Of a DNA stretch of 62,598 nt, positions 1 to 62,598 are shown piece after piece. Origin of the DNA: Pseudomonadota bacterium. GTDB taxonomy: Bacteria; Bdellovibrionota; Bdellovibrionia; Bdellovibrionales; JACTMU01. Made by a program: the position numbers and the translations under genes. The stretch lies in the NCBI GenBank assembly GCA_014584465.1, contig JACTMU010000105.1, positions 1 through 62,598 on the forward strand, given 5' to 3'. The notes beneath the pieces were generated by a model. It did not search any database, was not told where the DNA came from, and saw nothing but the letters and a program-made list of their open reading frames with translations. The first letter of the stretch is position 1. Each line of letters opens with the position of its first letter.

Positions 1-174
1 CTCCTCAGAGAGAATCTTATGTTGAAGCCCCAGTGGAAGAGCCACCTCATGGTCGATGCGCAACACGGTTTCAATTCCAAACTCACTCACACCGCCCAAT
101 GAGGTCATTGGGAATAGTGCGACCTGCGCCATCAAATAACAAAGGGCGAGTGTGTTTCGAATACAGCGTGACAT
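1..174 (-). CDS. N-terminal part of a secreted protein (partial, runs off window)
   Basis: This minus-strand reading frame starts with ATG at 174 and stays open to the window edge (58 codons). A TAGGAG ribosome site lies a few bases upstream. The N-terminus (MSRCIRNTLALCYLMAQVAL) is basic then hydrophobic and looks like a signal peptide, so the product is probably exported. The visible mature part (GGVSEFGIETVLRIDHEVAL) matches no family I recognise. The remainder lies outside the window, so the function is unknown. Confidence 0.6.
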   Translation of the reverse strand, partial: MSRCIRNTLALCYLMAQVALFPMTSLGGVSEFGIETVLRIDHEVALPLGLQHKILSEE

Positions 175-475
175 TGCAAGACTCCTAAGTTTCTATCTTT
201 CTTTTAACTTTTGGGACCAAGATCATATTAACGAAGCTTGTCTCGAATCGAAAAGATTAATGGCCCAGATGTAAAATCTTTAGGAGTTGTCTACGATTTC
301 TACACTGTTTTCATCAGCCAAAAATTCTTTGAGAGTTCAAAACCAAGCTTCTTCCTTGGTCGATTGTTGATGGAATCTCAATGTCTTTGTGACTTCTCTT
401 TTTTAAAAAAACACGCAGGCCTTGTGCGTTGTGTTTCTATATTGACATCGCTACTACAAAAGTATAGAAGAGGGT
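175..475. other. Intergenic region between divergent genes
   Basis: About 300 bases separate the minus-strand secreted protein from the transposase gene. I see no convincing gene here. The right end carries a possible promoter for the transposase (listed separately). The short open frame on the + strand from about 238 has no ribosome site and no recognisable protein features. Confidence 0.5.
442..468 (+). promoter_or_regulatory. Candidate promoter of the transposase gene
   Basis: A perfect TTGACA at 442-447 is followed by TATAGA at 463-468. The spacer is 15 bases, shorter than the ideal 17, and the -10 box ends only 7 bases before the GTG start at 476, so a transcript would be nearly leaderless. 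This is a sequence-only guess. Confidence 0.3.
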
Positions 476-1027
476 GTGAGTCGAAAACAGAGATTTCCAC
501 AGCAGCTGCTTTTGGGTGATGAGTTCAAGATAGAAAAAGAATTCGGCGGTGCCCGCCTTAAGAGATCCCATGCCAAGAAAGCTAGGCCTATTCCTACTAA
601 GAAATCCATGCACTTAACTTTAAGATCGTCCAGAGCAAAGGGGGACAAATCTCTTAGATTCAATAAATATCGAATCCAAAGGATCGAAGCTGCAGTTCGA
701 ACTCAAGCCAAAAGATTCGGAGTGGAGATCTTTAGATACGCCAATGTCGGCAATCACCTTCATATGCTTGTCCAAGCAAGCTACAGGCAAGGATTTATCT
801 CTTTTTTAAGATCCATTTCAGGAATCATTGCAAGAATTGCACTGGGAGCAGAAAAGGGAAAGGCAAAGCTAAAGGAAGCTGCTCACTTTTGGGATCAAAG
901 ACCTTGGACAAGGGTGCTTCTCACCTGGACTGAGTTTAAGAATGTAAAAAAATATGTTGAACAGAATTTCAATGAAGCCATGGGATTTGTGCCCTACAAA
1001 CCTCGCAAATACAGATCTACTGCTTAG
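476..1027 (+). CDS. Y1 tyrosine transposase (REP-associated, RAYT / IS200-like)
   Basis: A 183-residue single-strand-DNA transposase of the HUH class. It has the metal-binding HLH motif at residues 94-96 (GNHLHMLVQ) and a tyrosine in KKYVEQNF at residue 160 that fits the single catalytic Tyr of Y1 enzymes. The segment SMHLTLRSSRAKG near residue 44 matches the usual first beta strand of the family. The start is GTG, preceded by a purine-rich AGAAGAGGG. No partner orfB/TnpB gene is present, so this fits the RAYT type, which acts on palindromic repeats, rather than a full IS605 element. A 161-bp palindromic repeat begins 21 bases after the stop codon and a truncated copy lies at 16.2 kb, which suggests these are its substrates. 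The frame is intact, so the enzyme may be active. Confidence 0.85.
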   Translation: MSRKQRFPQQLLLGDEFKIEKEFGGARLKRSHAKKARPIPTKKSMHLTLRSSRAKGDKSLRFNKYRIQRIEAAVRTQAKRFGVEIFRYANVGNHLHMLVQASYRQGFISFLRSISGIIARIALGAEKGKAKLKEAAHFWDQRPWTRVLLTWTEFKNVKKYVEQNFNEAMGFVPYKPRKYRSTA

Positions 1028-1048
1028 ATTTCGAAAAACCCAAACTAC

Positions 1049-1209
1049 AGTCCGTTCGGAAAATTCTACGACACAACTTGCTTGTTCTTTTTCACCAGAT
1101 TGAACAAAGATCTCCTCGAATTAGCTTCTGGCTAGCCCTTCGTCGATCCTTGTTCAATCTGATAAAAAATTCCTTCGCAATTTGCGTCGTAGAATTTTCC
1201 GAACGGACT
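1049..1209. repeat. 161-bp palindromic (MITE/REP-like) element next to the transposase
   Basis: The ends are perfect 24-bp inverted repeats (1049-1072 and 1186-1209; outer bases AGTCCGTTCGG). Nested inside are further arms: AGATTGAACAA against TTGTTCAATCT, and TTAGC against GGCTA around the centre. The whole element could fold into one long hairpin. It starts 21 bases after the stop of the RAYT gene. The first two thirds are repeated almost exactly at 16247-16354. It has no coding capacity that I can see. Confidence 0.85.
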
Positions 1210-1272
1210 ATAACTTCAGCAACTTGGGCATGATGACCAAACCAAAGTGCGCAAGTCATTTTGGCACAGTGC

Positions 1273-1353
1273 CTAGGTTTTAGGGAGACCTCGCTTTTGG
1301 AGAAGCCGATGGGCGATGGCTCGAGAGAGCGCACAAATGGTGAGAGTGGGATT
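1273..1353 (-). pseudogene. C-terminal fragment of a GMC oxidoreductase gene
   Basis: Read on the minus strand this segment encodes NPTLTICALSRAIAHRLLQK followed by RGLPKT and a stop. That is nearly identical to the last 26 residues of the GMC oxidoreductase encoded at 3037-5064. DNA similarity to the 3' end of that gene and its flank runs from about 1238 to 1353. Upstream of the Asn-Pro codons the similarity stops. It is therefore a remnant of a lost paralogue or a partial duplication. Confidence 0.75.
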
Positions 1354-1405
1354 GAAACCTCGTAAAAGGCTTCAATCCAACAACGACAGGGATCGTAGAC
1401 GGGTT

Positions 1406-1864
1406 TTATAGAGAGGCAGAGAGTTCGCACATCAGAGTGGCAATGTGCAATGGCTTGAGGGGGTGAGTTTGCATCTGTGACAGATGAGCCATTGGAAATG
1501 GATTAAATCCACCCTCTTCGACTCTTACAATAAAATTTCCATCATGCAGCGGGTACTCTCGGCAGGTCCATGTGGTTTTGATTACCGATGGATCACTTTC
1601 CAACTCAGTTTCGGGTGTCTGATCACATTTGAACTTTGCGATCATGTCGGCGTTTGACCGATCATGGAGCACACCAAATTTAAACGTTATGACTGCGGTG
1701 TGGTCGATTTGAAATGTTAATTCGTTGTTGGCGCATTTTAGTATCGTGCCTATTGGTCCTGTACCGCCACCTCCCACCGTAGGGCCAGCCCCCAGTGCTT
1801 CAACGGCAAAAGCAACAACTGCAGCTGCAATCACTCTTCGCATTCTAAGTTTTTCTTGTTTCAT
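1406..1864 (-). CDS. Small secreted protein of unknown function
   Basis: A 152-residue protein. I place the start at the ATG at 1864 because GGAAGGAAAAG lies just before it; an upstream in-frame ATG at 1954 has no ribosome site. The N-terminus (MKQEKLRMRRVIAAAVVAFA) is a clear signal peptide, followed by a glycine-rich stretch (GPTVGGGGTGPIG). The mature part has four cysteines that could form disulfides. No family recognised. It is divergent from the TIGR02147 regulator at 2150, which may control it. Confidence 0.6.
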   Translation of the reverse strand: MKQEKLRMRRVIAAAVVAFAVEALGAGPTVGGGGTGPIGTILKCANNELTFQIDHTAVITFKFGVLHDRSNADMIAKFKCDQTPETELESDPSVIKTTWTCREYPLHDGNFIVRVEEGGFNPFPMAHLSQMQTHPLKPLHIATLMCELSASL

Positions 1865-2006
1865 CTTTTCCTTCCTCCACGTAACATTTGTTCTTAATCT
1901 CAAATGAGTCATCCAATGGTTCATCAGGAATTTGATGGATCCATGTGTTTCCAATTGGAGCTCACATGAAACCTAGCACGATATTGCGCAAGTAGCTATA
2001 TATTTA

Positions 2007-2045
2007 ATATACAAGATTCAAAGAATTGATATATCATTTGTATAT
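2007..2045. promoter_or_regulatory. AT-rich inverted repeat in a divergent promoter region
   Basis: ATATACAA at 2007-2014 is mirrored exactly by TTGTATAT at 2038-2045. The two arms lie in the very AT-rich gap between the divergent secreted-protein gene (start 1864) and the TIGR02147 regulator (start 2150). This placement fits an operator, possibly for the regulator itself. No binding data are available. Confidence 0.35.
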
Positions 2046-2149
2046 ACCATCAGGCTTTGATCAGTTAAGCTGAGGGGCGCGAAGATCTGGGTTGTAAGAT
2101 AGCAATTGATCGTTCTATCTTGGATTTCTCAAAAAGGTGGTTATCAGCA

Positions 2150-2956
2150 ATGAAAGAGCTCTTTCAGTATCAGGATTATCGGGATTTTTTGGAGTTTCTT
2201 GTTGGGCAACGGGATTCGAGAAAGTTCACGCGGAGCAGTTTGGCAAGGGCAATGGGTTGCCAAGCAGCCTATTTCTCACAAGTGCTTAAGGGTCGAGCGA
2301 GTCTTACAGAGGAACATGGGATCAAACTTTGCGTCTACCTTGGTTTTAACGAGGTGGAGACTGATTATTTCATGGTCATTTTGCGTCTCGGACGCTCCGG
2401 ACACCAAGTCCTTACTCAGTATCTCGAGGGTCAAAGAAAAAGACTTAAGAGGCTGGGTGCGGAGGTCGATGCTAAGATTTCAAAAGAGACAAATCGAATT
2501 TCCGAAGAACTTAGCCATTACTATTGTTCATCGTGGATTCCGTCGACGATTCATTTGGCAACCAGTTGTTCCTCTTATCAGACGGTGGGTTCATTAGCTC
2601 AGCGGTTTGGATTACAAAAGGAGATGGTCGAGTTTCATCTGTCCATGCTGGAGAAATATTCATTGGTGAAATTTGGTGGTCATAGGTGGAGTTTCAACGG
2701 TGATTCGATTCATATTTCTAAGGGTTCGGCACAGGATCTTTCATTTCAGACGAACAATCGAATTCGCTCTTTGAGCGCCATTCAGGCACGTAAAGAGAGG
2801 AGCGTACACTACTCTGCACTACTTTCGTTGGACGAAAGGACAGCTAATGAAATTCGTGAGAAGGTGATTGAAACGATCAGTGATCTTCTTCATCGAGCAG
2901 AGCCAGCTCCAGCCGAAGAGGTCTATTCTGTCTGTATCGATTTTTTTCAAACCTAA
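2150..2956 (+). CDS. TIGR02147 / DUF4423 family regulator
   Basis: A 268-residue protein with the layout of the TIGR02147 family. The N-terminus (MKELFQYQDYRDFLEFLV) is the family signature, followed by a helix-turn-helix-like region (LARAMGCQAAYFSQVLKGRASLTEEHG). The C-terminal half is the DUF4423 domain with a second winged-helix-like segment (VGSLAQRFGLQKEMVEFHLSML). The family is abundant in Bdellovibrionota and Fibrobacteres and is presumed to regulate transcription. I choose the ATG at 2150 because AAGGTGG precedes it at proper spacing; a TTG at 2120 is in frame but lacks one. It is divergent from a secreted-protein gene. Confidence 0.8.
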   Translation: MKELFQYQDYRDFLEFLVGQRDSRKFTRSSLARAMGCQAAYFSQVLKGRASLTEEHGIKLCVYLGFNEVETDYFMVILRLGRSGHQVLTQYLEGQRKRLKRLGAEVDAKISKETNRISEELSHYYCSSWIPSTIHLATSCSSYQTVGSLAQRFGLQKEMVEFHLSMLEKYSLVKFGGHRWSFNGDSIHISKGSAQDLSFQTNNRIRSLSAIQARKERSVHYSALLSLDERTANEIREKVIETISDLLHRAEPAPAEEVYSVCIDFFQT

Positions 2957-3036
2957 GGGCAGGGACTTTCTACGGAGGTCACCACTAGGAATCTAGAGAC
3001 TCAAGCTAAGGTGCACAAGTCATTTTGGCACAGTGC

Positions 3037-5064
3037 CTAGGTTGTAGGGAGACCTCGCTTTTGGAGAAGCCGATGGGCGATGGCTCGAGAGAGTGCACAG
3101 ATGGTAAGGGTTGGATTGGCCGTTGTTGAGGTTGGAAAGATGGAGGCATCGGTGATGTAGAGGTTCTCGATGTTCCAGCTTTCGCCGTTAGGATCGACCA
3201 CAGATTCTTTGGCGTTTGAGCCCATGCGACAACCACCCATAGGGTGTGCAGTTGCAAGAAAGACTCTGTGATGAGAGAGCACCTTCATGGTGAGCAGTCG
3301 GTCAATCTCCTTTTGCGTGGCATCGGGTGATTCCTTACGGTCAATGATCAGAGGCTCTTGAAAGGCAAAGTAGACCTGGCGAGCACCGGCTGCAAAGTAG
3401 ATCTGAGCAGCTGCTTTGAGACCTCGCAGGTATTGCTCTTTGTCTTCATCCTGGAGTCGGTAGGTGAAGCTATTGGGCTTCACCATTCCATTAGGTGAAT
3501 CGCGAAAGATGAGTGTCATGCGTGCCGAGGAGTTGTACCTCTTCATGAGATTCCAGTGACTGTAAATCCACTCTTGCGAAATCCACTGATTTTTGTGAAC
3601 GGTGGTGGTGGACTCATCATCTAGGCTCGGGGAAAGGGTGGAGGAACTCTTCGTGCGCGTTTGAAGTTCTTCGCGAGAGAGTGAGGAGCTCTCGCCAAAG
3701 ATGCGATCGGCTCTCTCTTGGATCTCCGTTGGATGACCAAATGGGGTCAATTGAGCATGAGAGACAGGAAGGTTGAAGGTCCCCTCAAATTTAAAGTAGT
3801 TTTTTGTTCGACTTGGACCTGTGGGCTCTGGAATGTCGCAATTGGGGTTGCTGGGCGAAAACTCTCCAACGTAGTAGCTCATGGGAGGTCCACCCGTATT
3901 GGGAAATGTTGCATGATCAAATATACCGTAAATGGCGGATGGGGCATGAGTGGTGAGGTGGCGACCCACATTGGGATTGTGGGCAGTCTTGGAAAATCCA
4001 AAGGGATTGAACCACTCCGTGGGGCCTACTCCTGAGCGTTGTAAAATGCGCGGGGAATCCAGGGCTCCACCGGCAAGAACGACCAGGCTTGTCGGAATTT
4101 TAACTTCGCGCTCTTCACCTTGAAAGCTACCTCGGGCGATCACGGCCTGAACCGCGTGACTGTGAGATCCCTGTTTGTTCTTCTTAAATTCAATCTTCAT
4201 GACTTCACAATTAGGCACAATGCGCGCTCCATGGCGGGCTGCATTTGGAAGGTGAACTAGAAGAGGAGTCTGTTTTCGGTTGTAGCGACATCCAGTATCG
4301 CAATAGCCACAGCCACGGCACTCCACAACGTTACGTTCGGCAGCGCCACTGTGCTCATGCCATCCCAGCGCTTCGGAGCCCAGGGCAAGCATGGCATTGT
4401 TTCGGTTGATTTGAGAAAGTGGAACAGGGGAGACCGAAAGCTCCTTCTTTAGGACGGCATAGTGTTGGTTGAGTTCATTTGCTGAGATGTCAAAACCAAA
4501 ACGTCTCTCCCATTCACTTCGGATAGGTTCGGGAAGTTCGAAACAGAGAGCATGGTTGATGGTTGCTGAGCCACCCACCATCTTTCCTTTAATGACGATG
4601 GTGTCCATATTTGGGATGTTGACGATGTCCAATTTAAGGGGGCTTGAGGCACTGAACTCGGTCTCGTAGAGCCTGCTCTTCTTTTCTTTAATAGGTTGAA
4701 GGTTTTGGTCGATGGAAACCCATGGTCCAGAGTATCCGATCTCTTTCCAGATGGCGGGATCAGAATAGATGGGTTGAGTGGCCATGAACTTTGCAAATCG
4801 GAAAAGCCCGGAAGTTCCCTTGTCTACATTGATCTGCAACCTTTGAAGACCCTTGCTCACTTTCCACGATTCAACATCTGAGTTCTTAAGCGAAATGCGC
4901 TCGCCGAGGACAAAGTGACCCTCTATAGCAAGAATCAGGAGCTTGAAATCAGAACTGGCCTTTGCTCCTAAGCGTTTCAGATAGGCATCAAAGCGCCGAG
5001 ATGGGTCGGAGCTTGCCTTCTCAATCACTTCTTGAGGCAATAGGCCTCGTGCTAGGTTGCGCAC
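3037..5064 (-). CDS. GMC-type oxidoreductase, probably degenerate
   Basis: From the GTG at 5064 the frame encodes 675 residues. Residues 1 to about 125 resemble the gluconate 2-dehydrogenase subunit 3-like leader found fused to GMC enzymes. GMC features follow: GGSATINHALCFELP (residues 165-179), a cysteine cluster (CRGCGYCDTGC), and the C-terminal domain with HPMGGCRMG and NPTLTICALSRA holding the usual catalytic His and Asn. Two defects stand out. The FAD-binding GxGxxG Rossmann motif expected after LKLDIV (near residue 148, about 4620) is absent, as if 60 or so residues were deleted in frame. The true N-terminus is also cut off by a frameshift (next entry). Loss of FAD binding would make the protein inactive, so it may be a young pseudogene. 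Confidence 0.7.
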   Translation of the reverse strand: MRNLARGLLPQEVIEKASSDPSRRFDAYLKRLGAKASSDFKLLILAIEGHFVLGERISLKNSDVESWKVSKGLQRLQINVDKGTSGLFRFAKFMATQPIYSDPAIWKEIGYSGPWVSIDQNLQPIKEKKSRLYETEFSASSPLKLDIVNIPNMDTIVIKGKMVGGSATINHALCFELPEPIRSEWERRFGFDISANELNQHYAVLKKELSVSPVPLSQINRNNAMLALGSEALGWHEHSGAAERNVVECRGCGYCDTGCRYNRKQTPLLVHLPNAARHGARIVPNCEVMKIEFKKNKQGSHSHAVQAVIARGSFQGEEREVKIPTSLVVLAGGALDSPRILQRSGVGPTEWFNPFGFSKTAHNPNVGRHLTTHAPSAIYGIFDHATFPNTGGPPMSYYVGEFSPSNPNCDIPEPTGPSRTKNYFKFEGTFNLPVSHAQLTPFGHPTEIQERADRIFGESSSLSREELQTRTKSSSTLSPSLDDESTTTVHKNQWISQEWIYSHWNLMKRYNSSARMTLIFRDSPNGMVKPNSFTYRLQDEDKEQYLRGLKAAAQIYFAAGARQVYFAFQEPLIIDRKESPDATQKEIDRLLTMKVLSHHRVFLATAHPMGGCRMGSNAKESVVDPNGESWNIENLYITDASIFPTSTTANPTLTICALSRAIAHRLLQKRGLPTT

Positions 5065-5291
5065 CAGATGGGCTTCGGCTTGGCTTAAGACGGCAAGGTT
5101 TGCGCCATCGGGCTGATCAATCGTTCTCTTTTCGACAAAGTCGCTGAGCTTTTTCCACTGTTCATCATCAATGCCTCCCCAGGCTGTAGCTCCGTAGGGT
5201 GAGATTGCGAAAGCGGATGTGGATAATGAGAGTTGTGCGAGAAATCTAAGAAAATCCCGCCGACTGAACTCCTTTGAAAATTGAAACTCAT
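5065..5291 (-). other. Displaced Tat signal peptide of the GMC oxidoreductase
   Basis: In the same frame as the GMC gene, upstream of its first usable start, the DNA encodes EFSRRDFLRFLAQLSLSTSA and continues into FAISPYGATAWGG, an obvious twin-arginine signal with its cleavage region. No ATG, GTG or TTG exists in that frame before a TAA stop. The ATG at 5291 is one frame off. One extra base in the run of four A (5277-5280 on the + strand) would join ATG to the signal as MSFNFSKEFSRRDFLRFL. Either the sequence has an error there or the gene is frameshifted. Confidence 0.7.
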
Positions 5292-5464
5292 AGAGACTCT
5301 GATTGTTCGACAGAGCTATAGGTTAAGCAAAAAACTTCTCAGTTGCAAACAAAGGAGGATGTTGGGTCGGGAGGGTTTCGAGTTGGAAATAAATTCAGAT
5401 CAAAAGATTCAGATCAAAGTCTGGGTGTCAAAACTCTTTTCATTTTGATCGCGAAGAGATAACA

Positions 5465-6328
5465 TTGAATGAGTGTCGTAGGTTTACCTTAGGAATATCA
5501 CTTTTGATAAAGAACCATCTTTCGCCCATTCTGATTCTGGTTGTGATCGTTGTGGCCTCGCTGCCCCGTCTTCTTTGGCACGAAGAGGATCGGTCTAAGG
5601 ATTTGCCAGGAAAGACCATGGGACCAGCGATGGAAGAGCGAAGCCCTTCGGCAGCAGTCCCGACGATGGCAGATTGGCTCCCAGAGTATGACAGTACCGA
5701 CGGTTGGGGGGAGGATCGAAGGGATTGCACTGAGTGCCACAACATGAATGGGAGTCCCAACTACTTTCCGAGAAACCACGAAAACCCTCATCATCGAATC
5801 AAGTTGCGATGCCTTCAGTGCCATCAACCCCATCCCTCCCATTTGGCTGGCGAGAAGTCCCTTTTTGAGGTGGCAGACCCAATTCATAGGAAGAGAGGGG
5901 AGTCTCATTTGCCAGTGACTCTTCGTCGCATCACCGATTGGGACCAGCGCTGTTCGGCCTGTCACCTTGAGCAGTATCAACGCATCTATGGGGCAGAAGA
6001 TGGTGGCTCTCGCGGTGATGGGCATGTTCACTCAGCCCAAGAATCAAAAGTGCCTTATGTAGGAAATTCATTTTTACAGCCGTTGAAAGTCGAGGCCTCA
6101 CTCGAGCGGGCTAAGGCTACGTTTGTGAAAGGGCGTCTTTGTATTGGCTGTCACTACGCTGACCACTCTTTTCGGAGTCTAAGTGAAAAAGAGTGGGACC
6201 AAACGTGCCTGCAATGTCACGGGGGTACCATCCAGCATGTTCAGGAGACGGGCTGGGGATGCGTCAGGTGTCACATGGCCGGTGGCAACGCAAACTGGCT
6301 CAAGAAGCCGTTGGGACATTCGCTTTGA
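5465..6328 (+). CDS. Membrane-anchored or secreted six-heme cytochrome c
   Basis: A 287-residue protein with six CxxCH heme-binding motifs (CTECH, CLQCH, CSACH, CIGCH, CLQCH, CVRCH). The N-terminus has a hydrophobic segment (ILILVVIVVASLPRLLW) acting as signal or membrane anchor, so the hemes face the periplasm. Extra histidines (HNMNG, HENPHHR, HPSH) could be distal ligands. The spacing resembles NapC/NrfB-type or DmsE-like electron carriers, but I cannot name the partner oxidoreductase. The start codon is TTG at 5465 with GAAGAG upstream. It is divergent from the damaged GMC oxidoreductase and convergent with a LuxR-type gene. Confidence 0.8.
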   Translation: MNECRRFTLGISLLIKNHLSPILILVVIVVASLPRLLWHEEDRSKDLPGKTMGPAMEERSPSAAVPTMADWLPEYDSTDGWGEDRRDCTECHNMNGSPNYFPRNHENPHHRIKLRCLQCHQPHPSHLAGEKSLFEVADPIHRKRGESHLPVTLRRITDWDQRCSACHLEQYQRIYGAEDGGSRGDGHVHSAQESKVPYVGNSFLQPLKVEASLERAKATFVKGRLCIGCHYADHSFRSLSEKEWDQTCLQCHGGTIQHVQETGWGCVRCHMAGGNANWLKKPLGHSL

Positions 6329-6386
6329 CCCAGATCGGGCAATGCCTGCCTTTTGGATGATCGTTATCTCCACTTCGAACCGTTCA

Positions 6387-7016
6387 TCATTCCGGTGACG
6401 AGGCGGAACTCTCTCTCGGAGTGAGTAGATCTTCTAGGAAAAAGGCCGAAAGCTCGGAGCGTCCCGTAACACCAGCCTTGGCATAGATGGAGATGGCCTG
6501 CGCACGTGCAGTCTTTTCAGTGGTCTTACGTATTTCGGCAACCTCTTTGAGCCCGAGCCCTTTAAGGAGTAAAAAAGCAACCTCTTTCTCAGAGGGGGTC
6601 AACTTCCAATGATCCAGTTGCTCCTCAATGGCATTGCCAAGCCCCTCCAGATACTTCTTGGACCGACTCTTCCATTGTTGGGCTTCAGCAGCAAGGATTG
6701 CAGAACTCTTCTTTTGTTCTTCAAGTGATCTCTTGAGCGTGATGGACTCTCGCATGATCAGAAAGATGCCGCCTAACGCAATCAGTCCAATGATCCCTTC
6801 GGTCAATAGATGCAAGCTCTTGGCGCCTTCGAGTGCATCAATGCCAAGGTCGATCAAGACGATGGTGGCAATGGCGGTAAAAATCGTCAGGATCTGAAGT
6901 CGCTCACGATGTGTCATTTGGAAATATTGCTCCTTTGCCCTATCCATTTGGGGCATTTGCCCATTGAATTTTTGTGATACAAGAGGCATCTTAGGAGACG
7001 ATGAGGCACGGATCAA
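6387..7016 (-). CDS. Membrane-bound LuxR-type transcription regulator
   Basis: A 209-residue protein with two predicted membrane helices (LQILTIFTAIATIVLIDLGI and the segment LLTEGIIGLIALGGIFLIM), a coiled-coil-like linker (SLEEQKKSSAILAAEAQQW), and a C-terminal LuxR/GerE helix-turn-helix (LTPSEKEVAFLLLKGLGLKE with VAEIRKTTEKTARAQAISIY). The layout resembles membrane-tethered LuxR regulators of the Bdellovibrio group. The start is uncertain: TTG at 7016, ATG at 6989 and ATG at 6947 are all in frame and none has a strong ribosome site. Its target genes are not evident. Confidence 0.75.
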   Translation of the reverse strand: MIRASSSPKMPLVSQKFNGQMPQMDRAKEQYFQMTHRERLQILTIFTAIATIVLIDLGIDALEGAKSLHLLTEGIIGLIALGGIFLIMRESITLKRSLEEQKKSSAILAAEAQQWKSRSKKYLEGLGNAIEEQLDHWKLTPSEKEVAFLLLKGLGLKEVAEIRKTTEKTARAQAISIYAKAGVTGRSELSAFFLEDLLTPRESSASSPE

Positions 7017-7082
7017 GGGGAGTTTTGATCCACTGAGTGCATCATTGTGAGAAATGCAACGACTTTAAAGAGGAGGAAAAAG

Positions 7083-7340
7083 ATGAAAAAGATGATCGTT
7101 ATCATGGGGGTTCTGTGGGTGTCAGGTGCAGCTTTTGCAAAGAAGAACTGCACAGACGAGCCCAAGAGCAAATGGATGAGTGAGGCCGACTTTAAGAAGA
7201 AAGTTGAGGCCGAAGGCTACAAGATTCGTAAGTTCAAACAACCCGGCAGTTGCTACGAGATTTATGGTACGGATAAGAATGGAAAGAGTGTTGAGATCTA
7301 TTTTAATCCTGTTGATGGCACCATTGCGAAGTCTCGATAG
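7083..7340 (+). CDS. Small periplasmic PepSY-like protein
   Basis: An 85-residue protein beginning at the ATG at 7083 with a strong GAGGAGG site upstream. Residues 1-18 (MKKMIVIMGVLWVSGAAFA) are a signal peptide. The mature part (WMSEADFKKKVEAEGYKIRK, then SCYEIYGTDKNGKSVEIYFN followed by PVDG) fits the PepSY-2 fold seen in small periplasmic proteins. Such proteins often sit next to cytochromes, but no partner is visible here. Its 3' end overlaps the convergent gene by 43 bases. Confidence 0.75.
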   Translation: MKKMIVIMGVLWVSGAAFAKKNCTDEPKSKWMSEADFKKKVEAEGYKIRKFKQPGSCYEIYGTDKNGKSVEIYFNPVDGTIAKSR

Positions 7341-8389
7341 GTTTCGCGCCATCCACTTGGTAGTGGACGTCCATAGGTGACGCGCCAAAGATCCAACATT
7401 TGGGTGGTCTTCGAAAATTTTTTATCAATAAAGAGATATCGGGGGATCTCGTGTCCCCCGAATTTTTTCTTATAACGTCGAAGTCCTTTCCCGCGATAGA
7501 TCAATTCGCTTTCACGCAAAAACCAGAAAAGGCATCCAAGGATGCGCTCCTTTGGCAAACAGGCAAATGGATTGAAGCCGAGCGAAGCCTCACGAGCCCC
7601 TTCGATCCGAAAGCGTGTGAGAGTTTGTGAGATCAATAGATCCAAAGCGAAGCGGTGAGCACGTGGCATTTGAATGATATGGTCAAGATACCAACAGGTT
7701 CCATTTTCGTTGAAGTAGGGCAAAGCCGAAACAAAGGCCTCAATTTGGTGAGGTCCCTCTGTTGCTAGGAACCACCTTTCATGCTTTGACAAAGGGTGAG
7801 CAAGCCGCGGCGGGGACAGGATAAAACCTATGGTGGGGCCTCTCTTTGAGGCCAGCCAGGTGTGATAGGCCAATTCAATCTTAGGATGCCAGAGCTCCTT
7901 TTGATCGGATATTTCACGAACTGTCAGTTTTCCGGTTCGAAGGGGGTTCATCGCTCTTCTTACATCGCGGAACCGACGGCCCAACTGATCAAAGCAAGTG
8001 AGGTCGATCAGAGTCGAGGTGCCAGCCAAATGGGAGGTCAAATGGTCCGAAGGTTGGCTCTCCGACTGATAATAACCACAGACGGGACGTTTTTGGGAGT
8101 GAGACCACAGGATGAACCTATCCAGGAGCTCTCGATTGAAACCGGGTCGACCCACCAAGGTCAAAGGTTCCCCGGCAATCACATTTGAGGTTCGGCCCGG
8201 GGAAAAGGCGAGGACTCCTTTGTCTGCAAGAAAAAGATTGAGACCCGTACGAAGTATTGCAGCCATGGGGGGGAAATGGTTGAATTCAACCCACCTTTGA
8301 AGAGTCGTAGGCTCTAACTGAGAGAGGTTCGATGAAGAGATGATCTGAAACACGCTTTTCCCAAACAACACAAATTGAGATAAATCCAA
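7298..8389 (-). CDS. DUF2156-type (phosphatidylglycerol lysyltransferase C-terminal-like) protein
   Basis: A 363-residue cytoplasmic protein. The middle and C-terminal part (NPLRTGKLTVREISDQKELW; FVSALPYFNENGTCWYLDHI) resembles the GNAT-like DUF2156 domain found at the end of MprF/LpiA enzymes, which transfer amino acids to lipids. The membrane flippase part of MprF is absent. The substrate is unknown. The start is TTG at 8389 and no good ribosome site is visible, so the N-terminus is tentative. It overlaps the convergent PepSY-like gene. Confidence 0.55.
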   Translation of the reverse strand: MDLSQFVLFGKSVFQIISSSNLSQLEPTTLQRWVEFNHFPPMAAILRTGLNLFLADKGVLAFSPGRTSNVIAGEPLTLVGRPGFNRELLDRFILWSHSQKRPVCGYYQSESQPSDHLTSHLAGTSTLIDLTCFDQLGRRFRDVRRAMNPLRTGKLTVREISDQKELWHPKIELAYHTWLASKRGPTIGFILSPPRLAHPLSKHERWFLATEGPHQIEAFVSALPYFNENGTCWYLDHIIQMPRAHRFALDLLISQTLTRFRIEGAREASLGFNPFACLPKERILGCLFWFLRESELIYRGKGLRRYKKKFGGHEIPRYLFIDKKFSKTTQMLDLWRVTYGRPLPSGWRETYRDFAMVPSTGLK

Positions 8390-8659
8390 GAGAAGTCAAA
8401 CCTACCACAATGAAGCCGAACAGTGAACAGTGAAATGGAGCAGTGAAGGGGATGATCGAATCCCACTATCCTAGAGACGGTCTTAGGAACTGTGACATAT
8501 ATTTACAGCATTGGAAAACTTTTCAATGGGTTTGGCCGCGTTGGAGTATATTGACATTACGTGATACAAGAGCTTTAGGAATATTAAAAAGTGCATAAAC
8601 CGTGTTTGGAGCAGTTGTTGACTCAGCACTTTGTGCACAGATCCTTAAAAGGAGTATTT

Positions 8660-9232
8660 ATGAAACAGTTGTTATCAACCCTCTTTGTGTTGGCTGTGGT
8701 TGGCGCGCCAATGTTCGCGGTGAATGCCCATCCTGGTCCTCATCGTCACCCTCACATTTTGCCACCACCACCCCCACCACCGATCGTGCCCCCACATCCA
8801 CCGGTACCACCCCCACCACCGATCGTGCCCCCGCGTCCACCAGTTCCACCACCCCCTGCTCCAGACAGAGTGAATATTGGTGAAATCTACATCTCTGACG
8901 ATGCCTCAAACAACGTGGCCTATCTTGGAGATTGTGGACCTGGCCGCAAAAACAAGGCTGTACGAGCACTTATTTTTAAAGGTGGTCCTCGCTTTACAGT
9001 GGCCATTAGAAAGATCACAGTATCTGGAACGCGTCTTAATGGGCGAGTGTTCTTGGAGACCATTGACGTTCCAGAGGGCGTTCATGAGCTTGCACCCCTT
9101 GCAGATAGCAAAGTCTTTGATCTTAGAGGCAGAAGCAGAAAGTGTGTAGAGAAAGTGGAAATGGTTGGTGAGACCATCAGCATTTTCAATGGTGATGCCG
9201 GAGAGCTACTCAAGATTGACGGTCTTTTCTAA
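8660..9232 (+). CDS. Secreted protein with proline-rich stalk
   Basis: A 190-residue protein. The ATG at 8660 follows AAAGGAG; the longer in-frame start at 8591 has no such site. A signal peptide (MKQLLSTLFVLAVVGAPMFA) is followed by a His/Pro-rich stretch and a proline-rich repeat built on PPPPIVPPHPPVP and PPPPIVPPRPPVP. The C-terminal domain, about 115 residues, has two cysteines and a beta-rich character (VAYLGDCGPGRKNKAV). No family recognised. The proline linker suggests a surface-exposed domain. A strong terminator follows. Confidence 0.7.
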   Translation: MKQLLSTLFVLAVVGAPMFAVNAHPGPHRHPHILPPPPPPPIVPPHPPVPPPPPIVPPRPPVPPPPAPDRVNIGEIYISDDASNNVAYLGDCGPGRKNKAVRALIFKGGPRFTVAIRKITVSGTRLNGRVFLETIDVPEGVHELAPLADSKVFDLRGRSRKCVEKVEMVGETISIFNGDAGELLKIDGLF

Positions 9233-9272
9233 ACATTGACGATAAAGAGTTGAAGCAATTCTTCTCAAAAAG

Positions 9273-9309
9273 AACCTGGAAGAGGTTATCTGCTTCCAGG
9301 TTTTTTTTT
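9273..9309 (+). terminator. Rho-independent terminator
   Basis: Ten-base arms AACCTGGAAG (9273-9282) and CTTCCAGGTT (9293-9302) pair perfectly and run into a stretch of T residues to 9309. It lies 40 bases after the proline-rich protein gene and very probably ends its transcript. Confidence 0.9.
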
Positions 9310-9517
9310 GTAAAATCGGGGTCTAGAGATACTGGGCTTTGGAACAGGTCTGGTTGAGGTCATGGCGCGCTTGTTTTTGTCCTCATGGATGGCTGCCGGA
9401 GCAATTGGCGAAGTTGATGGCTGTTCTGCGCCAGGCGCCATTTGTACTACCAACTTCAGCAGGTTCTGTGGCACCATCATAAGAGCGAATGAGAACTTTA
9501 TATTTGGGAGGTAGGCT

Positions 9518-9805
9518 ATGCCGGCGGTTCGAGGGTTTCTTCTTCTTTTGGTATTTGGAGTGTGTTCCTATTATGGTGAATATTCGTTGGCGTGTGGGTC
9601 CGAGGGCTCATGTGCAGAGGAGGGGCACAGTTGTCAGGGAGGTGCTCAGATGAATGGGATGAGCAATGAGGAGCTCTTTTCGATGATGGACACCAATAAG
9701 GACGGGAAGGTTGACAAGAAGGAGTTCGCCGCTCATCACAAGTCGAATCATCACCACGGATCAGAGATGGGGAAGGCCAAGACTGAACCAGCCAAGCCCC
9801 AATAG
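9518..9805 (+). CDS. Small secreted EF-hand protein
   Basis: A 95-residue protein with GGGAGG before the ATG. A hydrophobic signal (FLLLLVFGVCSYYGEYSLA) is followed by a Cys-rich segment (CGSEGSCAEEGHSCQGG) and one canonical EF-hand loop (DTNKDGKVDKKEF, near residues 59-71). A His-rich tail (HHKSNHHHGSEMGK) follows. It may bind calcium and perhaps transition metals in the periplasm or outside the cell. Single-EF-hand exported proteins of this kind are common but poorly characterised. Confidence 0.75.
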   Translation: MPAVRGFLLLLVFGVCSYYGEYSLACGSEGSCAEEGHSCQGGAQMNGMSNEELFSMMDTNKDGKVDKKEFAAHHKSNHHHGSEMGKAKTEPAKPQ

Positions 9806-9831
9806 GCGCGCCCAGCATCGGATGCTTGCCC

Positions 9832-11091
9832 TTATTCAAGATAGGGGAAGTTAAAACCCCGAACTTCGGTGGGCGGGCTGCCCTCAAGGCCGACTCTCTT
9901 TAGGAGTCCCAGTCGTGAGGGGTAAAGCAGGTAAAGGTGTTCGGATGAAAGTCGTGTAAGTGTCTCGTTTTCGATGGAAAGATCAGCAAGAGATAGAAAG
10001 TCAGAGTATCGGTAACGGTGCAAACTTCGTCCACTGAGGATGTCGTCCACTGTTTTGACGCTTTGATCATCGTTGTCAGGAAGAGGACCTTCAATGAAGG
10101 TCCATCGATCCGTAGTGGCGTCAAGCAGAGAAAAGAGCAGGGGCTTCGTTTCACGTACAAGAGATTTAGTTCCAATCGTGGTGCCGTTAACGTAGTAGAG
10201 GGTGAGTTTTCCATGGGACTCTGAAGAGTCCAGGATGGCGAAATGAGGTACATTGCTTTTGGAGGCCTTCAAGAGAGATTGAGTGGAGAGATCAATCTCA
10301 ATTTGATCTAAGATCTCCCCAGTGTCTATGTTGAAGAGCATCGCTTGGGATCTTCCTCGAATCAAGACGGACTCGGGATGCTCGTTGGTCATGCCGACCC
10401 ACAAAATGTCCTTTTCCATGGGAGAAGCTGTCTCAGTAAAGATCCATTTTTTTTCTGACAGAGACTCTTCGACTTGGACGATCGCAATTTTTCGATCACT
10501 CAGTGCGAGAATCAACTCGCCACGACTGTTGAGATCTCCAGCCAGGAGGGAACGAGAATCACCCAAAACAGGTCCTGCGGTCCACGAATCGACCACGTGA
10601 CCATTAGGATCTAATTTAAGAAAGGAGGTCGCAGAGTTGAAGTCATGGACGATGAGGTAGCCCTGGTCAAAGTCATAGGCGATTGACTTGATCACTCCTC
10701 GCAGCTGCACAGGTTGATGAACTCCCTGGCCCAAATGGTCATAGATAGAGATGTTGGTCGAAGTCATGTCAATCAAGTAGTTGCCACTTGGGGGATTTAG
10801 GAGGAAGTGGGATTGAGATGCATAGAGTGGCTTCAGAGCAAAGAGATGCTTCATCTGATTGAGGTTGAATTTATGAATCAATTGAACTCTCTTATCGTAC
10901 ATATAGACAAACTCATCGCTTGAGCTGTCAACTCTTGCGACCACGGTGAGCTCACTGGGGAGCTGCCCGACGATGTGATCATCCATATTGTTTTGAAATG
11001 GATCGCCATTGCATCCAAGAACCATGCTTAAAACGAAAGTCCATAAAGAGGTCCAACTCAATTTTTTTAAGAAGACAATGCTAGAATCCAT
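9832..11091 (-). CDS. Lipoprotein, probable beta-propeller fold
   Basis: A 419-residue protein with a lipobox ending at Cys27 (VLSMVLGC). The mature part has repeating blade-like beta segments (VARVDSSSDEFVYMYDKRVQ; LLAGDLNSRGELILALSDRK; LIVHDFNSATSFLKLDPNG) that suggest a propeller. AGGAG precedes the ATG. Its first 11 bases overlap the end of the HExxH gene upstream, so the two are co-transcribed with the TIGR02147 gene. Function unknown; probably surface or periplasmic. It ends 26 bases from the convergent EF-hand gene. Confidence 0.7.
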   Translation of the reverse strand: MDSSIVFLKKLSWTSLWTFVLSMVLGCNGDPFQNNMDDHIVGQLPSELTVVARVDSSSDEFVYMYDKRVQLIHKFNLNQMKHLFALKPLYASQSHFLLNPPSGNYLIDMTSTNISIYDHLGQGVHQPVQLRGVIKSIAYDFDQGYLIVHDFNSATSFLKLDPNGHVVDSWTAGPVLGDSRSLLAGDLNSRGELILALSDRKIAIVQVEESLSEKKWIFTETASPMEKDILWVGMTNEHPESVLIRGRSQAMLFNIDTGEILDQIEIDLSTQSLLKASKSNVPHFAILDSSESHGKLTLYYVNGTTIGTKSLVRETKPLLFSLLDATTDRWTFIEGPLPDNDDQSVKTVDDILSGRSLHRYRYSDFLSLADLSIENETLTRLSSEHLYLLYPSRLGLLKRVGLEGSPPTEVRGFNFPYLE

Positions 11092-12295
11092 AGTGAACTC
11101 CTAAATGTGTGGTCCATAAATTTTTGTTGTAAGAGAGGTTCAAACTTCGATATTCGTAATTGGCAGAGAACAGTTCGCTTCCCAACGTGAGCCACATTCC
11201 GAAGTTCAGTGGGAAGTAGTAGTCAAAACCTAAAGCCAACTGAGGCTTATGAAGTGATTCTTTATCTTCGTCCGTTATAGAAACGGAGGGATCGGAGGCC
11301 TCATAAGTGTAGGCAGAGAGGTGAAGTCCCACCTTGACAAGAAGGTGAGACTGTCCCCAAAAGGTCAGGGGATCTTTGAATGGGGAGTAGCAAAAGGAGG
11401 CGCCCAATTCAACACCTGGAATCGTCTCCTTAACTTCGAGACTCTCCTCAAGCTTCTTGGAAAACGTGATTGAGCGTGCCGCAACGTAAGAACCAATCCA
11501 GCTCCACTGATAGCGAAACTCGAACAGGGCTCCCCAGCCACCGGTCGTGTTCAAGAGATAGGTACGATCACCAGAGGAGACGGCTGTAGATCCCAGTTTG
11601 AGCCCGACCCAACGCCGTTTGTTACTTCGAGAGAGGTTGAAGGTATCTGAATAGTGCCCCAGTTGTTTGAGCTCGACGGCCTTCATGGCCACTGTGGCCC
11701 CGAGTGAATTGAGAAGCTTTCGTCCGCCACCGGCATTCTTAAAGGGCCCATAGGATCCCGTATCTGTGATCGCATCTTCACCAATTTTGACAAGATGGAA
11801 GAGTTCATGGGTCAAAAGGAAGATGCGCTCTTTTTGTTTAAGGTCCAAGAATCGAGGGCGATGGATCGTGATCTGCTGTTTTGCCGCATCGGTGACCGCA
11901 TCTACGACTTTGTGATCTCCCTCGGTGTTGATGGTGATGGCGGTCTCGGCCCAGAAGAACTGAAGAGAAGATTGTGGATCAAGAAGACTTGAAAGATGGC
12001 TCCGTTGGTTCCAGAGCATCTCTTTGCAAAACTCTTGCTCATGGTCGTTGAGCTGCAGGAGAGGTTCACAGAGTGGATCTTGAGCAAGCTCTTCAGGACA
12101 AGAGCATTCACTCTTTTCATCAAGTTTTTGAAGGGTCTCTTGGATCTGTTTGATGGTGATCAGCAGATCCACATCGGTCGTCGTTCCCCCATTTCCTACA
12201 AACGTTGAAGCAAACACCATCTGAGGCGCAAAGAAGATGAGAAGGGGGATCAAAAGGGCCTTGATCTCCAGTCCAAATCGAAACTTAGATTTCAC
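11081..12295 (-). CDS. Exported HExxH protein with barrel-like C-terminus
   Basis: I start it at the GTG at 12295, which has a perfect AGGAGGT upstream; a longer ORF to 12391 exists. That gives 404 residues. A signal peptide (IKALLIPLLIFFAPQMVFA) is followed by a Cys-containing stretch and then a HELFH motif at residues 163-167, the zinc-binding signature of metallopeptidases, within LLTHELFHLVKIGEDAI. The C-terminal 200 residues alternate aromatic and polar residues and end in HLGVHYGF, which fits an outer-membrane beta barrel. I cannot place it in a known family. It overlaps the regulator upstream (11 bases) and the lipoprotein downstream (11 bases), so the three probably act together. Confidence 0.65.
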   Translation of the reverse strand: MKSKFRFGLEIKALLIPLLIFFAPQMVFASTFVGNGGTTTDVDLLITIKQIQETLQKLDEKSECSCPEELAQDPLCEPLLQLNDHEQEFCKEMLWNQRSHLSSLLDPQSSLQFFWAETAITINTEGDHKVVDAVTDAAKQQITIHRPRFLDLKQKERIFLLTHELFHLVKIGEDAITDTGSYGPFKNAGGGRKLLNSLGATVAMKAVELKQLGHYSDTFNLSRSNKRRWVGLKLGSTAVSSGDRTYLLNTTGGWGALFEFRYQWSWIGSYVAARSITFSKKLEESLEVKETIPGVELGASFCYSPFKDPLTFWGQSHLLVKVGLHLSAYTYEASDPSVSITDEDKESLHKPQLALGFDYYFPLNFGMWLTLGSELFSANYEYRSLNLSYNKNLWTTHLGVHYGF

Positions 12296-13121
12296 GCGCA
12301 CCTCCTGTGGGCGAGAGATTGAGAATGAATTGATAGAGCTGACGACCATGATTGTGGTTTTCAGAGGCAAATTTCTTAAGCTCTTCTGCAAAATCTGCGA
12401 TCAGTTCCAGGAGTTGGGCATACCCCTCTTCACTCAGAGGAAGGATCAATGCATTGGCGTAGCGGCGGTGAGGTCCAAAAAGATCTATGGCATCTCGGGC
12501 AACCCCGAGTGCGCCCTTATGAAATTGTCGGATCTTGTGATCGGAGATTCCAGGGTCTGCGACCGCAAGTTGGGTCTCAACGACGATTCGATGATCGAGA
12601 GTTTTGCGTAGATAACCTTCTCGTAGCAAAAATCTGAGAGAGCCCTCGAGTCTCTTTCGTGAAGCAAGATGGGAGAGCATCTGAAACAAGAGCTCGGGAT
12701 TCTTCTGGACATCTTCGATCTGAAAGCAGTCCTTGACGTAGACGTTGATCCAATCTTTGAGAATGTGGGTGGAGACCTCTCTTTGTCGCGAGGGGCTTTC
12801 ATTTGCAGTGGGATTCACAGAGGTTCCATCCTGACGGTGTCGGTGGCCCTCAGCCTGTCTGATCCAATCACTGAGGTAGCGTCTCTCCTTAGGAGTCAAA
12901 TGGAGGAGTTTGCCGATCTCTGAGACGCGATCGAGGTTGATCTTTCGTTTTCGTTTGAGAATCAATGAAATAAGGGATGGAGAGACTCGACGGAGGCTCT
13001 GAGTTTCACCTTTGATCGAATAGGAGGGATCAACTCGTTTTTGGTAAGAGATCATCTCTTGAACAAAGTCGACCACATCGTGATATTCGCTGATCACAGG
13101 TCGTTGCACTGGATCCCCCAT
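12285..13121 (-). CDS. TIGR02147 / DUF4423 family regulator
   Basis: A 278-residue protein from ATG 13121; a TTG immediately upstream is also in frame. An N-terminal HTH-like region (SPSLISLILKRKRKINLDRV then GKLLHLTPKERRYLSDWI) is followed by the DUF4423 domain (KDWINVYVKDCFQIEDVQKN, SHLASRKRLEGSLRFLLREG, and VARDAIDLFGPHRRYANALI near the end). It is a second family member in this window, and here it heads an operon with the HExxH and lipoprotein genes, overlapping the first. A short palindrome lies 117 bases upstream and may be its operator. Confidence 0.8.
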   Translation of the reverse strand: MGDPVQRPVISEYHDVVDFVQEMISYQKRVDPSYSIKGETQSLRRVSPSLISLILKRKRKINLDRVSEIGKLLHLTPKERRYLSDWIRQAEGHRHRQDGTSVNPTANESPSRQREVSTHILKDWINVYVKDCFQIEDVQKNPELLFQMLSHLASRKRLEGSLRFLLREGYLRKTLDHRIVVETQLAVADPGISDHKIRQFHKGALGVARDAIDLFGPHRRYANALILPLSEEGYAQLLELIADFAEELKKFASENHNHGRQLYQFILNLSPTGGAREI

Positions 13122-13237
13122 CAAACCTCAAACTCTCCCAGACTCTATTCGTTGAAGTGAAAATAGAAGGGGCCATCTTCATGGCTCCCTGTTTGACTCT
13201 ATTCTATTGAGATGGCTTATCTTTTCAACTCATTTGA

Positions 13238-13252
13238 TTTTACATTGTAAAA
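13238..13252. promoter_or_regulatory. Palindrome, possible operator
   Basis: TTTTAC ATT GTAAAA is a perfect palindrome with a 3-base centre. It lies upstream of the TIGR02147 operon (start 13121) and beyond the 3' end of bioA. An operator for the regulator operon is plausible but not shown. Confidence 0.35.
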
Positions 13253-13384
13253 CAATGCAGAGTGTCAAAATCAATGTCAAAGTCGATGGATGGTCACCAA
13301 TCGTCGGAGACGAAGTAATCGTCTGGGACGCCACCTGGAGTCGCTGTTCCCCCCATAGCTCCATCGGAGATCTGGTACAAATAT

Positions 13385-14632
13385 TTAAAGAAATGAAGCA
13401 ATGATCTTCCATGCACTGGCAACTTCTGCCGGAGTTGTGCAGTAGGGTGGCAGGAGATAAATCGTGCTGCCCAGTGGACGCAGAAATAGGCCGTGATTGA
13501 GTGCAGATCGACTCAACTCCTGCTGAAAAGTAGCACCATAGGGAAGGTCGGCTTTGAGTTCCACGACCCCTATGGCCCCTAGGGACCGCGTACTTCGAAC
13601 ACCCTCCATCATCGCAAAATCAGAAAGGGACCTTCGGTGAGCGCGTTCGATCTCTAAAACTCTTTCAAGGACTGGTTCACGTTTAAATATTTCAAGACTC
13701 GCAACGGCGGCTGCGCATGAAATTGGGTTTCCGGTGAAGCTATGTCCATGAAAGAGCATCCGATCGACATCATCAGAATAGAAGGCATTGTAAATTTCCT
13801 GTGTTGCAGCGGTCAGTGAGAGAGGAAGAAGCCCCCCAGTTAGCCCTTTTGAAAGACATAGGATATCGGGAACAAAGCCCACCTGTTCAAAAGCAAAGAG
13901 TGATCCTGTTCTTCCAAGCCCAGTCATAACCTCATCGAAGATCACCAAAATCTTCTCTTGTCGAGCCAAATCGCAGATGGCTTTGAGAAGCTTTGGCGGA
14001 GTGAAGATCATGCCACCTGCTCCCTGAACCAAAGGTTCAATCAGAATCGCAGCGATCTCTCCACGATGATGATCCATCTTCTTTCGAAAATTCTCAATCC
14101 AAAGCTTCCCGCCCTCTTCCTCCGTTCCGCCCTGTTCGCAGCAGATGACATCGAATTGGAGATCTCCATAGGCCTTGGAAAAGGCTGTGGTGCCACTCAC
14201 GCTCATGGCACCACAGGTGTCTCCGTGATAACCGTGCTCGAAAATAAGAAAGCGTTTCTTTTGAGGAAGACCACTTTGAGACCAGTACTGGTAGACCATT
14301 TTGATGGCCACTTCAACCGCCGTTGAGCCATTGTCGGAAAAGAAGAGATGGCTGAGTGATTCTGGAAGGACCTCTCCCAACAACTCCGTAAGCCTCTCGG
14401 CAGGTTCATGGGAAAAATTTGCAAAGACAACTTGATCCAGTTTGCGGCACTGGCGAGCGATCGCTTCACTCAAATATGGATGGTTATGGCCATGGGTGAT
14501 GACCCACCAGCTGGAGATCCCATCGAGAATCTTTGCTCCACTCTTGAGGTAGAGATAGGAGCCCTGGGAGGACTCAACTCTTAGAGGCTCAGGGGCAATC
14601 TTCATCTGTGTGTAGGGCCGCCAGATCTTCAT
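13385..14632 (-). CDS. bioA: Adenosylmethionine-8-amino-7-oxononanoate aminotransferase
   Basis: BioA transfers the amino group of S-adenosylmethionine to KAPA to give DAPA in biotin synthesis, using pyridoxal phosphate. The 415-residue protein has the usual family features: WRPYTQMK at the start, LDGISSWWVITHGHNHP, NGSTAVEVAIKM, IFEHGYHGDTCGAMSVSG, the Asp of IFDEVMTGLGRTG and the PLP-lysine segment LSKGLTGGLLPLS. ATG 14632 gives the start expected for the family; a TTG at 14662 would add 10 residues. No other bio gene is present nearby. It is divergent from an HNH gene remnant. Confidence 0.92.
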   Translation of the reverse strand: MKIWRPYTQMKIAPEPLRVESSQGSYLYLKSGAKILDGISSWWVITHGHNHPYLSEAIARQCRKLDQVVFANFSHEPAERLTELLGEVLPESLSHLFFSDNGSTAVEVAIKMVYQYWSQSGLPQKKRFLIFEHGYHGDTCGAMSVSGTTAFSKAYGDLQFDVICCEQGGTEEEGGKLWIENFRKKMDHHRGEIAAILIEPLVQGAGGMIFTPPKLLKAICDLARQEKILVIFDEVMTGLGRTGSLFAFEQVGFVPDILCLSKGLTGGLLPLSLTAATQEIYNAFYSDDVDRMLFHGHSFTGNPISCAAAVASLEIFKREPVLERVLEIERAHRRSLSDFAMMEGVRSTRSLGAIGVVELKADLPYGATFQQELSRSALNHGLFLRPLGSTIYLLPPYCTTPAEVASAWKIIASFL

Positions 14633-14981
14633 AGGGCCCCGTTCTATCTCGATCCTTTGCAATCTTCAAGAGGTGAAATCCTCGAGCCATCTTTTGCCAA
14701 TCCCATCAAATTTCAGAGAACTGAAGAGGTCACCGCAGCAGAATTCTATTGTGGAGGCGACGACCGCTCAAAGATTCAGTAAGGAGCTCACTCCGCTCCA
14801 GACTGAAGGCGGATCGATCCCGTCTTGGACTGAGGGTCATACTTCGCACTCAAGGAGTAGCTCCACCAACCTGGGCCGCCATCGCCAGTGCAGCTGTCGC
14901 CGCCCCCGTCACCTTGCCCATCAATTGAGAACGAGTTTTGGTCTCCATAATACTCAATTTCTCCATTCAGGTAAGGACCAC
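14633..14981. other. Region upstream of bioA without a clear gene
   Basis: I see no intact gene. A minus-strand frame ending at 14788 reads GEIEYYGDQNSFSIDGQGDG near its C-terminus, which looks more protein-like than random and could be the tail of a lost secreted protein. The + strand frame that continues into the HNH remnant shows no family features in this part. Confidence 0.35.
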
Positions 14982-15350
14982 ATGGAATTACCGGACAGCC
15001 CCTATTTAGAAGAGAACGACCCAACACGCACGAAAAGGTTTCAGCGCAAAGATCCAACAGCAAGTACAACGCAGGATTTCATGGCAGCCAAGAAACAGAG
15101 CAACATAACTCGATCGCGCTACATTCCCGTCCAGATCAAGCAAGAGGTTTGGCACCGGTCTCGGGGACGTTGTGAGTATGTCAGTTTTGAGGGGATAAGA
15201 TGTGAAAGTACCTATCAACTTCAATATGACCACATCCAACCCTTAGCACTGAGAGGTTTCACAAAGCTCTCTGACATCAGACATCTCTGTAGGGTGCACA
15301 ACCTGCATGAAGCCTCAAGACTTGGCATTGGGGGAGAAATCCGGATCTGA
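14982..15350 (+). pseudogene. HNH endonuclease, C-terminal remnant
   Basis: The last 80 residues read TRSRYIPVQIKQEVWHRSRG, CEYVSFEGIRCESTYQLQYD, then HIQPLALRGFTKLSDIRHLC. That is an HNH nuclease domain with paired Cys, the DH of the first His, and the RHLCRVHN end motif. Full-length relatives have several hundred residues before this domain. Here the preceding frame (from 14673, with ATG at 14982 and 15081) shows no such domain. It is probably a truncated gene, though a short protein from 15081 could still be made. Confidence 0.6.
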
Positions 15351-15464
15351 AATCAGAAGTGAATTAAAAATCATGAGAGCTTCTATCAGGTTCGAAATGC
15401 TCGAGAGACAAGTTGTGTCGCAGATTTTTCGGTACAGACTCTTTGTGAGATCAGACGATTGTTC

Positions 15465-16070
15465 TTACTGTTTATTTTTAGATTCGTCTTGGCGGCCGTT
15501 GTTGACCTTTTGACCGTCTTCGATTTTGTCTAATTCGTCTGAATGCATAGTGTTGTGGACGTTTGTTACTGGGTTGAACGTGCGTGTAAAGTGGTACAGC
15601 GTATTCTTCTGGCCTTTTTTGAGAGTTGCTTTTTGGACCTCAAGCGTTTCGCCTACTATTGGGTAAGTTAAATAATTCCCTTTGGAGTCCTTGACAGTGC
15701 ATTTGCACTTGTCAGTAAAAAATTTCTTTACGCCAAATTTGAGTTTGGCGGCGGCTTCTTTTTCGCTTACAACTTTTGGCAACGTAATGATGTCCTTTTC
15801 GAGGCTGTAGGAATCGCGACCGTCCATCCAGTCACAAGTGATGTAATAGTCCGGGCCATAGATTGGAGTATAATCTGATTTCCATCCAAAGGATTTCTTC
15901 ATTTCCGCTCCGTTGAGTTGGCAGGCGCTGAGGGCATTGAAGAATTGAACTTCGACCGTGTAGGTTTGTTTTTCGGATTTGTCCTCGGCTTGGGCGAGTG
16001 AACCTAGAACCAAAATAAGAAGATTGAGTGATCGTAGAGTGTTTTTCAGTGGTGCAACTCCTTTAGTCAT
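15465..16070 (-). CDS. Secreted protein of unknown function
   Basis: A 201-residue protein. A signal peptide (LKNTLRSLNLLILVLGSLAQ) is preceded by ATG at 16070 with AGAGGA upstream. The mature part has four cysteines (ALSACQL, YITCDW, KCKCTV) and a charged tail. No family recognised. It lies between remnants (HNH gene and palindromic repeat), in a region that appears to be acquired or rearranged. Confidence 0.6.
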   Translation of the reverse strand: MTKGVAPLKNTLRSLNLLILVLGSLAQAEDKSEKQTYTVEVQFFNALSACQLNGAEMKKSFGWKSDYTPIYGPDYYITCDWMDGRDSYSLEKDIITLPKVVSEKEAAAKLKFGVKKFFTDKCKCTVKDSKGNYLTYPIVGETLEVQKATLKKGQKNTLYHFTRTFNPVTNVHNTMHSDELDKIEDGQKVNNGRQDESKNKQ

Positions 16071-16652
16071 GGATGGTTCCTCTAAGGTGAAGTTTTGGGT
16101 TCGTCCCTACTTCCATTTATCGGTAGATGAGAAGAGATCAATGAGGATTTCAGGGGGCATCTTCGTTGGGCGAGTCCAGGATCGTGAAGATTATTTCAGG
16201 ACCTCGAACAACGTTCGAAAAGGGTGATAAGCGGCGCAGGACCTTATAGTCCGTTGGGAAAATTCTACGACGCAACTTGCTTGTTCTTTTTCACCAGATT
16301 GAACAAAGATCTCCTCGAATTAGCTTCTGGCTAGTCCTTCGTCGATCCTTGGTCAAGGTGATCTCCAGAAAGTGGTAGAAAAAGGCTCCAAGTAGAACAG
16401 AGCTGGGGCTTGGTGCGAGATGAGTGAAGTGCACGTTCGGTGGTGATTTGCGTGAGAACGACGATTTGTGGAAGATGGATGTGCACGAAGTGGTGTCGGA
16501 ATGGGTGCAGGGCAGATTCTGGTGGTCAAGTCGGGGTTTGCGTGGTATGAGACGGACCTCTTTGTGGTGATTCTGCGATCACACCTTGCAATGACCACAC
16601 GTTCGCAGAACCTCTGTGAGAGCCGGGGATATAATTTAAGAGAGGGGGCTTT
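16071..16652. other. 582-base gap with a truncated palindromic element
   Basis: This gap contains the repeat copy at 16247-16354 (listed separately). The remainder has no convincing gene on either strand. A TATAAT at 16630-16635 lies 18 bases before the GTG start of the subtilase and could be its -10 box, but I see no matching -35. Confidence 0.5.
16247..16354. repeat. Truncated copy of the 161-bp palindromic element
   Basis: It matches 1047 to about 1155 with only a few changes, including the left terminal arm (AGTCCGTTGGGAAAATTCTA) and the central segment with CTCCTCGAATTAGCTTCTGG. The similarity ends just after GATCCTTGGTCA, so the right terminal arm is missing. Without both arms it probably cannot move on its own. 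Confidence 0.8.
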
Positions 16653-19640
16653 GTGAGACTTAGACCATTTCAATTTCTATTCATGATGACCTTGGGCTTT
16701 TTGGCGGCGTGCACTCAGGAGCCAAAGAGTGTGCCACTCATTCAGGTGGACGGAGCCTCCAATGAGGTTAAAACTGCGTTGTTGGTAAAGGGTTCTGAAC
16801 AGAGTGAGGCGACTCTTGAGGAGATTAAAGAACAAGCGGTGAAGTTGGGAGTTCAGGTTGAGGGTGACGTGGTTGTAAGATTGACTGGGTCTGTTGAGAG
16901 CCTCAATCAGCTGAAGGTCGGTGAGAGTGCAAAGATCAATGTGATCTTGGATGAGGTGATCGGGATTTCAAGACCCACCGGAGATGACCTTGCTGCGCCC
17001 GATGAGACCATCCACTATTTGGCAAAGAAGGATTTTGGACTTATTGAATTTTGGAATGAGCACCCCACCTATGATGGCAGGGGAGTGAAGGTCGCGGTGA
17101 TTGATGATGGGGTTTCACCGCTTGCAGGAGGACTTCAGACCACAAGCGAGGGTCATCGAAAACTTTTGGCTCGTCAGTGGAGTTCAACTCTTTTGGATTC
17201 CAAGTTGGAGTCTGTTGCAGATCCGGAACTCTACTCTGATTTTGTGAAGTCCTATGCGCAAGGATCATTTCTCAATGTTTGGCAGGGGGCTTTGTACGAG
17301 GGAACCTTAAGCACAATGAATGGCATGAGTTCTATTGATCTCAATGAAGATGGAACAGTCTCCGAAATCTCGCTTGCCGTCGTGAAGAGAGAAGAGGGGC
17401 TCCTTGTCTGCGTTGATCAGAATGTGAATCGTGTGATGGATTCAGGTGAGTGCTTTGGGACATTTGCTCAAACAGGAGAGTTTGGCTTTTGGACTTCTGA
17501 CCACAAAGTTTCAGTGGAGGCCGAGTTTGAACCTCAAAGTGCCATTTTGCGTTTGAGCCAAGGGGAGCGGGCAGATGACAGCCATGGCGAGGGTACGGCC
17601 TCTGTTCTTTCAGGTCATCTCATTGGTGGTAAGTTTGATGGAGTGGCTCCTGGATCTCAACTTTATGACTATGATCTGAGTCAGGATTCCAGAGTTGTAT
17701 CCGAAGCATCTTACACGATTGGAACTTTTTTGCGTGCATTGGAGTGGCTGGGTGGAGAAGGTGTAGAGGTGATCAACATCAGTTACTCTCTCTTTTTTGT
17801 CTCTTCCAAAACGCAAGGGTTTATGCGCGAGGCTCTTGATCAGTTGGTTCAGAAGTATCGATTTGTGGTGGGATTTTCGGCCGGGAACAATGGACCTGGA
17901 CTTGGAAGTCTCAATCGCCGAGAAATTTATCCTGAAGATTCTCTGGTTGCAGGTGCCTTTGTCAGTCGTGAATTGGATGAGTATGTTCACGGGGTGACAG
18001 GGCTTCCTCCTGAAGGGCGTGTGGTTTACTATTCAAGTAGGGGCCCGGGTCCTGATGGTGGCCGAGGGCCACTGATGCTCTCTCCACTTTCTTCGTTGAC
18101 TCATGCTGAAATTGGCGATGGTTTTCAGGGATTCAGTGGCACCAGTTCCGCATCGCCCGCACTGGCAGGGCTTGCCGCGGTTTTGATTTCGGCCGTCAAA
18201 GCCGAAGGATTGCGTGTTGAACCAAGTGCTGTGGTCCATGCGTTGAGGCTCAGTGCACATCGCTTGCCCGGTGTTCCCTTTGTGGATCAGGGCTATGGCC
18301 TTCCTAACGCATTACGGGCCCTAGAACTCTATCGAACGCTGATTCAAGGAGAGGCTTTTGCGCGGGTGGAGGCTCGAGTGCCAAGTGCAAAACGTCCAGA
18401 CGGGACCTTGCAGAGAGGTCTTTTTCTCTTAGATTCTCAAGTTGAGAGCGCTCAGATGGACTTCTTTGTAGGTCTTAAGGGAATTGTGGTGGGTGGAGTT
18501 TCAGGGGAGGTTGCAGGAAATCTTCTAAAACCGGTAAGGCTCGAGTACTCTAAGAGTTGGATTTCAGGTCCCTCGCACCTTTGGATTTCTATTGGAGAGA
18601 GTCACTTGATGCTCAAGGTGGATGTAGCGCTTTTACGTTCTCAGAGGTCCGATCGTGGAGGAGAGGATCATGGAGAAGTTTCCATTTATGACAGTGAAAA
18701 TGGTCAGTTGATTCACATCCTTCCTGTGACCGTCGTGGACGATCAGCCCACAATTGGGGTGGTTTCACAAGTTGTTGAGCTTGAGGCACAAAATGGTGTG
18801 CGAAGACATTGGTCTGTAACGGGTGGAGTGAAGGGGCTGTGGGTTCATCATGAGGGACCACTTTCTCTTCTTTCCATGATGGGGTTGAACATCTATGACC
18901 CCAGTGGTGTGAAGGTGACTGGAGTTCGCGGGGGTGACGATTTTAGTGATGTATTTGTGAATCTCAATGGGAAAAAAGGATGGTATCAAACAGCCTATTA
19001 CCGTTCGCTTGGATCGGATGTTCTCTACTCGTTGAAGTCCACAGTGACTCCTGTGGAGTTGGAGATCAAATCTTTGGGTCTACCGCTCAATGGTGGTGGG
19101 ATTGAAATCACAAATGTAGGGCATCGAATTGAGGGCTGGCTTGAAGCTGTTCAGATTGCGGAACCGGTTGCACGAGGATTTGCCAAGGTTCAAGATGGCG
19201 AGTTTGTCATTGAGCAGAGTGTGTCCAAAGCAGGGATCTATCGGCTTGCGGTTGAACCTGCGAGTTCTGGAGATCTTTCCTATCCCTACATCTCCTGCTT
19301 TTCTTCGTTTGTGGGAGTCGATCTCAACATTGCTTTAAAGGAGAGTTATCAGGTGAAGTTGGATTCGGATTCAGCTGGGACCTTGAGGTTTCAATGTCAA
19401 CCGTTTGACCATGTGCCCGAAATGAACGAGCGGCCGCCCCTTTTCAGTTGGACATTGACTCGAGTAGATGCGGAGCAGGAGGTCGTCTACGGCCGCAAGC
19501 TGGTGCGCCTTTCCAGTGGGCGAACCTCAAGTGCCATTCCATGGGAGAAAGAGCCCGCTGTGGGATCTGAGGTTTTGCTGCGCCTTAAGCCGTCATTTGG
19601 ATCTGGAAGCATTGAGTTGGTGCGCCTCCCTATCTATTAG
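16653..19640 (+). CDS. Large subtilisin-like (S8) serine protease lipoprotein
   Basis: A 995-residue protein starting at GTG with GAGGGGG upstream. A lipobox ends at Cys20 (LGFLAAC), so it should be membrane-anchored and face outward. The S8 catalytic triad is complete: Asp151 (VAVIDDGVSP), His311 (DDSHGEGTASV) and Ser498 (FSGTSSASPALAG), with the oxyanion Asn412 (SAGNNGPG). The Asp-His spacing of 160 residues is far above the usual 30-60. The insert has two calcium-loop-like stretches (DLNEDGTVSE near 228 and DQNVNRVMDSGEC near 254). About 450 residues follow the protease domain and are probably beta-rich. Likely degrades proteins outside the cell or at its surface. Confidence 0.9.
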   Translation: MRLRPFQFLFMMTLGFLAACTQEPKSVPLIQVDGASNEVKTALLVKGSEQSEATLEEIKEQAVKLGVQVEGDVVVRLTGSVESLNQLKVGESAKINVILDEVIGISRPTGDDLAAPDETIHYLAKKDFGLIEFWNEHPTYDGRGVKVAVIDDGVSPLAGGLQTTSEGHRKLLARQWSSTLLDSKLESVADPELYSDFVKSYAQGSFLNVWQGALYEGTLSTMNGMSSIDLNEDGTVSEISLAVVKREEGLLVCVDQNVNRVMDSGECFGTFAQTGEFGFWTSDHKVSVEAEFEPQSAILRLSQGERADDSHGEGTASVLSGHLIGGKFDGVAPGSQLYDYDLSQDSRVVSEASYTIGTFLRALEWLGGEGVEVINISYSLFFVSSKTQGFMREALDQLVQKYRFVVGFSAGNNGPGLGSLNRREIYPEDSLVAGAFVSRELDEYVHGVTGLPPEGRVVYYSSRGPGPDGGRGPLMLSPLSSLTHAEIGDGFQGFSGTSSASPALAGLAAVLISAVKAEGLRVEPSAVVHALRLSAHRLPGVPFVDQGYGLPNALRALELYRTLIQGEAFARVEARVPSAKRPDGTLQRGLFLLDSQVESAQMDFFVGLKGIVVGGVSGEVAGNLLKPVRLEYSKSWISGPSHLWISIGESHLMLKVDVALLRSQRSDRGGEDHGEVSIYDSENGQLIHILPVTVVDDQPTIGVVSQVVELEAQNGVRRHWSVTGGVKGLWVHHEGPLSLLSMMGLNIYDPSGVKVTGVRGGDDFSDVFVNLNGKKGWYQTAYYRSLGSDVLYSLKSTVTPVELEIKSLGLPLNGGGIEITNVGHRIEGWLEAVQIAEPVARGFAKVQDGEFVIEQSVSKAGIYRLAVEPASSGDLSYPYISCFSSFVGVDLNIALKESYQVKLDSDSAGTLRFQCQPFDHVPEMNERPPLFSWTLTRVDAEQEVVYGRKLVRLSSGRTSSAIPWEKEPAVGSEVLLRLKPSFGSGSIELVRLPIY

Positions 19641-19824
19641 GGCGCGCCAGGTGGCACCACGTTTCTATCACGAGCACGGATGGATCGATTTCCGCCTGAT
19701 CTTCTCAGAAGCCAGCTAGGTGATCAATGAAAAGAGTTTGAAGTTCTCTATAACAATGAATTCTTTGTGAAAGATTTCATCGGTGATAGGCTCAAAGGGT
19801 TTTTGTTTGAAGGAGGAGATTGTG

Positions 19825-20031
19825 ATGAAGATGAGAATTGCATGGATCGGTATGGTGGGATTGATCTCATCCCAGGGGGTGGCAAAGATGGTTGAGAAAA
19901 AGGTTTCACACAAATTGGGGGGCACACAGTTTGAAAGCATCCTCGTCTTTGGTGATGCGATTTCTTCTCCCAGGCACCTTGTTTTGATGGTACCCAATTT
20001 CATCCTGTGGTTGCAGAGAGAGCCTTTATGA
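19825..20031 (+). CDS. Small exported protein, coupled to the next gene
   Basis: A 68-residue frame with AAGGAGGAG before the ATG. It begins with a short signal-like stretch (MKMRIAWIGMVGLISSQGVA). The rest (KKVSHKLGGTQFESILVFGD) has no recognisable family. Its TGA stop overlaps the ATG of the next gene (ATGA at 20028), so translation of the two is likely coupled. It could be a short leader-type protein. Confidence 0.45.
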   Translation: MKMRIAWIGMVGLISSQGVAKMVEKKVSHKLGGTQFESILVFGDAISSPRHLVLMVPNFILWLQREPL

Positions 20032-20570
20032 TGATGAGGACGGTATTTTTTGCGATCGCATTGTTGGTCTCTTCGATGAGCACGGCGGAGTTGACGGTTC
20101 AGGTTGTTCCATCGGCGAGCTTCTTGCTTCCTGGGAATCTTGAATCTCGAGGCGTTGATTGCCTTGCCGCTGATGTTGTTGGACCACGACTTCACCATGA
20201 GGTGGTTGAGACCGAATGGACGGGCGAAGGGGATTTTTATCCTGTGATGCTGCAAGTGATCTACCATCGTGGAGCCTACTTGAGCGAGGACTATCGATGT
20301 GAAATCACAGGAGGAAAGGGTGCATATCAATCGCTAACAGCTTTCTTGGGTGGCGGAACTGGCTCGTTGAGCCCGGGTGACTACACCAGCCATTGCCCTC
20401 TTGAATGTGGATCAATCCCAGTCGTGAGTGGATTGGAAGGGACCCCTTTTGAGGTGACCGGCACGTTGAAATTGATCGGATATCAGGTTGTACGAGAAGA
20501 AGATGGGTCTCTCAAACAGGTTCCCCATACGAGTTCTGCGGACATTACACTTCGCAATGTCGGGTGGTAG
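20028..20570 (+). CDS. Secreted protein of unknown function
   Basis: A 180-residue protein from the ATG at 20028 (three ATG codons in a row, 20028-20036). The signal peptide is MMMRTVFFAIALLVSSMSTA. The mature part has four cysteines (DCLA, YRCEI, HCPLECGS) and a beta-rich look. No family recognised. The cupredoxin gene follows after 10 bases, so the two probably share a transcript with the small gene upstream. Confidence 0.6.
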   Translation: MMMRTVFFAIALLVSSMSTAELTVQVVPSASFLLPGNLESRGVDCLAADVVGPRLHHEVVETEWTGEGDFYPVMLQVIYHRGAYLSEDYRCEITGGKGAYQSLTAFLGGGTGSLSPGDYTSHCPLECGSIPVVSGLEGTPFEVTGTLKLIGYQVVREEDGSLKQVPHTSSADITLRNVGW

Positions 20571-20580
20571 TGGTGAATTC

Positions 20581-20964
20581 ATGAATCGATGGATGGTCTC
20601 AATTGCAATAGGAATTGGATTCCTTTTGTTTGCAAATCTTGATTTTTCTAGGGCGGCCGACCAAGCCGCCCCTCAAACCAAGGTTCCCAAAAAAGAGGGT
20701 GCCACCCACAGTGTGGGGATGAAAAATTGGATCTTCTCTCCAAAGGAGCTGACCATTCATGTGGGCGATCGGGTGGTCTTTCGAAACGATGACGACAGCA
20801 ACCACACGGTGCAGTTTGAAGATTCAGCGCTCAACTCCTCAGGCATCATCAAGATTGGAAAGGAGTTTTCGGTCACCTTTGACAAGCCTGGAGTTTATCC
20901 CTACCACTGCAAACCCCACCATGACTACAACATGACGGGTACCATCACCGTTCTTGTTAAGTAG
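20581..20964 (+). CDS. Periplasmic cupredoxin (plastocyanin-like blue copper protein)
   Basis: A 127-residue protein from ATG 20581. A signal peptide (SIAIGIGFLLFANLDFSRA) is followed by one cupredoxin domain. The copper ligands are visible: His in NHTVQF, then Cys, His and Met in YHCKPHHDYNMTG. The order and spacing match the plastocyanin/pseudoazurin group of electron carriers. It may hand electrons to a periplasmic oxidase or reductase, but no partner gene is adjacent. Its 3' end overlaps the convergent antitoxin remnant by 8 bases. Confidence 0.88.
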   Translation: MNRWMVSIAIGIGFLLFANLDFSRAADQAAPQTKVPKKEGATHSVGMKNWIFSPKELTIHVGDRVVFRNDDDSNHTVQFEDSALNSSGIIKIGKEFSVTFDKPGVYPYHCKPHHDYNMTGTITVLVK

Positions 20965-21160
20965 GCAATAACACAGCCTGGGTGGTCTCGGCCTTTTCAG
21001 CTAACTTCCGCTGGCTAAACCCAGCACGTTCTCTGGCTAGTCTTACCACTCTGGCAATCTCTGTTCTGATCTTCTCCTCATCGTACAGGAGCTTAATGGT
21101 CTTATCCTTCAGCTTTTTTTCAACGTAAGGCTTTGCTGGAGTGATGCTTTTGTATTTCAT
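20957..21160 (-). pseudogene. XRE-type antitoxin, truncated
   Basis: The frame starts at ATG 21160 after AAGGAGG and gives 67 residues. It has the start of a helix-turn-helix (IARVVRLARERAGFSQRKLA, EKAETTQAV) as in HigA-like antitoxins, but ends abruptly (LLPT) in the recognition helix where the family continues with a Ser/Arg-rich segment. The rest seems to have been replaced by the cupredoxin gene end. No intact toxin gene lies upstream, only a short frame ending at 21182. Confidence 0.6.
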
Positions 21161-21895
21161 GACAGAACCTCCTTCGTAGTCTACTCAAATTTCTGTTTCT
21201 CGACCCAACGTAGGCGTGCCAGCTCCCCAGGGCCTATCTTGTCTTTCTGCCAGGAAGCCATTATATTCGTTCTCACGGTGAGGGGTTCTCGTTCGACTAG
21301 ATTAGGGCGACCTCCACCACGAACGAAAACTGTATGAATTTGCAAAGTACTACAATGAGGCCAGAGTCCATTACTTGCTGGATGGGGCCACCCTCTAGAA
21401 AAGCTTTACGGCAAGGGTCTTGCCTCGGTCTTTTCGCACAATATGTTTTTTCATATCTTTCTCAACCATTTTCACTGCTGGTCTCACAAGAAGAGATATT
21501 GATCCTTGGGCTAATTCCACTTCCCGCAATTTGGGGGGGCTGTTCTACTCAGGGCCATGGATCTTTGGGGTTTGATGGCTCAAACTCAGAGTGGTTCCCT
21601 TCCGATTGGTCATGGAGCCCACCTTGGAGGTGCTGCTACAGGGATTTTCTATTATATCTTCTTTCTTCGAGGTCAATTGACTCGAAAGGGAACAGATCTC
21701 TTATAAATCGATGGTTCACCTGGATGTTAGGATCTTGAACATCATGCCGAGGCGAGATCATTTTGAATTCAAGCTGCAGATTCGATGGAAGCATTTCAAA
21801 TTGTAAGTAACATACTGATATAACTAACATATTTTTAATGTATTGCTTTTGTGCGTACAAAATGTTAGTCTGGTCATGTTTTAATGGGAGCTTTT
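21161..21895. other. 735-base region with a transposase remnant
   Basis: No intact gene. It contains the integrase-type fragment at 21309-21398 and the upstream sequence of the TacA-like gene, which is AT-rich (21800-21880). A minus-strand frame (MASWQKDKIGPGELARLRWV then EKQKFE, stop at 21182) ends before the antitoxin start and could be the tail of a lost toxin; I am not sure. Confidence 0.4.
21309..21398 (+). pseudogene. Integrase-core transposase, C-terminal remnant
   Basis: This frame reads GDLHHERKLYEFAKYYNEAR, then VHYLLDGATL and a stop. That closely resembles the end of the rve integrase catalytic domain of IS3/IS481-type transposases (typically ...ERHLRRLL..YYNxxRxHxSLxxxTP). A stop precedes it, and nothing upstream in that frame looks like the rest of the protein. 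It is a short vestige of an insertion sequence. Confidence 0.5.
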
Positions 21896-22186
21896 ATGAC
21901 TGCTGCGAGGAAAAAGAAAGACAACAACATCAATATCAGAGCCGCTCTGAATGAGAAGGAGCTTATAAAAAAAGCCGCCGAGATGAGTGGTTTGGATACG
22001 AGCACCTTCATGCTTTATCATTCCATCGAAGCTGCCAAGAGAACCATCTCTCAGACGGATACTTTTAAACTATCCCGTAGGGATTCTGAAATTTTCGTGA
22101 ATGCTCTGTTGAATCCTCCTGAACCAAACGAGGCATTGAAGCAAGCCTTCAAACGGTACAAAGAAGTCTTCGGTAATAAGGTTTAA
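21896..22186 (+). CDS. DUF1778 antitoxin (TacA-like)
   Basis: A 96-residue protein from the ATG at 21896, with GGGAG upstream (an ATG at 21884 is also in frame). It has the ribbon-helix-helix start of the family (DNNINIRAALNEKELIKKAA then EMSGLDTSTFMLYHSIEAA) and the C-terminal part that would neutralise the toxin (LLNPPEPNEALKQAFKRYKE). Its partner lies 10 bases downstream. In known TacAT systems the antitoxin binds the toxin and represses the operon through the promoter; that promoter is probably in the AT-rich region before 21884. Confidence 0.85.
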   Translation: MTAARKKKDNNINIRAALNEKELIKKAAEMSGLDTSTFMLYHSIEAAKRTISQTDTFKLSRRDSEIFVNALLNPPEPNEALKQAFKRYKEVFGNKV

Positions 22187-22195
22187 GGTAACAAT

Positions 22196-22738
22196 TTGGC
22201 ATTAGAGTTTCGCACCCTGGATAGAACCTTAGATAGGGCATCATTTGACTGTGGCATTCCAGAACTGAATGAGTTTTTGAAAAGGGAAGCTCGCCAGCAG
22301 CAGTCCCATGGATTCAACGTCACTTTTGTTTTGGTCAACACGGATAACCCAACCAAGATTCTAGGTTATTACTCTGTGATGAGTTCCAACATGGAAGCGT
22401 CGCTACCTCCCAAAGTGGCTAAGAAACTTCCAAAGCATCCCATTCCTGCTGCTCGGATAGGTCGGTTAGCCCGAGACCTTTCCACGAAAGGTCAGGGTAT
22501 TGGGGAGAAGTTGATGGTAAACGCTTTAGAGCGAATCAAACGTATATCCACAGAAATTGGTATTTACTGCGTGATAATGGATGCCAAGAACGACGCTGCC
22601 AAGAGTTTCTACTTGAAGTACGGGTTTATACCGTTTGTTGATGCTCCAATGAGTCTGTTTCTGCCACTGTCGTTCTTCTTATATGTGGTTTCGCGGCACC
22701 AGACCCCTCTATTGCGTGAGCTGGAAGCTATATTTTGA
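22196..22738 (+). CDS. GNAT acetyltransferase toxin (TacT-like)
   Basis: A 180-residue protein starting at TTG with TAAGGT upstream. It starts FRTLDRTLDRASFDCGIPEL and has the acetyl-CoA site (RLARDLSTKGQGIGEKLMV) and DAKNDAAKSFYLKYGF. TacT-type toxins acetylate the amino group of aminoacyl-tRNA and block translation. The usual family end (FLP motif near LFLPL) is followed here by about 20 extra residues. They are encoded by DNA resembling a repeat found elsewhere in the window (22685-22708), so the C-terminus may be altered. Activity is therefore uncertain. Confidence 0.85.
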   Translation: MALEFRTLDRTLDRASFDCGIPELNEFLKREARQQQSHGFNVTFVLVNTDNPTKILGYYSVMSSNMEASLPPKVAKKLPKHPIPAARIGRLARDLSTKGQGIGEKLMVNALERIKRISTEIGIYCVIMDAKNDAAKSFYLKYGFIPFVDAPMSLFLPLSFFLYVVSRHQTPLLRELEAIF

Positions 22739-23308
22739 GGGGTTGATAGGAATCGAATAGTCACGTGGTTTGTATTGAAATTGAACATCCAGGGACGTTA
22801 AGGGGGTCGTACATCTTTCGTTGAATGGACAAATGGCTTTCCAATAAAGATCAATTTTAATCGGACATTGATTGTTGCCCAGATAGGCATCAAATTGCGT
22901 GCAAGGGCGCCCGTTCAGATCAAAACCATTGGACGGTGACTGATTGATGAAAACACCTGAGCCGTTAGAGTCAAATGAAAAAGTTTTTATGCCTTTATAG
23001 ATTCGACACATTTTTGTGTTGTCGTCAGAACAGAAGGTTTGAGTGGCATCAGGGTCGTTCGGGTCTTTTGATTCTAATGCATCTTGAACATCCATCATCA
23101 AAAACTTCCAAGATTGGTTGCTGTAGATGGCAAGTTTGACTGTGGATTGAAGCGTAAGCAAATTGTTGTGAAGTTGAAGCCTTTGATCTACATCGATCAT
23201 TCCCTTGAAAAGTCGAAAAGAGACTGCAAGGGCAATCGAAAAAACAACTATGGACATAATCAATGAGGAAAGTGAAGTGCCTCGATGATTTTGAATGAAA
23301 GCGTGCAT
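22709..23308 (-). CDS. Type IV prepilin-like protein
   Basis: A 199-residue protein from ATG 23308 with GAAGGG upstream. The N-terminus (MHAFIQNHRGTSLSSLIMSI followed by VVFSIALAVSFRLFKGM) is a short basic leader, Gly, then a hydrophobic helix, matching type IV pilin and pseudopilin leaders, although the residue at +5 is not the usual Glu. The rest has paired cysteines (FCSDDNTKMC; RPCTQFDAYLGNNQC). Probably a minor pilin or pseudopilin. It overlaps the GNAT toxin gene end on the other strand by 30 bases. Confidence 0.65.
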   Translation of the reverse strand: MHAFIQNHRGTSLSSLIMSIVVFSIALAVSFRLFKGMIDVDQRLQLHNNLLTLQSTVKLAIYSNQSWKFLMMDVQDALESKDPNDPDATQTFCSDDNTKMCRIYKGIKTFSFDSNGSGVFINQSPSNGFDLNGRPCTQFDAYLGNNQCPIKIDLYWKAICPFNERCTTPLTSLDVQFQYKPRDYSIPINPSKYSFQLTQ

Positions 23309-23332
23309 TTGCAACCCTTCAGTCTGGTACAT

Positions 23333-23352
23333 AGTGCCTGGTGCGAAACCTC
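23333..23352 (-). repeat. Short dispersed repeat, GGTTTCGCGCCA family
   Basis: On the minus strand it reads GAGGTTTCGCACCAGGCACT. Close matches lie at 38599-38620 (GAGGTTTCGCGCCAGCCACT), 7339-7360 (AGGTTTCGCGCCATCCACTT) and 29276-29296 (GGGTTTCACGCCAGGCACTG), and more weakly at 22685-22708. All are just after or between genes. Confidence 0.5.
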
Positions 23353-23369
23353 ATTTCGGCGAATTCACC

Positions 23370-23427
23370 ATAAGTTTTCCTTATACCTTCGTTGAGCCTC
23401 CTCGAGTTAGCGCCTCTGGCTAGCCCT
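23370..23427 (+). repeat. 58-bp repeat, exact copy at 28861
   Basis: All 58 bases (beginning ATAAGTTTTCCTTATACC, ending TCTGGCTAGCCCT) are identical to 28861-28918. The last half (CCTCGAGTTAGCGCCTCTGG) resembles the centre of the palindromic elements at 1049 and 16247 (CCTCGAATTAGCTTCTGG), so it belongs to the same wider family. Confidence 0.85.
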
Positions 23428-23772
23428 TCGTCGGCCCGCCTCTCCATGTCTGAGTTTTGTTCACCACATGGAGCCATCGTTTCATGTCGAAACGCTTTTG
23501 AGAAGTATCAAATTAGAACGTTCTCTTCTCAACCTTCACTCACAGTCTACACGTATTTTGTCTTTGCCGCGATAGTTTTTGTCGTTTTTCTCAAACAAAA
23601 ACACAATTTGGTAAAAGCCCTCAGTGTCCAACTGACGCCTCGTCGTTCCGCCTTGATCTGACCCAAAACCCATTGCGCTGAAAGCGGGAATATATGAACC
23701 TTTCGTTGGTTGATGGCCAACGGTACCTGAATTCAACCTATCTCGCTACAGCACCAGATGTAGTGCTTACGT

Positions 23773-25047
23773 TTAAAGTTGATAAGAACCTGTCAAGTAG
23801 AAGGCCAAATGGAATTGTTGAATGGATTCAATTGAGGTTGAGTTGGCAACGGCTTGCCCCTGGCCATTTCCCACACCATAGGATATTCCTAGAGTGAGTG
23901 AAGAGGTTGGTTTCACCAACGAGTACCCCACCGAAAGTGTCGTAACGTCCACATGAGGGAGTTGATTCTTGCCCGCTTTGCTCAATGGGGGTGTGTTGGA
24001 GTTGTTTGTGTAGAGTCCTGCACGAAGAGCTGAAGAGTCAGAGAGATAGTACTCGACTCCGCCGGACCAATTGAGAGTCGATTGCAGGGTGAAGGGGACG
24101 GTGATCCCGCTGGAGTGGTAGTAGTCAAGGTCAAATGCAAAAAGAAGGGATTTGGATGGAAAGTAAGCACTTCCCAATGAGACTTGAATGGGAGCCGGAA
24201 GTTCATGTGCTGGAGTGGCCGTCGCGATGGCTATGTCATTGGACATTTGCCCAGTAGGCGGTTTCGGGTTATTGTTGGAATCAAGGCTCGATCCAACTTG
24301 GCGAGCTTCTGAAGTTCCACCGGCATTTATCAACTTACCAAGGACCATACCGAAAGACCATTTGGGAATGGGCATCCATTGAACACCCAGTTTGGGTAAA
24401 ATCCCGTAGCTCCGAATCGATTGATGAACATTTTGAAAAAGGAATTGGCCCGTTCCAACTGGATAGTAGTGAATCTCTTGATTGTCGATCTCATTATTGA
24501 ACCGGGCAACCCCAAAGAGGGTCAGGCCTATTGTGAAGTTATCAAAGATCTCGGTGGCAAAGCCAGGGCCTACAAGGTAGGTCGTATCCTGTCGAAAATA
24601 GCGACGTTTGAGAGTGGCTGGAAGGCCCGGTGTGGTTGAGAGTTCGGTAAGTTCATCGTTCTGATCACTGAGGTCCGAGTTGGTGACGACCACCGCAAAC
24701 CCCCACTTGGATTTGCTGTAGGACTGGGTAAAGCCAAAGAGCGCGGGAATCAAACCTGAGGAGGTGTAAGAATAGTCCTTTCCTGGGAGAACATCTTTGT
24801 AAGTTTGAATACTGTAGTTGTAGACGTTGGCCGACAAGCTAAAGTAGTCCTCTCCACTGAACGCGATGCCAGCCGGGTTGTAGTAGATTCCACTGGGATC
24901 ATCAGAGAGTGCCACAAAGGCACCTCCCATACCTGATGCGCGTTCACCTATAAGGACGTTTTTGTAGTGAAAAAGATCTGCATGGGATGTTCCCCGAAAG
25001 ATGGAGACCAGAATAGATAGTGCGATGATTTTCAAAGATGTTTTCAT
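23773..25047 (-). CDS. OmpP1/FadL-type outer-membrane protein
   Basis: A 424-residue protein with a signal peptide (MKTSLKIIALSILVSIFRGT) starting at ATG 25047, with AAAGGA upstream. The mature protein begins DLFHYKNVLIGERASGMGGA then FVALSDDPSGIYYNPAG, the FadL/TodX hallmark. The remainder alternates polar and apolar residues and ends in an aromatic/Leu beta strand (FYLTGSYQL), as in barrels. The family moves hydrophobic compounds such as fatty acids across the outer membrane. It is followed by M48 and SH3-domain genes in the same direction upstream. Confidence 0.85.
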   Translation of the reverse strand: MKTSLKIIALSILVSIFRGTSHADLFHYKNVLIGERASGMGGAFVALSDDPSGIYYNPAGIAFSGEDYFSLSANVYNYSIQTYKDVLPGKDYSYTSSGLIPALFGFTQSYSKSKWGFAVVVTNSDLSDQNDELTELSTTPGLPATLKRRYFRQDTTYLVGPGFATEIFDNFTIGLTLFGVARFNNEIDNQEIHYYPVGTGQFLFQNVHQSIRSYGILPKLGVQWMPIPKWSFGMVLGKLINAGGTSEARQVGSSLDSNNNPKPPTGQMSNDIAIATATPAHELPAPIQVSLGSAYFPSKSLLFAFDLDYYHSSGITVPFTLQSTLNWSGGVEYYLSDSSALRAGLYTNNSNTPPLSKAGKNQLPHVDVTTLSVGYSLVKPTSSLTLGISYGVGNGQGQAVANSTSIESIQQFHLAFYLTGSYQL

Positions 25048-25097
25048 TGGTTTTAAGTCCTTTCCATCCGCAACGGACATTTTCTCAAACTTCCGTC

Positions 25098-25922
25098 TTA
25101 GAGAGAGGTTCTTTCCCTTTGAGACATGTTCAGCGAAAAGCGATGCAAGAGGTGTCGATTGTCAACGGCCTTCAGGCCGTTCTGTTTCAAAAACTTCTCA
25201 AAAGCAGCGATTCTCTCTTCAAAAGGAGGATGGGTTTTGGCTACCTTCACTGTGCTCAATTGGGTTTTGATGCGTTCAAGGTAGCTCTTGAGTGCCCAAG
25301 GATCATATCCGACCGCTGAGACGTAAACGGACCCTGCCCAATCAGCTTCAAACTCCTTCTCTTTACCCAGACCGTCCTCCACGAGGATGTCCAACCCTTT
25401 GTTGACCATCGTGGCCACAGCTTCTCCCATCTGTGATCCGCCTCGAGACATCATGCGAACCAGAGTTTCAGAACTGCTCACTTCACGATCTTTTTTGATC
25501 TGAGAATACATATGCTTTTCATTGATGTGGGCAATCTCATGCGCCAATACACCTGCAAGTTCATCTTCACTTCGGATTTTTGTAAGAAGGCCACGAGTCA
25601 CAAAGACATAACCTCCCGGAGTGGCAAATGCATTGATCTCTTCAGTGTCCAAAATGGCAAAGTAGTAGGTGATTTCGGGTCGGGCTGAATGTCGAAGAAT
25701 CGTTTGACCTACAAGATTGACGTAGCGGACCAGCCGTGGATTTTTGAAAAATGCGCCAAAGTGGCCTGCCAGGCGTTCTGCCATCATCTTTCCAACATGG
25801 ACCTCCTCTTCGATCTGGGCTCGCAACCTCTCTTTGTGCTCCTCCTCCGTGAGAGGAGGGGTCGAGCAGTTTAAGAGCGCGAAAACAGAGATGTTGAAAA
25901 TCCATATCCTTAAATAGGTCAC
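25098..25922 (-). CDS. M48 family metalloprotease lipoprotein
   Basis: A 274-residue lipoprotein with the lipobox Cys at 19 (FALLNC). It has the HEIAH zinc motif at residues 128-132 and the third ligand Glu192 in EADW. This is the BepA/YfgC/LoiP-type of periplasmic quality-control proteases that act on outer-membrane proteins. The ATG overlaps the stop of the SH3-domain gene upstream (ATGA), so the two are co-translated. It may help assemble the FadL-like barrel downstream; that is my inference. Confidence 0.9.
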   Translation of the reverse strand: MTYLRIWIFNISVFALLNCSTPPLTEEEHKERLRAQIEEEVHVGKMMAERLAGHFGAFFKNPRLVRYVNLVGQTILRHSARPEITYYFAILDTEEINAFATPGGYVFVTRGLLTKIRSEDELAGVLAHEIAHINEKHMYSQIKKDREVSSSETLVRMMSRGGSQMGEAVATMVNKGLDILVEDGLGKEKEFEADWAGSVYVSAVGYDPWALKSYLERIKTQLSTVKVAKTHPPFEERIAAFEKFLKQNGLKAVDNRHLLHRFSLNMSQRERTSL

Positions 25923-26440
25923 TGCAAATTTCCATCCTTAATGAAAGAGTCAACCTCAGTCTCTTTGACCTTGAGCTTTTCGATCCTCTTGATCGCCGAA
26001 GGATCTCGTTTGTACTTCTCCTCCTCTTTGCCTCGCTTTCCGGCAACTAAGCCACGAGTTGCAGCTGAGACAGTCTTTGGCTTCGGTCTTTTTCGACTCA
26101 CGCGACTTTGGTCTTGGACCTCTTGATTGGTGAGCTCTGCATTTCCAATGGGTCTGTTGGGGGAGGTGAAGAGTTTGGAGATCCAGCCTTTGGTCTCGCC
26201 CATTTGAACTTGAAGCCATATTCCGCTCTTTGAGATCACGGTCAATTGATCTCCGCGATTGAGGTTCAAAATCGATTCGGCATTCATCTTAGGCTCTTTT
26301 CGAATTTCGGCGTTGGCGGACTGAACAAAGACCACATCAGGCTGTGATGGAGCATCTTGTGCCAATACTAAAGAAGGAGTTGATAGCTCTAACACCAAGA
26401 GCAGATGACTCAATAGGATCGCAAAAATTGAATGGACCAT
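25919..26440 (-). CDS. Secreted SH3-domain protein
   Basis: A 173-residue protein from ATG 26440 (a longer start at 26491 is possible). The signal is MVHSIFAILLSHLLLVLELS. The bacterial SH3 domain covers about residues 34-92 (VVFVQSANAEIRKEPKMNAE ... LQVQMGETKGWISKLF), which normally binds peptidoglycan peptides. A basic, coiled tail (RKRPKPKTVSAATRGLVAGK) follows. Its stop overlaps the start of the M48 gene. Confidence 0.75.
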   Translation of the reverse strand: MVHSIFAILLSHLLLVLELSTPSLVLAQDAPSQPDVVFVQSANAEIRKEPKMNAESILNLNRGDQLTVISKSGIWLQVQMGETKGWISKLFTSPNRPIGNAELTNQEVQDQSRVSRKRPKPKTVSAATRGLVAGKRGKEEEKYKRDPSAIKRIEKLKVKETEVDSFIKDGNLQ

Positions 26441-26621
26441 TCCTCGACACCCCCAAAAAGAATTTCCCAATTTCCAGTTCGTACGTAGCATTAGATTATA
26501 TGAATAAATGCAAATCTGTGGAAAGATGTTTAAATGAAGATGCGCGTCACGCGTCGCGCTCAGCAGTGACGGGTGTAAGACCGCTGCGAGGTTTAAGATC
26601 TATATGATGGCAGGGTGACCA

Positions 26622-28826
26622 GTGAGAAGACGACGAATTTTAAGGTCCCTCATTGGGATTACGTTTTTGAGTGTGACACTATTCTTTTGGGATCAGATGA
26701 GTTGGACTCACCTTTTTGAGAAGCGAACCTTGGACTTTAGGTACCGATATTTCAATCCGGGCGGTTCGTTTTCAAAGGACTTGGTTCTTGTCGACATTGG
26801 AGAGAGTGATCTAAAAACATTGGAGCCTCTCTTTGGAAGATGGCCGTGGTCTCGAAGTGTCATAAGACAAATTCTTGAGTTCGTCAGCATGGGTGAACCT
26901 CGAGCCATTCTCTTTGACATCCTCTTTACTGAATCTCAGAGGAGCGAGTGTGTTGTTGGCGAGGGAAGGATGACCTCTGATCAGGAGCTAGCTCTGTCTT
27001 GCAAAGAGATGGGAAATATCTCATTTGCGATGCAGTTCACCGATTCCGATGAGGAAAATCCGCTTCCCTCTGGGTTTCGGGAATTCTACGGTCTGAAAAC
27101 TGACATCCAAGAGGAGATCTCGTGGAAGGATCTCTTTTTGCATGAGGGATTTAGAGATCATGCGGTACCGGCAAAGGAGTTTCTCTTCCGTGTCCCTATG
27201 GTGCATGTCGTTAATTTTCCTCCAGATTTGGATGGAGTCTTTCGAAGTTCGCCGCTCCTATTTCACTTTGATCAGAGCTGGTACCCCTCACTTGGACTGC
27301 GTGGAATTCTTTCTCTATTGGACCAACCCAAGATCACCTTGGATCGTGGTGAGCTTGAGATTCAAAGCCAATCACGAGCCCCTCTGCACATCAGGTTGGA
27401 TGAACGAGGTCGAGTTCCCCTCTACTTCTACAAAGCCAGTGAGGAGCCCACCGTGGTCTCGGTCAGCGCAATTGTGGACTCAAGTCAAAAGGTCCTTTCG
27501 GGAAAGGTGGCCGATCCCTCAAAGCTCGCGGTGAATCCAGAGATTTTCAATCAAAAAGTTGTGATCATTGGGACAAGTGCAGTGGGTCTGTCTGATTTGA
27601 AGAACACTCCGATCGACAACCTCTATCCGGGGGTGAATCTCCATACGACTCTCATTTCCAACGTCTTAAAAGAGGAGCGTCTGACTGATCTCACCAAACT
27701 TCAGCGCGACCTGATCGTGGTGATGATTCTATTGAGTGTCTATCTGGGCATGGTTTTGATTGATCACATTGCACTTCGAGTTGTCTTACCTATAGGTGTT
27801 GGGATTTTCTACATCGCCATCTCGTTGTGGATCTTTCAAGAGCACGCCATTGCGCTCCCTATGGCGATGCCACTCGTCTATTGGTTGTTGTCACTTGGCG
27901 ATGGTCTCTCCTATCTTGCCTTGTCAGAGGCACGTGCAACGAAAAAGATCAAGAGTACATTGTCGAGGTATCTTTCCCCTCAAATGACGGATCAGTTGGT
28001 GCGCGAGGGGAAAGATCCCACCGCAGAAGTGGGGCACCATGAGACTTTGTCGGTTCTTTTCTCAGACATTCGCGGGTTCACTTCGCTTTCTGAAAAGATG
28101 GAGGTTCGAAGTCTCGTTGCGCTGTTAAATGAATATCTGGGAGAGATGACCTCCATTGTCTTTCAACACTCAGGCACACTTGACAAATTCATCGGAGACG
28201 CCGTGATGGCCTTTTGGGGTGCGCCCATTGCCGACCCCAACCACGCGCTTCACGCCGTTTTGTGTGCAATGGAGATGAAGTTCAAACTCAATGAACTGAA
28301 TCAGAACTGGAGGAGTTTGGGGTGTCCACCCCTTGAAATTGGCGTTGGAATTAATACCGGTGATGTCATTGTCGGAAACATAGGATCTGAGCTGCGGCTC
28401 AACTACACCGTCATCGGGGATAATGTAAACCTCGCCTCTCGCATTGAGGGTTTAACAAAATACTATGGAACTTCTTTGCTTGTGGGGGAGGAGTGCCATG
28501 AACTCATTCGCACATCCATCCTTTGTCGTCCGGTCGATCTTGTCAGGGTCAAAGGGAAGGATCGCCCGGTCTCTATCTTTGAACCCCTGTGCCAGAAAGG
28601 GGAGGAAGCCGCTTCAGGATTTGAAGAGTTTGCCTGTAAGACCACGGAGGCCTTCAGTGCTTATCGAAGAGGCGCGTTTCAACAGGCAGCACTCATTTAT
28701 GAAGAGATTGACCATGGTAGATTGCAAGTGGATCCTCTGAGCCGTCTCTTTGTAAAGCGATGTCGAGCGCTCGTAGACAATCCACCGACCGAGTGGGATG
28801 GGATCTACACGGCCACATCTAAGTAG
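26622..28826 (+). CDS. CHASE2-domain adenylate/guanylate cyclase
   Basis: A 734-residue membrane protein from GTG 26622. An N-terminal helix is followed by a periplasmic CHASE2 sensor (FEKRTLDFRYRYFNPGGSFS; DLVLVDIGESDLKTLEPLFG; PRAILFDILF), three membrane helices near residues 365-430, then the class III cyclase domain. Metal-binding aspartates are Asp482 (LFSDIRGF) and Asp526 (IGDAVMAFWG), and GINTGDVIVGNIGS and DNVNLASRIEGLT are present. It converts ATP (or GTP) to a cyclic nucleotide in response to an external signal. The last 80 residues may be a TPR-like tail. No receptor for the nucleotide is adjacent. Confidence 0.9.
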   Translation: MRRRRILRSLIGITFLSVTLFFWDQMSWTHLFEKRTLDFRYRYFNPGGSFSKDLVLVDIGESDLKTLEPLFGRWPWSRSVIRQILEFVSMGEPRAILFDILFTESQRSECVVGEGRMTSDQELALSCKEMGNISFAMQFTDSDEENPLPSGFREFYGLKTDIQEEISWKDLFLHEGFRDHAVPAKEFLFRVPMVHVVNFPPDLDGVFRSSPLLFHFDQSWYPSLGLRGILSLLDQPKITLDRGELEIQSQSRAPLHIRLDERGRVPLYFYKASEEPTVVSVSAIVDSSQKVLSGKVADPSKLAVNPEIFNQKVVIIGTSAVGLSDLKNTPIDNLYPGVNLHTTLISNVLKEERLTDLTKLQRDLIVVMILLSVYLGMVLIDHIALRVVLPIGVGIFYIAISLWIFQEHAIALPMAMPLVYWLLSLGDGLSYLALSEARATKKIKSTLSRYLSPQMTDQLVREGKDPTAEVGHHETLSVLFSDIRGFTSLSEKMEVRSLVALLNEYLGEMTSIVFQHSGTLDKFIGDAVMAFWGAPIADPNHALHAVLCAMEMKFKLNELNQNWRSLGCPPLEIGVGINTGDVIVGNIGSELRLNYTVIGDNVNLASRIEGLTKYYGTSLLVGEECHELIRTSILCRPVDLVRVKGKDRPVSIFEPLCQKGEEAASGFEEFACKTTEAFSAYRRGAFQQAALIYEEIDHGRLQVDPLSRLFVKRCRALVDNPPTEWDGIYTATSK

Positions 28827-28931
28827 GGGCTGTCCGGTAATTCCATTTTTGCCGATTTCTATAAGTTTTCCTTATACCTTCGTTGAGCCTCCTCGAGTTA
28901 GCGCCTCTGGCTAGCCCTAAGTAGGGGCTGT
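28819..28931. repeat. Repeat insertion flanked by a 15-bp direct repeat
   Basis: CTAAGTAGGGGCTGT occurs at 28819-28833 and again at 28917-28931. Between them is a segment that contains the 58-bp repeat shared with 23370-23427. The first copy covers the stop codon of the cyclase gene. The layout fits insertion with a 15-bp target duplication, or a duplication event; either way the piece is foreign to the gene end. The start of the segment (28824-28848) also resembles the sequence at the rpoN stop (61873-61897). Confidence 0.75.
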
Positions 28932-29004
28932 TGACAACGTCCATCATATTCATGTAGTGGTCAGACGAAATCCTTTTTTCTGAAAGGATCTTGGGAAGAG
29001 GTTT

Positions 29005-29211
29005 ATGAATCAGTTTCAGGCCGTAATCTTGGGCTTCATCATATTTAAGGTTTTACTTACCATCAGCGCGATTGCAGGTCTCTTTTGGTGGGCAAAGGGT
29101 TTAAACGAAAATAGCACGGCCGCGATTTCCCACAAGTTTCGTTGGATCTTTCCCGTGTTCATGGGTTTTGTGGCCTTGTCGGCATTCTTCGTCGTTCGTC
29201 TCTTCGTGTAG
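29005..29211 (+). CDS. Small two-helix membrane protein
   Basis: A 68-residue protein with AGAGG before ATG 29005. Two membrane helices are clear (AVILGFIIFKVLLTISAIAG then LFWWAK, and FPVFMGFVALSAFFVVRLFV). No family recognised. A hairpin follows its stop by 13 bases. Confidence 0.65.
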   Translation: MNQFQAVILGFIIFKVLLTISAIAGLFWWAKGLNENSTAAISHKFRWIFPVFMGFVALSAFFVVRLFV

Positions 29212-29223
29212 GTGTATGGGCGC

Positions 29224-29252
29224 AGGGCATGGCGCATTTGCGCCGAAGCCCT
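29224..29252 (+). terminator. Hairpin between convergent genes, weak terminator
   Basis: AGGGC (29224-29228), an inner palindrome GGCGCATTTGCGCC, and GCCCT (29248-29252) form a stable stem. It lies between the small membrane protein (+) and the protease (-) genes, a typical place for a two-way terminator, but there is no T run on the + side. Confidence 0.4.
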
Positions 29253-29310
29253 ACAGTGTGCTTAGCTGCGAAAGCGGGTTTCACGCCAGGCACTGCATTT
29301 TCGGTGAGAG

Positions 29311-30648
29311 TCATTCCAATCGAATCGACCAACTTCGTAATGTGCCAACATCTTGTCGAGCCAAGTCTTGGACCGTTAACACCCAATTGCCGCTCTCCTC
29401 AATCTGGCTGAGTGTGGAGAGATCGGTTTGAGAAGTTAACTCAGTTCCAAAGGTCCCTACGATGTTGTCCGATGAGCCACCTTGACGGTTGTGAAGAACA
29501 AACTTTCGACCGTCCGGGGCGGCGAGCGTAAGAACCAGATCTCCAATCCAAGTGTGTTGGATGTTGACGGTGATCTTGACTGTACGACCCTTTGGAGACT
29601 GAGGGATGGCAATCGTTGAGGAGGTCCCCTTTTTGCTGTTGTCAGGGATCGATTCCGCGGTGTCATTTGAAAACTCCATTGAACTTTGTGATCCGGCGCC
29701 ATCAGGAAGATGTGCCAGAATTCTTGTAACATTGGTGACATCTTCACCTCGACACCCATCTTCGGCACAGACGTTTGAGATCATACACCCATTACGACTT
29801 ACAAAGTCGACCTCTCCTCGGACGAGGATTCCCTCGATGACACCAGTGTCAGCATTGAAAACGGCCGAACCTGAGTTGCCACCATATGTGTCAAGATTTG
29901 CGACGAAGAAAGTCGCTGTTTGAGATCGTACAAACCCTGACGTGGTGACCTTGGTGGGTAGACCCACTGGGTGGCCGATGACTAAGACCTCCTGTCCTAG
30001 GTCGATCTTTCCACTTGTTCGGATCATTAAAGGTTGATGATCAAGCACTTTCTGACTGAGACGAACAAGTGCAAAGTCAGAGCCATTTTGGTTCACTTCT
30101 CGATAGATGAGCTCGGCACATTGGTAAATTTGATCATCCGGGAGTACTTTTGGAAGCGTTCCTTCCTCGTGAATGGCGTAACCAAATGCAAATCGTGTGT
30201 TGAGGCAGCTGCTTTGGCTCGTAATGCAATGACCTGCAGTGAGAATCAGATCCTCGCCGATCAGGGAGCCAGAGCAAAAGGCCGCCATCTCTTGATTTCC
30301 GAAGGGCTCCTCAGGGCAGAGTCCATATCTTGTTGCAAAATTGTCTCCTTTGATGTTGGAACTGCCATCTCCGCGAGGCTCGATCTTTTCACTTCGAAAG
30401 AGGGCAACGGTGGAGTCGGCAAGCTGAAGCAGGTTCGCATTGTCGACTTGGTAAAGGTCCAAGCGATTGTCCACTCCATAGATCACTTTGGGTGTGAAAG
30501 GACCTTCGTTGTCGACATCATTAGGAGTGTCCCCGCCATCGACGTTGGTTTGATCGAGATCTTGATCTAGTTTGATAGGTTGATTTTCATTTTGACAGGC
30601 GGATAGACCCAAAAGTGTCAAAAAGAGACCTAGTCTTGCGATTTTCAT
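29311..30648 (-). CDS. Trypsin-like serine protease lipoprotein with P domain
   Basis: A 445-residue protein with a lipobox at Cys18 (LLGLSAC) and GAGGAGGGGG before the ATG. The S1 domain has His140 (LTAGHC), Asp191 (SDFALVRL) and Ser259 (GGNSGSAV), a complete catalytic triad, and paired cysteines. The C-terminal 110 residues are a proprotein-convertase P domain (IPDNSKKGTSSTIAIPQSPK; IQHTWIGDLVLTLAAPDGRK), found in many secreted bacterial proteases. It probably acts at the cell surface. The short linker before the protease is acidic and low complexity. Confidence 0.9.
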   Translation of the reverse strand: MKIARLGLFLTLLGLSACQNENQPIKLDQDLDQTNVDGGDTPNDVDNEGPFTPKVIYGVDNRLDLYQVDNANLLQLADSTVALFRSEKIEPRGDGSSNIKGDNFATRYGLCPEEPFGNQEMAAFCSGSLIGEDLILTAGHCITSQSSCLNTRFAFGYAIHEEGTLPKVLPDDQIYQCAELIYREVNQNGSDFALVRLSQKVLDHQPLMIRTSGKIDLGQEVLVIGHPVGLPTKVTTSGFVRSQTATFFVANLDTYGGNSGSAVFNADTGVIEGILVRGEVDFVSRNGCMISNVCAEDGCRGEDVTNVTRILAHLPDGAGSQSSMEFSNDTAESIPDNSKKGTSSTIAIPQSPKGRTVKITVNIQHTWIGDLVLTLAAPDGRKFVLHNRQGGSSDNIVGTFGTELTSQTDLSTLSQIEESGNWVLTVQDLARQDVGTLRSWSIRLE

Positions 30649-30784
30649 TCCCCCTCCTCGCGTAAAGCTGTTTGTCTCTATGCAAGTCCTAAGTCGGCCT
30701 GCTTCAACGACAAACTTGACAGCTATGACAATTTGTCGGGTGATCTAGGTTAATCATTTAATAAAAGATTTCGATCAAGAATTT

Positions 30785-30852
30785 TAGGAGGCAATCCCTT
30801 TCGAATCATAACGTGTGTTGTTTTAACAACTCTTTTTGCAGCTCACTCTACA
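30785..30852 (+). other. Signal-peptide sequence lacking a start codon
   Basis: TAGGAGGC at 30785-30792 is a near-perfect ribosome site. In the frame of the gene at 30853 the next codons read NPFRIITCVVLTTLFAAHST, a good signal peptide ending just before the ATG. No ATG, GTG or TTG lies in this frame before 30853. Either a rare start (for example ATA or ATC) is used, or a base has been lost or misread. Confidence 0.55.
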
Positions 30853-32295
30853 ATGGTCGGTGCGAAGACTTTGGGAGATGAATCTCCTTTTGGGTTTCTC
30901 TTCTCGTTTTATCCGAAGAATCGAGTTAAGGATCAGACACGTCCCGACCCAGCCCACGATCTTCCCTCGGATCGACCCTACTATTCAACCGCATTGGAGC
31001 TGGGGTCTCATTGGGAGAGGACCACTCATCCACTCATCGATTGGCAGTTTGTTCAACGAGGTCCGAATGAGATTCAGAAGGGGATTTATGATTGGTCGAT
31101 TCCAGACAATTTTTTAAGGCACATCCCGGTTTCACTGAAGCTCGTGGTGAATCTTTGGCCTGGTTATGAGCGCCTGACTCCAAAGGGGTGGAAATTCAAA
31201 GCCAAAGATGAGGCAATGAGAGCTATGGTTCAAAATGCCTATCTCAGTTTTGTAAAGAAGGCAGTTGAAAGATATGATGGTGACGGCATTGAGGACATGC
31301 CCGGGCTTACCAATCCCGTTCGACATTGGCAGATCCTCAATGAACCCTCTTCAAAGCCGGTGATGACGGGGGCTTGTTCGCCTGGACCGCAGTGCGCGAG
31401 CAGCGAGTGGCAAAAGCCGGATGAGCTCTTTGAGTTTCTGAAGATCACTGTTGAGGCCATTCGTAGCGCCGATCGTACGGCGAGGGTTCTTGCGCCAGGC
31501 ACCGTCGATGTGGGAGGTCGTATCAATGATCTTGTCTACAGAAATCTATGGAGTCGAGTGATCGAACTGCGTCCTCGAGTGGACATCTTTGACATCCACT
31601 GGTTTGGGGTGTGGAGTGAGTTCAAGGCGCAGTATCAGCGTTATCGTCTCAAGCTCAACGAGGCAGGAATGTCCCAAGTTCCCATTTGGGTTACAGAGAG
31701 CGGTTCTCCCTCGCATAAGAGAGGTGAGCGGTGGCAGGCGTTGGATCATGTGCGCCGATTTGTCTATCCGTTGGCCTTGGGAGTAGAGAAGATTTTTCGT
31801 GCTTGGTCCCTTGTGGAAGGTTGGCCCCCTTTTGACTGCAAGTCGGACTTTGATTTCACGGGACTCATCTACGATGGTCTCTGCGAGGGAGATCTTGGTT
31901 ATGGTCAGAAGAAGTTGGCCTTCTATTCCTACCGCCAGACAACGGAAAAGCTTAAGAACTCAAGGTGGAAGGATGTTCGGATCCTGAGAGAGGAAAAAGG
32001 GGGACTCTATCTCTTTGAGTTTCCTCAGCGCCCTGGGGGATCGTTGAAGACCCTCTATGTGGGATGGATGGATGATGAAGATCCAAAGAGTCCTAAGAAG
32101 GGAAGGGCGACCTTCAAGGTCGACGGTGGATCCGTTGTTCGAGTGACGGAAGGAGTTCCAAGAGGGGATCACGGCAAAGATCACCATGGGAAAGCCTGGT
32201 CCGAAATCTTTGCATCTCAAAAGATAAATCCTTTCAGGGGCAAGGTCGAGATTGAGTTCGGGGTGTCTCCGCAGTTTATTGAAATTATGAAATAA
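30853..32295 (+). CDS. Glycoside-hydrolase-like TIM-barrel protein
   Basis: From the ATG at 30853 it has 480 residues, with no ribosome site of its own (see the preceding entry). The fold signs are those of clan-A glycosidases: ILNEPSS with the acid/base Glu164 and IWVTESGSPS with the likely nucleophile Glu282, plus WSIPDNFLRHI and FDIHWFG between them. The GH39/GH5-like group fits, but I cannot fix the family or substrate. The C-terminal 90 residues look like a beta-sandwich. It is divergent from the P-domain protease gene. Confidence 0.65.
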   Translation: MVGAKTLGDESPFGFLFSFYPKNRVKDQTRPDPAHDLPSDRPYYSTALELGSHWERTTHPLIDWQFVQRGPNEIQKGIYDWSIPDNFLRHIPVSLKLVVNLWPGYERLTPKGWKFKAKDEAMRAMVQNAYLSFVKKAVERYDGDGIEDMPGLTNPVRHWQILNEPSSKPVMTGACSPGPQCASSEWQKPDELFEFLKITVEAIRSADRTARVLAPGTVDVGGRINDLVYRNLWSRVIELRPRVDIFDIHWFGVWSEFKAQYQRYRLKLNEAGMSQVPIWVTESGSPSHKRGERWQALDHVRRFVYPLALGVEKIFRAWSLVEGWPPFDCKSDFDFTGLIYDGLCEGDLGYGQKKLAFYSYRQTTEKLKNSRWKDVRILREEKGGLYLFEFPQRPGGSLKTLYVGWMDDEDPKSPKKGRATFKVDGGSVVRVTEGVPRGDHGKDHHGKAWSEIFASQKINPFRGKVEIEFGVSPQFIEIMK

Positions 32296-32401
32296 ACAAA
32301 GGAAACGACCGAAAGATCCTTAGATGAAACACCGAACTGGATTAAGGTCTAGGACCAATCTTTTTTCTTATTTCGATCTTCAATCTTTGCAAGAATCAAG
32401 T

Positions 32402-32418
32402 GTCCTACTTCGTAGGAC
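32402..32418 (+). promoter_or_regulatory. Hairpin just before the lytic transglycosylase start
   Basis: GTCCTAC TTC GTAGGAC is a perfect 7-bp stem with a 3-base loop, ending 6 bases before the ATG at 32425. It covers the only AGGA that could act as ribosome site for this ATG. It could limit translation, or the true start could be the TTG at 32485, which has AAGGT upstream. Confidence 0.35.
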
Positions 32419-32424
32419 GAGAGG

Positions 32425-35049
32425 ATGGCTCACGCTGGTCATCATCTTCAAATAGGACTTCCTACGGAAAGGCAAGGTATTCGTTTGGTCACTCTGGTTT
32501 CATCAGTTCGAAAATTGGCTCAATGGAGTCTTGCGGTGCTTTGCCTTTGCATGATGACGCCAAATTGGGGGGCTGCAGAAACTTCGGTTGCCCAAGATGC
32601 AAGTGCTCTTGGGTCCAATGGGTTCAAGAAAATTCGTCGAGCAGTGGTCGCTAAGAGGTATGATCAAGCGATCACTCTTTTGAATGAGGAACTTCAAAAA
32701 CCCTACTCTTTGGAGCTTCGAAGAGTTCTCGAATTTGGGCTAGGAATCCTCTGCTTTCGTCAGGGAAGGTGGGATGAAGCACTTGAGGCGCTGTCCTATT
32801 CCGTCGACGGTGTCCTTAATGTGGAGGACTATGCACGGTTTCATATTGGGGAGATCTACTTTGAAAAGAAGAGATATACAGACGCACGCAGGGAGTATGA
32901 AAAGGCACTGCGTTTGAATCCTACTCGCCAACTTCAAAATGCCATTCGATTTAAATTGGCGCAGATTCATCAGGACAGCGGGGACTGGGGTAAGGCCAGG
33001 AGTCACCTTATCTACCTGGAAAGGAAAGAGCGAAAGGGTGTCGACTATCCAAGAATTCTTTGGGAGTTGATCCGCTCCGAGTTGAGAGGAAAGAACTCCT
33101 GGAGAGCTTGCCAATGGGCCCGAAAGCTCTACTCACAATATCCGTCAGATCCTCTTGTGTCCGAGTGGACTCTCGATCTTCATAAATCTAAGTTTGAAGG
33201 GAGTCCTCTCTCCTGTTTTGCGACACTCAATGATCAACAACGTCGGATTCGAAGGCTTCAGTGGGCGGGTTATAGCGATTGGGCAAGGCGAGAGATTGAG
33301 GAGTTGCAAAGGCGAATCAGAAAGTCGACCCAGTTTCATGTTGATCAGATCATGGCGAAGTTTCTCATTTCAGAGGGCTACGTGGAGGAAGCGCTTTCGA
33401 TTTTAGCTCGCCACTATGATCATGAGGAGAGAAACGCTCAGTACCTTAACCTTTTGGCCCAAGGAGCCGCACTGGCGGGAGAGCATGATGTTGCGGTAGG
33501 GACTTATGATCGCGCCTTTGAATTGTCGGGTCGAGGCAAGAGTGGAAGGAAAGCACTCTTTTCAGCGGCATTCTTGAGTTATCAAACTCAAGACTATGAC
33601 GGGGCCACATTGCGATTTCAGAAATTTGTCAAATACTTTGCCAGTTCGGGATTGAGCCGAGATGCCAGTTGGTATTTGTCGTGGATACAATACTTAAAAG
33701 GAAATTATAGTGAAGCCCAAGTTCGTTTTGAGGACCTATTAAGATCCAAACGGCGATCCCCACGTGCCTGGAAGTCTTTTTCATCAGAAAAGGTTCACTA
33801 TTGGATGGCCATCTCATTTCTTAAGAGGGGGAATTGGCAACGGGCCAAGGAGATGCTCTTTACTCTGAGTCAGGATTCCGAGATGGGGTACTATGCGATA
33901 TTGGCAAAGTATCGGTTGGATGCGATCAATGCTCAATACGTCGAGCGGCAGATCGCCTCAGTGACGGAGTCACCTAAGAAAGTCGAAGTGACATTAGGTG
34001 ACGAGGTGGATGTCTCTTCGGTTATGATTTCTGATGAGGGTCAACGTGAGCTATCTGAGGAAGAGGAAAGCGAAGAGAATATGAATATTGGAAGCAGCAA
34101 GGGGGAGGATGAGAGCTCCGACAACACTGCAGAGGAGGAATCAACCGAGGGAGAGATGGGACTCACAACTTCTGGCATGGCGGTGACCTCCCTTGAGAAT
34201 GGGAGCTCTGATGAAGTGGACAAGGGGAGCTTCTCGACAGCGGGGCTTAAGAATTCAAAGCTCTTACAGAGACTGGTGCGGGCACAGATGCTATCGTCGT
34301 TGGGATTTTCCGAATGGGCAACTCAAGATCTTTTTGAAATTGAGCGCCGGACTTCTCATCCTGCTCATCTGAAGTTCCTCATGGCTCACTATGAGGAGAT
34401 CGAGAGTTATCATCGCTCTTCGCACATCAGCGAGATCTTTTTTCGACCTCAAATGGCAAGCTATGGGATGAAGGGGATACGCTACCTTTGGGAGTACTCC
34501 TACCCGAAAGCTTTCGAAGTGGATGTGAAAGAGAGCTCTCAACGCTTCAACATTCCGCAAGAACTCATTTGGGCCATCATGAGGGCCGAGAGTCATTATC
34601 GTACGGGCGTAAGATCTCCGGTGGGAGCTGCGGGGTTGATGCAACTTATGCCACACACAGCTCGTCAAATGTCGAAGATTTTAGGTGAGAGGGATTTTGA
34701 CGTGACACAACTTGATCAATCTGAGGTCAATATCAAGTTGGGGTCAGGCTACTTAGGAAGATTGATGAACAAGTTTTCTAATATGATTCCGTTGGTAGCA
34801 GCCGGTTACAACGCAGGACCTCATCGTGTTGAGAGTTGGCTTAACTCTTTTGGTCAGATGGACGTCGATGAGTTCATTGAGCACATTCCATTTTTGGAGA
34901 CTCGGGGTTATGTAAAAAAAGTGGTTCGAAACTATCAGATTTATCATGACCTTTACTCAGATCGGGGAGAGAATCTGAACTGGCTGATCGAGCCTGTAAG
35001 GGTTCAGTCCAATGGACGTCCCTCGACGAGGGAGAGTTGGGAAGATTGA
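32425..35049 (+). CDS. Soluble lytic murein transglycosylase with TPR repeats
   Basis: An 874-residue protein (or 854 from TTG 32485, which puts a signal peptide at the N-terminus, ending near MMTPNWGAAET). TPR-like helical repeats run from about residue 70 to 500. An acidic low-complexity insert (SEEEESEENMNIGSSKGEDE) lies near 540-600. The GH23 lysozyme-like domain is C-terminal: catalytic Glu722 (IMRAESHYRTG), GAAGLMQLMPHTA, VAAGYNAGPHRVESWL. It cleaves the glycan strands of peptidoglycan. The next gene overlaps its frame and is probably co-expressed. Confidence 0.9.
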   Translation: MAHAGHHLQIGLPTERQGIRLVTLVSSVRKLAQWSLAVLCLCMMTPNWGAAETSVAQDASALGSNGFKKIRRAVVAKRYDQAITLLNEELQKPYSLELRRVLEFGLGILCFRQGRWDEALEALSYSVDGVLNVEDYARFHIGEIYFEKKRYTDARREYEKALRLNPTRQLQNAIRFKLAQIHQDSGDWGKARSHLIYLERKERKGVDYPRILWELIRSELRGKNSWRACQWARKLYSQYPSDPLVSEWTLDLHKSKFEGSPLSCFATLNDQQRRIRRLQWAGYSDWARREIEELQRRIRKSTQFHVDQIMAKFLISEGYVEEALSILARHYDHEERNAQYLNLLAQGAALAGEHDVAVGTYDRAFELSGRGKSGRKALFSAAFLSYQTQDYDGATLRFQKFVKYFASSGLSRDASWYLSWIQYLKGNYSEAQVRFEDLLRSKRRSPRAWKSFSSEKVHYWMAISFLKRGNWQRAKEMLFTLSQDSEMGYYAILAKYRLDAINAQYVERQIASVTESPKKVEVTLGDEVDVSSVMISDEGQRELSEEEESEENMNIGSSKGEDESSDNTAEEESTEGEMGLTTSGMAVTSLENGSSDEVDKGSFSTAGLKNSKLLQRLVRAQMLSSLGFSEWATQDLFEIERRTSHPAHLKFLMAHYEEIESYHRSSHISEIFFRPQMASYGMKGIRYLWEYSYPKAFEVDVKESSQRFNIPQELIWAIMRAESHYRTGVRSPVGAAGLMQLMPHTARQMSKILGERDFDVTQLDQSEVNIKLGSGYLGRLMNKFSNMIPLVAAGYNAGPHRVESWLNSFGQMDVDEFIEHIPFLETRGYVKKVVRNYQIYHDLYSDRGENLNWLIEPVRVQSNGRPSTRESWED

Positions 35050-35066
35050 GTCAAATGGGAGGATTT

Positions 35067-35693
35067 ATGTCATCATACGTCGTTAGGACTTTTCATGTTT
35101 TCATTTTTTTGATTGCATTGACCCCATGGAGAGTTTGGTCGCTGGATCTCTACAGTATCTACCCAAGGAATTCCATCACGGGGCAAGGGGACTTTTACAC
35201 GCTTGAGGGTCATTCGCTCCTGACTGTTTCGGCAATGTACTCGTGGATGCATTATGTTAATCCAGTCGCTGCAATGGCGGTTCCCTTTGGTGGGGATGGC
35301 TTGTCCACAAGCGGTTGGGTCGGAAATCTTATGGAGGTCTACAAGAGGCAGGTGGACTGCTATCTGTTCCCCTATGTGAAGGTGGGTGGAGAGGAGACTC
35401 AGATTGGAGTCAGCGTCGAGGTGAGCAAAGAGTACAATCCTTTGACTCCCTACCTTCGGCTCACGGGCGAAGACAAAAGCTCACCACTGTGGAACATAGG
35501 TGCTTCCTACATTCTCTGGAAGGGGGCTGAGGTTTTGGTTGAAGTGACCCCAGGAGGAGAGCGAGGCTCTTCGGTTTTTGCGGCTGGATTTAATTACCTA
35601 CTGATGAGAGATCTTGAGCTCGTTGGGGACATTGCCAATGATTCGAAGACCACCATGATCCACGCAGGAGCCATCTGGAACTATCAACTCTAG
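35067..35693 (+). CDS. Exported protein downstream of the lytic transglycosylase
   Basis: A 208-residue protein from ATG 35067 with GGGAGG upstream. The signal peptide is VVRTFHVFIFLIALTPWRVWS. The mature part is rich in aromatic beta segments (LYSIYPRNSITGQGDFYTLE; HAGAIWNYQL), so a small outer-membrane barrel is possible. No family recognised. It starts 17 bases after the transglycosylase stop. Confidence 0.65.
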   Translation: MSSYVVRTFHVFIFLIALTPWRVWSLDLYSIYPRNSITGQGDFYTLEGHSLLTVSAMYSWMHYVNPVAAMAVPFGGDGLSTSGWVGNLMEVYKRQVDCYLFPYVKVGGEETQIGVSVEVSKEYNPLTPYLRLTGEDKSSPLWNIGASYILWKGAEVLVEVTPGGERGSSVFAAGFNYLLMRDLELVGDIANDSKTTMIHAGAIWNYQL

Positions 35694-35892
35694 CCCATTG
35701 TAGCCCATTTCTATTTTCAGATCAGGGATGAAATTTCAAACACCCAAGATCTTGACTAGCGCGTCATGATCTGTTAGATCCGAACCTGAATTTAGAAAAT
35801 GTAGAAAGATCCGTCCGACGAGTGTGTTTGGCGGTTTTTTGCCATATTCGAATTTCAGATCTGGGTTTAATTGAGGCGATCAAGGGAGGGTG

Positions 35893-36516
35893 ATGTTTTC
35901 AGGGATCGTTGAGTGTCGTTCGTGGATGAAGGAGTGTCGATCAGTTGGAGACATTTTGCGAGTCACCTGTCGTAGGCCCTCTTTTTTTGAGGACATTCAA
36001 AGGGGGGACAGCATTGCCGTCAATGGTGTCTGTCTGACGATTGAACATTTTAACCAAGAGTTCATTCAGTTTTCATTGGCTCCTGAGACGCTTAAGGTGA
36101 CAGGTTGGGATTGCAAGAATTTGCTTGAAAAAGAGGTCAATTTGGAGCGATCCCTTCGTTTGGGTGACAGGATCCATGGACATCTGGTTTTTGGACATGT
36201 CGATGGTATGGCAGAGGTTTGTGAGGTCCAAATTCTGGGTGGCAGTCGGATTCTTAAGTTTTCTTTTCCAAAAGGTCTATCATCCTATCTTTGGACGAAG
36301 GGAAGTGCAGCCATCAACGGAGTGAGTTTGACGCTCAATCATGTGGATGACCAAGAGATCGAGGTCTGTCTTATACCTGAGACGCTCGAGAGAACCAATC
36401 TTGGGACCCTTGAGGTTGGAGATCGAGTGACCCTTGAGGTGGACTCTTTTGCGCGTGGTCTGATTCGTTACTTTGAGGATTGTCAAAAAAAGCAGGTGGG
36501 GGCGGTCAAGTCATGA
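35893..36516 (+). CDS. ribE: Riboflavin synthase alpha chain
   Basis: Makes riboflavin from two 6,7-dimethyl-8-ribityllumazine molecules. The 207-residue protein begins MFSGIVE and has the two lumazine-binding repeats: [13 protein letters not shown] with FSLAPETL in the first, and [13 protein letters not shown] with [13 protein letters not shown] in the second; [10 protein letters not shown] is also present. ATG 35893 follows GGGAGG. The stop overlaps the start of ribBA (ATGA). Confidence 0.95.
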
Positions 36517-37757
36517 TGAATTCAGTGCAAGAGTTGATTGAAGAGATTCGTGGTGGACGAATGGTCATACTTATTGATGATGAAGATCGCGAGAATGAGG
36601 GGGATCTCGTCATTGCCGGTGATGCGGTAACTCCGGAAACGATCAATTTTATGGTTCGGGAGGCTCGAGGCTTGGTCTGCTTGGCGTTGGCGCCCGAGCA
36701 GATTCAGAGGCTGGGACTGCCGTTGATGGTGCGAGATGAAAACAATGGGACTCCGACCAAAACGGCGTTCACTGTGAGCATCGAAGCAGCAAGAGGGGTG
36801 ACAACGGGGATATCCGCTGCGGATCGGGCAAGGACGATCCAAGTGGCTTCTCGCGCGGATGCCACGGCATCTGATGTTGTGGTGCCCGGTCACATCTTTC
36901 CCATCCGAGCTCAGGAAGGTGGGGTGCTGAGACGGGCAGGTCATACAGAGGCGAGCGTGGATTTGGCGAGGATGGCCGAGCACTCACCTGCGGCGGCCAT
37001 TTGTGAGGTGATGAATCCTGATGGAACGATGGCCAGAGTGCCCCAGCTCATTGAGTTTGCCAAACGTCACGGTCTTAAAATTGGGACCATTGCCGACCTC
37101 ATCAAATACCGCCTTCAGACCGAAAGCTTGGTGGTTGAAGTTGCCGAGGCCAAACTCCCTAACCAATTTGGCTCGGAGTTTCAAGTTCGAGGGTTTCGGA
37201 GTTTGGTGGATGGCAATGAGCACCTGGTTCTTCAGCGTGGTCCTATTGATCCAGAAAAACCAACTTTGGTGCGGGTTCATTCGGAGTGTTTGACGGGAGA
37301 TGTTTTTGGGAGTTTGCGATGTGATTGTGGTCCTCAGTTAAAAAGAGCCATGGAGCTTATCAGTGAAGAGGGAGGAATCCTTTTGTACTTGAGACAGGAG
37401 GGGCGCGGCATTGGCCTCGTCAATAAGATTTCGGCCTATTCGCTTCAGGACCACGGCATGGACACTGTGGAGGCAAACATCCATTTGGGTTTTCCGGCAG
37501 ATCGGCGTGATTATGGTATCGGCGCTCAGATTCTTCGAAGGATTGGAGTGCGAAAGATTCGTCTATTGACCAACAATCCTTCAAAGCGTGCTGGTTTGAA
37601 AGGGTATGGTTTGGAAATTGTTGAGAGAGTTCCCCTTGTCGTAACACCCAATAAGGATAACTTACGGTATCTACAGACAAAACGTGAGAAGATGGGGCAT
37701 ATCTTGGATACTCCAGGGAGCAACTCCAATGATGATGACCAGGAGTCTCATCAATGA
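36513..37757 (+). CDS. ribBA: Bifunctional DHBP synthase / GTP cyclohydrolase II
   Basis: A 414-residue fusion. The N-terminal half (residues 1-200) is 3,4-dihydroxy-2-butanone-4-phosphate synthase, with [15 protein letters not shown] and [13 protein letters not shown]. The C-terminal half is GTP cyclohydrolase II, with the zinc cysteines ([18 protein letters not shown]) and GRGIGLVNK. Together they make the two substrates of the riboflavin pathway. ribD (the deaminase/reductase) is not in this cluster. It overlaps ribE and ribH by 4 bases each. Confidence 0.95.
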
Positions 37758-38269
37758 AGAGGGACGATTCGCAATCTGAGCATGTATTTCCTATGAGTGC
37801 AATAGAGGGAGATCTTGCGGCGTCTGGTTTGAAGATTGGTGTGGTGACGGCTCGATTCAACCAGGATGTGACATCACAGCTGGAATCGGGAGCATTGGAA
37901 GAGTTGCGACGTCTGGGGCTTCAACCTCATGAAGTCACAGTGCTACGAGTTCCAGGTGCTGTGGAGATTCCTCTTGTTTGTCAAAAGCTCTTGGAGCTTG
38001 GTTTTGATGGTGTGGTGGCGCTGGGATGTGTGATTCGCGGTGAAACTGCACATTTTGATTATGTTTGCGAGTCGGTGGAGAGGGGATGCTCTAAACTCCA
38101 GCTTGAATTTGGAAGACCAATCTCTTTTGGGGTGCTCACGACCGAGAATCTTTCACAGGCGCTCGAGCGCGCAGGTGGTCGCCACGGCAATAAAGGGGTT
38201 GAGGCGGCGCAAGTGGTTGTTGAGATGGTCCGGCTTTTGCAGAAAATGGAGAGCAATCTAGGTATTTGA
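37754..38269 (+). CDS. ribH: 6,7-dimethyl-8-ribityllumazine synthase
   Basis: A 171-residue protein that condenses the ribBA product DHBP with the pyrimidine intermediate to give lumazine for RibE. It has [50 protein letters not shown] and [11 protein letters not shown], all in the expected order. A short N-terminal extension (about 20 residues) is present. Its ATG overlaps the ribBA stop (ATGA). Confidence 0.95.
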
Positions 38270-38336
38270 AGCTGAAGTGTGCGCAGCTTTTAGATGAGTG
38301 GTGAGAGAGAACAAAAGCAATATAAGGAGTCACAGT

Positions 38337-38582
38337 ATGTCTGAAGAAATTTCAGGGTCCGAGGAAGATGCGAAAATCACAGTTCATGACATTCTTCGTG
38401 GATTGCAGGAGCGAGTAAGCCAGTATTCGGCCAATCTTTTATTGGAATCGGCCATGGTTGACTTAGGACTCGAAGAGGGTGCAACGTTGAAGAAGGAGGA
38501 GGCAAAAAATCTCTGTTTGGCGTTGATCAAAAAGGGTGGCCCTGCATTTCAAGTGGGCCAAGCGATGTACCGACGAATTTAG
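38337..38582 (+). CDS. Small acidic protein between ribH and ntrY
   Basis: An 81-residue protein with AAGGAG before ATG 38337. The start MSEEISGSEEDAKITVHDIL is acidic, and the rest is helical with LLLESAMVDLGLEEGATLKK. In many genomes nusB follows ribH, but this protein does not look like NusB. A short GGTTTCGCGCCA-family repeat follows its stop. Function unknown. Confidence 0.65.
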   Translation: MSEEISGSEEDAKITVHDILRGLQERVSQYSANLLLESAMVDLGLEEGATLKKEEAKNLCLALIKKGGPAFQVGQAMYRRI

Positions 38583-38645
38583 GTGCTCGAGCCGGTCTGA
38601 GGTTTCGCGCCAGCCACTGGATGAATTTGAGGGGAGGTTACTAGC

Positions 38646-40907
38646 TTGGGGCTTGGAGAAGGTCTCGAACCCGAGGAGGTCCGTAAGAGGCGCAGAGAGA
38701 TCGTCATCGGAATCGCTCTGCTGGTCATCTTTCTGGTCCTTACATGGGTTGAATTCCGCCTCTTTTCGATCAGCCAAGAATTGCCCATTGTTCACTCCAT
38801 TTTTTTCTTAGGCCTTGTTAATTTCAACATCGTCCTTTTGTTGTTGCTTCTATTCTTAATTTTTCGAAATGTCGTTAAAGCTTTTGCAGAGGGAAAGGGA
38901 AGGTGGGGGGCACGTTCTCTCAAGCAGAAATTGATGGCCGCCTTTTGTGCCTTTAGCTTCATTCCCACGGTCTTGATATTTGCCATTTCGATGTATTACG
39001 TCAACGGGAGTTTTGACAAGTGGTTCAGTGTGAAGATGTCTCGTGTGTTGAAAGATGCTCTTGAGGTCACCAATGCCTATTATGTCTCTGCCAAACGACG
39101 AAATTACCATTTTGGACGGAAAGTGGCAGAGACCATTGATGAGAAGGTCTCAAGTGAGGATCGCGATGGTTTGGACCGAACGCGTCTGCTTTCGGCGATG
39201 GAATCACTTCGTGAAAAGTATGGTCTTCATGCAGTTGAGTACTACCCTGATCTGAAAAGTGAGCGACTGATTGTTCTTTCTCAAGACGAGGCCATTCCGA
39301 AGATCCCGAAGGTTGACAGCACTTTTTTGGAAAAAGGGATTTCAAAGAAGGCCGAATTGAGTCGAATTGAACCGATTCGTGAAGGAAATCTTGTCCAGGT
39401 CGTCGTTCCGGTCAATAAGAGAGAGAGTCGGGGGGTTGTCGTCGTGTCGACCTTTCTGCCGCTGTCGTTGACTTCTCGAATGGATGACATTGCCATCGTC
39501 TATGAAGATTTTCGTGATGTGAATCCACTTGAATACCCGATCAAATCCATTTTTCTGACGATTCTTATTTTGATGACATTGGTGATCATTTTAGGGGGGA
39601 CATGGTTTGGAATTCATCTGGCCAAACAGCTCTCTGGACCCTTGGAACTTGTCGGAGAAGCTACGCAGCAGGTGACTCGCGGTCGTTATCAAGAAGTCGA
39701 TGTCATTTCGGGGAGCGTTGAGATCAATCAACTCGTGGACAACTTCAATGCGATGATTTTGGACCTCGAACACTCTCGAAGCGCTCTTGAAGCGACATTG
39801 AGTCAGCTCGATGAGAGAAGTCGCTACATTGAAGTTGTGCTTTCGAATGTCTCGACGGGGGTCGTGGCCGTGGATCAAGAGGATCGTATAACAACTTTGA
39901 ATCCCTATGCAGGTAAACTCCTCAACATCAAGCCTGAGGATTACATTGGTAAGAGAGTAAGAGAAATTTTGGGTGGACACTATTATCGTGACTTTGATGA
40001 ACTCGTTCAAACGATGAAGCATTACAAGGCCGTTCATCTCAAAAAAGAGATTCGTGTTGAGATTCAGGGTAGAGCAGTCCCCTTGCAGGTCACATTGTCG
40101 CTCTTGTTTGATGAGAACCGGTCTGAAATCGGAAAGGTGTTGGTTCTTGATGATCTCACTCACGTCGTCAACGCTCAGAGAGCAGCAGCTTGGACGGAGG
40201 TGGCTCGTCGTATTGCTCATGAAATCAAGAACCCACTGACTCCCATCAAACTTTCGGCCCAAAGGTTGCAAAAGAAGTTTTCTCATCAGATCAAGGATCA
40301 AGCCTTTCGTGTTTGCACAGAGACGATCATTGAGCAGGTGGATGAGATGAAGAAGTTGGTGGATGAGTTTACACACTTTGCCAGGCTTCCTGAGGCTCAG
40401 CCCGAGATGGGGTCGCTCAATCAGATCATCGACTCAACGATGGTTCTCTATCAGACAGGCCATAAGGGGTGCAAATTTCAGTTTAAGGCCGATCGAGAGC
40501 TTCCTGAGTTCAAGTTTGATGCCAGTCAGATCAAACGGGTGCTCGTAAATCTATTGGACAACGCTGTTGGGGCTGTTGGCCATCGCTCGAGCGGCGAAGT
40601 TGAAGTTTGGACGGAATACGATAAACTTCTTAAGATGGTACGAATCACCATTCGGGACAATGGCAGTGGGGTCAAGCAGGAAGATCAGGAGCGTATCTTT
40701 GAACCCTATTTCAGCACGAAGGAGGGTGGAACCGGCTTGGGTCTCGCCATTGTCAAAAGAATCATTGAGGACCATAATGGGTTTGTGAGGTTCTTCTCGG
40801 CTCCCAATGTGGGCACTCGAGTGGTGGTGGAGCTACCGGTTTTGGTGGAGGAGCAGAGGACCGCTCGAATGGAGACTTTCTCCACACAACAGAGGGCAGA
40901 GATATGA
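38646..40907 (+). CDS. ntrY: NtrY-like sensor histidine kinase
   Basis: A 753-residue membrane kinase from TTG 38646 (GGGAGG upstream). Membrane helices near residues 20-120, a periplasmic region, one more helix near 310, HAMP (about 330-380) and PAS (about 390-500) precede the HisKA domain with phospho-His525 (RRIAHEIKNPLTP). The ATPase domain has N, G1 and G2 boxes (NLLDNAVGAVG; DNGSGV; GTGLGLAIVK). In relatives NtrY senses nitrogen or redox state. The next gene is its NtrX partner and overlaps by 4 bases. Confidence 0.85.
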   Translation: MGLGEGLEPEEVRKRRREIVIGIALLVIFLVLTWVEFRLFSISQELPIVHSIFFLGLVNFNIVLLLLLLFLIFRNVVKAFAEGKGRWGARSLKQKLMAAFCAFSFIPTVLIFAISMYYVNGSFDKWFSVKMSRVLKDALEVTNAYYVSAKRRNYHFGRKVAETIDEKVSSEDRDGLDRTRLLSAMESLREKYGLHAVEYYPDLKSERLIVLSQDEAIPKIPKVDSTFLEKGISKKAELSRIEPIREGNLVQVVVPVNKRESRGVVVVSTFLPLSLTSRMDDIAIVYEDFRDVNPLEYPIKSIFLTILILMTLVIILGGTWFGIHLAKQLSGPLELVGEATQQVTRGRYQEVDVISGSVEINQLVDNFNAMILDLEHSRSALEATLSQLDERSRYIEVVLSNVSTGVVAVDQEDRITTLNPYAGKLLNIKPEDYIGKRVREILGGHYYRDFDELVQTMKHYKAVHLKKEIRVEIQGRAVPLQVTLSLLFDENRSEIGKVLVLDDLTHVVNAQRAAAWTEVARRIAHEIKNPLTPIKLSAQRLQKKFSHQIKDQAFRVCTETIIEQVDEMKKLVDEFTHFARLPEAQPEMGSLNQIIDSTMVLYQTGHKGCKFQFKADRELPEFKFDASQIKRVLVNLLDNAVGAVGHRSSGEVEVWTEYDKLLKMVRITIRDNGSGVKQEDQERIFEPYFSTKEGGTGLGLAIVKRIIEDHNGFVRFFSAPNVGTRVVVELPVLVEEQRTARMETFSTQQRAEI

Positions 40908-42265
40908 AACAGGATAAGATTCGAATCGTTGTGATTGACGATGAGCTTGCCATACGTAACGTGCTTGCAGCTTCACTTGAAGATGAGGGGCATGAGGTTC
41001 ACGTCGCTCAGGATGGGTTGAGCGGTTTGAAGCAGATCGAGGAGAGACATCCTCACATCGTGCTTCTGGACATTTGGATGCCGGGATCGATGGATGGCCT
41101 TCAAGTTCTTCAAGAGGGGCGTGCTAAGTTTCCTCATGTGGAGTTCATCATTATGTCAGGTCACGGGACCATTGAAACGGCGGTGAAAGCCACAAAACTG
41201 GGTGCGTGGGATTTCGTTGAAAAGCCACTCTCTATGGATAAGATTTTGATTTTGATTTCGAACATTCTCTCCTTTCAAAAGGAGAAGGGAGAGAAACGGA
41301 CACTTTTGAATAAACTTCGTAAGAACATTGCGCTGGTGGGAGAGAGCAAGCCTATGGTGGATCTCAAGATGATGATCTCTCGTGTAGCACCTTCGCACTC
41401 TTGGGTCTTAATCGGGGGGGAAAATGGTACAGGTAAGGAGCTTGTTGCACAAAACATTCACTATCTAAGTTCGCGCGCAGGGCGATCGTTTGTTGAGGTT
41501 AACTGTGCAGCGATCCCCGAAGACCTCATTGAGAGCGAACTCTTTGGACATGAAAAGGGGGCCTTCACTGGGGCAATCAAGACAAAGAGAGGAAAGTTTG
41601 ATCTGGCCAATGGAGGAACCCTATTTCTTGATGAGATCGGTGATATGAGCCTTAAGACTCAAGCCAAGATTCTGCGCATTTTGCAGGAGCGCCGGTTTGA
41701 GCGTGTTGGAGGGTCGGAAGTGATCGAGGTGGATGTTCGAGTCTTGGCCGCGACCAACAAAGACCTTTTGACTGAGATTCGGGAGGGACGCTTTCGAGAA
41801 GATCTTTACTACCGTTTGAATGTCATCCCCTTTCGAGTTCCAGCTCTAAGAGAGCGAAGGGAGGATATTCCGGCCTTAGTGGACCATTTCAGCGATCAAT
41901 TTTGTCGAGAGGGTGGATATCGTAAGAAAATCTTTTCAGACGAGGCAATGAGTCGACTCTGCCAGCATGAATGGCTGGGAAATGTACGAGAGTTGAGGAA
42001 CTTTGTGGAGCGCATCTACATTTTGACGTCGGGTGATTTTGTGGATGCACCGGATCTTCATTTTGCGGGACTTTCAGCTTTGAGGTTGAGTGATGAATTT
42101 GAGTCTTTGCCCAATTTTCGAGAAGCCAAAGCCCAATTTGAGCGGGAGTTTCTGGTTAAAAAGATACTGGAGAACAATGGCAACATCACTAAGACAGCCG
42201 AAGTGATTGGTCTGGAACGAAGTTATCTTCATCGTAAGATGAAACTTTATGGAATTGAGGTGTAG
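40904..42265 (+). CDS. ntrX: NtrX-like sigma-54-dependent response regulator
   Basis: A 453-residue regulator. The receiver domain has phospho-Asp56 ([10 protein letters not shown]). The AAA+ domain has Walker A (GENGTGKE, 172-179), the sigma-54 contact loop GAFTGA (219-224) and [12 protein letters not shown]. The C-terminus is a Fis-type HTH ([20 protein letters not shown]). Because GAFTGA is intact it should activate sigma-54 promoters. Its kinase is the preceding gene; rpoN lies at 60.4 kb. Confidence 0.88.
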
Positions 42266-42266
42266 T

Positions 42267-42980
42267 TTGTCTGAAATCAATCCTTTCATTGTGGCGCTAG
42301 ACGTGGATAGCCCCAAGGAGGCTCTGAAGCTCGCCGAACGTCTCAAGGGCGAAGTCGGCGGGTTTAAGGTTGGCCCTAGGATCGTTCTTCGTTGCGATCC
42401 TGAGCTATTGCGACGAATTTCAGAGTGTGGGCCGCTCTTTGTCGACAATAAATATTTTGACATTCCTTCTGTGATGGCGGCGGCGGTTCGGGCAACATTT
42501 GATTGTGGGGCAACGTGGACGACCGTGCATGCGCTGAGTGGTTTGGAGGCGATGAGAGAACTCGCTGCTTTGGAGAGAGAACTCTCAAAGATTCGTCCCT
42601 TCCATATCTTGGCAGTGACGATTCTGACGAGTTTTTCTCAAGCCACACTCCCCTTGGAGTTGGGCGGACGGCCGTTGGAAGAACGGGTGATGAGTTTGGT
42701 CAAGCTGGCTCATGAGGGAGGGCTATCATCTGTGGTCTGTTCGGCCCATGAGGTGGGCAAGATTCATCGCCTCTATCCCAAGAGCCTACTTGTAACTCCG
42801 GGGATTCGCCTTTTGAGCGATGAGAAGGGGGATCAAAAACGAGTCATGACCCCTGGTGAGGCTCTGCGAGAGGGAGCTTCTCTTTTGGTTGTGGGGCGTC
42901 CAGTTGTGGAGGCTCAAGATCCTCTTCAGGCCATCCGGGCATTTCGCAATGACGTTGCTCGTGTTCATTCGGGTTTATGA
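42267..42980 (+). CDS. pyrF: Orotidine 5'-phosphate decarboxylase
   Basis: Last step of UMP synthesis: removes CO2 from OMP. From TTG 42267 (GAGGTG upstream) it has 237 residues; ATG 42249 inside ntrX is an alternative. Motifs: FIVALDVDS, the catalytic DNKYFDIP, TTVHALSG, TPGIRLL and VVGRPVVEA near the end. It begins 2 bases after ntrX and overlaps rlmB by 4 bases (ATGA). Confidence 0.92.
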   Translation: MSEINPFIVALDVDSPKEALKLAERLKGEVGGFKVGPRIVLRCDPELLRRISECGPLFVDNKYFDIPSVMAAAVRATFDCGATWTTVHALSGLEAMRELAALERELSKIRPFHILAVTILTSFSQATLPLELGGRPLEERVMSLVKLAHEGGLSSVVCSAHEVGKIHRLYPKSLLVTPGIRLLSDEKGDQKRVMTPGEALREGASLLVVGRPVVEAQDPLQAIRAFRNDVARVHSGL

Positions 42981-43750
42981 GACAGTCAAGAGGTCGGGGA
43001 TCCCAAGGTTCCAGTCGTCATCATCTTCGTGTTGTCGTAGGAGTTCATGCGGTCAAGGAGGTTCTCAAGGTTCGTCCAAGGGTAGTGAGAGAGGCTTGGA
43101 TCAGGAGTGGATGGCAGGACTCCAAGGAACTTGAGAGTTTAAGAAGTAGATTCAAGGAGCTCTCAATTCCTGTTGTTGAGAAAGGGCGTTCTCACCTTGA
43201 AGGTCTTTGTTCTGCTCATCAGGGTGTGGCGCTCTTCGTTGATGGGGCACCCGAGCTCAACTGGAGTGAGCTTCAAGACCCTGGGCCGATCGTGTTGATC
43301 ACCGCCGATTCGGTGGAGGATCCTCAGAATCTCGGGGCCCTTCTGCGTTCGGCGTGGCTTCTTGGTGTCAAAGGGGTCCTTGTTCCAAGCCGAAGACAGA
43401 GTCTTTTGACCGCAACCGTTTCAAAGGTGTCTCGAGGTGGAGGTGAGCATGTCCCCCTTGATGTCCACACCCAACTTGTAGATCCGTTGAAGCGTTTAAA
43501 GAAAATGGGCTTTTGGGTCTACGGTTTGGCCGAGGGAGGGGCAGCATCGCTATGGGATCTCAAGATCCCTGAGAGGGTGGTTTGGGTTGTTGGCGGAGAG
43601 CAGCATGGTCTGCGTAAAAATGTTGCAAATGAGTGTGATGAGCTCGTTACAATTCCTCACAGTGGCGCTCCAGGGTTGAGTTTCAATCTCTCTGTGGCAA
43701 CGGCCATTGCTCTTGCCGAAACATTTCGTCAGAGAAACTCTAAAAAGTGA
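42977..43750 (+). CDS. rlmB: 23S rRNA 2'-O-methyltransferase (TrmH/SpoU family)
   Basis: A 257-residue SPOUT methyltransferase. An N-terminal substrate-binding domain (VVVGVHAVKEVLK) precedes the knotted AdoMet-binding domain with DPQNLGALLRSAW, VVGGEQHGLRKNV and LSFNLSVATAIAL, the three family motifs. RlmB methylates G2251 in 23S rRNA of E. coli; the family also includes tRNA enzymes, so the exact target is inferred. It is followed by the tRNA cluster. Confidence 0.85.
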   Translation: MRQSRGRGSQGSSRHHLRVVVGVHAVKEVLKVRPRVVREAWIRSGWQDSKELESLRSRFKELSIPVVEKGRSHLEGLCSAHQGVALFVDGAPELNWSELQDPGPIVLITADSVEDPQNLGALLRSAWLLGVKGVLVPSRRQSLLTATVSKVSRGGGEHVPLDVHTQLVDPLKRLKKMGFWVYGLAEGGAASLWDLKIPERVVWVVGGEQHGLRKNVANECDELVTIPHSGAPGLSFNLSVATAIALAETFRQRNSKK

Positions 43751-43773
43751 TCGAACGGATACCGAAATATTCT

Positions 43774-43802
43774 TTGACTGGTTTTGGCCTTTTCTGTAGA
43801 AA
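43774..43802 (+). promoter_or_regulatory. Candidate promoter of the tRNA-tuf operon
   Basis: TTGACT at 43774-43779 and TAGAAA at 43797-43802 are spaced by 17 bases, and the first tRNA starts 28 bases later. It follows the rlmB stop by 23 bases. Confidence 0.45.
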
Positions 43803-43830
43803 TTTGAATGATTTGAGAAACTGGGCTTTT

Positions 43831-43903
43831 GCTGGCTTAGCTCAATTGGTAGAGCAGCTGATTTGTAATCAGCAGGTTGGGGGTTCAAGTCCCTTAGCCA
43901 GCT
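43831..43903 (+). tRNA. tRNA-Thr (anticodon TGT)
   Basis: A cloverleaf forms: acceptor GCTGGCT pairs with AGCCAGC, the anticodon stem GCTGA/TCAGC encloses TTTGTAA with anticodon TGT, and the T arm has GGTTCAAGTC. First of four tRNAs before tuf, in the same order as in the E. coli tufB operon. Confidence 0.95.
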
Positions 43904-43939
43904 TCGTTTGTAGAGATTTCGGCAAATTGGTTTTTGTGT

Positions 43940-44022
43940 GGAGAGGTGCCCGAGTGGCTAAAGGGGGCAGACTGTAAATCTGCTGGCTTTTGCCTACGTA
44001 GGTTCGAATCCTACCCTCTCCA
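43940..44022 (+). tRNA. tRNA-Tyr (anticodon GTA)
   Basis: Acceptor GGAGAGG pairs with CCTCTCC; anticodon loop CTGTAAA; a long variable arm typical of tRNA-Tyr follows. Confidence 0.95.
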
Positions 44023-44194
44023 AGTTTTTTTGAAACTTCGCCTATTGGCTTATGGCGCGGCGAGTGAACCTGGAGGGAACCGAGCTACGGGTGAAACCGG
44101 GAGCGCAAGATTATTTGACTTATTCCTGGAATAGAACTAGGCATAGGTCCCTTTGGGTAGTATGGTTAAAATTTGCTCTTTGTGTGTGTTCAAG
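44023..44194 (+). other. 172-base spacer between tRNA-Tyr and tRNA-Gly
   Basis: Longer than the other spacers in the cluster. I see no gene in it, although GC-rich segments around 44050-44115 could fold. It will be part of the tRNA precursor transcript. Confidence 0.4.
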
Positions 44195-44271
<77 letters not shown>

Positions 44272-44282
44272 ACTTAAATTGT

Positions 44283-44354
44283 GCCCATGTGGCTCAGGGG
44301 TAGAGCACACCCTTGGTAAGGGTGAGGTCGCGAGTTCGATTCTCGCCATGGGCT
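44283..44354 (+). tRNA. tRNA-Thr (anticodon GGT)
   Basis: Acceptor GCCCATG pairs with CATGGGC; anticodon loop TTGGTAA with stem CACCC/GGGTG. Confidence 0.95.
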
Positions 44355-44487
44355 TTGCAAATGGCCGTGACATGCTCTTGGAGATATTGTAAGGCTAGAG
44401 TCTAAAAAGAGAGATAGAGAGTTAAAGATAAAAAAGTATAAAACTGATTGAGTAAGGATCGACTAAAAATTAGGAGGAGAGACCACA

Positions 44488-45678
44488 ATGGCTAAGGAGA
44501 AATTTGATCGTAACAAACCTCATGTCAACATTGGAACGATCGGGCACGTAGACCACGGTAAGACAACTTTGACAGCAGCGATTACTAAAACGTTGGCGGC
44601 AAAGGGTTATGCGCAGGCACTTGCGTACGATCAGATTGATAAATCTCCAGAAGAGAGAGAACGAGGGATTACGATTGCAACAACTCACGTTGAATATCAG
44701 ACGGACAAGCGTCACTATGCGCACGTGGACTGTCCCGGACATGCGGACTATGTGAAGAACATGATTACAGGTGCCGCGCAGATGGACGGAGCGATTTTGG
44801 TGGTGTCTGCCGCTGACGGTCCAATGCCTCAAACTCGTGAGCACATTCTACTTGCGCGCCAAGTGGGTGTACCAGCGATTGTGGTTTTTATGAACAAAGT
44901 GGATCAAGTTGATGACGATGAGCTTTTGGATCTTGTGGAACTTGAGGTTCGGGAACTTCTCTCAAAGTATGAGTTTCCTGGCGACGATATTCCCATTGTG
45001 AGGGGTTCTGCTCTTAAGGCTCTTGAGGGAGACGCTTCAGAGATTGGAACGCAGGCAATTCTAAAACTGATGGACGCTGTGGACAGTTACATCCCAGAAC
45101 CTCAGCGCGTCACCGACAAGCCATTCTTGATGCCGGTTGAGGATGTCTTTTCCATCTCGGGTCGTGGTACTGTGGTGACTGGAAGAATTGAGCGTGGAAT
45201 TGTTAAGGTTGGCCAAGAGGTGGAGATCGTAGGTATTCGTCCAACAGAGAAGACCACCGTGACTGGGATTGAGATGTTCCGCAAAATTCTTGATGAAGGG
45301 GTTGCTGGAGACAACGCAGGATGCCTTCTTCGAGGTACCAAAAAAGAGGACGTTGAGCGCGGGCAAGTTCTTGCAGCGCCTGGTACGATTACCCCCCATA
45401 AGAAGTTTAAGGCCGAGGCCTACATTCTTACTAAAGAGGAGGGTGGTCGCCACACTCCATTCTTTAATGGGTATCGACCTCAGTTTTACTTCCGAACAAC
45501 GGATGTGACGGGTGTTGTGACATTGAAAGAGGGAACAGAGATGGTTATGCCCGGTGACCGAGTTGAAGTTGCCGTTGAGCTTATTTCGCCCATCGCGATG
45601 GAGAAAGAGTTGAGATTTGCGATTCGAGAGGGCGGACGAACCGTTGGTGCGGGAGTTGTTGTGGAGATCAACGATTAA
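44488..45678 (+). CDS. tuf: Elongation factor Tu
   Basis: EF-Tu brings aminoacyl-tRNA to the ribosome in a GTP-dependent way. The 396-residue protein has the P-loop GHVDHGKT (19-26), switch motifs [12 protein letters not shown] and [13 protein letters not shown], and NKVD for guanine, then domains 2 and 3. AGGAGGAG precedes the ATG. It follows the tRNA genes and precedes tRNA-Trp and secE, the standard bacterial order. Confidence 0.98.
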
Positions 45679-45709
45679 GTCGTAAGTGTACGTGTTGAGT
45701 GGCTAAGAA

Positions 45710-45737
45710 TTGAGGCTCGTTTTTTTGCGGGCCTCAA
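45710..45737 (+). terminator. Hairpin after tuf, possible attenuator
   Basis: TTGAGGC (45710-45716) and GCCTCAA (45731-45737) form a 7-bp stem around a loop that contains seven T. Because the T run is in the loop, not after the stem, this is not a standard terminator; it may mark an RNA processing site before tRNA-Trp. Confidence 0.35.
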
Positions 45738-45751
45738 GTTATTAAGAGCAT

Positions 45752-45825
45752 AGGGTAGTAGCTCTAATTGGTAGAGCAACGGACTCCAAATCCGTAGGTT
45801 GTGGGTTCGAATCCCTCCTACCCTG
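45752..45825 (+). tRNA. tRNA-Trp (anticodon CCA)
   Basis: Acceptor AGGGTAG pairs with CTACCCT; anticodon stem ACGGA/TCCGT with loop CTCCAAA. CCA follows the discriminator (to 45828). It stands before secE as in many bacteria. Confidence 0.95.
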
Positions 45826-45871
45826 CCAGAGATTTGGCAGTATGGTGGTGATTGCGCTCGAAGGGTTGTGT

Positions 45872-46255
45872 ATGGAAAGAAAGAATAAGAAGATCATAAC
45901 CTTATGTTTTGTTTTTGCAGGGGTTCTTGCGTGGTTTGTCGTTGGAATTTTGATGGACCTACTGTCGGCTTCATTTGGGATTTTGGCACGGGCCTTTTCA
46001 TCTGACGCTATACGTCACGGTGTGCCTGTTGTTGTAGGGCTAGGGCTCTTTTTGGCGCTTCAATTTAATGCGAAGGTAGTGAAGTGGGCGGATGAAGTTG
46101 TCATCGAGATTGGAAAGGTGGTTTGGCCCTCTCGAAAGGACACGACCGCCATGACCGTTGTTGTTTGTGTTATGGTGTTGATCTCAGGTCTTGTTCTTGG
46201 GCTCTTTGATATGGTCTCCAGTTTCGTAGTGAATCTCATGGTGCAGGTTGGTTGA
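45872..46255 (+). CDS. secE: Protein translocase subunit SecE
   Basis: A 127-residue membrane protein of the SecYEG channel. ATG 45872 has AAGGGTT upstream; an earlier in-frame ATG (45842) exists. It has three helices (ITLCFVFAGVLAWFVVGILM, HGVPVVVGLGLFLALQF, TAMTVVVCVMVLISGLVLGL) and the conserved amphipathic motif EIGKVVWPSRKDT before the last. Three helices, as in E. coli, rather than one. Confidence 0.92.
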   Translation: MERKNKKIITLCFVFAGVLAWFVVGILMDLLSASFGILARAFSSDAIRHGVPVVVGLGLFLALQFNAKVVKWADEVVIEIGKVVWPSRKDTTAMTVVVCVMVLISGLVLGLFDMVSSFVVNLMVQVG

Positions 46256-46334
46256 CAGAGGTTTGAACCGATTGAGGTGCTGGGGGCGACTGAGAGGGTT
46301 GCCTTTTGGCGACCAAGTGGTAAGGGTGATTTGA

Positions 46335-46865
46335 GTGGAAAAGAAATGGTACATTGTGAATACGCAGTCATGTTGTGAGCACACAGCGAAGGCGGCCATT
46401 GAACAAAGAATCCGGGATCTGCATTGTGAAGAGCAGTTTGGGGAAATTTTGATTCCCAGTGAAAATGTAGTGGAGCTTGTAAAGGGAAAGAAGAAGGAGC
46501 GAGCGAAAAAGTTCTTCCCTGGATATCTTTTTGTGAAGATGACCATGAACAATGAAACCTGGCATCTTGTGAAGGGCTCATCCAAGGTGAGCGGTTTTGT
46601 AGGAGTTGGAGACAAACCAAGTCCAGTCTCAGAAGATGAAGTTGCGCGAGTGACAAAGCAGATGGCTCATGGTGCGGAAAAACCAAAACCTCGCATACGT
46701 TTTTCGATTGGCGAGAGTGTTGTGGTCATCGACGGGCCATTTAGTAACTTTAATGGCACCGTGGAAGAGATCAATGAAGAGAAGGGGAAGGTTAAGGTCT
46801 CTGTAAGTATATTTGGACGTCCCACTCCGGTGGAGCTCGACTTTGTTCAGGTAGAAAAGGCTTAG
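46335..46865 (+). CDS. nusG: Transcription termination/antitermination factor NusG
   Basis: A 176-residue protein from GTG 46335. The NGN domain begins WYIVNTQSCCEHTAKAAIEQ and has FPGYLFVKM; the C-terminal KOW domain has GESVVVIDGPFSNFNGTVEE. NusG links RNA polymerase to Rho and to ribosomes. Located between secE and rplK as usual. Confidence 0.97.
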   Translation: MEKKWYIVNTQSCCEHTAKAAIEQRIRDLHCEEQFGEILIPSENVVELVKGKKKERAKKFFPGYLFVKMTMNNETWHLVKGSSKVSGFVGVGDKPSPVSEDEVARVTKQMAHGAEKPKPRIRFSIGESVVVIDGPFSNFNGTVEEINEEKGKVKVSVSIFGRPTPVELDFVQVEKA

Positions 46866-46909
46866 GTTCTCAGTTTTTAGTGCCTCAGTATGAGGAGGAG
46901 TAGATTGCG

Positions 46910-47332
46910 ATGGCAAAGAAGATTACAGGTTTTATAAAGTTGCAGATCCCCGCAGGGAAAGCAAACCCCGCGCCTCCGGTGGGACCCGCGCTTGGACAAC
47001 ATGGCGTAAATATCATGGAGTTTTGTAAGCAGTTCAATGCGAAGACTCAGAAGATGGGTGATACGATCATTCCTATCATTATTACGGTCTACCAAGATCG
47101 TTCATTTTCTTTTATCACTAAGTCACCACCGGTTTCGATCTTATTGAAGAAGGCGGCAAATATCCAAAGCGGATCCAAAATGCCCCAAAAGGATAAGGTT
47201 GGAACTGTAACGATGGCGCAAGTCCGTGAGATCGCGCAGACCAAGATGCCCGACCTCAACTGTTTGAACGTTGAAAAGGCAATGGAGCAGGTGATCGGAA
47301 CTGCAAAAAGTATGGGCTTGGAAGTCCAATAG
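46910..47332 (+). CDS. rplK: 50S ribosomal protein L11
   Basis: A 140-residue protein with the L11 signatures [20 protein letters not shown] and [28 protein letters not shown] precedes the ATG. It binds 23S rRNA at the GTPase centre and is read with rplA 21 bases downstream. Confidence 0.97.
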
Positions 47333-47353
47333 TAAATAGAGGGCAAACAGAAT

Positions 47354-48058
47354 ATGGCAAAATTGGGTAAACGCCTGCAAAAGGCTAATAAAGAGATCCA
47401 TCGAGAAAAGTTCTACACGGTTGATGAGGGTATTGATTTGATACTTAAAACCTGTAGTGCAAAATTTGATGAGACCGTGGAAGTGGCGGTGAAGTTGGGC
47501 ATTGATCCAAAGCAGTCGGATCAACAGGTTCGGGGGGCAGTGGCTCTGCCTCGAGGGCTTGGCAAATCTGTTCGAGTGTTGGTCTTTGCTAAAGGGCCCA
47601 AAGAGGAAGAGGCAAAATCAGCCGGAGCGGACTATGTAGGATCTGATGATTTGGTGGAGAAGATCAAGTCAGGTTGGTTGGAGTTTGATAAGGCTCTTGC
47701 AACACCCGACATGATGGTTGCGGTATCTAAGGTTGCCAAGATTTTGGGACCCCGTGGGCTTATGCCAAACCCCAAATTGGGTACGGTGACCATGAATATC
47801 AAGTCCGCGGTGGAGGCGGAGAAAAAGGGTAAGCTCGATTATCGAGTGGATAAGGCAGGCATTGTTCATAGCGGCATTGGGAAGAAGTCGTTGGGTAAAG
47901 ATGGAGTTAAAGAGAACTTCCTTGCGTTTATGAGTGCAGTCATTAAGGCTAAGCCACCGACGAGTAAGGGGATCTATCTCAAGGGTGTAAGTATTTGTTC
48001 GACCATGGGCCCTGGAATTAAGTTGGATCTTGCAGGTATTCAGGACCATGTTGGTTAG
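47354..48058 (+). CDS. rplA: 50S ribosomal protein L1
   Basis: A 234-residue protein with TVEVAVKLGIDPKQSDQQVR and KILGPRGLMPNPKLGTVT. In relatives L1 also represses its own operon by binding the mRNA leader. The rplJ leader follows. Confidence 0.97.
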   Translation: MAKLGKRLQKANKEIHREKFYTVDEGIDLILKTCSAKFDETVEVAVKLGIDPKQSDQQVRGAVALPRGLGKSVRVLVFAKGPKEEEAKSAGADYVGSDDLVEKIKSGWLEFDKALATPDMMVAVSKVAKILGPRGLMPNPKLGTVTMNIKSAVEAEKKGKLDYRVDKAGIVHSGIGKKSLGKDGVKENFLAFMSAVIKAKPPTSKGIYLKGVSICSTMGPGIKLDLAGIQDHVG

Positions 48059-48104
48059 GAAATAGATTTCTGGGTCTGCGTTTCCGTGGGCCTGATGAGG
48101 TGAT

Positions 48105-48250
48105 TGTTTAAGGAACCTGATGACGGTCAGAGACAGTGGGTGATGCAGTCTTAATTCTCTTGAATGAGTGCCCGCCGAGACGAAAAGGGTCGAGACCTTT
48201 CTGAATCGTTGAGGGTAAGAATTAATCATTGCGATGAGGGAAGGGAGGTT
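48105..48250 (+). ncRNA. Ribosomal protein L10 leader
   Basis: The 197-base gap before rplJ has the features of the L10-leader RNA: GTGGGTGATGCAG pairing with the later GTGCCCGCCGAGACG, and an A-rich bulge. L10(L12)4 binding here shuts off rplJ-rplL translation in other bacteria. The assignment rests on position and the conserved pairs, not on a computed fold. Confidence 0.6.
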
Positions 48251-48255
48251 TTTCA

Positions 48256-48774
48256 ATGTTGGATCGAGCGCAAAAAGCGCAGGAGATCTCGTCCATATCC
48301 GAGCGATTCCAAAAGGCAAATGCAACCTTTTTGGTTGATTACAAGGGTATGAATGTCGAGCAGATCACACGATTGAGGAGGGAGTTGCATCCCACTCAGT
48401 CCGAGCTTCGCGTTGTGCGAAACCGTCTGACACAAATTGCCATTAAAGATCGACCAGAGGGAAGTGCCTATGAGGGGCAGTTGGCAGGGACCAATGCTGT
48501 TGTCTTTTCTTATGGTGATCCGAGTGCATCGGCAAAGCTTTTGTCAGAGTTTTCGAAAGAGGTGGAGCAGTTGGTTCTCAAAGCGGGATTTTTGGATGGT
48601 CAGATGTTAGGGAGGGAGAACATCGAGTACCTAGCAACACTGCCGTCCATCGATGTGTTGAGAGCTCAATTTCTTGGTCTGTTGAGTGCTCCTGCTTCGA
48701 AGTTTGTTCGACTTCTTAATGAGGTGCCAAGCAAGTTTGTTAGGGTGCTTCAAGCTCGAGTTGATAAGGGATGA
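48256..48774 (+). CDS. rplJ: 50S ribosomal protein L10
   Basis: A 172-residue protein (MLDRAQKAQEISSISERFQK; YKGMNVEQITRLRRELHPTQ) that anchors the L7/L12 stalk. Slightly longer than E. coli L10 (165). GGGAGG precedes the ATG. Confidence 0.96.
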   Translation: MLDRAQKAQEISSISERFQKANATFLVDYKGMNVEQITRLRRELHPTQSELRVVRNRLTQIAIKDRPEGSAYEGQLAGTNAVVFSYGDPSASAKLLSEFSKEVEQLVLKAGFLDGQMLGRENIEYLATLPSIDVLRAQFLGLLSAPASKFVRLLNEVPSKFVRVLQARVDKG

Positions 48775-48825
48775 TGTTCGTTTTGTTTAGGTTTATTTTA
48801 TTTTTTAGTTTTTTTGGAGGAATTC

Positions 48826-49203
48826 ATGGGATTAAATAAAGAAGAGGTTATTGAGTTTTTGTCTGGAATGCCAGTTATTGAGTTGGCCAAGATGATTTCA
48901 GAGCTTGAGGAGAAGTGGGGCGTGAGCGCTGCGGCACCGGTTGCAGCTGTTGCGATGCCTGCGGCGGGTGCTGCAGCTCCTGCAGAAGAGAAGACAGAGT
49001 TCATCGTGGTCTTAACGGATGGTGGCAGCAACAAGATCAATGTGATTAAGGAAGTTCGTGCGATCACAGGTTTGGGTCTAAAAGACGCCAAGGATCTTGT
49101 TGAGGGAGCTCCAAAGACCGTGAAAGAGGGTGTCTCTAAGGAAGAGGCTGAGAAGATGAAGGTGACTCTCGAGAAGGCAGGCGCCAAGGTTGAGTTAAAA
49201 TAG
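48826..49203 (+). CDS. rplL: 50S ribosomal protein L7/L12
   Basis: A 125-residue protein with the dimerisation domain ([20 protein letters not shown]), an Ala-rich hinge ([20 protein letters not shown]) and the C-terminal factor-binding domain ([20 protein letters not shown]). TTGGAGGAATTC gives the ribosome site for ATG 48826; a TTG four codons earlier is less likely. Confidence 0.97.
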
Positions 49204-49223
49204 AACTGAGCTGTGAGTTTATG

Positions 49224-49252
49224 AGCGGTTCTCTTAGGAGAGAGCCGCTTTG
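49224..49252 (+). terminator. rplL-rpoB attenuator hairpin
   Basis: AGCGGTTCTC (49224-49233) pairs with GAGAGAGCCGCT (49238-49249) with one G-U pair and is followed by TT. It lies between rplL and rpoB, where many bacteria reduce read-through into the polymerase genes. Confidence 0.55.
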
Positions 49253-49367
49253 AAGAGCTTCAGAGAGAAGGGAATCTCCACTTAAGTTGCCATGATTGAG
49301 CATGAGTGGCTCTTAGTGAGAGTCTTGTTTTTTGAGTTTTTGGACTTTTGTATCATAAGGAGCAAGA

Positions 49368-52300
49368 ATGAGTTCGACTCCAATAGCGGCCTCCAACCTG
49401 CGCGTTCGTAAAAGTTATGCACAGTTTCACTCTAAAGTTGAAATACCGAATCTGATCGAGTTACAGAAGACCTCTTATGAGGCTTTCCTCTTGAAGGACA
49501 TGGATCCTGACAAACGTGGTGATCTGGGTCTTAATGGTGTGTTTCGCTCAGTTTTCCCCATTTCGGACTTTAACGGGACTGCAAGTCTTGAGTTTGTAAG
49601 TTATGTCTTGGAGCCTTCGAAGTACGATGTTGATGAATGTCGTCAACGTGGAATGAGCTATGCAGCTCCCATCAAGGTGACTTTACGGTTGATTGTTTTT
49701 GATGTGGATGAGTCCACTGAGGCGAAGAGCGTACGTGATGTGAAAGAGCAGGAGGTCTATTTGGGAGAGATTCCTCTTATGACCAATACGGGCTCGTTCA
49801 TCATCAATGGAACAGAGCGGGTTGTGGTCAGTCAGCTTCATCGATCACCAGGGGTCTTCTTTGATCACGATGGAGGCAAGAGCAACATCAGCGGCAAGCT
49901 CATCTATTCAGCTCGAATCATTCCGTATCGAGGTTCTTGGCTTGATTTTGAATTTGATCAGAAGGATCTTCTCTACGTCCGAATCGATCGGAGGCGTAAG
50001 TTTCCGGTGACGGTGCTACTTAAGGCTCTTGGATTTGGGGTTGAGGAGCTTCTCGACTATTATTATGATTTGGACCACGTTTTGGTCAAAAAGGGCAAGA
50101 TCTATCGTCAGATCGACATTGACAAGATGACAGGGCAGCGGGCCCTTGCCGACATTGCGGATCCAAAGAGTGGAGAGGTGTTGGTCAAGGCAGGACGAAG
50201 GATCACTCGAGCGGTGGCAAAGAGGGTGAAGGAGATTGGTGTTACAGAGATTGAACTTTCACGCGAAGATTTGATCGGAAAGGTGATTGCCCGTCCACTC
50301 ATTGACGATTCAACGGGTGAGATCATTGCCGATGCCAACAGTGAAATGAGTCATGCGATTTTTGAGTCAGCGATGACTTCAGGGATCAGTGAATTTCATC
50401 TGATCTTCTTTGATGGGCTCTCAGTGGGACCCTATTTGAGGAACACTCTTTTGGTCGACAAGATTGGCTCCAAAGATGAGGCCTTGGTGGAGATCTACAA
50501 AAGACTCAGACCTGGGGAACCACCAACCAATGAGGCTGCCACAAATTTCTTTCATCGACTCTTTTTTGATCCGGAAACCTATGTGTTGAGTGAGGTGGGA
50601 CGTCTTAAGATCAACCATCGATTCAACATCTCCCTTGAAGAGTGTCCGGTTGATATGAAGACATTGACCAAAAAAGATATCATGTTGGTGGTCAAAACTT
50701 TGATTGATTTGAAAAATGGAATTGGACAGGTTGATGATATCGATCACTTGGGGAACCGTCGAGTGCGTTCTGTTGGAGAACTTCTTGAGAACCAGTATCG
50801 AATTGGACTTGTTCGAATGGAGAGGGCCATAAAGGAGAGGATGAGCCTTCAGGACATTGACACGATGATGCCTCATGATTTGGTGAATGCAAAGCCTGTC
50901 AATGCGGTGGTCAAGGAATTTTTTGGCTCCTCTCAGCTTTCCCAATTTATGGATCAGACCAATCCACTCTCAGAGATCACTCATAAAAGAAGATTGTCGG
51001 CGCTGGGACCTGGTGGGCTTACTCGCGATCGGGCGGGTTTTGAAGTGCGTGACGTTCATGCGACCCACTATGGGCGAATTTGTCCCATTGAAACTCCGGA
51101 GGGACCGAACATCGGTTTGATTGCTTCGCTTGCGACTTACGCACGGATCAATCAATATGGTTTTATTGAGACCCCCTACCGTGGTGTGGATGCAGGTTCG
51201 ATTTCTGGGGATGTGAAGTATCTATCTGCCCTTGAAGAGCAGGGACATTTCATTGCGCAAGCCTCTGTGGGAGACAAGGGCGCAGTTCAAGGTGCAAATG
51301 TGACTTGTCGATTTAACGGTGAGTACACGAGAGTGGACCGTGATAAGGTGAGTTTGATTGACGTCTCACCAAGCCAGTTGGTCTCTGTTGCAGCATCCCT
51401 GATTCCCTTTTTGGAACATGACGATGCAAACCGGGCTTTGATGGGTTCCAACATGCAACGCCAAGCTGTACCTTTGTTGCAGTCCAAGGCTCCGCTTGTG
51501 GGAACAGGAGTTGAGGCCTTGGTCGCAAGAGATTCGGGGACAAGTGTTGTGGCCGTAAATGATGGGATTGTGGAAGATGTGGATGCCCACCGAATTGTGA
51601 TTCGCCGATTTGCGAAGAAGGGTGAACTTGGAGCCAACGTTGATATCTACAATCTTACAAAATATCAGAGGACCAATCAGAACACCTGTTTCAATCAGAA
51701 GCCCATTGTGGGGTATGGGGATGTGGTCCGAAGAGGCGATGTCGTTGCCGATGGCCCCTCAACCGAACTGGGTGAGCTTGCTTTAGGAAAGAATGTGGTG
51801 GTGGCCTTTACTCCTTGGATGGGGTACAACTTTGAGGACTCCATTTTGATTTCAGATCGTCTGTTGAAAGAGGATGTCTACACTTCCATCCACGTTGAGG
51901 AGTTTGAGTGCGTTGCACGTGATACGAAGCTTGGAAAAGAGGAGATCACGCGAGACATTGCCAACGTGGGAGAAGAAGCTCTTAAGGAGCTTGATACAAG
52001 TGGGATTATTCGAATTGGAGCAGAGGTTCGACCTGGTGACGTTCTTGTAGGAAAGGTCACTCCAAAGGGAGAGACCCAGTTGTCACCAGAAGAGAAGCTC
52101 TTGCGAGCCATCTTTGGCGAAAAAGCTGGGGACGTTCGTGACACTTCATTGCGAGTTCCATCAGGCGTTTACGGAACAGTCATTGAAGCTCAAGTTTACA
52201 GTCGTGAAGGGGCAGAGCGTGATGATCGCCTTGCAGAGATCCTCTCTGAAAAGAAGAAGAAGATTGAGAAGGATCTCAAAGTTGAGCAGAACGTCATTCG

Positions 52301-53504
52301 CAACAATGCCATCGACAAATTGAAGAAGCTCTTAGTGAACCACAAAACGACGGGTGTTCTTTTGAGTGAGGATGGATCAAAGAAACTCTTGGAAAAGGGG
52401 CAATCCATTTCTGGGGAGGATCTTGAGACGATTCCATTTGAACTCTTGGCCTACATTCCTCTTGAGAGCCAACTTGAGTTTCAGACTTCAAAGCTTGTGG
52501 AAGGAGCTCGAAATCAGCTGGATGCACTTAAGGTCGTTTACGACGAGAAGTTGGAACGTCTTCAAAAGGGAGATGAGCTGCCTCCGGGAGTCATTAAGAT
52601 GGTGAAGGTCTATGTCGCCATCAAACGAGAACTTCAAGTCGGGGACAAGTTTGCGGGTCGACATGGAAACAAAGGGGTCGTTTCTAAGGTGTTGCCTATG
52701 GAGGACATGCCTTACCTTCCAGATGGAACGCCTGTGGACATGGTGTTAAATCCTTTGGGTGTACCTTCGCGGATGAACATTGGTCAGATTTTAGAGGTTC
52801 ATCTTGGATGGGCTGCCTACAATGTTGGTCGGCAGATCGAAGAGATGTTGCGGCATTATGATGCAAGCAAAATGAGACAGAAGCTCAGCTCACTCTTTGA
52901 TGGAGAGGACCGAAAGCGAATTGAAGAGGCTGATGATGCTTCCTTGAAAAGGGTAGCTGAACGCATGTCCGATGGAATCCATGTTGCAACGCCCGTGTTT
53001 GATGGTGCCCGCGAAGTCGACGTGAAGAATCTGCTGAAGGAGGGAGGGGTACCTCTTTCTGGTCAGTGCATCTTGTTTGATGGTCGTACGGGGGATCCAT
53101 TTGAGAATATGGTGACCGTGGGAGTTATGTACATGCTCAAGCTTCACCATTTGGTCGAAGAGAAGATTCACGCTCGATCCATTGGTCCCTATTCGCTTGT
53201 CTCTCAACAGCCATTGGGTGGTAAAGCCCAATTTGGAGGACAGCGTCTCGGGGAGATGGAGGTTTGGGCCATTGAGGCGTACGGTGCCGCTTATTCACTC
53301 CAGGAGTTTTTGACGGTGAAGTCCGATGATGTCGCCGGACGAACTCGGATGTATGAGAGCATTGTAAAGGGTGAGAATGTTTTGGAACCAGGCCTGCCCG
53401 AGTCATTCAACGTTTTGGTCAAGGAGTTGCAGAGCTTGGCTCTTAACGTAGAACTTGTGGAATCTGATATTTTGACAGAAGAAGTTGAGCCGCTAGAGCA
53501 GTAG
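49368..53504 (+). CDS. rpoB: RNA polymerase beta subunit
   Basis: A 1378-residue subunit. It has the rifampicin-binding region ([20 protein letters not shown] and [20 protein letters not shown]), the [20 protein letters not shown] motif, [14 protein letters not shown] and [19 protein letters not shown] near the C-terminus. AAGGAG precedes the ATG. rpoC follows after 33 bases. Confidence 0.99.
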
Positions 53505-53537
53505 AGCTCATTTTTTCGAAAAAAAGGAGAGGTAGAT

Positions 53538-56500
53538 TTGAAGGACCTATTGAATTTTTTTGACAAACCTAAAGATCCACTTTCATTTGACTCTGTTCGA
53601 CTTTCACTTGCTTCTCCGGAGATGATCCGTGAGTGGTCACATGGGGAAGTTAAGAAGCCTGAGACGATCAACTATCGTACCTTCAAGCCGGAAAGAGATG
53701 GACTCTTTTGTGCAAAGATCTTCGGCCCAATCAAGGACTATGAGTGTCTTTGTGGCAAATACAAACGAATGAAGCATCGTGGAGTCGTTTGCGAAAAGTG
53801 TGGCGTCGAGGTGATTCAGTCGAAGGTTCGACGTGAGCGTATGGGTCACATCGAGCTTGCCACTCCGGTTGCCCACATTTGGTTTTTGCGATCCCTTCCA
53901 AGCAGAATTGGAAATCTCCTTGATTTGAGTCTTAAGAATGTGGAAAAGGTGCTCTACTGTGAAGCCTACATTGTGACCGACCCCATGGAGACCGATTTGG
54001 TTGAGGGGGCGGTTTTGTCAGAAGAGGCCTACCAGAATGCGCTGAACGACTATGGACCTAACTTTAAAGCAGCCATGGGTGGTGAAGCGGTTCGTGATCT
54101 ATTGAGAAAAATTGATCCCGAGTATCTCTCTCGAAAGCTCCGTATGGAGGTGAAGGAGACTCGCTCAGAAGCACAAATCAAGAAGCTCACCAAGCGGCTT
54201 AAAGTTGTGGAGGCATTTCGAGACTCAATCAATAAGCCTGAGTGGATGATGCTGGAAGTGGTGCCCGTTTTGCCACCTGATTTGCGTCCACTGGTTCCTC
54301 TTGATGGGGGTCGATTTGCCACGTCCGATCTGAATGATCTCTATCGTCGTGTGATCAATCGAAACAATCGTCTTAAGCGGCTTCAAGAGCTCAATGCTCC
54401 AAGCATCATCATTCGAAATGAGAAGCGAATGTTGCAAGAGGCTGTGGATGCATTGCTTGACAATGGAAGACGAGGAAAGACATTCACCGGGCCCAACAAA
54501 CGTCCTTTGCGTTCTCTCAGTGACATGTTGAAGGGAAAGCAGGGGAGATTTCGACAAAATCTATTGGGTAAACGGGTGGACTACTCGGGTCGATCCGTCA
54601 TCGTGGTGGGGCCGGACCTTCGCCTTCACCAGTGTGGAATACCTAAGAAGATGGCATTGGAACTCTTTAAGCCTTTTGTTTATAACCGTTTGGAAGAGCA
54701 GGGGCTTGCCAGCACGATCAAACAGGCCAAGCGTCTTGTGGAAGTCGAGACCGTCGAAGTTTGGGATATTTTATCAGATGTGGTCAAAGAGCACCCTGTG
54801 ATGCTGAACCGTGCTCCGACTCTGCACAGATTGGGAATTCAGGCTTTTGAGCCAGTACTTCACGAAGGAAAGGCGATTCAACTTCACCCGCTCGTGTGCA
54901 CAGCGTTCAATGCAGATTTTGATGGAGATCAGATGGCCGTTCACGTGCCTCTCTCCATTGAGGCTCAGGTCGAAGCGCGTGTCCTCATGATGTCGACGAA
55001 CAACATTTTAAGTCCGGCCAACGGTAAGCCGATCATCAATCCAACTCAAGATGTGGTGTTGGGGCTCTATTGGATGACTCGCATTCGTCCTGGAGCAAAA
55101 GGAACAGGACGCACCTTTGCCGATGTGTCAGAAGTGATCTACGCATGTGACACCGATGAGGTGGATTTGCAAGCTGCGGTCAAAGTAAGAGTTCAGGGAA
55201 AGTTGGAACAGACGAGTGTAGGGCGAGCCATTTTGAGCGACATCTTACCACCGGATTTCCCGTACGATCTTGTGAACACAATCATGACCAAAAAGCAGTT
55301 GGCGAAGATCATCGATCGCTGTTTCCGCGTTGCCGGGGTGAAGGCCACATGCATTGCAGCTGATCGACTGATGCAGTTGGGATTTAACTATTCGACCAAG
55401 GCTGGGATTTCGATCTGTTTGGATGATATGGAGGTTCCACCATCGAAAGAGCAGGTTCTGAAGCAGGCTGAAAATCAGGTTCAAGAGATTCAAGCCCAAT
55501 ATGATGAGGGTCTCATCACCGATGGTGAACGTTACAATAAGGTGGTCGACATTTGGGCCCAAGCAGGGGATGCGGTTGCAAAGGAGATGATGTCTCGTTT
55601 GGAGAAGCAGAAGTTTGTCGTTGACGGTGGAAAGGAGATGGAAGATCTCAGTTTCAATCCCATTTTTGTGATGGCCGATTCGGGTGCCAGAGGATCGGCT
55701 GCACAGATTCGACAGCTTGCGGGTATGAGAGGTTTGATGGCAAAGCCATCGGGAGAGATCATTGAAACACCCATCACTGCAAACTTTCGAGAGGGGCTCT
55801 CAGTTCTTCAATACTTCATCTCAACACATGGAGCACGAAAGGGATCGGCAGACACAGCTCTTAAGACCGCCAACTCGGGTTACCTAACTCGTCGTTTGGT
55901 GGACGTTGCTCAAGATGTCATTGTGACCGAGATCGATTGTGGTACGAAGGATGGAATGATCGTGACCCCGCTTCTTGAGGGAGGAGAGGTGATACAGCCT
56001 CTTGGGGAGCGAATCTTGGGAAGGATTGCCCTTGAGGACATTCTTGATCCCTTTACAGATGAAGTCGTGGTTCAGGCCAATGAGGAGATTACTGAGAGTG
56101 ATATTGATCGAATTGATAATTTAGGAATTGAGAGTGTCAAGATCCGATCGGTTCTTACTTGCAGGACCCGACGAGGCACCTGTGTCAAGTGTTATGGGCG
56201 TGACTTGGGTCGAGGGAACATTGTCAATCTTGGTGAGGCGGTTGGGATCATTGCGGCTCAATCGATTGGTGAACCGGGAACACAGCTTACGATGAGAACC
56301 TTCCACTTGGGGGGGACAGCGTCGCGATCTGTGGAGCAGTCGGTTCACACGGCGCGATTTGAAGGAACGGTGAAGCTCTCCGATGTGGTCACTGTGGAGA
56401 ATCGTAAAGGTAAATTGACCGTTATGAACCGAAACGGTGAAGCGGCGATTGTGGATGAGAATGGCCGAAAGCGTGAATCTTTTAAACTGATTTACGGGGC

Positions 56501-57689
56501 GATCCTCAATTTTAGAGATGGAGATAAGATTTCAAAGGGTAACACCTTGTCGGAATGGGATCCCTACTCCAATCCGATCATTGCAGAGCTTTCTGCGGTG
56601 GTTGGTTTTAAAGACATTGAAGAGGGCGTGACCGTTTCGGAACAGGTGGATGTGGTCACAGGTTTTGCGACCAAGGTGATTACTGATAGCAAACAGACCG
56701 ACGTAAAACCTACAATCTTGTTGCTTGATCAGAGTGGAGAAGTTCAGAAATTGCCAGGGAAGGATCTTCCAGCTCGATATGTGATTCCCCTTGGGGCCCA
56801 ACTGTTGGTGAGTGAGGGAGAGGAGATCCATGCTGGTGACGTGGTTGCCAAGATTCATCGAGAGACCACCAAAACAAGAGACATCACTGGGGGTCTTCCT
56901 CGAGTGGCCGAACTCTTTGAAGCTCGAAATCCGAAGGAAGCGGCGATCATCTCTGAGATTGATGGCTATGTAACCTTTGGAAAGGATGTCAAGGGCAAGC
57001 AGAGGATCATTGTAACTCCTGAAATTGGGGATCAACGAGAGTATTTGATTCCTAAAGGAAAACATGTGGCCGTTCGTGAAGGTGAATTTGTGCGGGCGGG
57101 AGAGGCTCTGATGGATGGTCCAACCAATCCGCATGATATTTTGCGAGTGTTGGGAGATAAGGAGCTTGCAGCCTATTTGGTCAATGAGATTCAAGAGGTT
57201 TATCGACTCCAAGGTGTGGGCATCAACGACAAGCACATTGAACTTGTTGTTCGACAGATGATGAGAAAGGTGAAGATCGTTGATCCTGGTGATACGGGGT
57301 TCTTAACTGGCGAACAGGTTGAGAAGTATCTCTATGAAGATGAGAATGTGAAGATCACTCAAGAGGGGGGGCAACCTGCAACAGCCGAGCCGCTTCTCCT
57401 TGGAATCACGAAGGTCTCATTGAGTACGGAGAGTTGGATCTCTGCGGCCTCCTTCCAGGAGACCACGAAGGTTTTGACCGAGGCAGCCATTCAGTCTCGA
57501 ACAGACTACTTAAGAGGCCTCAAAGAGAACATCATTATGGGGCGTCTGATACCAGCAGGCACAGGTTTGAACTCCTATCGTCGTTGGAAGGTGATGGTCG
57601 ACAAAGAGGGGGCGCAGGTGGCCTCGTTTTTGCCAGGAGCAGCAATGCCCCCATCATCCACGGCTGGCGTGGGAGTGACAGGGCCTTAA
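53538..57689 (+). CDS. rpoC: RNA polymerase beta' subunit
   Basis: A 1383-residue subunit from TTG 53538 (AAAGGAGAGG upstream). It has the zinc motif [20 protein letters not shown], the catalytic Mg site [10 protein letters not shown] (458-467), a second zinc site ([17 protein letters not shown]) and the trigger-loop region [19 protein letters not shown]. Its last bases overlap the convergent GYF/PilZ gene by 4. Confidence 0.99.
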
Positions 57690-58384
57690 GCAGCGAGGCG
57701 TTCTTGATCAGTGGAAATGATGTTCTTGATCATCTGGCGGATGGAGGCCTGATCTTTGCTCTCCAGATTGATGAATTGAAATCCGGCATTTCCTTGTGTA
57801 TCGACATAGCGCACTTCTGCAAGTGTATGAATCGTGTGGTCAAGATCTTCGCATTGAATGGACAGGCGGACCTTTTCGCCCCGGATAAGAAACACAGCAT
57901 TTCTTACACCCACTCCGCCCTCACCAAGCGTTGAAATGGGGCGAATGTGGTCTTGATCAAATTTGGTAATGGTCACCATTCCAGTGGTGAGCACTCGTGC
58001 AAACTTACGTTGATCGAGTCCTAGACCCTGAATGACCTGCGGGATTTCAAAGAGACTTCGCCATTCACCCATCCCAAAGGTCCACGCACGAATGCGAGCC
58101 AAAGTTGGCAGTTTCTTTAGTTCGTCCAGGAGGGAATAGAGGTACATTGGCCCAGCCACATCTCGACCCTTCAGATAGTACCACGATCTTTCGCCTGTTT
58201 CTGGTGAGAGTCCGCTGAGAATTTCAGAATGCCGTTCAGTCCATTGGATCGAAGTGATCCAGTGGGGGAGTGATCTGCACCAAATGACGGAGCTCTTGTT
58301 CTCAGCCAGGGAGTCTTTCACCTCCGAGGTTGTCAGTGGGCCTTTGGTCTCGTTGTTCGAGTGGACAAACCAGATTCGATCCAT
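57686..58384 (-). CDS. GYF_2 and PilZ domain protein
   Basis: A 232-residue cytoplasmic protein from ATG 58384 (GAGGAGG upstream). The first 50 residues ([20 protein letters not shown]) fit the GYF_2 / DUF4339 domain and a second such stretch ([20 protein letters not shown]) follows. The C-terminal 110 residues resemble a PilZ domain, though the RxxxR c-di-GMP motif is not clear. It may link cyclic-di-GMP to protein contacts. It is convergent with rpoC. Confidence 0.65.
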
Positions 58385-58724
58385 TTCCGTAAAGACCTCC
58401 TCGGAGTCAAAATGAGTGTGCCACATCCAAGAAAATAAAAAAGTTGCAGCACTAGGAGAGATGAGTGTTCACCTCTTCTCATCCAACTTTATCGGACGTT
58501 CTCTCTCTGGACTTTATCTGTTCGAAGCCGGAGGGATTGAATCTCCATTTCAAACTTCAGAGCCGAGTTAGGCTGTCTCGAAGTGAGACAATGATCCTGT
58601 TGAATTACGAAAGTCTGTGCATGATGCGGTGATGAAACGGAAATCGTGAACCAATTTGGAGAATATGCTAATATCGTGCCAAGATGTATGTTAGCATAAC
58701 AGATGATGACCGGGAGCAATTCTT
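58385..58724. other. Divergent region before lptC
   Basis: I see no gene. It holds the inverted repeat at 58664-58698 (listed separately) and probably the promoters of both the GYF/PilZ gene and lptC. Confidence 0.5.
58664..58698. promoter_or_regulatory. Inverted repeat upstream of lptC
   Basis: TATGCTAA at 58664-58671 and TTAGCATA at 58691-58698 are exact inverted copies with a 19-base gap, ending 26 bases before the lptC start. A repressor operator or an RNA hairpin in the lptC leader would fit. Confidence 0.4.
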
Positions 58725-59726
58725 GTGTCGATGCTCAAGATAGGCCCCATCATTGTATCACTCCTTTTTGTTATATTATTGCTGGAAGTGGTGATTTTTT
58801 CTCCAGAGTCTGTTGGCCCTCCTGAGGGTGTGAAAGTGTCTGAGCAGAGCGTTGGAGATCAGGAGTTCTTGTTTGGCAACCAGACACTTGAAGGAATCCA
58901 CCTTGTTGAGGCGAAGGAGGGCAAACAGGAGTGGGAGTTGCGCGCAGAACAGGCCCAGGGGGATGAGAGGCAAGAGACCTGGAAGCTTAAGAGGGTCGAA
59001 ATGGTTTTTTTTGGAGATGATGGGATGAAGTTTCGGGTCGTGGGGGACCAGGGTGAAATTCGAGCTGAGAAGAGAAATGTGTTTGTCTCTGGGAACGTGA
59101 AGACGCGAAGTTCCAATGGTTATCTCTATCTCGCGGACAACGTTGAGTACGATTCCAACGGACGCGAACTTAGAAGTCATGGTCCAGTTAGCCTCTTTGG
59201 TCCAAAGGAGAGAAGCGGGGAGCAACTTCAGTTAACTGGAACAGATATGGTCACCTACATGGACTCTGGAAAGATCAGTGTGGACCACAACGTTAAGGCA
59301 AAACAGATTTTGGATGAGAATCGGGCTGCAGATATTGTCAGTGAGCGTGCCGAGTTCAGTGCGAAGTCTAGGTTTGCGAGATTCTTTGGCAACGTCATCA
59401 TTGATGTGGATGAAACCCGGATCACAGGTCCTGATGCCGAGCTTATCTATGAATCAGGCGAAAGTCGTGTGAAGGAGCTCACTGTGAGAGGTGGTGCGAA
59501 GGTGAGTGATTTGGAAAAATGGGCTACGGCAGACAAGGTTACTTTTTTCTTTAAGGAAAAGCGGTATCTCTTTACGGGTCATCCTCTTGTTGTGCAGGGA
59601 AAGGATGAGTTGAGAGGCGACGTCATAGAGTTTTTTAATGGCGGGAAACAGGTTCAAGTTAAAGATGTTAAGGCCAATATAACACCAGAAGAGGTGGAGA
59701 AGCAGATTGAGTCAACTGACAATTGA
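58725..59726 (+). CDS. lptC: LptC-type LPS transport protein with LptA-like extension
   Basis: A 333-residue protein with one N-terminal membrane helix ([20 protein letters not shown]-type: [20 protein letters not shown]) and then repeated OstA/LptA beta-jellyroll segments ([60 protein letters not shown]). E. coli LptC has 191 and LptA 185 residues, and no separate lptA gene lies here, so the two roles may be fused. It carries LPS from the inner-membrane ABC transporter across the periplasm. GTG start; the end overlaps lptB by 20 bases. Confidence 0.8.
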
Positions 59727-60429
59727 ACGAATTTCGAAGAGTTTTAAAAAGCGGCAAGTTGTGAAAGATGTCTCCTTTGGAGTTTCATCGGGGCAGGTCG
59801 TGGGATTGTTGGGCCCTAATGGCGCGGGGAAGACGACCAGCTTTTACATTGTGGTAGGTCTGATATGGCCTGATGCGGGTGAGGTCACTTTGGATGAGAC
59901 CAGCATCGGGGATTTGCCGATGTATCAGAGGGCAAGGATTGGATTGAGTTATTTGCCCCAAGAGGCGAGTGTGTTTCGGAAACTGACGGTTGCGGAAAAT
60001 ATTCTCATTGCACTTGAGGCTCACGGTGTGGGAGGCAGTCAAAAGCAGGATCGTCTCAAGAGTCTTCTTTCAGATTTGAAGATTGAACGCATCGCCGATT
60101 CTTATGGATATGCTTTGTCGGGGGGTGAGCGACGCCGAGTCGAGATCGCACGAGCATTGGCGGTGGCGCCCAAGTTCTTATTATTGGACGAGCCATTTGC
60201 TGGGATCGACCCGATAGCAGTCAATGACATTCAGCAGATCATACTGGATCTGAAGAATAGTGGAATTGGCGTTTTAATTACGGACCATAATGTTCGAGAA
60301 ACATTGGGTATTTGTGATTACGCCTACATTTTAAAGGATGGAGAAATTCAGGTTGAGGGGACTTCAGAAAGTGTTGCCAATTCTGAACTTGCACGAAAAT
60401 TTTATCTTGGCGAAAACTTTCGATTGTAG
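59707..60429 (+). CDS. lptB: LPS export ABC transporter ATPase
   Basis: A 240-residue ATPase. Walker A GPNGAGKT (36-43), Q-loop [13 protein letters not shown], signature [15 protein letters not shown], Walker [13 protein letters not shown] and the [10 protein letters not shown] switch all fit LptB. It energises LPS export with LptF/G, whose genes are not in this window. Start is TTG 59707 inside the lptC end. Confidence 0.96.
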
Positions 60430-60441
60430 AGGCAGGTAAGC

Positions 60442-61875
60442 ATGGCTTTTGAATTAAAAATGTCGATGAAGTTGTCTCAACAGTTGAGAATGACTCCACA
60501 GCTTCAGCAGGCCATCAAGCTTCTGCAGCTGTCTCGAATGGATCTTGAGACCGCAGTAAGAAAGGAGATGGATGAAAATCCAATTCTCGACGAAAGTCTA
60601 GAGCATCGGGAGGACGAGCAGGCAAGCACGGCCGCTGAGGGAGGGGCAGCAGCACAACCTGACGAGCCAACGCCAAGTCAAGACCCAAGAACTCAGGATG
60701 AGTTTGATTGGGACAGTTACATGGAGAGCAACTACAAGCCTCCTTCCGGAATGGCCTCCGGAGGCACCGATGAGATCATGAATTATGAGAATGTCATCTC
60801 CACGAGCCAGACACTCCATGAGCATCTGCAGTGGCAGGCGGGGTTGTCCGGGTTCAATGATGAGGAGATGGAGGTGGCACTCATTTTACTTAGCTACGTC
60901 AATGACGACGGATACATTCAAGTTCCATTTGACGAAATAGCGAAAGAAGAAGGTGTGTCCGTTAAGGATCTTGAAGAGATCCTTCCCTACATTCAAGAGT
61001 TTGATCCCCCAGGAGTTTGTGCAAGAAACCTTCGGGAATGCCTCTTGATTCAGGCGAAGCACATTCAAGAAGACACCCACGACATTGTGGATCTGATCCA
61101 AAATCACCTGGGTGACCTGGAAAGAAAGAACTATGAGGGGATTGCAAAGGCCATGGGCCGAGACATCGAGGATGTCGTAGATATGTGTAAGATTGTCCTT
61201 GATATGGACCCCAAACCAGGAAAGATTTTTCTAGCCCAAGACACCCAGTTTGTAACCCCCGATGTTTATGTCTACAAGGTTGGTGACAAGTACGTGGTGT
61301 CACTCAATGAAGAGGGATTGCCGCGTCTAAAAATCAACAACTTCTACAAGAACATCTTGAAGGGCGGTGATGTAAGTTCTGATACACAGGAGTACATTCA
61401 AGGAAAGTTGAGGTCGGCCGTTTGGTTGATCAAATCGATTCATCAACGCCAGAGAAGCATCTACCGCGTAACTGAAAGCATCATTCGTCATCAACTCGAT
61501 TTTTTTGAGAAGGGATCTGCCTTCATTAAGCCCATGATTCTCAAAGATATTGCAGAAGACATCGGAATGCATGAATCGACCGTCAGCCGTGTGACTTCCA
61601 ATAAATATGTTCACACGCCACGAGGAATCTTTGAGCTCAAGTACTTCTTTAACTCAGGCATCTCAAAGTCTGATGGTGACTCACTTGCCAGTGAGTCGGT
61701 CAAGATGCGCATTAAGGAGCTCGTAACCAAAGAGGATCCAAAACGCCCTATTTCAGACCAAAAGATTGTGGAACTTCTCAAAGGCGAGGGAATTGAAATT
61801 GCCCGGCGTACTGTGGCAAAGTATCGAGATGTCCTCAAGATACTCCCTTCAAGCAAACGCAAAAAGTACTACTAG
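60442..61875 (+). CDS. rpoN: RNA polymerase sigma-54 factor
   Basis: A 477-residue protein. The N-terminal Gln-rich activator region (KLSQQLRMTPQLQQAIKLLQ), the core-binding domain, an HTH (DIAEDIGMHESTVSRVTSNK) and the RpoN box ARRTVAKYR (454-462) are present. An acidic linker lies near residues 50-90. It works with activators such as NtrX at 40.9 kb. It begins 12 bases after lptB. Confidence 0.97.
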   Translation: MAFELKMSMKLSQQLRMTPQLQQAIKLLQLSRMDLETAVRKEMDENPILDESLEHREDEQASTAAEGGAAAQPDEPTPSQDPRTQDEFDWDSYMESNYKPPSGMASGGTDEIMNYENVISTSQTLHEHLQWQAGLSGFNDEEMEVALILLSYVNDDGYIQVPFDEIAKEEGVSVKDLEEILPYIQEFDPPGVCARNLRECLLIQAKHIQEDTHDIVDLIQNHLGDLERKNYEGIAKAMGRDIEDVVDMCKIVLDMDPKPGKIFLAQDTQFVTPDVYVYKVGDKYVVSLNEEGLPRLKINNFYKNILKGGDVSSDTQEYIQGKLRSAVWLIKSIHQRQRSIYRVTESIIRHQLDFFEKGSAFIKPMILKDIAEDIGMHESTVSRVTSNKYVHTPRGIFELKYFFNSGISKSDGDSLASESVKMRIKELVTKEDPKRPISDQKIVELLKGEGIEIARRTVAKYRDVLKILPSSKRKKYY

Positions 61876-62215
61876 GGGCAGTTCGGTCACTCCATTTCTA
61901 GTTTCTGATTCTGGTTAAAAGATAAAGCGGTCGACATCCCCTTCATGCCCAAAACATTTGGCTTAAAAGCTATAGTTGAATGTTCCGTGTTTCAATTTGA
62001 AACAGGTTCAACGATGAAACTTGAACTGCATCCATTCTTAAGTTAGCCTTATTAATAAGTAGTCATCGTCTGGTCGTTTGATCATCTACTTCACGGCTGT
62101 TCTTAAAAAAATAAAGATGGATCCTGAAAGCCACTGTCGGTTCAAATCTGAAGTGCATCTTATAATGAGCTAAATTTTGTCTAGACATTGGGGTCCACCA
62201 TACGAAGGAGAGTTT
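61876..62215. other. Intergenic region with a palindrome
   Basis: No gene seen. GTTTCAA T TTGAAAC at 61989-62003 is a perfect palindrome. The first 22 bases after the rpoN stop resemble the sequence that follows the cyclase stop at 28824-28848, suggesting a related repeat end. Confidence 0.5.
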
Positions 62216-62598
62216 ATGTTTCATAAAATGAAAAAAGAACGATCTTTCGTTGTGGCATTCTCTACAATTTCCTCATTACTTCTACTCTTAACAACGTATC
62301 AGAATTCCGCATTGGATTCCGCCGACAGCACAAGCAGTTCTCTTTGTGAAGGAGAGTGCTCTTCGGTTGACGGCGATGGTGGCGAGGCACCTCGTCCCTT
62401 TGATGGTAATGAAGGTGATGAGAGTGACAATGATCCGATTGAGGTTGCTGATGATTCACTTCCTCCCGATGGCGGTGCTGTCCCTGTGGTGTCTCCCGAA
62501 GTACCCCCTCCTGGCGATGATGGTAATCAGCCACCCTCTGAAAATCAGTGGATCCAGGTGCCCAAAAGAACGAAGGCTCAGAAGACGGCCGGGATTGC
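62216..62598 (+). CDS. Acidic, proline-rich secreted protein (partial, runs off window)
   Basis: ATG 62216 follows GAAGGAGAG and the frame stays open for 127 codons to the window edge. A signal peptide (SFVVAFSTISSLLLLLTTYQ) is followed by a mature part rich in Asp, Gly, Ser and Pro (GDGGEAPRPFDGNEGDESDN; PPDGGAVPVVSPEVPPPGDD). Low-complexity, probably an extended linker or stalk before a domain outside the window. Function unknown. Confidence 0.75.
   Translation, partial: MFHKMKKERSFVVAFSTISSLLLLLTTYQNSALDSADSTSSSLCEGECSSVDGDGGEAPRPFDGNEGDESDNDPIEVADDSLPPDGGAVPVVSPEVPPPGDDGNQPPSENQWIQVPKRTKAQKTAGI

Follow-up and report, generated by a model that had tools for sequence, protein, structure and literature searches.

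In bacteria, small transposon derivatives are classified according to their ends. Palindromic MITEs such as ERIC, Correia/NEMIS, RUP and Nezha are small, non-coding and intergenic, carry inverted repeats, occur in many copies, fold into long hairpins and duplicate their target (TA in several), and all of these traits recur in the element described here. Type II MITEs have only their ends in common with their relatives (PMC10969869). The known MITE families take their names from these ends, whereas the elements reported here have different ends and a common centre, a pattern that extends over genera and phyla.

Palindromic repeats also occur together with Y1 transposases. REP and REPIN sequences with their RAYT resemble the present elements in being palindromic repeats that form an imperfect hairpin with conserved flanks and in having a Y1 gene nearby (here in one case only), but the present elements carry no GTAG tag, have target duplications and show no Y1 association. 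In TIRtrons (TIRYT), a Y1 gene is likewise combined with an inverted-repeat family, but there the terminal inverted repeats (TIRs) flank the gene (Di Nocera 2013, PMC3733652), whereas both arms of the palindrome studied here lie downstream of the gene and none lies upstream. The nearest precedent is provided by REP dimers inside larger palindromes, namely GTAG-15 of Anabaena variabilis and CGTC-1 of Halothiobacillus neapolitanus (PMC3733652), in which a short hairpin repeat also sits mid-way in a larger palindrome. Those cases each involve one genome, one palindrome family and two tagged REPs, whereas the hairpin described here is untagged and recurs in dozens of families.

The Y1 gene and the adjacent palindrome

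The window (the whole stretch of 62,598 nucleotides that was analyzed) carries a Y1 gene followed by a palindrome, hereafter the type C element, with the following features:

476 to 1027, + strand: Y1 (HUH) transposase-like gene, GTG start, 183 aa, single copy; adjacent to the element but probably separate from it
1046 to 1047: left TA, presumed target duplication flanking the type C element
1048 to 1210, + strand: type C palindromic element, 163 bp between the flanking TA dinucleotides
1049 to 1072, + strand: left terminal inverted repeat, 24 bp, perfect
1088 to 1112, + strand: left inner arm, 25 nt
1095 to 1161, + strand: conserved module at the centre, scoring 52.8 bits with covariance model R1
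1112 to 1145, + strand: most conserved part of the centre, CTCCTCGA-hairpin-CCTTCGTCG
1145 to 1169, - strand: right inner arm, 25 nt
1186 to 1209, - strand: right terminal inverted repeat, 24 bp, perfect
1211 to 1212: right TA, presumed target duplication flanking the type C element

The open reading frame at 476-1027 matched Y1_Tnp (PF01797) in a Pfam search (E 2.6e-7), and its product could be aligned to the IS200/IS605-like transposase structure 2xm3, with HUH and tyrosine motifs present; the HUH pair (H94/H96) and the catalytic tyrosine (Y160) were invariant across eight homologs. The protein, identified as a RAYT in the sequence-only reading, scored 21.5 against an NCBIfam RAYT cut-off of 80, and the adjacent centre is devoid of the GTAG tag. 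Because the score for IS200 (24.1, cut-off 55) was also below threshold, "Y1 transposase-like" is the safer label. The gene occurs once in the genome, compared with more than 20 Y1 transposase homologs in some relatives (G077, G071). A promoter-like TTGACAT-GCTACT stretch (441-475 in the window) is conserved upstream of Y1 homologs (L091, L090), and homologs from other genera that are 65-75% identical share it.

The 161-bp palindrome (1049-1209) starts 21 bases past the Y1 stop codon, and the earlier description of an intact Y1 gene followed by a palindrome with perfect 24-bp ends and nested inner arms proved exact to the base. When extended, the outer arms comprise 36 nt and are 92% complementary, compared with 88% for the inner arms, and the bases immediately inside the two TAs mismatch (left C, right A). 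The folding energy of the palindrome corresponds to a z of -13.1, with none of 200 dinucleotide shuffles equally stable.

Copies and element types in the genome

A genome-wide search for the arms, proposed in the sequence-only reading as a check, returned further copies, with 30 matches to the type C arm at up to three mismatches and none for the reversed control. DNA search of the genome recovered about 20 full or partial type C copies with 79-97% identity. The centre was more abundant, with 84 copies at up to three mismatches (control, 0) and 119 according to the covariance model, and most of these sit in elements whose ends differ from type C. Type C ends read AGTCCGTTCGGAAAATTCTACGAC and are mostly flanked by TA, while type A ends start with TAGTGCCTGGCGCG... 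and type B ends with TAGGGGCTGTCCGG...; types A and B have their inner arms in common, which type C does not share, and between A and B the outer arm switches abruptly with the inner arm retained. Overall, terminal inverted repeats are common to dispersed copies without coding capacity, as is characteristic of MITEs. Further elements were located in the window:

14986 to 15004, - strand: lone type B end
16245 to 16362, + strand: truncated type C copy that retains its left arm and centre, 94% identity
23332 to 23449, + strand: type A copy that has lost its right end but retains the left one and the centre, central hairpin shared
28824 to 28939, + strand: type B copy that has lost its right end but retains the left one and the centre, central hairpin shared

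The truncated copy reported earlier near 16247-16354 is therefore real, with slightly wider limits. The "shorter relatives" noted at 23370 and 28861 do have the centre in common with the palindrome but are not the same element, being the truncated type A and type B copies, respectively. The window's genome holds a further element type (L223:1451-1620) with ends ATATAGCTCGTAACG... and ATATAGCTCGTAACGAATC, the inner arm of which is like that of type C and like that of elements in G002.

Target duplications and signs of mobility

Exact 6-7 bp duplications of the form TANN(N)TA flank 27 of the 45 two-ended copies of types A and B, compared with 4.3% when ends from different copies were paired as a null. 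Type C ends are flanked by TA in most copies, a 2-bp duplication that is a weak sign by itself. One type B element is nested in the core of a type C element with the duplication TAGCTA (L016/L017, G000 C52:57203-57533), which also yields their relative ages. Since a hybrid element (L201) combines a type B left end with a type A right end and has an intact duplication, one machinery probably takes both A and B ends. A single transposase for all types is only a candidate reading, as each type has its own ends and the duplications are not uniform either.

Almost all of the copies that could be classified lie between genes. Their orientation relative to genes (5 versus 12, and 8 versus 2, in tandem pairs) showed no significant bias (p = 0.14 and 0.11, respectively), and orientation was consequently set aside as a sign of RNA function. 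Carriage by phages or plasmids found no backing either: the core was absent from viral contigs, the element was unmatched in phages and no convincing plasmid match was obtained. A limited search of a fragmented assembly, covering lone type C ends, type B ends of the same genome and the recently amplified family of G053, revealed no autonomous parent with these ends, and no transposase with the G053 ends was found in the G053 assembly. That genome contains twelve near-identical core elements (L118-L128), several at contig ends, indicative of a recent burst, and additionally a tiny CTAG-flanked palindrome (L297, C118:691-748) that has the G053 element ends and no core.

The central hairpin

The centre is an imperfect hairpin of ~60 nt located mid-element in types A, B and C and in other families. 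Covariance model R1 was built from 14 diverse core copies. In an alignment of 69 copies, all six inner pairs vary on both sides with 97.5% of cells paired, and the covariation score of 0.399 compares with 0.124 after shuffling and at most 0.072 in slid registers. At one core pair, 45 of 66 rows have U-G; because this wobble would be A-C on the opposite strand, the folded strand is probably the one reading CTCCTCGA...CCTTCGTCG.

Curated Rfam covariance models gave no match to the centre, so a known RNA family was dismissed as its identity. Tagged REPs were considered as well. The GTAG tag is missing at the foot of the hairpin (core alignment A2), which excludes a GTAG-tagged REP. CGTC-tagged REPs have an 8-9 bp stem that begins with AT pairs, a CCA tail and CGTC at one end (PMC3733652). 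A CGTCG motif does lie 3' of the core hairpin, but the core stem is 6 bp plus CGA/TCG, with a bulge of 3 nt and extended conserved flanks, so neither stem nor tag corresponds to such a REP; the flank conservation is partly a matter of ascertainment, because the searches required the flanks.

A degenerate pattern of the centre, for which we estimate a chance expectation far below one in the whole collection, was found in metagenome-assembled genomes (MAGs) labelled Bdellovibrionia/Bdellovibrionales, Myxococcota and "Deltaproteobacteria", and in one labelled "Woesearchaeota". The covariance model detected the core in each pattern-positive genome tested, usually in several copies. It also found the core in 12 of the 119 relatives and, in another phylum, in 21 of 379 genomes; the exact pattern occurred in only 4 of 369 genomes of the window's own phylum. 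The central hairpin thus spans at least two bacterial phyla. The Woesearchaeota case (G374; L225, L235 and L244) comprises four core matches in AT-rich elements of a single MAG and may reflect mis-binning. An archaeal origin of the contig was not upheld by family searches of its open reading frames, in which restriction-modification, radical SAM and other matches did not identify the host. No account of the core was found in the open-access library that was searched, and a hairpin recurring mid-way in dozens of otherwise unrelated palindromes appears to be undescribed.

After removal of the core, the flanks were still complementary (z < -3) in 46 of 66 elements, compared with 1 of 50 control positions. 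The arms of 77 elements fell into 42 clusters without detectable similarity to each other, and many element ends read (C)TAG or TA. Total length was nearly constant, at about 155-172 bp in 23 of the 31 arm families whose ends could be located.

Relationship between the Y1 gene and the palindrome

The sequence-only reading had proposed a new repeat family with its own transposase. The family exists, in that palindromic elements are dispersed throughout the genome, but the assignment of the Y1 protein as their transposase did not survive comparison. Only one of the ~20 type C elements adjoins the Y1 gene, which is itself single-copy. A relation between copies and enzyme was also looked for elsewhere: when 30 Y1 loci were scanned with the core model, the one match was the window itself, with none within 1.5 kb at the other 29, and in the closest Y1 homologs, with 65-75% identity, the corresponding place lacks a palindrome. 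Among 119 related genomes, a Y1 homolog was present in 67, the core in 12 and both in 8, so that the presence of one is unlinked to that of the other (Y1 in 8 of 12 genomes with the core versus 59 of 107 without; Fisher p = 0.55). Near the gene, type C ends occur only at 1050 and 1186 and not upstream, so the gene is not bracketed by inverted repeats and the locus is not a TIRtron. Target duplications are not known to arise in Y1 transposition (IS200/IS605 family). Because of the single gene copy, the missing association and the target duplications, a link between the Y1 gene and the palindrome is unsupported and mobility driven by this enzyme was rejected. Their adjacency is best read as a chance insertion, and type C is probably a small non-coding mobile element that does not depend on the Y1 gene.

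Discussion

The explanation we consider likely is that the palindrome is a non-autonomous palindromic MITE of ~163 bp, mobilized in trans, that landed by chance next to the Y1 gene and shares its folded centre with other elements. In this scheme, a non-coding DNA transposon of about 163 bp would be moved by a trans-acting transposase, most likely of the DDE class, which would cut at the terminal inverted repeats and duplicate the target (TA for type C, TANN(N)TA for types A and B), and one type C copy would have inserted 21 bp behind the solitary Y1 gene. The centre would most likely be recognized by some factor in its folded single-stranded form, be it RNA or ssDNA, and this recognition may allow the lineage to survive even as its arms and ends drift or are swapped.

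The local arrangement itself invites another explanation, in which the Y1 protein itself mobilizes the palindrome, as in a RAYT/REP or TIRtron pair, cleaving the folded single strand and pasting it elsewhere. The gene adjoins the palindrome, its HUH and tyrosine motifs are intact, Y1 genes with flanking TIRs or REPs are known (PMC3733652), and a covarying hairpin with conserved flanks is what an HUH-type enzyme would use as substrate. However, the proximity of just one of ~20 copies, the missing element end upstream of the gene, the absence of core and palindrome from other Y1 loci, the lack of co-occurrence, the target duplications and the missing GTAG tag together make this explanation very improbable. 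We regard as slightly less probable still that the elements are mainly RNA signals in untranslated regions, acting in stability or processing with the centre bound by an RNA-binding protein and mobility a thing of the past; intergenic placement, a strong RNA fold and a wobble-tolerant strand would fit, but the orientation relative to genes is not significantly biased and the near-identical G053 copies point to recent mobility.

The main rival that is still of interest is that the apex is the recognition site of the mobilizing enzyme, i.e., that a putative and perhaps HUH-like enzyme reads the apex of any long hairpin and leaves the arm sequence free, with selection acting on nothing in the arms but their length and complementarity. 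The conservation of the apex despite 42 unrelated arm clusters, the constant overall length and the strand preference seen in the U-G pair argue for such a specificity element. Against this, copies in the same genome conserve their ends and have exact duplications, as is typical of end-reading DDE enzymes, and the outer arm changes abruptly between types A and B although they have the same inner arm, so that we consider apex reading unlikely, if less so than the two explanations above, and favor the trans-mobilized MITE.

More tentatively, and with somewhat less than even confidence, we suggest that mobile palindromes of ~163 bp form a cross-phylum class defined by the conserved ~60-nt apical hairpin and not by their ends. 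If so, the apex would be the inherited unit, with replaceable arms and ends, and such a lineage could be served by various transposases, or by an enzyme recognizing the strand in its folded state. A shared folded centre combined with unrelated ends, cross-phylum spread and a fixed length would be another way of being mobile. Model R1 offers a probe for a partner protein of the apex, and also opens the question of whether the apex serves movement, palindrome stability or an RNA function.

A variant arrangement was observed in G065 (L302, L309): two separate hairpins, both with a core of their own at the apex, lie between a single pair of ends (TTAGGGTGTTTCCTC...).

Follow-up and report, generated by a model that had tools for sequence, protein, structure and literature searches.

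A protease gene that adjoins a regulatory gene is familiar from systems of the ImmA/IrrE type, in which a cytoplasmic HExxH protease stands beside the regulator that it cleaves; in peptidases of family M48 the third ligand is Glu, and in OmpA the periplasmic domain, which binds peptidoglycan, comes after the barrel. The nearest functional parallels that we found for the locus described here are, by analogy, BepA, an M48 periplasmic metalloprotease that acts on outer-membrane assembly according to the excerpted text of PMC7950410, and JspA-LppA of Sinorhizobium meliloti, in which, according to the sections consulted of PMC10659215, a lipoprotein works together with an extracytoplasmic metalloprotease. 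TIGR02147 did not turn up in the literature searched, and no experimentally tested member of the family was found there; DUF4423 does occur, in partial text, where Bd3700 is tabulated as upregulated. Searches that combined Bdellovibrio with metalloprotease, barrel, propeller or lipoprotein, and aspzincin with outer membrane, found no such system in the portions of text that they returned. A preliminary description, made from the DNA letters alone, knew of no described system of this composition.

The locus lies in a stretch of 62,598 nucleotides, here called the window, from contig JACTMU010000105.1 (GenBank assembly GCA_014584465.1), in a Bdellovibrionales genome of 3.75 Mb in 120 contigs with 16 TIGR02147 matches. 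The three genes, which we refer to as REG, HEL and LIP, overlap by 11 nt exactly at each junction (GTGAAATCTAA and ATGGATTCTAG), as the preliminary description had reported, and its coordinates were reproduced on the minus strand (Table 1). Its assignments of the gene products were likewise upheld: REG, named as a TIGR02147 regulator, scores 72.1 bits with the TIGR02147 model, above the curated cut-off of 50 bits; HEL, named as an exported HELFH protein with a barrel-like end, has this motif at residues 163-167 and a predicted eight-strand barrel; and LIP, named as a propeller-like lipoprotein, carries a signal sequence that runs up to Cys27, at which lipidation is predicted, and a propeller in its model. 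An alternative start for REG is TTG 13124, with the same end at 12285 on the minus strand, and the start codon of HEL is GTG 12295, which is preceded by AGGAGG.

Table 1. Features of the REG-HEL-LIP locus, with positions in the window
Feature	Position	Strand	Remarks
Palindrome TTTACATTGTAAA (minus strand TTTACAATGTAAA), candidate REG site	13239..13251	.	from upstream-region comparison
Sigma-70-like promoter TTGAAA-N16-TAGAAT (candidate)	13201..13228	minus	only promoter-like match in 9700-13400
REG (TIGR02147/DUF4423 protein)	12285..13121	minus	278 aa from ATG 13121
REG/HEL overlap, 11 nt	12285..12295	minus	
HEL (exported protein)	11081..12295	minus	404 aa
HEL mature start STFVGNGG and predicted aspzincin-like domain	11636..12208	minus	residues ~30-220; 1EB6 Z 10.7 for 34-209
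HELFH, residues 163-167	11795..11809	minus	HExxH in 25/25 loci
HEL Asp178	11762-11764	minus	Asp at +11 in 24/24 readable
HEL eight-strand barrel (predicted)	11084..11626	minus	residues ~224-404, Phe at end; OmpA Z 17.6
HEL/LIP overlap, 11 nt	11081..11091	minus	kept in 22/24 junctions
LIP (lipoprotein, Cys27)	9832..11091	minus	419 aa, ATG 11091

Relatives of HEL were sought in 59 genomes (match in 5, the window's own genome included), in one genome per species for 84,980 species (18 loci), in 140 genomes of the order (match in 23) and in 368 genomes of the phylum (match in 33, of which 16 have the full-length type). The window, the 18 loci of the 84,980-species search and the loci L081, L062, L082, L083, L084 and L087 make up 25 distinct loci, and in all 24 that are readable for the respective neighbor, REG lies directly upstream and LIP directly downstream of HEL. 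Some loci are incomplete: L046 and L050 have a truncated REG and L040 a split one, truncation affects LIP in L039, L049 and L062, L087 begins within HEL, and L044 stops just behind HEL, the LIP of its genome (G104) being situated on another contig. The relatives are recorded as Bdellovibrionia, Bdellovibrionales, Bdellovibrionaceae, Bdellovibrio, Oligoflexia, Oligoflexales or Oligoflexaceae, or only as Proteobacteria or bacterium, and the genes that flank the triad differ from locus to locus. The preliminary description had called for a search for conserved gene order; a variable order was not seen, and because the order is kept in 24/24 readable loci, the triad is more than a set of chance neighbors.

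LIP follows the distribution of the barrel-bearing form of HEL. Among the 368 genomes, the LIP profile has matches in 17, namely the 16 with the full-length type of HEL and G127, in which the match is a fragment; full-length LIP is therefore found only in the 16 genomes with barrel-bearing HEL. The five shorter forms of HEL (L021 and L089-L092) all have the GNGG start and HExxH with Asp at +11 and are preceded by REG, with no barrel match and no adjoining LIP; in L089-L092 a small exported-looking frame stands ahead of REG. Pairwise distances among the REG, HEL and LIP proteins correlate with each other (r 0.83-0.87 for 13 loci, values that 0 of 2000 permutations reached), a correlation that shared descent alone may explain.

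The junctions between the genes differ in their conservation. Of 24 HEL/LIP junctions, 22 overlap by 11 nt and two by 17 nt, whereas the REG/HEL junction is variable, with overlaps of 4 nt (14 of 24 junctions), 8 nt (two), 11 nt (three) or 17 nt (one), or a small gap instead of an overlap (four); an 11-nt overlap is thus conserved at HEL/LIP only. Since a GGAG-like element and the LIP ATG are both embedded in the codons for the last strand of HEL (consensus L-G-V-S-Y-G-F), the translation of LIP is likely to be coupled to that of HEL.

Comparison of the upstream regions revealed the palindrome TTTAC-N3-GTAAA. Its exact form TTTACNNNGTAAA occurs no more than 200 nt from REG in 19 of 21 triad loci (0.016 expected from first-order resampling), several of these loci being close relatives that do not count as 21 independent cases; of the exceptions, L082 has one mismatch and L051 has a copy ~1 kb upstream. 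The whole genome that harbors the window has two sites for the palindrome, and 13 other genomes have 98 in ~44 Mb. An insertion element interrupts REG of L040, so that the initial portion of this gene, like the palindrome, is found on the far side of the element. In the window, the palindrome stands directly upstream of TTGAAA-N16-TAGAAT, a match that is weak alone, as shuffles of 9700-13400 give 3.2 on average; we base the promoter call on the position just behind the palindrome and not on the match itself. Because the palindrome lies upstream of the -35 element, the arrangement suggests that REG would more likely act as an activator than as a repressor.

A CGATA box is found 41-42 nt past the palindrome in 10 of the 21 loci, as CCGATA in seven of them, and is absent in the window. 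In the portion consulted of PMC3627812, CCGATA is the -10 element of Bdellovibrio attack-phase FliA promoters (TTAAG-N16-CCGATA). We dropped a general FliA promoter for the triad, as only L047 and L049 showed, on inspection by eye, a fitting -35 element and the window is without the box. A regulon that extends beyond the triad was also dropped: after subtraction of the triads' own sites, 18 sites with an AAW center remain in 16 triad genomes as compared to 100 in the 124 genomes of the order that lack a triad (1.1 vs 0.8 sites per genome), with no clear enrichment. Of 12 AAW-center sites outside the triads that we inspected, seven lie 12-150 nt upstream of exported-looking frames and five inside frames.

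REG matches DUF4423 with an E value of 4.7e-15, and this domain was matched in 15 of 15 REG relatives, whose alignment consists of the window and 14 of the 18 species-search loci (the incomplete L040, L046 and L050, and also L049, being left out). A role in DNA binding is suggested by weak helix-turn-helix matches in this set, HTH_3 in 4/15 (best 3.8e-5) and HTH_31 in 2/15; neither was matched by the window's own REG in the profile search of the 15 proteins. PADLOC returned a weak DpdH match for REG (E 0.0017).

The prediction of structures, recommended in the preliminary description, gives HEL a deuterolysin-like domain followed by an eight-strand barrel, and gives LIP a propeller. HEL was modeled from the window and all of the 18 species-search loci except L050 (18 sequences in total) at pLDDT 86.2 and pTM 0.78, with pLDDT <50 for residues 21-39, and its N-terminal domain is predicted to consist of helices and strands. 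In VIA-align comparisons of the predicted full-length model, residues 34-209 align with deuterolysin 1EB6 at a moderate Z of 10.7 (148 residues, rmsd 3.9), and 1EB6 is the sole soluble peptidase among the 50 matches listed; rows for Pla align with the barrel. HExxH is present in 25/25 HEL loci and Asp follows 11 residues on in 24/24 that are readable, so that HEL would carry the pattern of an aspzincin, HExxH with Asp as third ligand; a variable motif, which the preliminary description had named as evidence against its reading, was not encountered. The site of deuterolysin, His128, His132 and position 143, has the same +11 spacing in the text consulted of PMC12663325. That text gives residue 129 as Asp and 143 as Glu, labels that we take to be swapped, as residue 129 has to be Glu in an HExxH motif. 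Four Cys residues are invariant and the STF[VI]GNGG start is nearly invariant among the 18 HEL rows; an apparent insertion in one HEL was rejected as unreadable sequence.

We call HEL aspzincin-like and do not file it in M35, because the M35 sequence model has no match in the 18 HEL proteins at E 0.5. PhageMetallopep matches 16 of the 18 and falls below its cut-off in the window's own HEL; Peptidase_M48 matches two of the 18 (best E 0.0046, short of the M48 cut-off) and not the window's own HEL, Peptidase_M78 matches one of 18 at E 0.06, and Selecase (E 0.03) and OmpX (E 0.7) provide weak sequence matches only. Membership of HEL and LIP in an already described family was rejected, since no Pfam, NCBIfam or PADLOC model names either of them.

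The C-terminal part of HEL is modeled with eight main strands within residues 228-403, and residues 223-404 align with OmpA at Z 17.6 (VIA-align, predicted model). The top Foldseek matches are OmpA, NspA, Ail and OmpX, with autotransporters in lower rows. The last residue is Phe in 20 of 25 loci and Phe or Tyr in 21 of 25, one of the others being a frame cut short; the combination that marks such barrels, eight antiparallel strands with a terminal aromatic residue, is thus found in the predicted HEL. The barrel family PF13505 was matched in 3/18 HEL (best 5.9e-6) and is absent from the window's own. For LIP, a model built on 16 sequences (the window and 15/18 loci; LIP is cut or absent in L039, L044 and L049) has pLDDT 85.6 and pTM 0.82 and predicts a beta-propeller at residues ~46-414, with which WD40 and eight-bladed propellers align at Z 16-19. 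BamB chains occur in its Foldseek results (9cnz_B, TMq 0.49), and at E 0.5 LIP has no PQQ or BamB Pfam match. The function of LIP is not derivable from this fold, because propellers are common.

TIGR02147 genes are numerous in these bacteria, with 12 to 43 matches in each of six genomes of the set. We examined 76 TIGR02147 loci (all 16 of the window's own genome, 30/65 in G013/G081 and 30/44 in G084/G051/G128), and at 33 of them a downstream frame on the same strand begins within -150 to +15 nt. By a crude predictor, 29/33 of these frames score as exported vs 156/354 other frames (p 7e-7), and many of the exported neighbors start with GNGG or GGG and bear HExxH, HExLG or HExxY. Profile comparison related HEL to the HExLG group with a probability of 97.6 over 141 columns and weakly to the HExxY group (86.6 over 31 columns). 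A motif pattern tuned on the window's own genome and G013/G081 (20/49 adjacent frames, 2/222 others) performed weakly when frozen and applied to the held-out G084/G051/G128, with hits at 5/30 loci and in 5/35 adjacent vs 2/62 other frames (p 0.09). Coupling of a TIGR02147 gene to a gene for an exported protein is frequent, and some of these proteins have degenerate HE motifs. It is conceivable, and we propose it only tentatively, that the TIGR02147 regulators of the Bdellovibrionota serve as switches dedicated to exported zincin-like proteins that form a large superfamily as yet without a name (GNGG start; HExxH or degenerate HExLG/HExxY). The triad might then be an enzymatic branch of this superfamily, anchored in the outer membrane, which acquired the barrel and a propeller as its partner and which its own palindrome tunes in cis.

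Collectively, these observations establish the triad as a real, conserved and self-contained cassette of undescribed composition, with a putative enzymatic function. We see about even chances that the cassette regulates itself and encodes a zinc protease, anchored in the outer membrane and facing the periplasm, together with its propeller partner. REG would control the operon by binding TTTAC-N3-GTAAA immediately ahead of the promoter of REG itself. HEL would be exported and its C-terminal eight-strand barrel inserted in the outer membrane, with the N-terminal aspzincin-like zinc domain (HExxH and Asp178) at the periplasmic face, since both ends of an eight-strand barrel face the periplasm. 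LIP would be exported and lipidated, the 11-nt overlap keeping its synthesis matched to that of HEL, and would pair with the barrel form of HEL as a substrate adaptor or as an activity control. The unit would then trim or degrade proteins located at the outer membrane. The same data are also compatible with LIP as a receptor, sensor or inhibitor. Of the envelope protease-receptor unit under its own regulator that the preliminary description envisaged, the envelope unit with a protease-like member and a dedicated regulator is favored by HExxH...D, the deuterolysin-like fold, the predicted barrel and propeller, the gene order and the palindrome before REG; nothing was found in support of the receptor.

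Other readings draw on parts of the same evidence. HEL might use the aspzincin fold to bind metals or peptides and not be a protease, as in the case of the Candida zincophore Pra1, which shares the deuterolysin fold and is thought not to cleave (PMC12663325, sections consulted); the barrel of HEL would then act with LIP in the sensing or handling of the ligand. The degenerate HExLG or HExxY motifs of HEL relatives beside TIGR02147 genes would suit such a role, but the catalytic Glu of HExxH, which is Arg in Pra1 according to the same sections, is invariant in 25/25 HEL, and we consider this reading rather unlikely. The restriction of full-length LIP to genomes with barrel-bearing HEL and the 11-nt HEL/LIP overlap in 22/24 junctions would also be expected if HEL were a harmful or prey-directed protease and LIP a co-translated inhibitor or protector that keeps the cell safe; predators occur in the lineages of the hosts, and seven loci have the CCGATA box, like attack-phase promoters. 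This explanation appears unlikely to us, as the short HEL forms with the same HExxH...D occur without LIP, so that the site itself needs no guard, the barrel would tether HEL to the cell's own outer membrane, and a CCGATA-type box is missing in the window.

The invariant Cys residues would suit an exposed domain, and together with the lower autotransporter rows in the Foldseek results they could mean that the N-terminal domain of HEL reaches the cell surface in the manner of autotransporters and works there together with LIP, which would be a surface lipoprotein. We regard this as very unlikely in view of the eight main strands in the model, the best matches to barrels of the OmpA/OmpX types and the placement of the domain before strand 1, on the periplasmic side. 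The genes might finally be ordinary neighbors that share no function, since TIGR02147 genes are numerous (16 in this genome) and one may lie anywhere; this notion is contradicted by the 24/24 order, the shared overlaps, the co-occurrence and the shared palindrome in the face of differing flanking genes, and we hold it to be exceedingly improbable.

If the reading of the triad as a self-regulated protease cassette is true, it would supply a DNA target and a function for TIGR02147, and it would represent an aspzincin-like domain that is barrel-tethered to the outer membrane and joined by a propeller lipoprotein, a combination new to the literature searched, as far as the portions consulted extend. 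Control over proteolysis at the envelope is of importance in lineages with predatory members, and a cassette of three genes that has a defined site would make such proteolysis testable.

Among known systems, a pair of the ImmA/IrrE type was rejected as a model for the triad, as HEL has a signal sequence and a predicted outer-membrane barrel. Deuterolysin (aspzincin, M35; 1EB6) resembles HEL in its fold, in HExxH with an acidic residue at +11 and in its cysteine pairs, but HEL differs from both deuterolysin and Pra1 in its predicted outer-membrane barrel, its GNGG start and its lack of an M35 Pfam match, and its activity is a prediction. Residues 223-404 of HEL are like eight-strand barrels of the OmpA/OmpX type in the number of main strands, the similarity to OmpA and the C-terminal Phe, whereas the protease-like domain of HEL, unlike the periplasmic domain of OmpA, comes before the barrel. 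LIP shares with BamB and other propeller lipoproteins the predicted character of an outer-membrane lipoprotein with a propeller, and differs from BamB in being tied to HEL-bearing genomes and in its lack of a PQQ/BamB Pfam match. Unlike HEL, JspA is a lipoprotein in its own right, with a role in a two-component pathway, and the portion consulted of PMC10659215 names no TIGR02147 gene, barrel or propeller with JspA-LppA. BepA, in the excerpted text of PMC7950410, resembles the proposed HEL in working as a zinc protease on the periplasmic side of the outer membrane, and it carries a TPR domain where HEL has a predicted barrel. HEL has Asp in place of the Glu of M48 peptidases.

The pairing of the TIGR02147 regulator (REG) with the exported HExxH protein (HEL) occurs in a second form, in which REG is followed by a short HEL that carries both the GNGG start of the mature protein and the HExxH...D motif, and from which the C-terminal barrel and the propeller lipoprotein (LIP) are both absent (L021 and L089-L092); in L089-L092 a small exported-looking frame lies ahead of REG. 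Exported proteins are also coupled to other TIGR02147 genes (L149-L173, L128-L133, L025, L027 and L029), and these begin with GNGG or GGG and have HExLG, HExxY or HExxW at the position of HExxH. Two exported HE-motif proteins beside TIGR02147 genes continue into ankyrin repeats, identified by Pfam in L127 and judged by eye in L025. The second TIGR02147 gene of the window has no HE-type exported neighbour on the same strand. Remote, lipoprotein-like relatives of HEL with HExxH (380-850 aa; L121-L126) are found in a different family of the phylum and have no TIGR02147 gene next to them.

Features at and around TIGR02147 genes
Feature	Location	Strand	Remark
Second TIGR02147 gene	window 2120-2956	+	54.5 bits
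Small exported-looking EF-hand protein	window 9518-9802	+	convergent to LIP
IS3-like element	L019 8164-10516		same place as L040
Exported HE-motif protein	L127 3201-4484		
Exported HE-motif protein	L025 768-3671		

In one triad the IS3-like element is inserted within REG, and the HEL and LIP frames are still open despite it; the palindrome TTTAC-N3-GTAAA, a candidate REG site, lies on its far side. At seven loci (L036, L045, L047-L049, L052 and L053) CCGATA occurs 41-42 nt past the palindrome, and this hexamer resembles the -10 element of Bdellovibrio attack-phase FliA promoters, as described in PMC3627812.
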